Virus record (IMG/VR): IMGVR_UViG_3300010158_000187
Location: 1-35,206 of that record
From: a virus
Strand: one strand, 5' to 3'
Length of the DNA stretch: 35,206 nt
Below the pieces are notes generated by a model, which was given only the letters and a program-made list of their open reading frames with translations, was not told where the DNA came from and made no database searches. This document shows positions 1 to 35,206 of the stretch, one piece after another. Within the stretch, counting starts at the first letter, position 1. Every line of letters begins with the position of its first letter. The translations under genes were made by a program, and so were the position numbers.

Positions 1-548
1 CAATCGACATATTTCCAATATAATCCGGTATTGTATTTTTGTGTACGGGCACGTTTCCATTTTAAAGATAGTTGATCAAATTCGTATTGTGTCCATTTTC
101 CGTTATACAGAGCATCACTCTCAACTATAACAGTATGCGGCCTAGAATAAGCAATAATATTATCAGAATATCCTCGGCCCGATTGTAATACATTCACTCT
201 AGTAATTCTACCTTCAGTATCCACAACGGTGGACAATAGAAGACCGGCGCCGATTGAATCGGGTAATATTAAAGCAGGTCCGACAAATGTACTAGTACTA
301 TTAGGAATAGGATCTAATGTTCCATATCCATACCCTGGAGAAATAATACTAGTGCTTGCTATTCCTCCAACATCGTTGATATTGAGTCTAATAGCAGCTC
401 TTTCATATTTGCCGGTATCAAGGGCCTGTAATTCATCATTAGTCAACACAGACAAATCATATAATCCCGATCCGGCCAATGGTGGATATTCCTGCGCTTC
501 TAGATTTAAGAAACTATACTTTCCTGTGATTTGTTTATAATAAGAACA
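1..548 (-). CDS. C-terminal continuation of the giant virion protein in the -1 frame (partial, no start codon)
   Basis: Reading the minus strand past the giant gene, the -1 frame opens right after a TAG at 549-551 and stays open to the window edge, about 182 codons. It overlaps the last 14 codons of the upstream frame. Readable pieces include YKQITGKYSFLNLEAQEYPP, SGLYDLSVLTNDELQALDTG and YNTGLYWKYVD. No ATG occurs near the opening and no ribosome binding site is visible, so a separate gene is unlikely. The composition (Tyr, Asn, Asp, Trp rich) matches the giant protein. I infer that this is the rest of the same protein, separated by a one-base indel (assembly error or real mutation) or by a recoding event. 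The true 3' end lies outside the window. Confidence 0.75.
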
Positions 549-3500
549 CTATTAACAAATTCTACGATATTTCTTAATGCGCCTAAACGATTTTTAAACA
601 GAGTCTGCTGAGGTCTAATTCCAATACCATATCTATTCCTACTAGTAAGGGCAGGGTCCGGTACAGGATTTCCAAGAGAGTCGTGTCCTAGCAAACTATC
701 AATAAGTTTCTTTTCAAGTAGAGTATTAGGCATACTCTTATCAGAATTTTCTTGTAATATTAGCCATTCTGTATGTCGAGGTATGGCTAATTTTCCTTCA
801 GATACGTCTTGAACAACATTCAAACTTATAGTCTTACCAACAGGAATTCCTCCAATATTAGCTAACGCAACAGCATTGGGAGATATAATAGCAGCAAATT
901 TTAATCCGTATGCTGTAGGATCGGCAATAATACTCGCTACTTCATAACTACTAATTTTTCTATGTGTAGATATCGGTACTGTTATCTTATTTTTAACCCA
1001 AAAGTAATATACATTACTGAAACTATTTGTTACGTTATCATACACCTGTTTAACTGATAAAACAGTATTGTCGGCATATCTTGGTTGTCCACTTATTCCT
1101 TGTGTCAATCCAACTGTAGTATCTGCTTTGGTACTCCATTCACTTGGTAGTAATGTAGAACCCACCCATTCATAAACATCAATGGTAGCACCCGGAAATA
1201 ATTTACCCCAGTTATTTTTTCTATATTCTAAATCACTTTGTTCATACCACAGATATTTTGCGGTACTAAGATCCCACCAAAGTTCTCCAACATGATCATC
1301 TAACCAATTAGAGTTAGTATCATTTGTAGTTCTAGAAATTCCCACTGAGTAAACAGCAGGGTCGCTGATTAATTTGTATGTTAATTCTTGTTCTGCTATT
1401 CCAGCTATCTTACATTTCAGCGGATCAATAATTTCAAGATATTCTAACACTTCTTCATTTACTGTATCTATCAATGATACCCGTTGAATTGAATCTGTTA
1501 CGATAAGATTGCTTCTAGATCGAATTTTATCCCAACTATTTTTTGTAATATCTAATTTATCAAATTTATGTATTCCACTGAAGGTGGAGGTATTGTCTAT
1601 AGCAGGAGCGCCTACAAAAATCGCGTTATCGTCAATTATAATACTTTGACCAAAATTGGTAGAATCAGTAGTTGATATCTTACTATCTGTTAATTCTTCT
1701 GCGAATAAGAATCTACTATTTTCTTTATAATAAACATATACAGCGCCAGAATTTGAACGTGTACCTAAAAATCTAGTAATTCCATTATCAAACACTTCAT
1801 AGTCGCTATCAAAAACTGTACCAATGGATGAGTTTATTCCTTGAGATGAAACGACCAATGTATTTTCTTCAACATTGATTTCGATTTTTTTACCAAAATA
1901 CATAGTTTGTCCGCTGACAACAGGTATTGGATTTTCTAATACTTGATCTAATACAAACAGTGCTTCGGTATTCACATAATTGGTATTTTTGTATACAGCA
2001 ATCTTTCCTCTAGCGTTATTGGTATTAACTGCCGACGGCGCAGATACAAATAGATATTCTCCTGTTTGAGAAATAGCAGTAGCTTCACCAAATCTAGAAT
2101 TTATACCAAACGGAGATTTTATAGTTGCTAAACGATTTAAAGATTTATTGAAAACTGTAACAACTCCGGAACTGGTTGAATATCCAGGAGCACCTACAAC
2201 GATGTAATCAGCGTTATCTGTTCCATTCAAAGAATAACCCCATTGACTTGAAGGATTTAATGCTATACTAAAATCAACCAACGGGCTTGCTCCTGATATT
2301 TGAATATCATGTCCGTCATCTGTGATGGTATATGAATAGACAGAACCCACAGAGGTGCCTGTTCCCGGAGCACCGATTAATGTCAACTTAGTTGAAGTAT
2401 TTCTTTGAACAAATAAAGAGGATCCAAATCTGTTGCTTGAAGTACTACTAGGATTGACAATATATCTATGTTTTCCTTCTTCTAATATGCTAGGGTTAAT
2501 GGCACTGACTTTTACTGTACCCGATGAATTATATGCACCCGGTGCTCCGGCAAATATCAATCCATACGTAGATGTATTAAAAACTATATCATCGTATACT
2601 ACAGAATAACCAAATTCAGTAGGTTGATGATATGTTTCATCAAATTGATATCTAACTAGATTACTTACACCTTGAGTTTCTTGCTTGAATACAAAAACTT
2701 CTCCATATGTAGTGGCCTGGAAATAACTCGGCGCGCCGGCAACAAGTATCTTACTACCTGTTCTCTTGCTGATACTATTACCCAATGCCTGATTTGTTAC
2801 AAAATTAATTTTGTAAAAATCTGAGGAATTGTAGTTTTTAATCTTCTCATATACAGCCCAATCATGAACATCAGTTGGTGAGGAACTGACCCAGAATCTA
2901 GTACCAATTGGAAAATTATATAAATTTGCATCGGATGGTAAGGAATCTAATAAGTCAATCCTTGCACTTTCAAATCTATATACTTGCCCAGGAGCTAATA
3001 AAGGAGAATCAACAATAGCGGATAATGTGCTAGGAACTACAAATTGCGTAGTTTTAGGAACGCTAGTGATAACATAAATTCCGTTGACCTGTGTATCAAA
3101 GTTTGCGATACTAATTATATCTCCGGCAGATAATCCATGATCGGCATCTGTGGTAAATGTTATTTCACTTACCGGGGAACTTACATAAACTCCCACAACT
3201 CCCACATTGATATAGTTATATCTGTAAATGTCCCAATCACCATTTGACTTAAATCCTAACCAGACTGTATCACCAAGTTTCAATGCCGAGTTATTGGCAA
3301 TATCTAATAGACTATTTGTATTATAAGCAGTAGCAGTAACATCATCAATCCTTACAAAACCAGAATGTGTAAGCAAGAATACATCTTGACTAGAGGTAGA
3401 TACGAATGTTTGTGATGATATATAATCATCAGGTGTTATTAATAGATCACTGGCTAAACTATAGTGTATTAAATTATTAGAATTGGCCGGTGGAATAGAA

Positions 3501-6500
3501 TCTACAAACTGAACGATTTGAGGATTTTCTAAAAATGTTCCTTCTACTAGCGGCGTTTCTATTTCCGAATAAGACGAGAATGAACCAAATTGTCCAACAC
3601 GAAATGCCCATTCTTCATTAAATTTAACTTCGCCTTGGGCATTTTCAATAGAAATTCTTGCTAATTTAGAAAGAGCGTTTTTTGTACCTTTTTCTCTAAT
3701 AAATCCTTGATAGAATTTGTATTGAGATATAGGATCAGTGAATAGGCCATTTAAATATCCGCGAGGAGTATAACCAATCAAATGCTGGGCCATCTTTTGT
3801 TGGCCGGAGTCAAAATTATCAATATCTAAACTATAAAAATCTTCAAATTGGCTGATCTTATAATCAAAGTTAGGTAATAGTCCTGCGACAGGCTTGCTTC
3901 CTAATAAATTCCATGTTGAGAAATCAAATGATAACTTAGGATCTAAATTGCTATTTGCTGAATAATAATTACCATTGAACCTTACCACGTCCCCGATATT
4001 ATACTTGGCGTATTTTTTCCAGTCAGTTATTGTTGCGGTATCATACACAAATCCAGGACTAAAATAATCTCCGTCCCAGTTAGCGGTCCTAAATCCAACT
4101 AATTTCATACGGCGTTGGCGATTGCCGGTTTCCGGTTCATATATAACATCACCAAATATAGTGTTGTTATCAAAAATCATAGCATGTTCTTTTTGTATAG
4201 AATTCAATCTAACAAAATATATACCATCGGATCCTGGAACTGTTCCAACGGTACATACGCCGTCGTTCCTACTTATAGATAAACTATCTCGGGGATAGAT
4301 ACTGCCGTCGGCTTTGCGAATACTGTATTCATAAAAACTATTAAAAATATTATCAACTACAGATTGATTAAATTTATATTTTATTTGATCAGCAAAAGGA
4401 CTTAGTGTAATGATGCTGTTATCTGCCCAATTCTGTGTTGTCCAGAATAAAAATTCTTTAGCAGATAAATTCCAGTCAATTACTGTGCCAAGCTCTTTAC
4501 TATGTTGGTCAAAAATAAATCCTTGATTTTCTAACCAGCGACCGTATCCTAGTATTAAATCGTAAACATCCTGTATGTTTGTTAAAGCTGCTCCATACAG
4601 GATTGTATTTTCTGTAGATTCATATCTATTAGAAATTTGTACTCTAGCACCACCGGTGGTAGGTGCTTCGGTCAATATCTGAAAATACGAAGGGTTGAAC
4701 GTTGTTCCTGAACGATGGGCAGTTTGAACTCTATAGAAACTATTTCCATAGAATACCAATTGACCTTTCTGATAGAAATGTCCAGTTATAGCAGAACTAG
4801 CCGAAGTAACATCTACATCTGTCAATCCTGTTGATCCGCCTGTTCCGGCCTCGGCAGTCCATACTACATAGGGTTCGGATATACCTCCCACTGTTATAGC
4901 AGGCGTTGAAGAATTTCTTATAGATTTATAGTAAGTAAAATATGGATTTGTTTTATCATATCCCTTAATGATATAATTACCATTTGATTTTTGAATTATA
5001 AATCCTGATGCTCCTACTGACTTAACCGGATTGCTGACATTTAATCTTAGTCTGTAGTTTTCCTGTGGCAACAATGTGCTAGGATTATTGGTAGTGGGCT
5101 CATAGGCATCAATTAATATCTGTAGAGTATTTTTATTTACAAATCCACCAACCTTGTGGAAGAGATTATAACTCACATAATCTATATCTTGTCTTAACTC
5201 GTATAGATAATTTTGTGTTCGTTGTTTTCCTATTTCAGATATCAATGGACTATATCCGTTGGTCAATACATGTTTATTATTTTCTCCATATATTTGAAGC
5301 TCGGGAAGTTTTAAAAATGTCCGATCTGTTCCGTATGTCCATTGTCCGGCAATATTCTTCTGAATACGACTTGGATCGTACATCAAGGATGCGTAAGTTG
5401 CCGGAGATGTTAATGCCAGCAATTTCTGAATAGCGAACGGCCAATGACTACTTCTGCGCCAGGCAGTTTCCTGAGGGCCTTGATCGCCGGCTGCCCATCC
5501 TTGCCTAATATTGTATGGTGTAAGATTGGTAAGAAGTCTTACGCTAGGATCCACAAGATTGCCTATAGAATTAACTGGCAGTATCAACGACAAGCCCGGC
5601 CTAGCATAAAATTCATTAACACCGGCTGTGTCTCCACCGGCAATATTTCCAGACTCGATATCTGTCCATAACAGAGTATTGTTTGATGAATAATCTGTTC
5701 CATAAGTCAATTCCCACCAATTGGGCTCTTCAGAGAATCCTAACATTTCCCAAGGATGAGTATGAGGGCGATCGGTATCGTAGAAATATTTGTAGACAGC
5801 ACGAGCAGAACCCGATGCGGTAATATTTTTCAAGGTATTATGTGCTTTTGTATAATTCCAAGTAAGTGGAAATGAATCATTGACCAAATCATTGGTTGTA
5901 TAATCAATTCCATAATGTCCTGCCCAACGTGAAAGATCATGTTCTAGTATGCTATTAATTTCTTTAATTGAATACCGGGTTGTTCTAAATGCCCCAGGCA
6001 TGACAGAGTTCACATCAAATAACTCAGGTCTATATTCAGCCTTGATATTGTTATAAATTCTTTTTTCTAATTCGAGAATTATATCATCTCTGTAGTCATT
6101 GAAAGCAACTAACAGACTACCATCGTGTCCTTGTATTACATTTGTAGGAGTATTATAGGTATCGTCTAGATAAATCTTAGGTTGGAATTTTGGATACAGT
6201 CCTAGTTTTGTAGGAGTTGGTGGAATATATATTCCTTCTGTATTAACATAATCATTAACCAGGATAGTATCTCCTTTATTGAGATCTATTAAAATTTCAA
6301 ATGATGTTAATTCTGGTCTGAATTTATAATCATAACCATGTGTTAGTTGTATTCCGTTCAAATAAATTAAAACTGATCTTAGAATTAATTTATCTAACAT
6401 GAACTCAGAATTCAAAGGATAAATTTTATTTGATGAATTTGAAACTGTCCATGTCCTAACTATTTTATCTGTTCCATATCCAATCATATCAGATAAGTGA

Positions 6501-8518
6501 AAAGACGAATCAGAATACTTATTTTTATTAATATCAACCATTATCGCATCTACTGCCTCAACTGGATCAAGGTAGTCATACTTGGTTGATATTCCATTTA
6601 AGAATGCTAATTTAAATTGATTATATTGATCAGATGTTTTTGTAATAGCATCGATAAGGCTATGTTCTTTCTTTCCTATAAACATCTGTGCAAATGCGAT
6701 AGGATTGGCATTGGCAATTAATTCTGTTCCGTATCTTGTATAATCCCCTCGGTCTCTCAAATCTCCTATATATCCAGGAATTCTATCAATCATAGAGTTT
6801 AAATGATATCCTAGTTCGCTTATTGTAAATTCTTGAATAGATCCGTTTAAAGGATTATTTGTTAATCCAAGAGGTTCTTGATAGTATGTATTCGATGAAG
6901 ATGTGATTAAAGGTATTTGATAATCTGCCGCTTTCTTCCAAGCATTCTCATAATGATCGCCAACTTTACAATAGGCAATTTTGGTAGATATTGTAGTTCT
7001 AGTAGAATCATCTAATGATATAACTATGGTGTCTGATACCAAATAATTAGAAAATAACCAAGCACTGACAGAATTGATACTTCTATAGGCAAGAGGAAAT
7101 CCTAAATATTGATCGCTACTACCTGTTCCTATCTTATATCCAAATATTTTATTTCCGATAAAACTTGATCTATAATAATTTAAATCGGCGTAACTGTTTC
7201 CGTGGGTATCAAATAAATCAAATAATGGTGCCTGGTTTAATGCGGTACGTTGTTGTGAATAATTCCACTTAACTCCATCATACCACCAGGTTGTTCCTTT
7301 ATTAGTACCTTTTAATACATTTACAGTTGACATATCAACTGGATAATGGTCATTGGCAGGTACTAATGACAATCTTTCAAGTCCATTTAAGAAAATAAAA
7401 TTAGCAGTATATATTTTTCCTCTAACCTCAGGATTTGTGTCAGCATTAAAAATAATTCTATCACCGTGCTGAACATATTGATTATCTATAAAAAGAGGCG
7501 ATGCGTTGTTTAGCGTCAATCCATTTATTGTACTAAAAGCATCGGTTGTTTTGTTATCAAGTATTTCGACAGATTGTATACCATATAGACCAAAATTGAA
7601 TAATCTTATATCTGCTTTAAATTCTACAATTGGGCGTTGTGCTCTAGCACTAGCAGAGCGAGCAGCAGTGGGTAAATTATTAGCAGCAGCCGCGGCATCG
7701 ATAACATCTTTGTGTACCCATCTATTATATCTAGACCAAGGATTTAAATCTCGGCTGGCACGATTGATAGTCACATATTCAGCAACAGTAGGAATAGATT
7801 TTTTTACACTATCAAATCCATAATTATCAAAAGGTTTTTCATCAAAGAAATCTGTATAATCAACGGCAAAAGAATCAGGAGTAGATAGGTTATCAAACGG
7901 AACTAATACAATTGATGCGCCTACTCCTTCTACAAAAAATTCTTTGTTGAGATATTTTTCCGATACTCCTAATCCTCCAAATGTAATTAACATTCCGTTA
8001 GAAAGTTTTACTCCAGCATCGGTGGTATAAGTCGAAGTGCTAAGTATCTCATTATCAACATCTAGATTATCTGTTTCAATCTCAATCAATTCCGGACCAA
8101 GGGGTAACCAAAAATAATTCTGATAATTAACAAGTTTATCTAAATCAATGTGAGACTCATACGAATAAAAATCAGATCTAAACAATCTGTCTAGATCGTT
8201 AGTAAGTCCGCCCTTAATAGAAATTTCATTTATTAAATCATCAAAACCTTGTACATCTTGTATATTATTCAACCTATCGTTGATTACGAGAGCAGGTGAT
8301 AATTGATAATCACTTCTTAAATCTATAGATTCTGAAATATAAATGTCAGAGGAGGGATTATAATTAGGTGTGGCAGTTGATCCAATGTAACCGTCCAATC
8401 TTTCTAATTGTGCGGGATTTATTAGTTGATCAATTGTGCCAGCTAAGAATTTTGAATTCTTATCAGTTCTTAAAAATACTGGCAATAAATCAACTGATCT
8501 AATGTTAGATGATGGCAT
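506..8518 (-). CDS. Giant virion structural protein (baseplate/tail periphery, gp7 position) with FG-GAP beta-propeller
   Basis: 2670 residues, by far the largest gene here, starting one base after the gp6 stop, so probably co-translated with gp6. T4 has wedge gene 7 in this position. I see no sure gp7 homology, so gp7 is a positional suggestion only. The N-terminal part (HIDLDKLVNYQNYFWLPLGP, about residue 120) resembles very large structural proteins of aquatic T4-like phages, from memory. Around residue 1790 lies an HGLSAGD...NGIYVITS segment typical of tail fibre-like modules. From about residue 1905 to 2325 are seven FG-GAP-like units: LVAGAPS, IFAGAPG, TLIGAPG, IVVGAPG, LFVSAPS, LVVSSQG and IFVGAPA, each followed by a G-x-V-x-V/Y-x-(Y/F) strand. 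This is the pattern of a seven-bladed integrin-alpha type propeller. The frame ends abruptly (VLIINKSQESIVS) while the -1 frame continues. Confidence 0.9.
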   Translation of the reverse strand: MPSSNIRSVDLLPVFLRTDKNSKFLAGTIDQLINPAQLERLDGYIGSTATPNYNPSSDIYISESIDLRSDYQLSPALVINDRLNNIQDVQGFDDLINEISIKGGLTNDLDRLFRSDFYSYESHIDLDKLVNYQNYFWLPLGPELIEIETDNLDVDNEILSTSTYTTDAGVKLSNGMLITFGGLGVSEKYLNKEFFVEGVGASIVLVPFDNLSTPDSFAVDYTDFFDEKPFDNYGFDSVKKSIPTVAEYVTINRASRDLNPWSRYNRWVHKDVIDAAAAANNLPTAARSASARAQRPIVEFKADIRLFNFGLYGIQSVEILDNKTTDAFSTINGLTLNNASPLFIDNQYVQHGDRIIFNADTNPEVRGKIYTANFIFLNGLERLSLVPANDHYPVDMSTVNVLKGTNKGTTWWYDGVKWNYSQQRTALNQAPLFDLFDTHGNSYADLNYYRSSFIGNKIFGYKIGTGSSDQYLGFPLAYRSINSVSAWLFSNYLVSDTIVISLDDSTRTTISTKIAYCKVGDHYENAWKKAADYQIPLITSSSNTYYQEPLGLTNNPLNGSIQEFTISELGYHLNSMIDRIPGYIGDLRDRGDYTRYGTELIANANPIAFAQMFIGKKEHSLIDAITKTSDQYNQFKLAFLNGISTKYDYLDPVEAVDAIMVDINKNKYSDSSFHLSDMIGYGTDKIVRTWTVSNSSNKIYPLNSEFMLDKLILRSVLIYLNGIQLTHGYDYKFRPELTSFEILIDLNKGDTILVNDYVNTEGIYIPPTPTKLGLYPKFQPKIYLDDTYNTPTNVIQGHDGSLLVAFNDYRDDIILELEKRIYNNIKAEYRPELFDVNSVMPGAFRTTRYSIKEINSILEHDLSRWAGHYGIDYTTNDLVNDSFPLTWNYTKAHNTLKNITASGSARAVYKYFYDTDRPHTHPWEMLGFSEEPNWWELTYGTDYSSNNTLLWTDIESGNIAGGDTAGVNEFYARPGLSLILPVNSIGNLVDPSVRLLTNLTPYNIRQGWAAGDQGPQETAWRRSSHWPFAIQKLLALTSPATYASLMYDPSRIQKNIAGQWTYGTDRTFLKLPELQIYGENNKHVLTNGYSPLISEIGKQRTQNYLYELRQDIDYVSYNLFHKVGGFVNKNTLQILIDAYEPTTNNPSTLLPQENYRLRLNVSNPVKSVGASGFIIQKSNGNYIIKGYDKTNPYFTYYKSIRNSSTPAITVGGISEPYVVWTAEAGTGGSTGLTDVDVTSASSAITGHFYQKGQLVFYGNSFYRVQTAHRSGTTFNPSYFQILTEAPTTGGARVQISNRYESTENTILYGAALTNIQDVYDLILGYGRWLENQGFIFDQHSKELGTVIDWNLSAKEFLFWTTQNWADNSIITLSPFADQIKYKFNQSVVDNIFNSFYEYSIRKADGSIYPRDSLSISRNDGVCTVGTVPGSDGIYFVRLNSIQKEHAMIFDNNTIFGDVIYEPETGNRQRRMKLVGFRTANWDGDYFSPGFVYDTATITDWKKYAKYNIGDVVRFNGNYYSANSNLDPKLSFDFSTWNLLGSKPVAGLLPNFDYKISQFEDFYSLDIDNFDSGQQKMAQHLIGYTPRGYLNGLFTDPISQYKFYQGFIREKGTKNALSKLARISIENAQGEVKFNEEWAFRVGQFGSFSSYSEIETPLVEGTFLENPQIVQFVDSIPPANSNNLIHYSLASDLLITPDDYISSQTFVSTSSQDVFLLTHSGFVRIDDVTATAYNTNSLLDIANNSALKLGDTVWLGFKSNGDWDIYRYNYINVGVVGVYVSSPVSEITFTTDADHGLSAGDIISIANFDTQVNGIYVITSVPKTTQFVVPSTLSAIVDSPLLAPGQVYRFESARIDLLDSLPSDANLYNFPIGTRFWVSSSPTDVHDWAVYEKIKNYNSSDFYKINFVTNQALGNSISKRTGSKILVAGAPSYFQATTYGEVFVFKQETQGVSNLVRYQFDETYHQPTEFGYSVVYDDIVFNTSTYGLIFAGAPGAYNSSGTVKVSAINPSILEEGKHRYIVNPSSTSSNRFGSSLFVQRNTSTKLTLIGAPGTGTSVGSVYSYTITDDGHDIQISGASPLVDFSIALNPSSQWGYSLNGTDNADYIVVGAPGYSTSSGVVTVFNKSLNRLATIKSPFGINSRFGEATAISQTGEYLFVSAPSAVNTNNARGKIAVYKNTNYVNTEALFVLDQVLENPIPVVSGQTMYFGKKIEINVEENTLVVSSQGINSSIGTVFDSDYEVFDNGITRFLGTRSNSGAVYVYYKENSRFLFAEELTDSKISTTDSTNFGQSIIIDDNAIFVGAPAIDNTSTFSGIHKFDKLDITKNSWDKIRSRSNLIVTDSIQRVSLIDTVNEEVLEYLEIIDPLKCKIAGIAEQELTYKLISDPAVYSVGISRTTNDTNSNWLDDHVGELWWDLSTAKYLWYEQSDLEYRKNNWGKLFPGATIDVYEWVGSTLLPSEWSTKADTTVGLTQGISGQPRYADNTVLSVKQVYDNVTNSFSNVYYFWVKNKITVPISTHRKISSYEVASIIADPTAYGLKFAAIISPNAVALANIGGIPVGKTISLNVVQDVSEGKLAIPRHTEWLILQENSDKSMPNTLLEKKLIDSLLGHDSLGNPVPDPALTSRNRYGIGIRPQQTLFKNRLGALRNIVEFVNSVLIINKSQESIVS

Positions 8519-8519
8519 A

Positions 8520-11500
8520 TTAATTTCCGGTACCTGTAATAATCAATGTTGTATTCAATTCAGCAGCAGTTATAGCATTGATAATTTCGATATCGGCTGC
8601 TGTTGCTCCGCTAATAAAAATTTCATTGTTCTGACAGGCTATCTCATATAAACTTCCAAAATTATTTGATCTTGGCACGATTACAAAATTGGTGATGTCA
8701 GGGCTAACTAAATTCATTACATATGCCGATAGTTCACTAAAGTGAAAAGTTTGTCCAAAATCCCAATTGTCTAGTGAGAAGAAATTATTAATAGCAGTTA
8801 GTATCGTGGATCTAATTTCATTATCACTAGCAGTTGTGGCACTATTTCTTACGGCCTTAAATGCTGCTCTTAGATTCACCTCGGCAGTTCCACCAAACAA
8901 AACTTTATATCCTACTGGTTGATATACTATTTCGTCACTAATTGTTTTAACAGGTTCTAGGTTTCTCGAATAGTTATTTTCTAAAGACTGACTGGTTGGT
9001 GTCAACGGTTTTGTTCCTGTTCCGCCATTTAACAACCAATTTCTAAAAGCTGTATCATATGCTGCTGTTAGCATATAGACATCGATAATATTACTCTTGC
9101 TAGGATCTATTCTGCGTTCTTGTCCGCTATTATGTAGATAATGAAAATTTAATTCATTACGACCCTGATATACAAAATAATTAGGCTCATACACAAACGC
9201 ATTTGTGTTAACACTTTTCACAGCATCCGTTTCGGTAAAGTAATATAAAAAATCAGGATCTAATTGATTATTAAAATAAGAGCTAGCAGCATTTTCATTA
9301 AGAAATACCAGATACTGAGTACTATCAACCATGGTATATCTCAATCCGTCAGATGCTCTTTTAAACATCACAGTACCGTAATAAGTTCCATATTTTATAT
9401 CCCCGACCACACGTATAAATGTATCAGGGTCTAAAAGTTGTCCCACTGTTCCAGAATCTTGATTATCATAAAAGCTAACTTTGACTTTTGAAGGATTTAC
9501 ATAACCATCTACTTCTACCACTGGATTATCTACCTGCCAGATATAATCCTGATCTAAAGGTATTCCTACTGATCCAGGAACTGGATTGATAGATAATACA
9601 TTTATCTTGTCTTTAATTACTGTGTTATTTGTATAATCAAAATTTACGTCGGATGGATCTTTATAAAATCCGGTTTGTTTTACACTTTGGAATATGTAAT
9701 CAATTAACCTATATCTAACTTTATATTCAGACCCTGTCCAGGTAAATGCTATCAACCAACTGGCATCTAAATTGGCATTACTAGTACTGGCCGAATTATC
9801 AAGACTAAAGTTACCGTATAGATCTAAATCACTATCTTTAATTATGGTCCAGGCTCTGGCAATAGTTCCAAGACGTAGACCAAAATTTCTTTGTGTAAGG
9901 CAAAGATTAACCAGGTCGTTTTCAAAAGAATAAGACAAGGTATTAGGAAATGCCGGAATTATCTCTACAGGAATAGCACCTGTACCAATTTGATTTCCTA
10001 ATATAACCGGACCTGTACCATCATTTAAATTACCTGTTCCGAGATTTGACCCATCTCCTATTACCTGTATCACTGTGGACCATAGGTAATCTCTAGTCTT
10101 ATTTGTTTTTGTAGAAACAATTTTACCATTGGGTAAGAAATATTGAGGAGTTAGATCTGGCCCTAGTGGAGGAACAAATTTAATTACCGATCCGGGTGTA
10201 GCATATGCCATCGGGTTGGTGAATATACTAGTTGAGTTCCCAATTGAAACAGGAATAGGAGTATTAAAAATATTATCAGTTGAGATCCTTGATATGAAAT
10301 TAAAATATCCGCGGCCCTGGCCTGCGACCGAGTTGCTGAGATTCCATACAAAATTAGGAGTGACGAGATTGGTGTTTGGAACTATAGGTCTAGATGTTCT
10401 ATATTTGTCTATGTAGAAAGCTCTTAACGACTGAGAATTAATAATAGGTTCAAGTTTATTTTTTATAACTGAAAAAATTTCATTTCTACTAAAGTAAGAA
10501 AAGCTAAAATTTTCTTCATGTATATCTTTATATAATATACCATCTGTGGCAAATATATTTGTACTACTATACTTTCCACTAACATCGCTTAATTCAAAAT
10601 ATTTACTAACTCCACTTGATACTCGATTAATACTTTTTATTTTTAAAACATCAGTGGTTAGTGTAAGAGGAGCGATATTATAATCTTCTCCTGTTACCAT
10701 TCTATTCTGTGTATAGTAAGCCTGCGGGGCCTTAGATTGTATGCTGGCATTCGACTCAGGAGCCGCACTATTTGATACAATGTACTGCAATCCCAATGTC
10801 AAAGTTAAATTATGATTTTCCCCGGACTTGTTAACATACGGAACTGTAATGGTAATTCCACCTATGTCTTGAGGGGTTACTGAATAGGCCAATCCATTAC
10901 TTTGTCTATAATATAAAGAAAAGTTGCCTTTAGGCAAATTTCCAAAACTACCATCTGTGAAATTTAAATCTATCTGATCAGCATCTCTTGATGTAACGCT
11001 GTATATATCACGAATGGTCTTTGATATACTATTGTAGATAGCATTGTTTCCTACAATGTTAGGCACCTTGGTCCAAGTGGTCAGCGGATAGGTTCCATCG
11101 GGATTTAATTGCCATAACCATACATCTGTGTCGTTGATGTTTTTAATGTTAATTCCAACAATTTCATTTGGTACAGGATTGGTAACACTGAAATTAGAAA
11201 CTCCTAGATTACCCTGTTTAAATAACGCAAAGAAACCAGTACCTCCGCTGCCGGAACCTCTGTTGTCATTTTGATATAATAAATTTAAAGTATTACCGGG
11301 CTTTGGACTATCTTCGTATATATAGGTCTTTCCGCTAAATGTTGCTGGTACAATCTCAAAACTCATGGATGTTCCGTTTATATTCTTTGAAAAAGTATAT
11401 ACAGGAACGTCAGGATTTGAACTGTTGATTTTATATTGTTCTGTAATTATTCCACCGATGGTGGCTCTATCATTTGGTTTTCCAAATACAGTAGAACCTG

Positions 11501-11993
11501 TCATAGAAGAATTCATTACGGTAACAAATTGTTCATACCAATTTGAATTGGTTGTATCATTCCAAGATATAACAGAATTAGCAAGATTAAGTCCAGCAGA
11601 GTCCAGTACATTTTCGCTAGTTGAAAGAGATGTGATTTTTAATAAACCGCTGCTAGGAACATTTCTTTTAGGAACATAACTAATTAATTGTGCCAGTTTT
11701 AAAATACTATCTCTGCGTTGTGCAGTTTCTAAGAAATTTTCACGAGCATTAAGATCAATCCTGAAACTTAGGTTTTGCCCTAGAAAAGCGATTAATTCAA
11801 TCAATGCTATGTATTCGCTGCTGTCAATAAAATCATTAAAATCCTCAGGATAATTTTCTTGAAGATAGGATATCATGATTCTGCGGATGGTTTCAAAATC
11901 GTAACTTTGAAAATCAGCATTGCGGAACGATTGATAAATTTTCTTCCAATCTTCTGTGATGAGTAATTTGTTATTGGTTGCTGGAATGGTCAT
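8520..11993 (-). CDS. 6: Baseplate wedge protein gp6-like
   Basis: 1157 residues, longer than T4 gp6 (about 660). The N-terminus (EDWKKIYQSFRNADFQSYDF, then DFIDSSEYIALIELIAFLGQ, then SFRIDLNARENFLETAQRRD) is the hallmark of the gp6 / baseplate J-like family. The C-terminal part contains FRNSATT-like and QTFHFSELSAYVMNLVSPDI segments, also typical of the J-like fold. gp6 forms the ring that links wedges in the contractile baseplate. It sits between gp25 and the giant gene, as expected for the wedge cluster. The extra length is mostly beta-rich, Asn/Ser/Thr-rich sequence in the middle. Its ATG has no clear Shine-Dalgarno sequence; an AATAAATA late-promoter-like box lies 18 bases upstream. Confidence 0.92.
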   Translation of the reverse strand: MTIPATNNKLLITEDWKKIYQSFRNADFQSYDFETIRRIMISYLQENYPEDFNDFIDSSEYIALIELIAFLGQNLSFRIDLNARENFLETAQRRDSILKLAQLISYVPKRNVPSSGLLKITSLSTSENVLDSAGLNLANSVISWNDTTNSNWYEQFVTVMNSSMTGSTVFGKPNDRATIGGIITEQYKINSSNPDVPVYTFSKNINGTSMSFEIVPATFSGKTYIYEDSPKPGNTLNLLYQNDNRGSGSGGTGFFALFKQGNLGVSNFSVTNPVPNEIVGINIKNINDTDVWLWQLNPDGTYPLTTWTKVPNIVGNNAIYNSISKTIRDIYSVTSRDADQIDLNFTDGSFGNLPKGNFSLYYRQSNGLAYSVTPQDIGGITITVPYVNKSGENHNLTLTLGLQYIVSNSAAPESNASIQSKAPQAYYTQNRMVTGEDYNIAPLTLTTDVLKIKSINRVSSGVSKYFELSDVSGKYSSTNIFATDGILYKDIHEENFSFSYFSRNEIFSVIKNKLEPIINSQSLRAFYIDKYRTSRPIVPNTNLVTPNFVWNLSNSVAGQGRGYFNFISRISTDNIFNTPIPVSIGNSTSIFTNPMAYATPGSVIKFVPPLGPDLTPQYFLPNGKIVSTKTNKTRDYLWSTVIQVIGDGSNLGTGNLNDGTGPVILGNQIGTGAIPVEIIPAFPNTLSYSFENDLVNLCLTQRNFGLRLGTIARAWTIIKDSDLDLYGNFSLDNSASTSNANLDASWLIAFTWTGSEYKVRYRLIDYIFQSVKQTGFYKDPSDVNFDYTNNTVIKDKINVLSINPVPGSVGIPLDQDYIWQVDNPVVEVDGYVNPSKVKVSFYDNQDSGTVGQLLDPDTFIRVVGDIKYGTYYGTVMFKRASDGLRYTMVDSTQYLVFLNENAASSYFNNQLDPDFLYYFTETDAVKSVNTNAFVYEPNYFVYQGRNELNFHYLHNSGQERRIDPSKSNIIDVYMLTAAYDTAFRNWLLNGGTGTKPLTPTSQSLENNYSRNLEPVKTISDEIVYQPVGYKVLFGGTAEVNLRAAFKAVRNSATTASDNEIRSTILTAINNFFSLDNWDFGQTFHFSELSAYVMNLVSPDITNFVIVPRSNNFGSLYEIACQNNEIFISGATAADIEIINAITAAELNTTLIITGTGN

Positions 11994-12011
11994 AATTTTA
12001 ATTCTATACCG

Positions 12012-12019
12012 TATTTATT
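12012..12019 (-). promoter_or_regulatory. Candidate late promoter (AATAAATA) for gp6
   Basis: Reading the minus strand the box is TTAATAAATACGG, matching the T4-like late promoter form NATAAATA recognised by gp55-type sigma. It lies in the 46-base gap between gp25 and gp6, 18 bases before the gp6 ATG, giving a very short leader. Confidence 0.5.
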
Positions 12020-12039
12020 AACAAAATAAACCTGGTATA

Positions 12040-12477
12040 TTATTGTATACTCAGGCCTACCGATTGATCAAAAGTTAAACGCATATTGCTTGATCGATCT
12101 GTTCCTACTAGGACAAGTGTTAGTTCTATAATATATCCTGCGGGATATTCAATAAGATTTATCTGTGTAGGAGTTACCCTAGGATCATAGTTACATATGT
12201 CAACTATATCCTTGTTTAACGAGTCTTTTAACTCTTGTGTAAATGGTTCCATTAATAAATCCCAAATAATAGTACCAAAATTAGGATTCATTAATCGTTC
12301 GCCTCGTCTAGTATTGAAATGATTGATAATATCTTGCTTGATTAATTCAAAATCATATAATCTAGAATTTGATGTTGATGGATCTAGACTACTAAAACCT
12401 TTATAGAAGTGACTGGTTTTAGCAGGTTGTTCGTAAACTGCAGCAGCATTGGTAATTTCTATTGACTTGTATGGCAT
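12040..12477 (-). CDS. 25: Baseplate wedge protein gp25-like
   Basis: 145 residues, close to T4 gp25 (132). Family features are visible: DFELIKQDIINHFNTRRGER, LMNPNFGTIIWDLLMEPFT and a C-terminal beta segment GYIIELTLVLVGT. This is the GPW/gp25 family, the small wedge protein that contacts gp6 and gp53 and nucleates the sheath. It sits between gp5 and gp6. Its start is ATGCCATACAAG; GGAGG lies 15 bases upstream, too far for a good ribosome binding site, and an AATAAATA box sits in between. Confidence 0.94.
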   Translation of the reverse strand: MPYKSIEITNAAAVYEQPAKTSHFYKGFSSLDPSTSNSRLYDFELIKQDIINHFNTRRGERLMNPNFGTIIWDLLMEPFTQELKDSLNKDIVDICNYDPRVTPTQINLIEYPAGYIIELTLVLVGTDRSSNMRLTFDQSVGLSIQ

Positions 12478-12482
12478 AATGG

Positions 12483-12490
12483 TATTTATT
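12483..12490 (-). promoter_or_regulatory. Candidate late promoter (AATAAATA) for gp25
   Basis: GTTAATAAATACC on the minus strand ends only 5 bases before the gp25 ATG and overlaps the last bases of the gp5-like gene. If it works as a -10 element the transcript would be essentially leaderless. The same TTAATAAATAC word occurs in front of gp6. Confidence 0.4.
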
Positions 12491-14921
12491 AACCTCCAGA
12501 AATAGGTTTTCCGCTACTATCGGTTACCTTACCTCGAGCAGCCGCAGATCCGGTAGCAGAGGTAGTAGAATTGTTAAGTTGTCCTAGGAAACAATGATAG
12601 AATCCTAATTTAGTGGCATGAATATTAGGAACATTAAAGCCTACAGCTCTAGCTGCTGCTTCAAAATAACCAGCATCGGTTTGAGCGACCTTGACTCTAT
12701 CTAAGAAATATACTACACTAGCTGCGGCTGCTATATTAAGATCGGCCAACAATTCAGGTTTATCCACCAACGCAGTAGGCGAGGTAACTATTCCCTTGGT
12801 ATATAACATATTACTATATCTTGCGTAGTTTGCCCTACCAGTAAGTTGTATAAATCCTCTACCAATAAATTTAGCACCATCACCGGCCTGTGTATTTCCT
12901 AAACCTTGTCCTTTGGCTGTTTGCGATCCATATAAGAATTCTGGAAGTTTATTTCCAGGATTTCCTACATAACTTTGTGCCAGGGCAGTATCGCCTTTAA
13001 ACGAAGTAGGAAATACTTCTAATAGTCTGCCGGCCGATGAATAATTAAAACTTTCAGTAACACAAGTCCAGCGACTCTCACCGCCGGCAATTCCTAATAT
13101 ACTGGCCACAGCATAAGGACTTGTCAGTCCTAATTTTGCACAAGCGGCTTTCAGAGCAGTGATACCAGGTTGACTTGCTGCAGCATTTATATCCTTAGAA
13201 AAATTAGTAGAACAAGTGCCCGGTACCACTTCGGGCGAATTGGCAGATTGCTGTATTCCTGCATTAGGACTTGGTGGTACTCCGGCAGCAACACGAGAGC
13301 TCGGAGGAGCAGCAGGTGTGAATCCGCCGACTTTGTATCCATTAGCAGCCGATGGCGGTACCCCAGATGCCGGAACAGCAGGAGTATCTGCCAGGGTAAC
13401 ATCTGTTGCTGCTGCGCTGAATTTTTCTGGATTAATATTTTCGTGTTGATCCCAAGGCTCGTGTGTTGGTACACGATTCATGATTGATTTTATTTCATCA
13501 CTCTTGTATTTGTTTTCCTTGGCCCATGGGTTTTTATCCGGTACTAGCGGATCTCTATTAGGTAATGTAAAGACTGATAATAACGGAGGAGTCTCAGGAG
13601 GACTTGCCGATGTTGGAGCCGAAGCAGCTGGACCATTTAAATGTATGAGCGAAGCAACCATTACGATATTTCCGTTGGTGTCTACACTGAAATCTCCGCC
13701 GGTGCCTATCTTGAACGATTGTCCAGACGTAACATTTAAATCATTATTAGCAGTAACCAAGATATCTTTTGCCGAGGACATATGGGTATCTTGTCCTGAT
13801 ATTATTTTAAGATTTTGTCCTACACTGAGATGAGCATCATTCTTGATAGCTATTTTACTATAATCATCAACTACTAGATAGTAATATCCGGTAACATTGG
13901 TTTCCATATTTTTTATTGCACGCATATTAATATTTCTGCCTGCTTCTATATTAATATCTCTATCTGCTCTAAAATTAAAATCTGCTTTTGAATGGATGCT
14001 GACACTGTCTGTGGCAAATATATCTAACTTGCCTGCGCTAGACATCTCTATCCATGCTGTGCCAGCAGCATTGGCGATATAGATTAAATCATGGCTGTTA
14101 TGAAGTAATATTTGATGTCCTGTTCTTGTGCGTATTCTTACCAGTTCGTTCTGCCCTGTAATATCACCATCGTCCATGACAAAGGTACTGCCACCGAGCC
14201 GACTTATTGGTGCCATGATATCGCCTTCGCCCGGTTCGGCATTTTTTTCGTAACCAATTTTTTTCCTTGGGCCATTTAAATCTAATGGTCCAGGTGTGCT
14301 TATTCCAAATACAGCACTAGGAGTTTCTCGTCTAGCACCACTGGTAGTAATTCCTCTTACTGTATCTAATAATAATCCCTGTGCTAATAATCTTTCAGCA
14401 AATGGGTGTACTGGTTTTTTATTCTTATCGATGTCAGGATTGCCAGGATTGTTTACAGCTTTTAAAAATTCAGCAGCCGGAAGATTTGTTGTACCATATC
14501 TTTCAATTTGTTCCGGCGTCATTGATGTACTTTTAGTGGCCGCAATGCCGGGCACCATGTGATTTTGGAATGTGTCCTGAACACAGCCGATCCAATATCC
14601 TTGATTGGGGTCTCCATCGAGGAATATAACCATAACAACGCAGCCAATGTCAGGTGGAATCATCCACATTCCATAGCTCTTCTGAACATCGCTAAAATTA
14701 CTGCTGTTATTACCTTCGTATCTTACAGATGTAGCACCGTAGAAAGGTGTTAGATATCTAACAACATAAGTTTCCGATTGATGTTCAATAGGACTTTGTA
14801 AAGATTTTATTAAAGAAACTTCAAGTGATCCCATATAGGTAGGATCTAGGTGACTTCTTATCTCAGCAAGGAAAGGGCCCGGACTTGGTAAGGGGCTCTT
14901 TGATCTTGTTTCATATGGCAT
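12489..14921 (-). CDS. 5: Baseplate central spike / hub lysozyme, gp5-like, with C-terminal GH19-type domain
   Basis: 810 residues. An N-terminal OB-fold (about 25-125; YMGSLEVSLIKS, then GYWIGCVQDTFQNHMVPGIA) is typical of gp5/VgrG spikes. Residues about 235-430 are short repeats of alternating beta residues (DINIEAGRNINMRA, DILVTANNDLNVTSG), the triple beta-helix needle. A Pro/Ala/Ser-rich linker (about 430-570) follows. Residues about 580-775 look like a GH19 chitinase/lysozyme: GESRW and TESFNYSSAGRLLEVFPTSF with the expected acidic residues (near 615 and 622), and FIGRGFIQLTGRANYARYS. In T4 gp5 the lysozyme is a different family and lies between OB-fold and needle; here it follows the needle. 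Role: puncture and local digestion of peptidoglycan during injection. Gly/Ser/Lys tail at the end. Confidence 0.9.
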   Translation of the reverse strand: MPYETRSKSPLPSPGPFLAEIRSHLDPTYMGSLEVSLIKSLQSPIEHQSETYVVRYLTPFYGATSVRYEGNNSSNFSDVQKSYGMWMIPPDIGCVVMVIFLDGDPNQGYWIGCVQDTFQNHMVPGIAATKSTSMTPEQIERYGTTNLPAAEFLKAVNNPGNPDIDKNKKPVHPFAERLLAQGLLLDTVRGITTSGARRETPSAVFGISTPGPLDLNGPRKKIGYEKNAEPGEGDIMAPISRLGGSTFVMDDGDITGQNELVRIRTRTGHQILLHNSHDLIYIANAAGTAWIEMSSAGKLDIFATDSVSIHSKADFNFRADRDINIEAGRNINMRAIKNMETNVTGYYYLVVDDYSKIAIKNDAHLSVGQNLKIISGQDTHMSSAKDILVTANNDLNVTSGQSFKIGTGGDFSVDTNGNIVMVASLIHLNGPAASAPTSASPPETPPLLSVFTLPNRDPLVPDKNPWAKENKYKSDEIKSIMNRVPTHEPWDQHENINPEKFSAAATDVTLADTPAVPASGVPPSAANGYKVGGFTPAAPPSSRVAAGVPPSPNAGIQQSANSPEVVPGTCSTNFSKDINAAASQPGITALKAACAKLGLTSPYAVASILGIAGGESRWTCVTESFNYSSAGRLLEVFPTSFKGDTALAQSYVGNPGNKLPEFLYGSQTAKGQGLGNTQAGDGAKFIGRGFIQLTGRANYARYSNMLYTKGIVTSPTALVDKPELLADLNIAAAASVVYFLDRVKVAQTDAGYFEAAARAVGFNVPNIHATKLGFYHCFLGQLNNSTTSATGSAAARGKVTDSSGKPISGG

Positions 14922-14927
14922 TCTATG

Positions 14928-17900
14928 TTACCTCAACATTATTTTATCTAGTGGACTTAAATTCTTTGTGATGCTTCCAAATTTGGAAACTACAGAATTG
15001 GTTACGTTATTACCCACACCAAATTTATCATTTATTTTATTTAGATCGGCCTCGACTGAACTTACTGCTCCCGTAACTGCTGACAATTGAGATCTTACAT
15101 TTAAGAATTTATTACCTATGATAGCAGCACTTAGCACGTTAGGTTGTAGTAGTGGACTAAACGGATTGGCCATATAGGCCGGGGTAGAATTAATTACAGA
15201 TTGTGCTACATCCGCCGGCAATTGATTTTGTGAAACATCTGCGATATTATTTGTTCCATATGATCTTGCCACAGCAGACGGACCGCCTTTTGCTGCTACT
15301 TGATCTATATAACCTGTATCGGGTCTTGGGTCCGGAGCAATATAATAAGGTGGAGTGGGAGGTAATTTAGCAATTCCGTCAAGAGTCAACGAATTAAAAT
15401 TTACACCTTGTGCCCTTGCTACTGCTATTTTGGTATCGGCTGGTAATTTTGATACTATGGCATTTAATTGATCAAGCATTTTAGATTTTAATGAATTTGA
15501 AAGACCGGAAAGTTGAACAGGATTGATTCCAAATTGTAATCCAACTGCCAATAGATCATTTGCTGTTCCTCGAGTGACTGCTAGTGCCGAGGAACCAATA
15601 TTGTTTACTAAATCAGCAGAACGAGTTCCTATATTTCTCACGTCTGCTAAAGCAGATGCTCCGATGTTATTCACCGAGGCAACATAACTTGACGCAAGAT
15701 TGTTTACTGTCAAGCTGGCATTATTTAGAGCTGCGTTAACATTATTTACTGTTACAGCAGACGTAACATTTAAAATTGAATTGTTTAATGCTGCGGCAGA
15801 ATTTGGCCCCAGGCTGGCCACTGCCGATAATGTAGGTAATCCAACATTTGATGCTGCTGCGCTTATAGACTCTACATTGGAAGGCAAGGAAGCTGCTTGA
15901 GATCTAATATCCTGTGCTGTGACATTATTACCACTTCTAATGATATCTGTAACAGGAGTTGCCGGTGTATAAGAAACCGTTGCTCCTACACCTATACCAG
16001 ATCCAGGAACAGAAACCTGATTTATTATATTATTAGATCTTTCTACTATTTGACTGTTTACACTACCGCCAGCATTGCTGACTCCAAAAGAATCACCTAA
16101 CGTGTTTGACGACTGATATACTAATGCTTCGGAACTTAGTGTTTGTTCTTGTAATGCCGCAACGGCACTGGCTTGTAATGGAATTCCTTGAGCAGATTGA
16201 GCAGTAGCATCCGGCACAACTCCGCCGTATGGTTGATATGCTCCTCTAGTATTACCCACTAAATTATCAGAAGCACCGCTCACCTGTGAGTCTCCTGGTA
16301 CAGGGGTACCTCCTAATCCTCCTTCGGCTGCAGTAAAATTATCTGTAGGGTTAGGATTTCCTCTATTTTCTGTATTAACTAAATTCAATGCGCCCGGACG
16401 AACTCCTACTTGGCTAGAGCCGGCACCATTACTTCCGCCACCTCCGCCACCGCCACCGCTTGGCACAGGAACCGGCGACGAGTCTCTTGATACATTATCA
16501 AGTGGATCTTTCTTCTGGAATAAGGACGGTGTTGTAGCAGCATCACCCTGACCAGGAACTCTAAGAATTTTTAAAGTCTGTTTGAATAATCCATCTTTAA
16601 AACTTGACTTTGCTTCAATGACGCGATATACTCCGCTGAAGGGGATTAATTCTGGATCAAATCTAAATAGCCCACCTTGCTCTAAATTGTCTATATCAAT
16701 AGGATTACGAAACTTGATCATTATCATGATCTCTCCGTAGTTTTGATTAGCAGATCCTTCGTCAGATACCGGGCCGGATCCGGCATTATAATTACCTATT
16801 CCGCCTGTTACGATAAAAAATGGATCTCCTAATATCTCTAAATCACCGTCAAGCATACTGGCTTTAGAATCAACGATAGCACGATGCATACCTTTGGCCA
16901 ATGAGGCATACGGATCCGATTGTCGTTGTCCACCCGAGTCCTTATCCACAGATGTTAATTGACTATCTTTGTGTTTAGGGGCTTCTAATGCCAAGTTTGA
17001 CGATCCTTCTTTGTAACGAGTATCCGGGTCACCTCCTAACTTGGGTTCGGGTTTATTATTATACCCTGCTACATCTCTAGCAGCAGGACCGTAACTTTTT
17101 CCCAAGGCAGCAGGAATAGCCTCAAAATATAAAGAATTGAAATTCAATTTAAAATTCAATATATCTACGTTTTTACCTGTGTATATATAATTGTATTCTC
17201 TTAATGCCAATTGCTCTAATTGTTTAGCGTTGACCTGTTGATTTCCAAATAAAGGAATACGATTATGCATAATTTTGTGCATGGCTACTACAAAATTAAA
17301 ATTTTGATAAGGACGTTTGGTATCTGGATTGTTTATGGTTTGATTGGTGACTTCTAATTTAATTAAAAAATAATCAACCCTTCCATATTGGTCAACTACA
17401 GCGTTGAAATTATGAGCTAAATCTTCTATCAGTTGTCTGCCAAATTTACTATCTCTTATGATAGCGGCTATACATTCAGTTATATTTTTTCCTTCAGCAA
17501 ATTGTGCTGTGACATCTTTTATGTAGGTAGGTTTGTATGAGTTTGGATCGCTGGCATTTTGTTCAGGACTAGGCGTTGGCTTCTGTTGGTATGCTGTGGG
17601 TTTTTCGACTTTCTTAAGGTCTGGAAATTTATATGTGCTGTTGTCTTTCAAGAATTCAGATACCTTGGCCTGCCCAATTGCCTGGCCGGCCTTGCCGTCA
17701 AATGATATACTGTAAACATCATGTCCCGGAGACGGGCCGCCTCTAGCATCATCGTCTGCTTGTACAGTTTGTTTGTTTATATTTTTTGCCAAATCACTCA
17801 AGATGTCTTTGACTTTTTCGCCAGATATTTTTACAGCCTTTTTTAACTTGCTAGGCATACCAAACCCTGCTTCATTAAATGGTATGGCTGTTACTTTGTA

Positions 17901-18512
17901 TCTTGTGCCTCGTTGATCTACGCTGATCTCCATGCCTGTTATCTTTACAGGAAAATATCGTGTAGACCTAGGAATTTCTTGTGCCGATCCAAGATCTGTA
18001 CTATCAGAATATCCTAAGAATTCCATTTTTAATACATAACTGGCATTTTGATATGTTGAATACCCTGCCTTTACTGCCGATACCTGTAATGCCTCAAGGA
18101 AACCATTCATGCTGTAGGGCTCTATGACATCAAAAGAAATAGAGGTAGGTTGGCTAACACTGGTCGCCTCACTGAATCCCATGATAGAATTTATCTCAAC
18201 ATCTTCTATATACAAATCATAATAACCGGGACTACTAGGCGGGAGCCAAGATCCTAAAGCATTTGGTCCCTTACCGCCCGATTTTATAATAACCAAATTT
18301 AGAGTCCTATTTCTGTAATTTAATGGTTCGTTTACCTCTAATGTTGACAAAGCAGCAAAAGTGAATACGTAATTAAAAGATCTATAATGAGATAGTACAT
18401 TGGTTTTATCTTGATTGCCCGGCGCACCCTGGTATGTGCCAGGTTCTAGGCCAGCCGGAGCAGCACCGGCGCTTTTACCAACTACATCAGAAGAACTACT
18501 AGTTACGGCCAT
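14928..18512 (-). CDS. Baseplate hub-like structural protein (gp27-like role suspected)
   Basis: 1194 residues between gp53 and gp5, starting one base past the gp53 stop codon. The N-terminal half (about 40-680) looks folded: YRSFNYVFTFAALSTLEVNE, ASYVLKMEFLGYSD, KITGMEISVDQRGTRYKVTA, a gp27/VgrG-like middle (VDYFLIKLEVTN, DILNFKLNFNSLYFEAIP), and YRVIEAKSSFKDGLFKQTLK, which is common in hub proteins. A run of eight glycines at about 683-690 separates it from a long low-complexity region rich in Asn, Ser, Ala and Val with repeated VNNIG/ALNNAS words. Location next to the spike and the fold style suggest the hub on which gp5 sits, but I cannot align it to T4 gp27, so this is inference. A tail-associated disordered region this long is unusual. 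Confidence 0.8.
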   Translation of the reverse strand: MAVTSSSSDVVGKSAGAAPAGLEPGTYQGAPGNQDKTNVLSHYRSFNYVFTFAALSTLEVNEPLNYRNRTLNLVIIKSGGKGPNALGSWLPPSSPGYYDLYIEDVEINSIMGFSEATSVSQPTSISFDVIEPYSMNGFLEALQVSAVKAGYSTYQNASYVLKMEFLGYSDSTDLGSAQEIPRSTRYFPVKITGMEISVDQRGTRYKVTAIPFNEAGFGMPSKLKKAVKISGEKVKDILSDLAKNINKQTVQADDDARGGPSPGHDVYSISFDGKAGQAIGQAKVSEFLKDNSTYKFPDLKKVEKPTAYQQKPTPSPEQNASDPNSYKPTYIKDVTAQFAEGKNITECIAAIIRDSKFGRQLIEDLAHNFNAVVDQYGRVDYFLIKLEVTNQTINNPDTKRPYQNFNFVVAMHKIMHNRIPLFGNQQVNAKQLEQLALREYNYIYTGKNVDILNFKLNFNSLYFEAIPAALGKSYGPAARDVAGYNNKPEPKLGGDPDTRYKEGSSNLALEAPKHKDSQLTSVDKDSGGQRQSDPYASLAKGMHRAIVDSKASMLDGDLEILGDPFFIVTGGIGNYNAGSGPVSDEGSANQNYGEIMIMIKFRNPIDIDNLEQGGLFRFDPELIPFSGVYRVIEAKSSFKDGLFKQTLKILRVPGQGDAATTPSLFQKKDPLDNVSRDSSPVPVPSGGGGGGGGSNGAGSSQVGVRPGALNLVNTENRGNPNPTDNFTAAEGGLGGTPVPGDSQVSGASDNLVGNTRGAYQPYGGVVPDATAQSAQGIPLQASAVAALQEQTLSSEALVYQSSNTLGDSFGVSNAGGSVNSQIVERSNNIINQVSVPGSGIGVGATVSYTPATPVTDIIRSGNNVTAQDIRSQAASLPSNVESISAAASNVGLPTLSAVASLGPNSAAALNNSILNVTSAVTVNNVNAALNNASLTVNNLASSYVASVNNIGASALADVRNIGTRSADLVNNIGSSALAVTRGTANDLLAVGLQFGINPVQLSGLSNSLKSKMLDQLNAIVSKLPADTKIAVARAQGVNFNSLTLDGIAKLPPTPPYYIAPDPRPDTGYIDQVAAKGGPSAVARSYGTNNIADVSQNQLPADVAQSVINSTPAYMANPFSPLLQPNVLSAAIIGNKFLNVRSQLSAVTGAVSSVEADLNKINDKFGVGNNVTNSVVSKFGSITKNLSPLDKIMLR

Positions 18513-18513
18513 T

Positions 18514-18813
18514 TTAAATTCCTAACGAATGTTTTATAGAACTTAACTTGGGAAGATAGATTTTTATACCGGCTTTTAGATCAAATACAGGATCTTTAAT
18601 AACAGATGGATTCCTTACGGCAAACACCCACCACAATCCAACATCGCTATAAAGATCATGGGATAATAAATCAGGCCTATATTCGTAACTCTTGGTCACT
18701 GTGAAGACAACATCATCTGCTTCCGATGCGATTGTTCTATTATTGATGATGTCTAAATACCCATCAACCTGAGGAGTGGTATAATAAGGGCTTAATTTAT
18801 TATAAGTTGTCAT
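18514..18813 (-). CDS. 53: Baseplate wedge protein gp53-like
   Basis: 99 residues, much shorter than T4 gp53 (196), but with the family signature SYEYRPDLLSHDLYSDVGLW followed by WVFAVRNPSVIKDPVFDLKA and a LysM-like end (GIKIYLPKLSS). gp53 clamps gp6, gp7 and gp25 in the wedge. Its ATG overlaps the stop of the upstream tube-cap gene (TAATG), so the two are translationally coupled. Confidence 0.9.
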   Translation of the reverse strand: MTTYNKLSPYYTTPQVDGYLDIINNRTIASEADDVVFTVTKSYEYRPDLLSHDLYSDVGLWWVFAVRNPSVIKDPVFDLKAGIKIYLPKLSSIKHSLGI

Positions 18814-19793
18814 TATAGATATCCTGCCTTTCTTTCTAGGGCTGTACTTAAATATCTGTTTACACCAGTACCTAGCATTTCTGCTCGACTGTACATTGGT
18901 TTACATGTAACTGCGATAGTTGATAGTGTAGGAACAAATGCTGTTCCATATTGATTGTTACCTGTTATGAATCCACTTTTATCAAGGGTATAAAAATCTA
19001 CCGAATCCGGCAGGGTATTTTTAAAACTGGTAATAGCCACCGGAACATTATTTAACATGAAATCGCCATAAGCATCCAATCTACACACAGGTGGCGGTGC
19101 TCCGGCATTGGTATCTGGACCAAATCTCATCTTGGTTAGAGCTCTTAACAGATGAACAGTTGCCAGGTACACCATGGCATCTTGATCATTTTCAACTGTG
19201 AATTTTCCTTGGATAGTGATGTCCGTGACACTGCTATTTTTATAAAAATTAATAGCATAGTTATTGTGAGTAGGAGTTTGTGTTGTATAATCAGCTTTGT
19301 GTTCAAAGTCAATCGATGGAGTATACGGAAATATTATTCCCCCGTGCTTGGTTAATTCACCTGCCGGGGATCCACTGGTTAAATCTACCAGATAATCTTT
19401 AGGGACTCTTATCTTGACTCTAAGGTCTGGACTGCGTGGATCAAATTTAGGATCCATGGAGGTAACTGATATTTCTGTAGCGGCGGCCGCCTTGGGGGGC
19501 TCTGCTCCTGGCTGTACCTGGCCAAGATCTCTATATCCTCGTTTGGCATCTCCGCCTGGGGTGAACGAGGGTACCTTGGGTTTGTTAATATATCCTCGTT
19601 TGGCATCACCTCCTGGGGTATATGATGGAACCGTTGATGTTTTAGGTTCACCTAACACAGTAGGATTGGTCATCTTTTCAGTTGCGGCAATCGCAGATTG
19701 CGCCGTGTTGACAAACGAGGTTTGGCGTGCTTGCTCAGCATCATATTGTGCCTTGGTTGCCGGTTTGCCATTGACTTTATAAGTATCGACCAT
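18813..19793 (-). CDS. Tail-tube cap/initiator protein gp48/gp54-like
   Basis: 326 residues, first gene of the minus-strand baseplate operon. The C-terminal two thirds (about 110-326) matches the tube-initiator style: IRVPKDYLVDLTSG, ITIQGKFTVENDQDAMVYLA, LLRALTKMRFGPDTNAGAPP and the PTLSTIAVTCKPMYSRAEML end; SIDFEHKADYTTQTPTHNNY is typical of the gp48 group in aquatic T4-like phages. These proteins cap the hub and start tube polymerisation. The N-terminal 100 residues are low complexity and contain a 19-residue tandem duplication (VPSYTPGGDAKRGY / VPSFTPGGDAKRGY). Which of gp48 or gp54 it corresponds to cannot be decided by eye. Confidence 0.82.
   Translation of the reverse strand: MVDTYKVNGKPATKAQYDAEQARQTSFVNTAQSAIAATEKMTNPTVLGEPKTSTVPSYTPGGDAKRGYINKPKVPSFTPGGDAKRGYRDLGQVQPGAEPPKAAAATEISVTSMDPKFDPRSPDLRVKIRVPKDYLVDLTSGSPAGELTKHGGIIFPYTPSIDFEHKADYTTQTPTHNNYAINFYKNSSVTDITIQGKFTVENDQDAMVYLATVHLLRALTKMRFGPDTNAGAPPPVCRLDAYGDFMLNNVPVAITSFKNTLPDSVDFYTLDKSGFITGNNQYGTAFVPTLSTIAVTCKPMYSRAEMLGTGVNRYLSTALERKAGYL
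19533..19618. repeat. 57-base tandem duplication inside the tube-cap gene
   Basis: The word ATATCCTCGTTTGGCATC followed by (A/T)CC(T/G)CCTGGGGT starts at 19533 and again at 19590, a period of 57 bases or 19 codons. It encodes two near-identical P-S-(Y/F)-T-P-G-G-D-A-K-R-G-Y peptides in the flexible N-terminal region. Confidence 0.85.
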
Positions 19794-19815
19794 TATAGAA
19801 AAATCCTTTATTTGT

Positions 19816-19823
19816 TATTTAAC
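19816..19823 (-). promoter_or_regulatory. Weak candidate late promoter (GTTAAATA) for the baseplate operon
   Basis: On the minus strand GGTTAAATAACAAATAAAGG precedes the tube-cap ATG by 22 bases, with AAGGA as ribosome binding site. It matches TATAAATA at 6 of 8 positions. The operon needs some promoter here and no better box is seen. Confidence 0.35.
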
Positions 19824-19824
19824 C

Positions 19825-19832
19825 GATAAATA
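19825..19832 (+). promoter_or_regulatory. Possible late promoter box GATAAATA, plus strand
   Basis: Matches NATAAATA, 66 bases before the gp55-like ATG. It could give late expression of the sigma operon in addition to the sigma70-like promoter downstream of it; it could also be chance in AT-rich sequence. Confidence 0.25.
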
Positions 19833-19851
19833 ATGTGCTAAGTTAATATGG

Positions 19852-19879
19852 TTGACATCTTTCATAAGTGTGTTATACT
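19852..19879 (+). promoter_or_regulatory. Sigma70-like promoter for the gp55-gp47-gp46 operon
   Basis: TTGACA (19852-19857), a 16-base spacer, then TATACT (19874-19879). The -35 is a perfect consensus match and the -10 is 5 of 6 (TATAAT). It lies 19 bases before the gp55-like ATG with AAAAGGA as ribosome binding site. A host-polymerase promoter fits a gene that must be made before late transcription can start. Confidence 0.72.
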
Positions 19880-19898
19880 AAATTAAAAGGAAACCTTA

Positions 19899-20813
19899 AT
19901 GACTATCGGATTATTGCCAAGAAAAACAAAATATTTAAATAATCGAGATTTACTAGCAGAAATACACAGAAGCAAATGCTCATATTCCAGTTTTGAAAAA
20001 CCAGAATATCACCAATACGATATTATCCTAACCAGCCTAGATAAAGTTAACATACGTACTGTTGCCGACGCCAAACGAACCCAGGCCAAACGTCTAGGAC
20101 TACACGCATTCGCAGCAGCAAGAATGTCCGGAGATAAGAAAATCAAACTGTCAGAATGCACAGCAGATTATAAAACTATCGCAAAAACGGATATAATCAT
20201 CCGGATAATGACATTTGATCACATACCGTTAGCACCGGGTCGTAAGAAAACCACTAAAACCACAGCAGACAGTCATGATAAGGTAAACTTTCCTCCTTAT
20301 CAACATTGGAAGTTTGACGATCAAGATGAATTGGTATGTATTGGTAAAAGCCATTGGAAAGGATCTGTATCCTCTGGTAAATTCAGTAAGGATCACGGAC
20401 GTATTACCGAGAATCTCGGTAAGATGTTTATTAAATTGTCCGAGCGTTATGCCCAGCGTAGCAATTGGAGAGGATATACCTATGTGGACGAAATGAAAGG
20501 TCAGGCCATCCTACAACTAAGTCAAATTGGACTACAGTTTGATGAAAGTAAATCAGAGAATCCCTTTGCTTACTATACTGCTGCCGTAACCAATTCATTC
20601 ACAAGAATTTTAAATTTAGAAAAGAAGAGTCAAAACATACGTGATGATCTGTTAGAAGAAGCGGGTCTTACTCCTAGTCTTACCAGACAAAATAGTCAAG
20701 AGTATGCTAGCGAAATTGCTAGACAGGCCGAACTATACAAAAATATGCGTATGCCCAAGAGTGAAGAAATATCCGAAGAAGAAGAAATAGAAGACGGTAA
20801 TATTGAAGATTGA
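19899..20813 (+). CDS. 55: Late-transcription sigma factor gp55-like with N-terminal extension
   Basis: 304 residues; T4 gp55 is 185. The C-terminal half (from about residue 165: RITENLGKMFIKLSERYAQR, YTYVDEMKGQAILQLSQIGL, ENPFAYYTAAVTNSFTRILN) matches the gp55 sigma region 2-like core, including the NPFAY(Y/F) segment. gp55 binds host core polymerase and recognises the TATAAATA element. The N-terminal ~155 residues contain a separate-looking block (KPEYHQYDIILTSLDKVNIR, basic segment AKRTQAKRLGLHAF, then PLAPGRKKTTKTTADSHDK) that T4 gp55 lacks. The end is very acidic (EEISEEEEIEDGN), which may correspond to the clamp-binding tail region. First gene of a five- or six-gene plus-strand operon. 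Confidence 0.88.
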   Translation: MTIGLLPRKTKYLNNRDLLAEIHRSKCSYSSFEKPEYHQYDIILTSLDKVNIRTVADAKRTQAKRLGLHAFAAARMSGDKKIKLSECTADYKTIAKTDIIIRIMTFDHIPLAPGRKKTTKTTADSHDKVNFPPYQHWKFDDQDELVCIGKSHWKGSVSSGKFSKDHGRITENLGKMFIKLSERYAQRSNWRGYTYVDEMKGQAILQLSQIGLQFDESKSENPFAYYTAAVTNSFTRILNLEKKSQNIRDDLLEEAGLTPSLTRQNSQEYASEIARQAELYKNMRMPKSEEISEEEEIEDGNIED

Positions 20814-20857
20814 CCTACTATCTAGCATCTGCTACACTCGTTGTAGGAGAATAATTA

Positions 20858-21871
20858 ATGCCATTGTTTAAGAAGGTAGCGTGTTTCACCGATATTCACT
20901 TCGGTCTAAAATCTAATAGTATAACGCATTTAAGAGATTGTGAAGAATTCGTAGACTGGTTTATTCAAGAAGCCAAGACCGCAGGGTGTGAAACTGCGAT
21001 CTTCTTGGGTGACTGGAGTCATAATCGTAACAGTCTAAACTTATTCACACTAGACAGCAGTTTACGCTGCCTTGAAAAACTAGGCGCGGCATTTGAACAG
21101 TTTTTTTGGTTTCCGGGCAACCACGATCTGTTCTACAAAGACAAGCGTGACATTCATTCGAGTGCTTTTGGTCGGCACATTCCAGGCGTCACTGTTGTAG
21201 ACAGTATATGGACCCGGGATGATGTCACACTTGTACCTTGGCTAATAGGCGATGAGTGGAAGTCTATGAAAGACATTAAGAGCAAATATGTATTTGGTCA
21301 CTTCGAATTACCCAAGTTCTTTATGAACGCTATGGTACAAATGCCCGATCACGGTGAACTTAGAGCAGAGGATTTTAACGGTCCAGACTATATATTCAGT
21401 GGACACTTCCATAAACGACAAGAAAACAACAAGGTGATCTACATCGGTAATGCGTTTCCCCACAATTACAGTGATTCGTGGGACGATGCTAGAGGTATGA
21501 TGACATTAGAATGGGGTGGCGATCCTGAATTTATCGACTGGCCCAACTGTCCCAAGTATCGTACCATTAAATTAAGTGATCTTATTGATCGCAAAGACGA
21601 TGTAATGAAAAGCAAAATGCATTTCAGAGTCAATCTTGATATTGATATCAGCTTTGAGGAAGCAAACTTTATCAAAGAAACATTTATTGCCGAGCATGAC
21701 ATACGAGAAATCAGTCTAGTACAGGATAAAAACAATCTAGAGGGGTCAGTGGATGAAAACACCGATGCTAGATTTGAAAGTGTTGATCAGATTGTTACGG
21801 AACAGCTGGTTAATATTGATTCAGGAAACTTTGATGTCGCTACCTTGTTAGAAATTTATAACAATCTATGA
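20858..21871 (+). CDS. 47: Recombination endonuclease subunit gp47 (Mre11-like)
   Basis: 337 residues, the usual length. Calcineurin-like phosphoesterase motifs are intact: TDIHFG (D12, H14), FLGDWSHNR (D52), FPGNHD (N88, H89), FGHFELP and SGHFHKRQ. With gp46 it forms the SbcCD/Mre11-Rad50 type complex that processes DNA ends for recombination-dependent replication and helps degrade host DNA. A good AGGAG ribosome binding site lies before the ATG. Its stop overlaps the gp46 start (ATGA), the usual coupling. Confidence 0.97.
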   Translation: MPLFKKVACFTDIHFGLKSNSITHLRDCEEFVDWFIQEAKTAGCETAIFLGDWSHNRNSLNLFTLDSSLRCLEKLGAAFEQFFWFPGNHDLFYKDKRDIHSSAFGRHIPGVTVVDSIWTRDDVTLVPWLIGDEWKSMKDIKSKYVFGHFELPKFFMNAMVQMPDHGELRAEDFNGPDYIFSGHFHKRQENNKVIYIGNAFPHNYSDSWDDARGMMTLEWGGDPEFIDWPNCPKYRTIKLSDLIDRKDDVMKSKMHFRVNLDIDISFEEANFIKETFIAEHDIREISLVQDKNNLEGSVDENTDARFESVDQIVTEQLVNIDSGNFDVATLLEIYNNL

Positions 21872-23649
21872 CCTTTCTAATTAAAAATTTAACTGTACGA
21901 AACTTTATGAGTGTGGGTAACCAGACTCAAGCAGTGGACTTTAAGAAACAGGCACTGACATTGGTGCTAGGATCTAACCTCGACCTGGGTGGAGATGACA
22001 CTGGATCGCGTAACGGCACGGGTAAAACTACCATTATCAATGCGTTGAGTTACGCTTTGTATGGGCAGGCTCTCACAAACATACGCAAAGAAAACTTGAT
22101 CAACAAGATCAATGGCAAAGCCATGTTGGTTACTGTAGAATTTGAAAAAAGTGGTGTTAATTACCGTATTGAAAGGGGACGTAAGCCCAATGTACTCAAG
22201 CTATTTGTCAATGATAACCAGTTAAAAACTGAAGAATCCGAAGACGATAGCCAAGGAGACAGCAGAGAAACACAGAAGGCCATTGAGCAAATGCTAGAGA
22301 TGAGCCATACCATGTTCAAGCATCTGGTTGCGTTAAACACCTATACAGAGCCATTTTTGTCAATGAAGGCTGCTGATCAACGAGAAGTTATTGAACAACT
22401 TCTGGGTATCACTCAGCTGAGCGAAAAAGCAGAAGTACTCAAGTCGCAGATCAAAGAAACCAAAGATTCTATACAGGTAGAAGAATTCAGGATCGGCGGC
22501 GTTAAGATTGCCAACGAAAATGTACAGAAAAGTATTGATAGTCTTGAGATAAAGAGTAGTGCGTGGGAAACAAAGAAGACCACAGATATAGAAAATATTG
22601 GTCGTGCCATGATGCGGCTTGAAACTGTTGATATTGAAGCAGAATTACGAGCACATCAGCAACTTAAGATATGGCTTGAGCACAATACCCGAGTTCAAAA
22701 CTTACAAAAGCAACGAGCAACTTTAGATTCCGCACTAGGACATGCTGAAAGAAGTGTTAAGAAGTATGAGAAGGAACTGGCAAGTCTTGCAAATAAAACA
22801 TGTCATGCTTGCGAACAGGAACTTCACGATCATAAGCATGAAGAAATGTCTGCGCTGGCTCAGGCACAGCTAGACGAAGCTTTGAAATATTTTGATAAAA
22901 TATCTCAAGACTTACAAAAGATCTTGGATGAGATTGGCAACGGGGATACACCACACAAACCGTTGACGTTTTATGACACCGAAGCAGAGGCATTAGGACA
23001 CAAGAACAACTTGGATGGACTTGAACGCAATCTAACCTCTAGGATTGACGAATTAAATCCTTACCAAGAACAGGTACAGGAACTGAAAAAGACAGCCATA
23101 CAAGAAGTTAATTGGGATACTATTAATTCTTTGACCAAACTCAAAGATCATCAAGAGTTCTTGCACAAACTATTAACCAACAAAGATAGTTTCATCCGTA
23201 AAAAGATAATTGATCAGAATTTAAATTATCTCAACAAGCGGCTGACCTACTATATTGACAAACTTGGATTACCTCACCAGGTTGTATTCCAAAACGACCT
23301 TACTGTTGAGATCACACAGCTGGGACAAGACCTAGATTTTGATAATCTAAGTCGAGGTGAACGCAACAGATTGATACTGAGTATGAGTTTTGCTTTCCGA
23401 GATGTTTGGGAAGGATTGTATCAGCATATCAATTTATTGTTTATTGACGAACTGGTCGATGCCGGAATGGATGCTGCGGGTGTGGAAAGTGCCCTGGCGG
23501 TTCTAAAGAAGATGGCCAGAGAACGCAATAAGAATATATACTTGATATCACACAAGGACGAGCTAGTGGGCAGGGTAAACAATGTGCTTCGAGTAATCAA
23601 AGAAAATGGTTTTACCTCCTACAGCAACGATGTAGACTATGTCGACTGA
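21868..23649 (+). CDS. 46: Recombination endonuclease subunit gp46 (Rad50/SbcC-like ATPase)
   Basis: 593 residues, near T4 gp46 (560). Walker A GSRNGTGKTT (46-55), ABC signature LSRGERNR (494-501), Walker B LLFIDEL (523-529), followed by a D-loop-like DAGMDAAG. The central coiled coil carries a zinc hook CHAC at 312-315. Partner of gp47; the two are adjacent and overlap by 4 bases. The gene end overlaps the next start by 11 bases. Confidence 0.97.
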   Translation: MTFLIKNLTVRNFMSVGNQTQAVDFKKQALTLVLGSNLDLGGDDTGSRNGTGKTTIINALSYALYGQALTNIRKENLINKINGKAMLVTVEFEKSGVNYRIERGRKPNVLKLFVNDNQLKTEESEDDSQGDSRETQKAIEQMLEMSHTMFKHLVALNTYTEPFLSMKAADQREVIEQLLGITQLSEKAEVLKSQIKETKDSIQVEEFRIGGVKIANENVQKSIDSLEIKSSAWETKKTTDIENIGRAMMRLETVDIEAELRAHQQLKIWLEHNTRVQNLQKQRATLDSALGHAERSVKKYEKELASLANKTCHACEQELHDHKHEEMSALAQAQLDEALKYFDKISQDLQKILDEIGNGDTPHKPLTFYDTEAEALGHKNNLDGLERNLTSRIDELNPYQEQVQELKKTAIQEVNWDTINSLTKLKDHQEFLHKLLTNKDSFIRKKIIDQNLNYLNKRLTYYIDKLGLPHQVVFQNDLTVEITQLGQDLDFDNLSRGERNRLILSMSFAFRDVWEGLYQHINLLFIDELVDAGMDAAGVESALAVLKKMARERNKNIYLISHKDELVGRVNNVLRVIKENGFTSYSNDVDYVD

Positions 23650-24016
23650 AAAATACGATAGATATAAAGAATTATATTCAAAATATATAGATCATGCTGT
23701 GATAGTGCATAACTATCATTACGCATTCCTTAGGACTCTAGGTAAAGAATCCGGAGTGAACGTTAGGCGGTCTCTTACCAGTATGCTGGTACTGGAAAAA
23801 GAGTTACGTAGATTAAGTCTTGAAGTTTTTAAAGAGCATCAAGCTAATCTGAAAGAAGGAAAACGCCGTAAGAGAGAAGAACTCATTAAAATTAAAAAAG
23901 CAGGCCCGGGTCGAGGTAGACCCAGGACTAAAGAAGTTAAAATCAAACGAAGCCGTATAGGCAGACCAAGAAAGGACGAGGTACTTAAAAATGACAACAT
24001 CAACACAACAAATTAA
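23639..24016 (+). CDS. Small basic AT-hook protein, function unknown
   Basis: 125 residues. The N-terminal half (YDRYKELYSKYIDHAVIVHN, then LVLEKELRRLSLEVFKEHQA) is probably helical. The C-terminal third is strongly basic with two AT-hook cores, GRGRPR and GRPRK, flanked by Lys/Arg, implying minor-groove binding to AT-rich DNA. It overlaps gp46 at its start and the H1-like gene at its end (26 bases), so it is translated as part of the recombination operon. A role in DNA packaging, recombination or transcription is plausible; no specific function can be assigned. Confidence 0.85.
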   Translation: MSTEKYDRYKELYSKYIDHAVIVHNYHYAFLRTLGKESGVNVRRSLTSMLVLEKELRRLSLEVFKEHQANLKEGKRRKREELIKIKKAGPGRGRPRTKEVKIKRSRIGRPRKDEVLKNDNINTTN

Positions 24017-24188
24017 AGATCAAATGGATGACTTCTTAAAAGAGGATGCGAAATTTGAAGCAGGCAATGCTGCTGCTGGAACTCGCGCTCGCAAGGCATT
24101 AGGTGAGTTAGCCAAGGCTGTCAAGGCCCGACGTAATGAAATCACTGCTGAGAAGAATGCTCGCAAGGAAGCCAAGACAGCAAAGTAA
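23991..24188 (+). CDS. Hc1 / histone H1-like small DNA-binding protein
   Basis: 65 residues, Lys/Ala/Arg-rich and helical: DQMDDFLKEDAKFEAGNAAA, then GTRARKALGELAKAVKARRN. The N-A-A-A-G-T-R-A-R-K-A-L block followed by a basic helix is the form of the bacterial histone H1-like (Hc1) family. It starts inside the previous gene in another frame; ATGACAACATCAAC is the only ATG that gives a plausible N-terminus. Likely a DNA-compacting or nucleoid-associated factor. Family call is from memory of the motif. Confidence 0.75.
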   Translation: MTTSTQQIKDQMDDFLKEDAKFEAGNAAAGTRARKALGELAKAVKARRNEITAEKNARKEAKTAK

Positions 24189-24191
24189 TCA

Positions 24192-24620
24192 ATGACTTGG
24201 TACCATAAAGGTTCTATAGTTACAGAACTGCCTGAAGATTGTGTGGGGTTTGTTTATCTCATCTCATGCAACATTTCTGGCAGACTCTACGTTGGTAAAA
24301 AATTAGCAAAATTTAGTCGAACCGCCTACAAGACTGTAAAGTTGAAGAACGGCACAAAAAAGAAAAAGAAAATTAGAAGCAAAATAGATAGTGACTGGCA
24401 GGAATATTACGGGTCCAGTGCGGAACTTACCGCAGACATAGAAAAATTAGGCAAAGAAAATTTCACAAGAGAGATATTACACTACTGTCGTAGTAAAGCA
24501 GAAACATCATACATTGAGGCCCGTGAACAATTCGACCGCAAAGTATTGGAATCAAACGAATATTATAACGGACAGATCTCAGTCCGTGTCCATGGCTCCC
24601 ACATAATTAAAAAACCCTAG
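24192..24620 (+). CDS. GIY-YIG family nuclease (putative)
   Basis: 142 residues, starting 3 bases after the H1-like stop. GFVYLIS (19-25) and RLYVGKK (31-37) are the two strands of the GIY-YIG core with the usual spacing. A later YIEAREQFDRKVL segment could give the metal-binding Glu. A Lys-rich insert (KLKNGTKKKKKIRSKI) interrupts the core between about residues 50 and 66. No DNA-recognition domain follows, so it resembles the small T4-like Seg/hypothetical nuclease group rather than a full homing enzyme. It is immediately followed by the structured non-coding region. Confidence 0.78.
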   Translation: MTWYHKGSIVTELPEDCVGFVYLISCNISGRLYVGKKLAKFSRTAYKTVKLKNGTKKKKKIRSKIDSDWQEYYGSSAELTADIEKLGKENFTREILHYCRSKAETSYIEAREQFDRKVLESNEYYNGQISVRVHGSHIIKKP

Positions 24621-24962
24621 GCTCAGTTAATCGGTAAAAGCTCGCGCAGGCTAATTTCATGCGCCCGGAAACCTGGATTTTGGATCACAGGGAGGGAAAT
24701 CTCTTGCCGATAAGAGTGCTCAACTACTACCCGAAAGGATGAAGATCGCTACCAAGACCTGCGATTTAGTTGTTTGAAGATGAATGTATAGGCAAAAAGA
24801 AGGGAGAAAAACCCTGGGTTTACAATATGATAGCGTATATTTGTAAACTGCCGTTGTATGAAGACGGAGCTCGTGGTACCGGACAACCGCCACTGTAATG
24901 CTCCAACGCTGTGTGACTGTTCGAACTCGGATAATGTCTTTTTTCGCCCTTGAGCGGGCGAA
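24621..24962 (+). ncRNA. Candidate structured RNA, unassigned family
   Basis: About 340 GC-enriched bases (around half G+C in the first 100, against roughly 38 percent in the genes by eye) with dense complementary arms. ATCGGTAAAAG (24630-24640) pairs with CTCTTGCCGAT (24701-24711) and encloses hairpins GCGCA/TGCGC (24644-24648/24660-24664) and CCTG/CAGG. CAACTA/TAGTTG (24721-24726/24767-24772) encloses ATCGC/GCGAT (24745-24749/24761-24765) and a GAAA-tetraloop mini-hairpin. Further stems are AGGG/CCCT, GTTTACAA/TTGTAAAC (24818-24825/24841-24848), GGAGC/GCTCC (24866-24870/24900-24904) enclosing GTGG...CGG-ACAA-CCG-CCAC, and TTCGCCC/GGGCGAA (24943-24949/24956-24962). The beginning GGCTCAGTTAATCGGTAAAAGC looks like a tRNA D-arm, but no tRNA follows. 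I do not recognise the family. Strand is inferred from neighbours and the GAAA loop. Confidence 0.6.
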
Positions 24963-25063
24963 GTGTGACCAAGGAATCTGGATAATATTAATTCGTCTCA
25001 TAGACGAAGTAAAATGCTCTGAGTGCGAACGAAAGAGCAAATGAGCGTTAGCTCATTATATAA
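24963..25063 (+). other. Three-hairpin spacer upstream of a late promoter
   Basis: Three consecutive hairpins: TTCGTCT/AGACGAA (24992-24998/25002-25008), TGCTCT/AGAGCA (25015-25020/25034-25039) and the perfect AATGAGC-GTTA-GCTCATT (25040-25057). The last is terminator-like in shape but is followed by an AT-alternating tract rather than a T run. They may be the 3' part of the structured RNA or act as a processing or termination zone insulating the recombination operon from the next gene. Confidence 0.5.
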
Positions 25064-25071
25064 TATAAATA
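25064..25071 (+). promoter_or_regulatory. Late promoter TATAAATA
   Basis: Exact match to the T4 late consensus, 24 bases before the ATG of the next gene, with AAGGAAA as ribosome binding site in the leader. Best late promoter on the plus strand in this window. Confidence 0.75.
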
Positions 25072-25095
25072 AAAGATGATAAGGAAATTACTCTC

Positions 25096-25791
25096 ATGCG
25101 TATAAATGAATTACTCAGTGAAGAACAACTTGACGAAATAAGTCTCGGAAAAAGAATTGCTGCAAAAGCAGCACGATTTGCTCAAGGAGCCGGCGATGTT
25201 ATTGGCGGTACACTTGGAGGAATTGCCGGGGCATGGAACAGAGGAGAGAAGGCTTATCAAAGAGGAAAATCTGTAGTTGATCCTTCAGGCAATCCAGGAT
25301 CAGCAGGCGGAACAACCACTACTACTGCTACCGGTACTACAACAACAGGTGGAACAAACGCAGCAGTGCCGGCCGCTGCCGCAGCACCTGCAGGAACAAC
25401 AGATCCAACTGCTGCCGCAGCACCGGCTGCTGGAACAAATCCTGCTCCTGAAGCGCCGGCAGGAACAAATACAGGTGGTACCAGTTATGATACACAGGCA
25501 GGAAAACCTCAAAGTGCTCCAGGTAATAGACAAAAAGGTGATATAGTTAGATCTGGGCAAAATACATTCCAATACACAGGCGAACCTGGAAAAGAATGGT
25601 TTGTTGCCAGCGGTCCACTACAAGAACCAAATCCTCAAGCAGATAGATATAACAACATTCAAGCTGTTGGTGGTAAGAAATTTATCAGCGCAGACAATGC
25701 CAAACGCAATCTACAAGTTTCAGAGCGTAAGAAGCTGAAAAAGAAAATTGTTGCCGAATTCCACAGCAACTTCCTAGGCATGATAATTTAA
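25096..25791 (+). CDS. Candidate internal head / virion protein with capsid-targeting-like N-terminus
   Basis: 231 residues; I do not recognise a named family. The N-terminus MRINELLSEEQLDEI resembles a T4 capsid-targeting peptide: a short amphipathic helix ending in the gp21 cleavage form (L/I)-x-E (LSE or LDE). Residues 15-60 are basic and helical with a Gly/Ala-rich hydrophobic stretch (AGDVIGGTLGGIAGAW). Residues about 65-135 are a low-complexity Ala/Thr/Pro/Gly linker. The C-terminal part has a compact aromatic segment (TFQYTGEPGKEWFVASGP) and ends in a basic helix (SERKKLKKKIVAEFHSNF). It has its own late promoter, fitting a structural protein. Its stop overlaps the stop of the convergent gene. 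Confidence 0.82.
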   Translation: MRINELLSEEQLDEISLGKRIAAKAARFAQGAGDVIGGTLGGIAGAWNRGEKAYQRGKSVVDPSGNPGSAGGTTTTTATGTTTTGGTNAAVPAAAAAPAGTTDPTAAAAPAAGTNPAPEAPAGTNTGGTSYDTQAGKPQSAPGNRQKGDIVRSGQNTFQYTGEPGKEWFVASGPLQEPNPQADRYNNIQAVGGKKFISADNAKRNLQVSERKKLKKKIVAEFHSNFLGMII

Positions 25792-26006
25792 AAGAACGGA
25801 ACTCCGCTGTCTTTGGTTATCTCAAGATTCTTTTCAATAATCTTTGATATTATTTCTCTTTCTTCGTAGCTGAGCATTAGACTTTCAGTGTAGCTGATGC
25901 TACCGCGCATGTACCAACAGATTCTAAATAATTCGTCTTTTAAGGCTTTTGATTCTAGTTCGTAGTCTTTAACAGCCTGTTCAATTCCTGCTATATCAAG
26001 AATCAA
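25788..26006 (-). CDS. Second frame of the tail assembly chaperone (GT-like extension)
   Basis: 72 codons from a TTG (IAGIEQAVKDYELESKALKD ... CWYMRGSISYTESLMLSYEE ... NLEITKDSGVPFF). It has no ATG and no clear ribosome binding site. It is in the -1 frame relative to the upstream gp26/gp51-like gene, and that frame is open back through the T TTT TTC heptamer. I therefore read it as the C-terminal extension of a frameshifted fusion of about 360 residues (...STFF-RLRLLILDIAGIEQ...). The small protein itself is of a type found next to gp26-like genes in aquatic T4-like phages, from memory. An independent TTG-started product remains possible. Confidence 0.72.
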   Translation of the reverse strand: MILDIAGIEQAVKDYELESKALKDELFRICWYMRGSISYTESLMLSYEEREIISKIIEKNLEITKDSGVPFF

Positions 26007-26011
26007 AAGCC

Positions 26012-26869
26012 TTAGACGAAAAAAGTTGATGGATCAAAAGTAATAGGAACTTCTACAGTTTCACCTTTTACACCTTTTTCCTTCATTTCGTCTGTTACTG
26101 CTACTATCATGGGTTTGACAGCATTGGCATCTCTTAACATTTCTAGATGTTTCTGAATACTGTTAAAAATATCTTTGTCAATGTTTTCCACAAACTCTTT
26201 GATAAACTTAGGATCATCTGTGCTACCGTGGATGCTGTCAACCCTGCTGATACTGTCGCTGATGGTGCTTAATGTAGCATCACTTAAAGTTTTAAAACTT
26301 TCTTGGAACATTTTAACTTTATCATCATCGGTGATTTCTTTGTTGTTGACCATCTGCATAAGTTTCTGTGTTTCAAAAGTCTTGATGGCTGCTGAACTGA
26401 TCTGACGATAGGTAAGTGGTCGAACAAATACCGTTAATTCTTCATTTACTGGTACTGTGTCAGTCCAGGTAATCTGATTCATTAAACTATCCATGACCAT
26501 ACGTAGATCAACTTGATATTCTAATTCTAGATCTTCACCAAATTTAATTGGAGTTGTCATTAATTCTCCGTAGGTGGCCAAGCGAATGGCGATTAAAATC
26601 ATGTCAAGGTCAATGTTTGGAGTATTCCACGCATTTTTGATGTTGGGTACGCAGTGCTGTATAACGTCTACTACTGCTTGTCCATTCATGAGTGCGTCGG
26701 GTACTTTTAACATCAATTCATCTTTGGCTGTCATTGAATATACTGGATACTCTCCAGATTCTGAAATTTCCAAACTATCTTGCGGCCAAAATGATCCATT
26801 ACTAGGTAATCTAATATAGATTTTTGGTTGGCGCATGTACATGGACAGCGGATTTGCAGTTGAACTCAT
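26012..26869 (-). CDS. gp26/gp51-family baseplate hub assembly protein (tail assembly chaperone-like)
   Basis: 285 residues. YIRLPSNGSFWP, EYPVYSMTAKDELMLKVPDA and LMNGQAVVDVIQHCVPNIKN are hallmarks of the T4 gp26/gp51 (T4_baseplate) family; the middle has VFVRPLTYRQISSAAIKTFE. These proteins help assemble the hub and are the likely counterpart of lambda gpG-type tail assembly chaperones. It has a GGAGA ribosome binding site and an exact TATAAATA promoter upstream. A slippery T TTT TTC lies five codons from its end, leading into the downstream -1 frame. It is head-to-head with the tape-measure gene. Confidence 0.88.
   Translation of the reverse strand: MSSTANPLSMYMRQPKIYIRLPSNGSFWPQDSLEISESGEYPVYSMTAKDELMLKVPDALMNGQAVVDVIQHCVPNIKNAWNTPNIDLDMILIAIRLATYGELMTTPIKFGEDLELEYQVDLRMVMDSLMNQITWTDTVPVNEELTVFVRPLTYRQISSAAIKTFETQKLMQMVNNKEITDDDKVKMFQESFKTLSDATLSTISDSISRVDSIHGSTDDPKFIKEFVENIDKDIFNSIQKHLEMLRDANAVKPMIVAVTDEMKEKGVKGETVEVPITFDPSTFFV
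26018..26024 (-). promoter_or_regulatory. Programmed -1 frameshift slippery heptamer T TTT TTC
   Basis: In the zero frame of the chaperone gene the codons are ACT TTT TTC GTC TAA, so T TTT TTC fits X XXY YYZ exactly. Slippage gives CGT CTA AGG CTT TTG ATT, entering the 72-codon frame with no stop. The zero-frame stop follows after one codon. No strong downstream pseudoknot is obvious to me. Confidence 0.75.
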
Positions 26870-26883
26870 AGTATTTGTCTCCG

Positions 26884-26891
26884 AATAAATA
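26884..26891 (+). promoter_or_regulatory. Candidate late promoter AATAAATA for the tape-measure gene
   Basis: NATAAATA match on the plus strand in the 87-base divergent region, 65 bases before the tape-measure ATG. A second AT-rich box TTATAAAG follows at 26894. Confidence 0.4.
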
Positions 26892-26924
26892 ACTTATAAA
26901 GATAACAGGGCATCTTATTCAATG

Positions 26925-26932
26925 TATTTATA
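26925..26932 (-). promoter_or_regulatory. Late promoter TATAAATA for the chaperone gene
   Basis: Exact match to the T4 late consensus on the minus strand (GTATATAAATACATTG), 55 bases upstream of the gp26/gp51-like ATG. Confidence 0.7.
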
Positions 26933-26956
26933 TACGTATAGAATCACGGAAAAACA

Positions 26957-29900
26957 ATGGCAGACGTAACAGGTCAAATAATAGGCGATCCACAGAGTAA
27001 CACCAAAGATGTTCGGCTGAACAACGCAGCCACGGAGGCCACATTAAAAGCACTACTGAATACTGCTAATATAGATTCAGCAGTATTAAGAGAAATTGCT
27101 GCTAACGCAGGTGTTGACCGAGATATTTTAGCCGGTTTGGAGGCTGCTGCTGTTGCAAGTTCTGCCGGCCTCCAACAGGTTACAGTATCTACGCAGCAAT
27201 TAACTGTTTCTCAAAATAATCTAAAAGAGCATAATCGACTTGTAGATACATCATTTGCTGGATTAATTGACAGTACCCGACTATTAGCATCGGGTAATGC
27301 AACTGTAAGTGGTGTATTGGACGCATTTAAACTCTTGCCAGGGCCGTTGGGACTTGTGGCACAAGGATTTTCCGCACTAGCAGCATTCCAAGAAACCAAT
27401 ATGAAGACATATCAAACTATGTCAAGTGCTGGTGCTAACTTTGGTGGCAGTCTAACAGACATGCGATTAGCGGCACAGGGCACTTTTGTGGATTTACAAA
27501 CATTTGGAAATCTAGTTAAAAACAACAGTCAAGTTTTAGGCAGAATGGGCGGTACTGTTGATGATGGTGCTAGAGCATTTGCTGCTATGAGCAATAGTTT
27601 ATTAACTAGTCAAGCAGGTGAAAATCTGTTAGCACTGGGATATACTACCGAAGATGTTAATCAGGGTATGTTAAGTTATATAGCAACAACGGGTGGCCGC
27701 TCAAAAGAAGAAATGAAAAATACTCAGTCTATTACTGCAGCCACGTCTGAGTATCTAACAGAGTTGGATAAGTTAACACAATTTAGTGGTATTAGTAGAA
27801 AACAACAAGAAGAAGAACAAAAGAAAGCTGCTCTTAATGGTGCTTATCAACGAGCATTAGCTAACATGACAGAAGATCAAAAAGCTAGAGCGGAAATTGC
27901 TAGAACAGCAGCTGCAAATTCTGGAGTAGTAGGAGCTGCAGACGCATTAATGGCCAACGTGGCTGGTTTTCCTCCTATTACTAAAGAAGCACAACAATTT
28001 GCTGGCATGCTACCCTACGCCTATAATGGTATAGAAACGTTAGGAAATTCTGTTCGTGATGTACATGGCACAATGGCAGATACTGAAAAAGGTATTGGTG
28101 TATTCAATGAAGGAGTATATAGATCTGCAAAAGGTGCTGAAACTGCATTTAGTGCTGTGGCCATGGGTGGCAATCAGGTTGCTAATAGTGCTCTTTTAGC
28201 CGGTATTCAATTAGAAAAAAGTGGTAATAATACAGCAGAAGGAACTGCTAAGAATCTTGCCAAGGCAACAGATAATCAAAAAACTCAACAAGCAAGTCAA
28301 GCAGCCACAATGGCCAAAGCAGAAATTCAACTTAAAGAATTTGGCCTGGCTATCATGAAATTGATATCTCCAATCATAAGTGTTCTAACTCCTGTGTTGA
28401 CATACCTAGGTCCGTTGTTTATAGGATTAAGTGTCGCAGTAATGGGATATAAAGCATGGTTACTAGCTCTTGAAACTTTTGAAAGAGCCAAAGTAGCAAG
28501 AGACCTGGCTAGAGAATCAGGCGGCGGTGCTCTTACCGCTGCTAGAAACTTTGTTAATTTAGGAGGAAGTCCTGCTGCCTCGGTAGTACCGGGTGCTGCT
28601 GCTGCACCACCCGGCGGCGGTATATTGGGCGGAGTGCTGGGCAGCTTGGCCGAAGGTTTGAAAAAAATGGGTAATCCTCAAGTGTTACTGGGTATTGTTG
28701 CTGTTGGATTGCTAGGCGGTGCCATGATGGTAGCAGGTAAAGCATTTAAAGAGTTTACCGGTGTTAACTGGGGAGATGTACTGATAGGGTCTGTGGTATT
28801 GACAGCACTGTCAATTGGCGCAGCAGCATTGGTTGAGATCGCTCCTTTCATAGGCATAACTGCTGTAGCCATAGGATTGCTTGGTGGTGCTATATGGTTA
28901 CTGGCCAAGGGACTCAAAGAGTTTCCAACTTTTGCCATACCCGGTATGTCGGAAGCATTTGAAGGATTTGGAAAAATAGTCGGAACCGTATTTGGGTTTG
29001 TAGGCGATGTAGTATCAGGCTTGATAGATACTGTTAAAAAAGTATTTGGAACTGTATGGGATATCATATCATGGCCTTTTAAAATGATAGGTAATTTAAT
29101 ATCGGGTACTGTTGATGTTGTGACCAGTATACTAGGAGGACTAGTAAACATTGTCACAGGTATATTTGGTACCATGTGGAATATCGTATCATGGCCTTTC
29201 AAGCAGTTAGGTAATTTAATATCAGGCACTGTTGATGTTGTGACCAGTATACTAGGAGGAATGGTAGATATCATCACAGGTATATTTGGTCTAGTGTGGA
29301 ATATCGTATCATGGCCTTTTAAACAACTGGGTAATCTAGTATCGGGTACAGTAAGTGTTATTGCTACTATTCTAGGAGGAATGGTAGATATAGTAACAGG
29401 ATTATTTGGTATCTTATGGAACGTGGTGTCGTGGCCTTTCAAGCAGTTAGGTAATTTAATATCGGGTACAGTAAGTGTTATTGCTACTATTCTAGGAGGA
29501 ATGGTAGATATCATCACAGGTATATTTGGTCTAGTGTGGAATATCGTATCATGGCCTTTTAAACAACTGGGTAATCTAGTATCGGGTACTATTAATATCG
29601 TAACAGGAATTTTAGGCGGAATCGTAGATGGTATTTCTGCTATATTTGGCACGGTATGGAATATAATATCATGGCCGTTTAAACAATTAGGTAATCTAAT
29701 ATCAGGTACTGGTGATTCTACAACTGGACTATTTGGCGGAATGCTAAACACGGTTACAAGTATATTTGGTGCTGTATGGAATATCATATCCTGGCCTTTC
29801 AAGCAGTTAGGTAATCTAGTATCGGGCACAGTCAATGTCGTGGCCAGTATACTAGGAGGGCTAGTAAACATTGTTACAGGCATATTTGGTACCATGTGGA

Positions 29901-31213
29901 ATATTATATCCTGGCCTTTCAAACAGATAGGCAATCTAGTATCATCGGCTGTAGATAGTATCACAGGTGTATTTGGCAGCATGGTAGATGGTATTACTGG
30001 CTTATTTGGCAAGATAGGAGATGCGATATCAGCACCATTTACTTCAATTGGTAATCTAGTATCGGGTGTAGCAGATGCTGTTGCCGGTATATTTGGTGGC
30101 ATGGTAGATGGTATATCCGGCGCATTTGGTTCAGTATGGACGGTGATATCAGCACCATTTACCATGATCGGGGATTTAGTATCATCGGTTGTGGATGGTA
30201 TCACTAGTGTATTTGGTGGCATGGTAGACATTATATCTGGAGCATTTGGTACAGTATGGGGTGCGATATCATCTCCGTTTACTATGGTTGGTGATTTAGT
30301 ATCATCGGTTGTAGATGGTATCACTGGAGTATTTGGTGGAATGGTGGACAGTATCTCAGGAATATTTGGTACAGTATGGGATATTATATCATCACCATTT
30401 ACCATGATTGGTGATTTAGTATCATCGGTTGTAGATGGTATTACTGGAGTATTTGGTGGAATGGTTGACATTATCTCAGGTGTATTTGGTATAGTATGGG
30501 ATGCGATATCAGCGCCATTTACCATGATTGGTGATTTAGTATCATCTGTGTTTGATGGTATTGCCGGAGTATTCAGCGGAATAGTAGACAGTATCTCCGG
30601 TGCGTTTGGTATAGTATGGGATATAATGTCAGCACCATTTAGAATGATTGGTGATTTGGTATCATCTGTGTTTGATGGCATATCGGCTGCTATATCATTT
30701 GTGGTAGATAAACTTACCAATATACTGGGCATGATTGGCGATGTTATTGGCGGAATAGCAGGATTTGTTGGAAGTTTATTTGGCGGAGGCGATGAAGCCA
30801 AAGAAGGATCCGGACCAGGGTCACCGGAATTTACTGAGGCAACTTCTACTCTATTAGAAGCTGCTAATAAACTTGGTTCAGTAAGTGACAAACTAGCAAC
30901 TGTTAATTTAGGCCCACGACAAGATGCTCTACCCGGATCAACGGCATTTGATAGTATATTTAAAATGGCCCTAACAGCATCTTCAGTCAAGAAAGAAACA
31001 GCAGATTTGCCTCCTCTGTCAGAAGGGGCTAAAAAATTATCTGCTGGCCTGTTCGGCGATAAAGGACCTAGCCTGGAAGAAAAAACACATACTGAGCTAG
31101 TTTCCTTAAATACTACGATGAAAGATCTATTGAGATATATCAAGGATACAGCAGACAATACCAAGAAAACTCACGAGGCTACTAAAAGTCTTAACGGTAA
31201 TGCATTCGCTTAA
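26957..31213 (+). CDS. Tail tape-measure protein (gp29 role) with 14 tandem 40-residue repeats
   Basis: 1418 residues against about 590 for T4 gp29. Residues 1-450 are Ala/Gln/Asn-rich and helical. Hydrophobic segments occur near 463-498 (IMKLISPIISVLTPVLTYLG), 576-595 and 610-650. Residues 696-1255 are fourteen copies of a 40-residue unit of the form (I/V/A)FG-x-x-W-(N/D)-x-(I/V)-S-W/A/S-PF-x-x-(I/L)-G-(N/D)-L-(V/I)-S followed by a GGMVD(I/G)I(T/S)G end. The C-terminus is a helical tail. Size, hydrophobic segments, repeats and the neighbouring chaperone pair point to the tape measure, which sets tail length and is ejected into the host envelope. Identification is by architecture, not by clear homology to gp29. 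The antisense strand is open for 828 codons here as a by-product of the repeats. Confidence 0.85.
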   Translation: MADVTGQIIGDPQSNTKDVRLNNAATEATLKALLNTANIDSAVLREIAANAGVDRDILAGLEAAAVASSAGLQQVTVSTQQLTVSQNNLKEHNRLVDTSFAGLIDSTRLLASGNATVSGVLDAFKLLPGPLGLVAQGFSALAAFQETNMKTYQTMSSAGANFGGSLTDMRLAAQGTFVDLQTFGNLVKNNSQVLGRMGGTVDDGARAFAAMSNSLLTSQAGENLLALGYTTEDVNQGMLSYIATTGGRSKEEMKNTQSITAATSEYLTELDKLTQFSGISRKQQEEEQKKAALNGAYQRALANMTEDQKARAEIARTAAANSGVVGAADALMANVAGFPPITKEAQQFAGMLPYAYNGIETLGNSVRDVHGTMADTEKGIGVFNEGVYRSAKGAETAFSAVAMGGNQVANSALLAGIQLEKSGNNTAEGTAKNLAKATDNQKTQQASQAATMAKAEIQLKEFGLAIMKLISPIISVLTPVLTYLGPLFIGLSVAVMGYKAWLLALETFERAKVARDLARESGGGALTAARNFVNLGGSPAASVVPGAAAAPPGGGILGGVLGSLAEGLKKMGNPQVLLGIVAVGLLGGAMMVAGKAFKEFTGVNWGDVLIGSVVLTALSIGAAALVEIAPFIGITAVAIGLLGGAIWLLAKGLKEFPTFAIPGMSEAFEGFGKIVGTVFGFVGDVVSGLIDTVKKVFGTVWDIISWPFKMIGNLISGTVDVVTSILGGLVNIVTGIFGTMWNIVSWPFKQLGNLISGTVDVVTSILGGMVDIITGIFGLVWNIVSWPFKQLGNLVSGTVSVIATILGGMVDIVTGLFGILWNVVSWPFKQLGNLISGTVSVIATILGGMVDIITGIFGLVWNIVSWPFKQLGNLVSGTINIVTGILGGIVDGISAIFGTVWNIISWPFKQLGNLISGTGDSTTGLFGGMLNTVTSIFGAVWNIISWPFKQLGNLVSGTVNVVASILGGLVNIVTGIFGTMWNIISWPFKQIGNLVSSAVDSITGVFGSMVDGITGLFGKIGDAISAPFTSIGNLVSGVADAVAGIFGGMVDGISGAFGSVWTVISAPFTMIGDLVSSVVDGITSVFGGMVDIISGAFGTVWGAISSPFTMVGDLVSSVVDGITGVFGGMVDSISGIFGTVWDIISSPFTMIGDLVSSVVDGITGVFGGMVDIISGVFGIVWDAISAPFTMIGDLVSSVFDGIAGVFSGIVDSISGAFGIVWDIMSAPFRMIGDLVSSVFDGISAAISFVVDKLTNILGMIGDVIGGIAGFVGSLFGGGDEAKEGSGPGSPEFTEATSTLLEAANKLGSVSDKLATVNLGPRQDALPGSTAFDSIFKMALTASSVKKETADLPPLSEGAKKLSAGLFGDKGPSLEEKTHTELVSLNTTMKDLLRYIKDTADNTKKTHEATKSLNGNAFA
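29042..30721 (+). repeat. 14 x 120-base tandem repeat array in the tape-measure gene
   Basis: The unit is exactly 120 bases (40 codons) with no indels across 1680 bases. Units 1-8 carry the form W-(N/D)-x-(I/V)-S-W-P-F-K; units 9-14 change to S-(A/S)-P-F-T or R and (G)DLVSS, so there are two sub-families. The stretches at 29252-29349 and 29492-29589 are identical over 98 bases, and 29341-29390 repeats at 29461-29510. Confidence 0.95.
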
Positions 31214-31228
31214 TTAGGAAATGCACAA

Positions 31229-31264
31229 ATGAATAATAAACAACACAGTAACGGAGAAATATAA
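31229..31264 (+). other. Possible 11-residue leader peptide upstream of gp20
   Basis: ATG AAT AAT AAA CAA CAC AGT AAC GGA GAA ATA TAA lies in the 52-base gap before the portal gene. AGGAA sits 8 bases before it, and its stop is one base from the portal ATG. It could couple translation to the portal; it may equally be chance. Confidence 0.25.
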
Positions 31265-31265
31265 T

Positions 31266-33002
31266 ATGGCCGGATGGAAAAAATATTTCACTCCTGTTAA
31301 TACATCGGGTAAATTAAGTCCGGTGAGCGGAAGCATGATGTCCGGGTTGGGCAACAATCCTAGTAGAACAAACTACAGCAGTTATCTACCAGATGTCTAT
31401 GCCGGTCACCCAAATCGGTTAGAGCGCTATGGACAATACGATACCATGGATAGCGACAGCGAAGTCAATGCTGCGTTTGATATATTGGCAGAATTCTGTA
31501 CTCAACTAAACGATGAAAACGGAACTCCTTTTACAATCAAATTCAAAGAACAAGCCAATGGTACTGAAATAAAGATCATCAAAAAATATCTACAGCAGTG
31601 GTGTAAGGCAAATAAATTTCCAGTACGGATTTTTAAAATTGTCCGAAATGCTTTCAAATACGGCGACAGTTTCTTTGTGCGTGATCCAGAAACACAAAAA
31701 TGGTTATATGTAGACCCTGCCAAAGTTGACAAGATCATTGTGAATGAAAGCGAAGGCAAGAAGCCTGAGCAATACATGATCCGTGACTTCAATCCCAATT
31801 TTGAAGCACTGGCCACAACTGCCATACAGCCCAGCAACCAGCAGGGCGGCGGTAGTCAATTTGGCGGCAGTTATGGCAGTGGACAAGGCGGTGCCGGCGG
31901 CAGTAGAGGAATGGTAGGTAGTTTTCCAACCAGTACCAACAGCAGCAGATTTGGACAGAATCAAAACCAATATGCTATCGATGCACGTCATGTGATTCAC
32001 ATCAGCATGAGCGAAGGATTAGATAATAACTTTCCGTTTGGCAACAGTTTGATGGAAGGTATCTTCAAGGTATTCAAACAAAAAGAATTACTAGAAGATG
32101 CTATCTTGATCTACCGTATACAACGTGCTCCGGAACGTCGTGTGTTCTATATAGATGTAGGTAACATGCCTAGTCACTTGGCCATGAGTTTTGTTGAGCG
32201 TGTAAAAAACGAAGTTAATCAGCGACGTATTCCTAGTACAACAGGTGGTGGTCAAAGTGTAGTAGATGCTGGATATAATCCTTTGAGTATCAATGAAGAT
32301 TACTTCTTTCCTCAGACAGCAGAAGGGCGAGGAAGTAAAGTAGAAATACTACAAGGCGGGCAAAATTTAGGAGAAATTGATGATCTTAAGTATTTTACCA
32401 ATAAGTTGTTTCGTGCTCTACGTATACCTAGTTCTTATCTACCTACCGGCTCTGACGACGGAGGAAGTAACTTCAATGATGGACGTGTTGGAACAGCATA
32501 CATACAAGAGTTAAGATTTAACAAGTATTGTGAACGCCTACAAAGTTTAATCAATGAGCCGTTTGATACAGAGTTCAAGATGTATCTACACAGCAACGGT
32601 ATCAATGTTGATAGCAACATATTTGATTTAAAATTCAATCCTCCGCAGAACTTTGCCAGTTATCGTCAAAGCGAAATGGATACTGCCCGGGTCAATACTT
32701 TTAATACCATGATGGCAATACCGTGGGTTAGTAAACGATTTGCCATGGAACGCTTCTTAGGGCTAACTAGGGAAGAAATAGCACAGAACGAAAGTCAGTG
32801 GAAAGAAGAAAACATCGATGATGAAGATACAGTTAATGCCAGTGGGGAATTACGCAGCGCAGGTATTACTGCTAATAACATGTCAGGAGACATCAGTTCA
32901 TTGAGCAGTCCTCCGCCGCCACCGGAAGGTGAAGCAGGTGCTGCTCCGGGTGCTGCTGCTCCAGAAGGTGCTGCTCCTGGTGCTCCGGCGCCAACAGCAT
33001 AA
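31266..33002 (+). CDS. 20: Portal vertex protein gp20
   Basis: 578 residues (T4 gp20 is 524). Family segments: YDTMDSDSEVNAAFDILAEF, FRIFKIVRNAFKYGDSFFV-like (residues 120-140), YRIQRAPERRVFYIDVGNMP, QGGQNLGEIDDLKYFTNKLF and RALRIPSSYLP. It forms the twelve-fold ring for DNA packaging and neck attachment. A Gly/Ser/Gln-rich insertion (about 189-217) and a Pro/Ala/Gly-rich tail (about 550-578) are extra to the fold and probably flexible. GGAG ribosome binding site precedes the ATG. Head of the late head-gene block gp20 - small protein - gp67-like - gp21 - gp22. Confidence 0.96.
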   Translation: MAGWKKYFTPVNTSGKLSPVSGSMMSGLGNNPSRTNYSSYLPDVYAGHPNRLERYGQYDTMDSDSEVNAAFDILAEFCTQLNDENGTPFTIKFKEQANGTEIKIIKKYLQQWCKANKFPVRIFKIVRNAFKYGDSFFVRDPETQKWLYVDPAKVDKIIVNESEGKKPEQYMIRDFNPNFEALATTAIQPSNQQGGGSQFGGSYGSGQGGAGGSRGMVGSFPTSTNSSRFGQNQNQYAIDARHVIHISMSEGLDNNFPFGNSLMEGIFKVFKQKELLEDAILIYRIQRAPERRVFYIDVGNMPSHLAMSFVERVKNEVNQRRIPSTTGGGQSVVDAGYNPLSINEDYFFPQTAEGRGSKVEILQGGQNLGEIDDLKYFTNKLFRALRIPSSYLPTGSDDGGSNFNDGRVGTAYIQELRFNKYCERLQSLINEPFDTEFKMYLHSNGINVDSNIFDLKFNPPQNFASYRQSEMDTARVNTFNTMMAIPWVSKRFAMERFLGLTREEIAQNESQWKEENIDDEDTVNASGELRSAGITANNMSGDISSLSSPPPPPEGEAGAAPGAAAPEGAAPGAPAPTA

Positions 33003-33005
33003 ATA
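32998..33005 (+). promoter_or_regulatory. Candidate late promoter CATAAATA
   Basis: NATAAATA match overlapping the portal stop codon, ending 7 bases before the next ATG. If used it would give an almost leaderless transcript of the small head-cluster gene. Confidence 0.35.
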
Positions 33006-33012
33006 TAATATT

Positions 33013-33258
33013 ATGTTGTTAAAAGAATTCATTTATTTTGATCGTGATCACGCAGATCTTCAGGATGACAATAGGTATCTCAGTAAAAATGATACTGGCA
33101 TATTAAAGAAAACTGACCTGCGTAAAACTCGATTAACACTAGGAATGATCAACAATATACGTCGTGCTGCCGAATCGCACGATAAAGAAAAACAGAAAGA
33201 GTTAGTGTTAATTAAGAAAATGTATGCTGCTCCGCCACCGGACGCAGCAGTTGCATAA
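33013..33258 (+). CDS. Small conserved head-cluster protein (between gp20 and the prohead core gene)
   Basis: 81 residues. The frame stays open further upstream, but the upstream codons lie inside the portal gene, so MLLKEFIYFDRD is the sensible start. The core DLRKTRLTLGMINNIRRAAE and the end KKMYAAPP resemble a short protein found after the portal in other aquatic T4-like phages (from memory). Its place corresponds to T4 gp67/gp68, but the sequence is basic and not like acidic T4 gp67. Possibly a minor core protein; function not assigned. No good ribosome binding site, so coupling to gp20 or leaderless translation is likely. Confidence 0.75.
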   Translation: MLLKEFIYFDRDHADLQDDNRYLSKNDTGILKKTDLRKTRLTLGMINNIRRAAESHDKEKQKELVLIKKMYAAPPPDAAVA

Positions 33259-33280
33259 ACTGATAGTTTAACTTTTTTTT
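33256..33280 (+). terminator. Weak intrinsic terminator after the small head-cluster gene
   Basis: TAAACT-GAT-AGTTTA stem (6 bp, includes the stop codon) followed by AC and eight Ts. The stem is AT-rich, so termination is likely partial. The next 150 bases up to the core gene hold GACAGAAA/GTCAGAAA repeats, a TGACA/TGTCA pair, a CTAAATA box (33289-33295) that is a weak late-promoter candidate, and AGGAG before the next ATG. Confidence 0.45.
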
Positions 33281-33432
33281 GACAGAAACTAAATATTTTT
33301 GTCAGAAACAGATTAAAAATTATCATCATTTTGGTCAAAACGGCTCGTTTTAGGCCTATTTCATATCGGTATTACACGAAGGTTGTAAATACAACACAGC
33401 CTTGCCGCAACTAATTTTAGGAGAAATACGCA

Positions 33433-34407
33433 ATGTCTACCAAATTTGAACAATTGTTAGATCTACTAGTTAACGAAGAAATGGATAAAGCCAATGAACT
33501 TTTCCACGAAATCGTTGTAGAACAATCTAGAAGCATTTACGAAAACCTCATCGATGAGGAAGAAGAAGAAGAAATGGACGAAGCTTCGGAAGAAGATGAT
33601 GAATCCATGGACGAAGCCGAAGAAGAAGATGATGAGTCTGTTGAAGAAAACATGGACCTAGAAGATTCTTACATGATGGATGGCGACGAAGAAAAAGATA
33701 CCATGGGCGGTGACCCAGCCGACGACCTAGGCAGTGACGTTGGAATGGGCGACATGGGCGATGATGAAGAAGGTGGTGAAGGTGACGAAGATTCCGCAAT
33801 CATGGACATCAAGAACGCTATCGAAGAACTTGAAGCAGCATTTGCTGAACTAGAAATGGCCCACGGTGGTGAAGAATCACATGGTGGCTTTGGCAGCGAC
33901 GAAGAAGAGCCGGGAATGGGCGACGAAGACGAAGGCATGATGATGGGTATGCATGAAGGCCGTCGCATGACACGTGAATACGTTGAGAAAGTTGGTAACG
34001 ACTGGGAAAAGAACAGCCAAAAAACCGACGGTGACTATGCCGGTGCCGGTTCGGGTGAAACACAAAGCAAGCCAGTAGCTGGCAAAAGTCCAGTAAGTTC
34101 TGGTAAAGGTAAGCCTACAACAGGTGCTACCGCTGGCAATATTGCTAGAGGAGACACAGGCGAAGGTAACAACACAGGTACAAGCCCAACAGGTAAAACT
34201 GGTGGTTTAGTCAAGAACGCACAAGCTATGAAAACTGGTAACGGAAATGTTCCTGGTGGAAAAATGGGCGTTAAGAATCTAAGCAAAGTTGGTTCTGGAT
34301 ATCCAGGTAACAACAAGACTCCAGGTCCAGTAGGTTCTGGCACAGGCGACAAAGCTGGTCAAACCAGTGTTGGCGCTGTTAAGCAATTCTTAAAGCCAGC
34401 TAATTAA
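33433..34407 (+). CDS. Acidic prohead core protein, gp67-like N-terminus with long tail
   Basis: 324 residues; T4 gp67 is 80. The N-terminal helix (FEQLLDLLVNEEMDKANELF, then HEIVVEQSRSIYENLIDEE) followed by an extreme Glu/Asp run is the gp67 design. Residues about 40-175 are highly acidic with many Met and Gly. Residues about 180-324 switch to a Gly/Thr/Lys/Asn/Ser-rich, basic low-complexity region ending in SVGAVKQFLKPAN. The charge therefore flips along the chain. gp67 is a prohead core component needed for head shape and cut by gp21. It lies directly before gp21, as core genes do in T4. The long basic tail has no T4 counterpart. Good AGGAG site. Confidence 0.75.
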   Translation: MSTKFEQLLDLLVNEEMDKANELFHEIVVEQSRSIYENLIDEEEEEEMDEASEEDDESMDEAEEEDDESVEENMDLEDSYMMDGDEEKDTMGGDPADDLGSDVGMGDMGDDEEGGEGDEDSAIMDIKNAIEELEAAFAELEMAHGGEESHGGFGSDEEEPGMGDEDEGMMMGMHEGRRMTREYVEKVGNDWEKNSQKTDGDYAGAGSGETQSKPVAGKSPVSSGKGKPTTGATAGNIARGDTGEGNNTGTSPTGKTGGLVKNAQAMKTGNGNVPGGKMGVKNLSKVGSGYPGNNKTPGPVGSGTGDKAGQTSVGAVKQFLKPAN

Positions 34408-34420
34408 TTAGAGCAACTAG

Positions 34421-35050
34421 ATGAAACTAGCCTATCTAAGAGAACACCTGAGTTTTGATCAATCCGGCATCGTAATGGAGTCGGATGACAAAGATGGTAA
34501 AAGCCTTCACTTGAAAGGCATTGCCATCCAAGGTGGTATTCGCAACGCTAATCAACGAGTCTATCCTGTAGATGAAATTGAACGTGCTGTGAAAACACTA
34601 AACGAGCAATTACAAAACGGTTACAGTGTGTTAGGCGAAGTAGATCATCCAGATGATTTAAAAGTAAATTTAGACCGTGTATCCCATATGATCACTCAGA
34701 TGTGGATGGAAGGTCCTAATGGTTATGGAAAGATGAAAATCCTTCCAACACCGATGGGAAACCTAGTTCGTACAATGCTTGAAAGCGGAGTAAAACTTGG
34801 CGTTAGCAGTCGTGGTAGCGGAAACGTTAACGACATGAATGGCCATGTATCTGATTTTGAGATTATTACTGTGGACGTGGTAGCTCAACCGAGCGCTCCT
34901 GGTGCTTATCCTACTCCAGTCTACGAACATTTAATGAATGCTCGTGGAGGAATGAGGGCATTCACAGTAGCACAAGAAGTAAAAGAAGATCCAAAGGCCC
35001 AGAAGTATCTTCAAGAGAGTCTCTTGAATATTATTAAAGGTCTAAAATAA
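34421..35050 (+). CDS. 21: Prohead core protease gp21
   Basis: 209 residues, T4-like length. IAIQGGIRNANQRVYP (34-49), GEVDHPDD with the catalytic His at 76, and LGVSSRGSG (126-134) with the catalytic Ser at 129 or 130 are the conserved motifs of the phage prohead protease (U9/S80-type) fold. VAQPSAPGAYP is also a family segment. It cuts scaffold, core and capsid-targeted proteins at (L/I)-x-E sites during head maturation. Located between the core protein and scaffold as in T4. Confidence 0.96.
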   Translation: MKLAYLREHLSFDQSGIVMESDDKDGKSLHLKGIAIQGGIRNANQRVYPVDEIERAVKTLNEQLQNGYSVLGEVDHPDDLKVNLDRVSHMITQMWMEGPNGYGKMKILPTPMGNLVRTMLESGVKLGVSSRGSGNVNDMNGHVSDFEIITVDVVAQPSAPGAYPTPVYEHLMNARGGMRAFTVAQEVKEDPKAQKYLQESLLNIIKGLK

Positions 35051-35067
35051 AGCCCAAGGAGAAAAAG

Positions 35068-35206
35068 ATGGACGCATTCAAACAATTAGTAGAAGCAGGA
35101 GTAATGACAGAAGATACAAGATCTGTTATTGAGTCTGCCTTTGCAGAGAAAATTCAAGAGAATCGCGACCAAGTCACCGCAGAACTTCGTGAAGAGTTTG
35201 CACAAA
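35068..35206 (+). CDS. 22: Prohead scaffold (core) protein gp22, N-terminal part
   Basis: 46 codons, cut by the window end. MDAFKQLVEAGVMTEDTRSV followed by a charged helical stretch (FAEKIQENRDQVTAELREEF) is typical of gp22 scaffold proteins, and it directly follows gp21. AAGGAG precedes the ATG. The major capsid gene gp23 is expected next, outside the window. Confidence 0.88.
   Translation, partial: MDAFKQLVEAGVMTEDTRSVIESAFAEKIQENRDQVTAELREEFAQ

Follow-up and report, generated by a model that had tools for sequence, protein, structure and literature searches.

Does the longest gene-free stretch of a phage genome fragment encode a functional RNA, and, if so, does that RNA belong to a known family? 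We addressed this question for a window comprising all 35,206 nucleotides of IMG/VR record IMGVR_UViG_3300010158_000187, which is a fragment of a T4-like phage carrying, among other genes, T4-type portal and prohead protease genes (Table 1). An earlier sequence-only reading had singled out this stretch as the only long one without genes, as GC-rich and dense in hairpins, and as a plausible large ornate phage RNA of unknown family. The gap is indeed the longest in the window (24621–25095, 475 nt); the other long gap (33003–33432) is mostly occupied by a 109-aa ORF. It is GC-rich only in moderation (44.7 versus 38.7% for the whole window, with 8% of equal-size windows equally rich). As for hairpins, the single-sequence fold is unremarkable (−129.7 kcal/mol; z −1.9; 5 of 100 shuffles fold equally well) and was uninformative for structure, whereas the helices do covary in relatives. 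Hairpins alone are a weak case for an RNA, and it is the comparison with relatives that decides.

Two observations concern the genes around the gap. An Hc1-like protein is encoded between the recombination genes and SegE, and many relatives keep an Hc1-like gene. Within the tape measure gene, an antisense open frame of 828 aa (28678–31164, minus strand) is probably an effect of composition.

Extent and covarying structure of the RNA

Across the entire window, cmscan returned a sole Rfam match, RF01718 (Polynucleobacter-1), on the plus strand (24639–24775; 105.8 bits against a cut-off of 37; model positions 1–141 of 141). The family is therefore known for this part. The other two thirds, among them the 3′ core that is conserved most widely, have no match in Rfam 15; a known-family hit from an Rfam covariance search, which the sequence-only reading had named as evidence against itself, was found for the first 137 nt only. 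That reading had also seen no tRNA, tmRNA, RNase P, or group I core, which agrees with our searches: ARAGORN found no tRNA in the window, and cmscan gave RF01718 alone, with no curated-model match for tRNA, tmRNA, RNase P, group I/II introns, or self-cleaving ribozymes. Polynucleobacter-1 itself entered the literature as a single table row, listing a probable RNA of Burkholderiales from fresh water and estuary with the entries "cis-reg: y, switch: ?" (Weinberg et al., 2010; PMC2864571). In the literature searched, no further paper names the family, and no description of the 3′ two thirds was found.

Relatives were collected by searching IMG/VR with the baseplate hub protein (71 loci) and with two DNA patterns, taken from the 5′ and 3′ parts of the RNA, respectively, each of which gave at least 120 stretches. 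An RNA profile matched in 263 of 276 loci (hub loci plus the pattern matches listed), and at least 179 full-length copies occur among the matches listed (144 non-redundant at 95%; mean identity 65%). By blastn among the hub-found loci, the whole stretch is conserved to about 25074, beyond the Rfam part. The unit that is both conserved and covarying spans 24630 to about 25057 (about 430 nt), three times the Rfam part.

Covariation supports a single structure along this full length. A test in the manner of R-scape, in which the G statistic received an average-product correction and null alignments were simulated along the tree, gave 39 column pairs at E ≤ 0.05 over the whole length of the 144 non-redundant sequences. 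A separate alignment of 51 divergent relatives supports 19 helices with 93 pairs in all; these are 92.8% paired, and 65 of them change on both sides, amounting to 721 double-changed cells versus 205 in shuffles, with 0 of 500 shuffles as high; covariation in homologs was the check that the sequence-only reading had proposed. Pairing falls to 36–44% when partners are slid by 1–3 columns, a control that is somewhat flattering, the structure having been derived from overlapping sequences; the double changes are independent of that. G-U wobbles are conserved at 24744/24766 (142 of 144 sequences) and 24829/24836 (132 of 144), which shows that the plus-strand RNA itself is selected.

Two elements noticed earlier in the single sequence proved real, with covarying or invariant pairs: the bulged GTGG…CGG hairpin is P10/P11 (24867–24903), which contain the near-invariant GGTAC.GG..ACCGCC, and P4/P5/P6 (24721–24772) form the three-way junction with its GAAA loop. 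The sequence-only reading had missed three pseudoknots (PKa, PKb, and PKc) and the twin 7-nt words discussed below. PKa and P3 (helices 1 and 4) have 5/6 and 4/6 pairs, respectively, that change on both sides among the 51 relatives. Thus, a covarying, triple-pseudoknotted structure of about 430 nt in T4-like phages strongly supports the suggestion of a large ornate phage RNA, and RF01718 falls short of it as a 141-nt motif, since the covarying structure extends to 25057 and a pseudoknot reaches into the Rfam part.

Two further details emerged. All 144 sequences have a U,C or C,U combination at positions 24730/24740, which never form a standard pair, and the swap seems tied to loop type (GAAA or UUAACA). 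The terminal hairpin P16 is terminator-like on the minus strand only, where it faces the convergent hub gene; there is no plus-strand U-run.

Table 1. Coordinates of the RNA, its structural elements, and surrounding genes in the window.
Feature	Position	Strand	Remarks
Late sigma factor	19899–20813		
SbcD/SbcC-like recombination genes	20858–23649		
Hc1-like small protein, 65 aa	23991–24188		PF07432, histone H1-like Hc1 family, E 2e-13
SegE-family GIY-YIG endonuclease	24192–24620	+	PF19835, E 4.8e-32; usual upstream neighbor of RNA, not required
Whole structured RNA, about 430 nt	24630–25057	+	Homology and covariation along full length
Pseudoknot PKa	24630–24635 with 24706–24711 (P3 loop)	+	Missing from Rfam structure
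Rfam RF01718 part (5′ domain)	24639–24775	+	cmscan
Hairpin P2	24644–24664	+	98.7% paired, 5/6 pairs covary
Hairpin P2b	24672–24691	+	82.7% paired, 6/7 covary
Hairpin P3	24699–24717	+	Loop 24706–24711 engaged in PKa
Three-way junction P4	24721–24726/24767–24772	+	99.0% paired, 5/6 covary; encloses P5, P6
P5	24731–24738	+	GAAA loop in window
P6	24744–24766	+	Inside P4
P7	24791–24793/24850–24852	+	Weakest helix, no double change; encloses P8, P9
Hairpin P8	24801–24815	+	Among helices 9–12
Long hairpin P9	24818–24848	+	Among helices 9–12
Pseudoknot PKb	24830–24835 (P9 loop) with 24907–24912	+	98.3% paired, 6/6 covary
Pseudoknot PKc	24853–24857 with 24883–24887	+	97.6% paired, 3/5 covary
Stem P10	24867–24870/24900–24903	+	Helices 15 and 16, with P11
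Stem P11	24873–24876/24890–24893	+	Helices 15 and 16, with P10
First 7-nt word	24929–24935	+	GGATAAT in window; constant CTC flank
Hairpin P14, between 7-nt words	24943–24962	+	Helix 17; majority register one column off window
Second 7-nt word	24980–24986	+	Constant TCT flank
Hairpin P15	25016–25038	+	Helix 18, 4/4 pairs covary
Terminal hairpin P16, ATGAGCGTTAGCTCAT	25040–25057	+	Helix 19, 6/7 covary; 3′ end of conserved unit
T4-type late promoter of downstream gene, TATAAATA	25064–25071	+	Outside RNA
Protein of no assigned family	25096–25791		Next gene after RNA
Baseplate hub protein	past the 25096–25791 gene	−	
Tape measure gene	26957–31213		
T4-type portal and prohead protease genes			Same window

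Distribution and neighboring genes

Among uncultured T4-like phages, a large clade has the RNA as a core gene. Its 3′ core is present in 64 of the 64 hub-found loci that reach the site, at hub identities down to 33%, and in the seven hub-found loci without the RNA the sequence ends within 831 nt of the hub gene. The RF01718 model matches in 27 of 50 records and in 12 of 14 related phage records; the 3′ core also occurs in relatives that it misses, as seen with a core profile and a covariance model (R1) that reach beyond RF01718. The 5′ domain is the faster-evolving part of the RNA, and the 3′ core with its twin words is kept by every relative. The gene is single-copy where counted: whole-record searches gave one match per record having one, save for a second, marginal hit (E 0.067) in one record, and no fetched locus holds two copies. 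Carriers include three very large T4-like phage genomes of 262–355 kb (G056, G057, and G058).

Outside this clade, the core model had no match in ten cultured large phages (including T4, S-PM2, HTVC008M, and Melnitz), nor did blastn with three members against 50,697 phage records. The two exact DNA patterns found no real match in about 85,000 bacterial and archaeal species genomes; exact patterns can miss members, so a copy in Polynucleobacter may still exist. The 60 pattern matches in this genome collection were dismissed as chance, since the core profile matches none of them.

The genes beside the RNA are far less constant. In most loci the gene immediately upstream, on the same strand, is SegE, an arrangement that would suit a homing element in which the RNA works with the adjacent GIY-YIG endonuclease, as a guide RNA or the remnant of a mobile intron. 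However, the RNA is retained where SegE is replaced by a PDDEXK_15 nuclease (L222, L047, L048, L217, and L250) or by other genes (L095 and L269); four lineages use a TTG start, which was allowed for when SegE-less loci were listed. The endonuclease is thus not obligate, and SegE plus RNA as one mobile unit was rejected for the same reason. Moreover, the RNA always occupies the same genomic place in one copy, no Rfam intron family matches it, and SegE relatives occur in 498 cultured-phage records, six of which were searched as whole records and lack the RNA. We regard the homing element as quite unlikely; endonucleases that settle beside, and parasitize, a conserved RNA gene fit these patterns better. 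Two unrelated nuclease families occupy the same site beside the RNA (PF24608, that is, PDDEXK_15, was tested on the L047 protein).

Downstream, the variation bears on whether the RNA is a cis-regulatory leader (a 5′ UTR element, possibly a riboswitch) of the late gene that follows, as its 2010 table entry would have it and as would be natural in the window, where the next ORF lies on the same strand, as it does in 109 distinct cases among the matches listed. Against this, 78 distinct cases among the matches listed have their first downstream ORF on the opposite strand, where the RNA is not its leader, and the downstream proteins belong to unrelated families across loci, with the RNA unchanged. 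No constant same-strand position before a regulated gene, as expected of a riboswitch or cis-regulator, was found. The sequence-only reading had also placed a late promoter beyond the stretch; one was found in the window (Table 1), and 66 of the 234 loci among the matches listed have a T4-type late promoter between −50 and +80 relative to the RNA end (background 0.007), which indicates that the downstream gene has its own start. The 2010 cis-regulatory label, for its part, usually rested on a position upstream of genes (PMC2864571). The leader reading is, in our judgment, unlikely, and RF01718 is best described as the 5′ domain of a larger RNA that is differently distributed and probably not cis-regulatory.

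Because neighbors change on both sides while the RNA stays, it is neither the leader of the next gene nor part of an endonuclease but a free-standing RNA that probably acts in trans. Since the gap between SegE and the RNA is usually 60 nt at most, the two might be co-transcribed, or the RNA might serve as part of a 3′ UTR.

The downstream proteins, unrelated in length and body, share a short N-terminus of the form M-K/R-I..ELL.E...L.E (the window's 25096–25791 gene and about 110 loci listed). It resembles a capsid-targeting leader of the T4 type, which the prohead protease would cut, and the site is possibly a variable locus of internal head proteins.

Twin seven-nucleotide words

The 3′ core carries two 7-nt words, 51 nt apart in the window, that evolve in lockstep. 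Among the matches listed, the two words agree letter for letter in every one of 259 loci, with 12 versions of the word and spacings of 47–67 nt. For the four variable word positions, parsimony requires at least 51 joint changes, and a one-sided change occurs in no sequence. This identity is not an artefact of the 3′ search pattern, since it also holds in hub-found loci (62/62) and in 5′-pattern loci (112/112) among the matches listed. Copying of one repeat onto the other is argued against by flanks that are constant but different (CTC versus TCT). Watson–Crick pairs of the RNA that change at similar rates mostly show a few exceptions or G-U intermediates, unlike the words.

A partner for the words was sought at several levels. 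The words are not complementary to each other, and neither has a complement within the RNA. Word complements are not enriched in the flanks (132 found versus 133 expected on one strand; 183 versus 170.5 on the other). No shared partner turned up in 91 gene families of seven large phage records, and none was seen in the alignable DNA of related records with different words, of which the best pair is 80% identical over 68 kb; joint changes in alignable phage DNA were confined to the RNA's own two copies, plus one single-base coincidence in another pair. A helix between the segments just before the words is weak (3.60 versus 3.29 in shuffles). An RNAalifold helix (24929–24932/24976–24979) was dropped, since lockstep changes at 24930 break its pairing uncompensated. 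The host, a phage gene outside the shared set, or a second copy of the RNA may supply the partner.

The last of these would make the words contacts between copies in a homo-oligomer or cage like those of GOLLD and ROOL. The RNA is, as in those systems, ornate, pseudoknotted, and phage-encoded, and its universal 3′ and variable 5′ parts recall GOLLD (PMC12286853). However, it is shorter than ROOL and GOLLD and has no sequence match to either, and ordinary kissing contacts fail to explain words that lack any complement in the RNA. Such an assembly is conceivable, if on the unlikely side.

Identical direct repeats also resemble iterons, and T4-like phages use transcript-primed origins of replication; the stretch might then act as DNA, for instance as an origin primed from the RNA. 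Here, the conserved G-U wobbles show selection on the RNA strand itself, repeat spacing varies, and the cumulative GC skew of seven large phage records does not turn at the RNA, all of which makes a DNA-level element very improbable.

A probable trans-acting phage RNA and its known counterparts

The account that we favor, and hold to be probable, is of a free-standing, trans-acting non-coding RNA gene, core to its clade, whose product is a triple-pseudoknot particle with twin words that bind one partner twice. About 430 nt long and braced by the three pseudoknots, the folded RNA would be a compact particle that acts in trans during infection rather than on an adjacent mRNA. Its folded body would display the two identical words (24929–24935 and 24980–24986) single-stranded, each making an equivalent contact with one kind of partner: a pair of identical RNA or protein molecules or, alternatively, adjacent copies of this RNA within an oligomer. 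The words would evolve in lockstep because both sites must stay identical. As no word partner was found in the RNA, flanks, gene families, or alignable DNA, the trans-binding step, like transcription and action in trans, is one that we infer from sequence patterns.

More tentatively, the RNA could be a bivalent phage core RNA—a triple-pseudoknotted body with two must-match words reading one partner—unlike any described class, with Polynucleobacter-1 as its 5′ domain only. What Rfam lists as a small RNA, and what the 2010 table took for a probable bacterial cis-regulator, appears to make up the 5′ third of a much larger RNA. This larger RNA matches the structural genes of a large uncultured phage clade in constancy, which redefines the RF01718 family and gives the short list of large ornate phage RNAs a further class. 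The identity of the word partner would show what this RNA does, at a time when the function of GOLLD and ROOL is still obscure.

Known systems offer partial counterparts. The phi29 pRNA, a phage packaging RNA, serves as a folded scaffold that functions in trans, a mode of action that the window RNA might share; it comes from another phage type, differs in size, and had no match in the Rfam scan of the window. GOLLD, with its conserved 3′ region and more variable 5′ region (PMC12286853), is likewise a large ornate phage RNA, though it exceeds 800 nt against about 430 nt here, and the window RNA does not lie beside a tRNA. ROOL is a phage or prophage RNA that also has several pseudoknots (PMC12286853); it measures 659 nt in the solved example and sits in another gene context. 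Neither matched by sequence or covariance (no cmscan match in the window even at E up to 5, and none in 13 divergent relatives at the gathering threshold), and by cmscan the RNA is a member of neither family. The closest relative is RF01718, whose whole model is matched within the window and whose helices P2–P6 are the same. That family ends at 24775, however; the conserved unit extends to three times the length, and of its three pseudoknots PKa lies largely inside the Rfam part. What had been listed as a bacterial cis-regulator is here a phage core gene.

Follow-up and report, generated by a model that had tools for sequence, protein, structure and literature searches.

Evidence for a programmed -1 frameshift in the tail assembly chaperone gene of T4-type phages

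The window analysed here, positions 1–35,206 of IMG/VR virus record IMGVR_UViG_3300010158_000187, very probably carries a T4-type phage tail assembly chaperone gene in which a programmed -1 frameshift gives a short and a long form of the protein. In the sequences we observed the slippery site, its conservation, coding in the -1 frame, the absence of alternative starts in several lineages, and a covarying stem; the slippage itself, its efficiency and the chaperone function are what we infer. Most ribosomes would halt at the zero-frame TAA, giving a 285-residue short form (TAC-N, the counterpart of T4 gp26), and a minority would slip one base back at U UUU UUC, presumably aided by a stem-loop ~4 nt downstream, and continue in the -1 frame to give a long form of ~360 residues (TAC-NC, gp26 plus the 'gp51' C-terminal domain). 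The analogy with lambda gpG/gpGT suggests a division of labor in which the short form would coat the tape measure protein and the long one would bring in tail tube subunits. A sequence-only reading of this DNA had proposed such a lambda G/GT-style -1 frameshift in a T4_baseplate gene, and we uphold this proposal on the conserved signal, the PF12322 match and the adjacent tape-measure gene (all for predicted products).

The chaperone gene, its slippery site and its neighbors

The features on which the analysis rests are as follows.

26012..26869, minus strand: predicted short tail assembly chaperone gene (TAC-N; gp26/gp51 family, PF12322 T4_baseplate), 285 residues, from the ORF and profile matches
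26018..26024, minus strand: in-frame slippery heptamer T TTT TTC, from the sequence and 69/69 relatives
26012..26014, minus strand: zero-frame stop TAA, one sense codon (GTC) past the heptamer, from the sequence
25788..26024, minus strand: -1 frame extension (TAC-C / T domain), 78 residues plus stop, predicted helical, from the open frame, the codon-position pattern and a model
25999..26013, minus strand: 5' arm of the predicted stem (AAGGCTTTTGATTCT), beginning 4 nt past the heptamer, from a helix search and covariation
25942..25956, minus strand: 3' arm of the predicted stem (AGAATCAAAAGCCTT), from a helix search and covariation
26879..26882, minus strand: GGAG, a Shine-Dalgarno-like site 9 nt 5' of the chaperone ATG, from the sequence
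26925..26932, minus strand: TATAAATA, identical to the T4 late-promoter consensus, 55 nt 5' of the chaperone ATG
26957..31213, plus strand: predicted tail length tape measure protein, divergent neighbor of the chaperone gene, from matches to phrog_58 (6.5e-37) and other tape-measure families

The product of the chaperone gene matched Pfam family PF12322 with 35.6 bits (curated cut-off 24.5, E-value 1e-8) and, among the PHROG families, phrog_150 'baseplate hub' (1.2e-13). Its gene has the 3' end TCA ACT TTT TTC GTC TAA, in which the heptamer (26024–26018) lies in the zero-frame phase needed for tandem -1 slippage; an in-frame T TTT TTC near the gene end had been correctly recognized in the sequence-only reading, but its distance from the stop, given there as five codons, is a single sense codon, the motif being codon 281 of 286. 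T TTT TTY occurs in frame nowhere else in the 18 main genes of the window, which span 10,911 codon positions. Beyond it the -1 frame is open up to the stop at 25790–25788 (FFRLRLLILD...SGVPFF, 78 codons including both Phe), as had been proposed; the accompanying statement that this frame has no ATG is true only of its first part, as there are ATG codons at positions 38 and 49, both mid-domain. There is also a TTG at codon 6, which in the window's own clade is closely preceded by AAGG.

The tape measure gene starts 87 bases from the chaperone gene, in divergent orientation, and its product is expected to be the chaperone's client. Profile matches also placed T4-type portal, baseplate wedge and late sigma factor genes within the window. 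The match of TATAAATA to the late-promoter consensus is not above chance, though its location is suggestive; a gp55-like late sigma factor is encoded at 19899–20813. Two further reading frames in this region deserve mention. The ORF at 24192–24620 (plus strand) matches PHROG families labeled NAD synthetase and homing endonuclease, of which the former is probably a mislabel, the ORF resembling a homing endonuclease gene. The strand opposite the tape measure repeats holds an open frame of 828 codons (28678–31164, minus strand), most likely a by-product of the codon use in those repeats.

AlphaFold modeled the short form with confidence (mean pLDDT 86.4) and the -1 domain as all helical (mean pLDDT 88.8). 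Among the predicted structures in BFVD, the short-form model resembles 'baseplate hub assembly' proteins from other phages. A comparison with the HK97 tail assembly chaperone 2ob9 gave a Z-score of 6.0 (rmsd 4.5, 100/107 residues), which is within the band of unrelated matches, and as chance arrangements are common at that level we do not take it as proof. Searches against the PDB identified no relevant match to the chaperone profile (by sequence), no significant match to the short-form model (by Foldseek) and no informative match to the -1 domain model. The short-form model also resembles four unannotated jumbo-phage proteins of 475–548 residues in BFVD (A0A191ZCG4, A0A0K2QR08, A0A1L7N169 and G4KKH9; Foldseek E-values of 1e-5 to 1e-7, TM ~0.5), from phages including Erwinia phage Special G and Ralstonia phages RSF1 and RP12; judging by the models, it is possible that these are unrecognized tail chaperones. 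In the alignment, several relatives and T4 gp26 have CxxC-type cysteine motifs at short-form residues ~105–120, and the window protein has none.

Conservation in relatives and in cultured phages

We identified 71 relatives in IMG/VR; those with a readable gene end, together with three isolates (PAC2, Phosso and RaK2), gave a set of 69, in which the heptamer was scored by script in 68 and by eye in one (L011). In all 69, T TTT TTC is in frame and is accompanied by the -1 domain, the last base of the heptamer (Z) is C, and in most of them exactly one sense codon separates the heptamer from the stop. The length of the -1 domain hardly varies (78 residues in almost all contigs), and both the FFR start of the domain and a W.MRG motif are invariant in the alignment of the relatives. 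Differences among the relatives in the -1 frame number 465, 261 and 843 at codon positions 1, 2 and 3, respectively, a pattern which argues that this frame is translated as protein. Eleven sequences, namely nine contigs (L036, L037, L039, L044, L046, L047, L049, L051 and L058), PAC2 and RaK2, lack ATG, GTG and TTG alike over the opening 20 codons of the -1 domain, the first ATG of the -1 frame being mid-domain or missing; in PAC2 a start codon is found nowhere in that frame.

A similar arrangement was found in all 16 cultured phages examined besides T4 and IME13 (cyanophages, a pelagiphage, Sinorhizobium, Vibrio and Aeromonas T4-like phages, RaK2 and other jumbo phages; three are also within the 69), each having an in-frame T TTT TT(C/T/G) followed by the conserved -1 domain. 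Six of these (P-SSM2, S-PM2, HTVC008M, Cr30, phiM12 and PX29) have one PF12322 gene each, its end overlapped by a gp51-type domain, with T TTT TTC or T TTT TTT in frame at the junction; in these six, the phages outside T4 in which the domain was detected by phrog_634, it is always offset by -1. A junction heptamer and -1 domain are likewise present in PAC2, Phosso, RaK2, nt-1, pf16, syn9, Milchi, Atu_ph07 and S-WAM1, and in phiM9, where the heptamer is T TTT TTG. The phrog_634 profile had no match in RaK2, PAC2 and Phosso, in which the position and frame of the -1 domain are the same; Pfam and PHROG scans of the window -1 domain alone gave nothing useful, and an hhalign comparison between the -1 domain of the window clade and the C-terminus of cyanophage and T4 gp51 was weak (E-value 0.0014, probability 17%). 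The sequence-only reading had proposed checking the heptamer and the -1 register across gp26/gp51-like genes, and both are kept in the 69 relatives and in 13 more distant cultured phages; neither group contained homologs of the kind named there as counting against the shift, in which the slippery site is missing and the small gene has its own proper start.

T4 and IME13 have no slippery site and encode gp26 plus a full-length gp51, to which the C-terminal domain is fused in frame. Both T4 gp26 and T4 gp51 match PF12322, and gp51 alone has the extra C-terminal part, assigned to PHROG 634 ('baseplate hub assembly catalyst'). Elsewhere, the records of the cultured phages give the -1 domain as a separate 'gp51', truncate it or omit it. 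A tblastn search with the -1 domain of S-PM2 matched 602 phage records, and among the matches listed the domain is mostly a separate overlapping gene or is unannotated; in S-WAM1 (L103, 1501–1700) it is wholly unannotated, and in Atu_ph07 (L102, 2501–2737) it is annotated from mid-domain only. Such cases suggest that many records either lack 'gp51' or give it truncated or wrongly annotated.

A predicted stimulatory stem-loop

In the window the predicted stem is a perfect helix of 15 bp (16 counting the preceding U-A pair) with a 42-nt loop, and its conserved GGC core is 6 nt downstream of the heptamer; across sequences the stem-loop usually starts 3–6 nt past the heptamer. An ungapped alignment of 26 relatives had 90.3% of stem cells paired, with many compensatory changes at two stem positions (columns 22-73 and 23-72), and the covariation score of the stem in these relatives was 0.235, against 0.126 ± 0.012 for shuffled alignments (0/500) and ≤0.073 for slid controls. 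Measured against synonymous-codon nulls, stability had z < -2 in 38/47 sequences, and it was not above the null in L036, L037, L044, PAC2 and RaK2. The strongest helix begins 2–8 nt after the heptamer, and not at control offsets, in 51/60 sequences; by this simple helix measure no such helix was found in L039, HTVC008M, syn9, phiM9, pf16 and S-PM2, and that of L036 and L037 is weak.

Other clades build their stems from other sequence, either GGATCTCAACTT, whose 3' partner lies closer, or GCCTCCT, which pairs with AGGAGGC. In P-SSM2 (L084, ~2184–2240) an 11-bp hairpin follows the slippery site, and the annotated gp51 ATG probably sits within it. On balance we favor the view that T4-type chaperone genes share a conserved stimulatory stem-loop with its 5' arm fixed a few bases downstream of U UUU UUC, the sequence of this arm and its 3' partner being re-invented from clade to clade; the 'gp51 baseplate hub assembly catalyst' gene annotated in many cyanophage records would then be the -1 half of one frameshifted chaperone and no separate gene.

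Alternative explanations and known systems

The long form might instead arise if RNA polymerase slipped on the T6 run and added an extra U to some mRNAs, and a one-base insertion there does yield the same frame. Six T, however, is short for bacterial transcriptional slippage, and the run stays in X XXY YYZ phase, with Z = C throughout the 69 close relatives, and has a covarying stem-loop at a nearly fixed distance, as fits ribosomal slippage; we regard a transcriptional origin as very unlikely. It is, in our judgment, very improbable that the ORF past the heptamer forms a small gene of its own ('gp51'), expressed by re-initiation or coupling, even though many cyanophage records annotate it as such, some relatives have an ATG or TTG 3–11 codons past the heptamer, and the AAGG-preceded TTG of the window clade could conceivably serve as a start for the -1 ORF. 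The conserved FFR lies upstream of every possible start, so that a separately started protein would miss the conserved start of the domain; moreover, the gp51 ATG of P-SSM2 is probably inside a hairpin, in T4 the domain and the chaperone form one continuous reading frame, and in several lineages no possible start comes earlier than mid-domain (in PAC2 the -1 frame has none at all). We reject the separate gene because several lineages are without any usable start.

Finally, the frame change falls in a homopolymer, where a sequencing or assembly indel might have split one gene. Three separate metagenome contigs (L001–L003) encode a protein identical to that of the window, which makes an assembly error very unlikely, and with the same layout in 69/69 relatives and in isolate genomes the chance of such an error becomes negligible; this explanation was also rejected.

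A programmed ribosomal -1 shift, the reading we retain, has a close counterpart in lambda gpG/gpGT, where a slip into the -1 frame likewise occurs shortly before the short chaperone gene ends, the long product is a minor one and the tape-measure gene is adjacent. The lambda heptamer is G GGA AAG and its chaperone belongs to another protein family; moreover, the lambda chaperone gene is upstream of the tape measure gene in the same operon, whereas that of the window diverges from it. Neither gpG nor gpGT is in the virion (PMC5009743), and Atkins et al. (2016) described G-T frameshifting as conserved in long-tailed phages 'except T4' (PMC5009743). In a 2010 T4 review, gp26 and gp51 are hub assembly chaperones, gp51 being required but not in the final particle (PMC3004832). 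In the phage Adele TAC locus of the Vandenendeviridae/Andersonviridae there is a conserved -1 frameshift with the poly-T motif GTTTTT and an unrecognized C-terminal ORF (PMC12846349). This locus is like that of the window in its -1 frameshift, poly-T and overlooked C-terminal ORF, though it belongs to a different phage group. T4 gp26 (TAC-N) and gp51 (TAC-NC) are of the same PF12322 family as the window chaperone and likewise form a short and long pair, but T4 has two divergent genes, 26 and 51, where the window has one gene with a -1 shift. The abstract of a study by Vladimirov and colleagues is said to describe frameshifting as conserved in several T4-like groups, with T4 using genes 26 and 51. 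According to passages in two citing papers (PMC10885494, PMC12846349), this study (Vladimirov, Gautam & Davidson 2022, Virology 566:9-15) identified T4-like tail chaperones; it is cited there for T4-like phages with one short and one long fused gene (PMC10885494) and for slippery poly-T signals within T4-like TAC-N genes (PMC12846349). The novelty for T4-type phages that the sequence-only reading had implied must therefore be given up, since the biological idea was already published with the identification of these chaperones in 2022.

What may be new here is the covarying, clade-specific stem-loop and the breadth of the arrangement in jumbo and uncultivated aquatic phages. The published idea of lambda-type chaperones in T4-like phages is extended to an uncultivated aquatic lineage and to jumbo phages (RaK2, PA5oct-like phages and Atu_ph07). 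The distribution points to a history in which most T4-type lineages have one frameshifted gene, replaced in the branch of T4 by two paralogs, and the covarying stem-loop offers a direct target for measuring how the ratio of short to long form is set.
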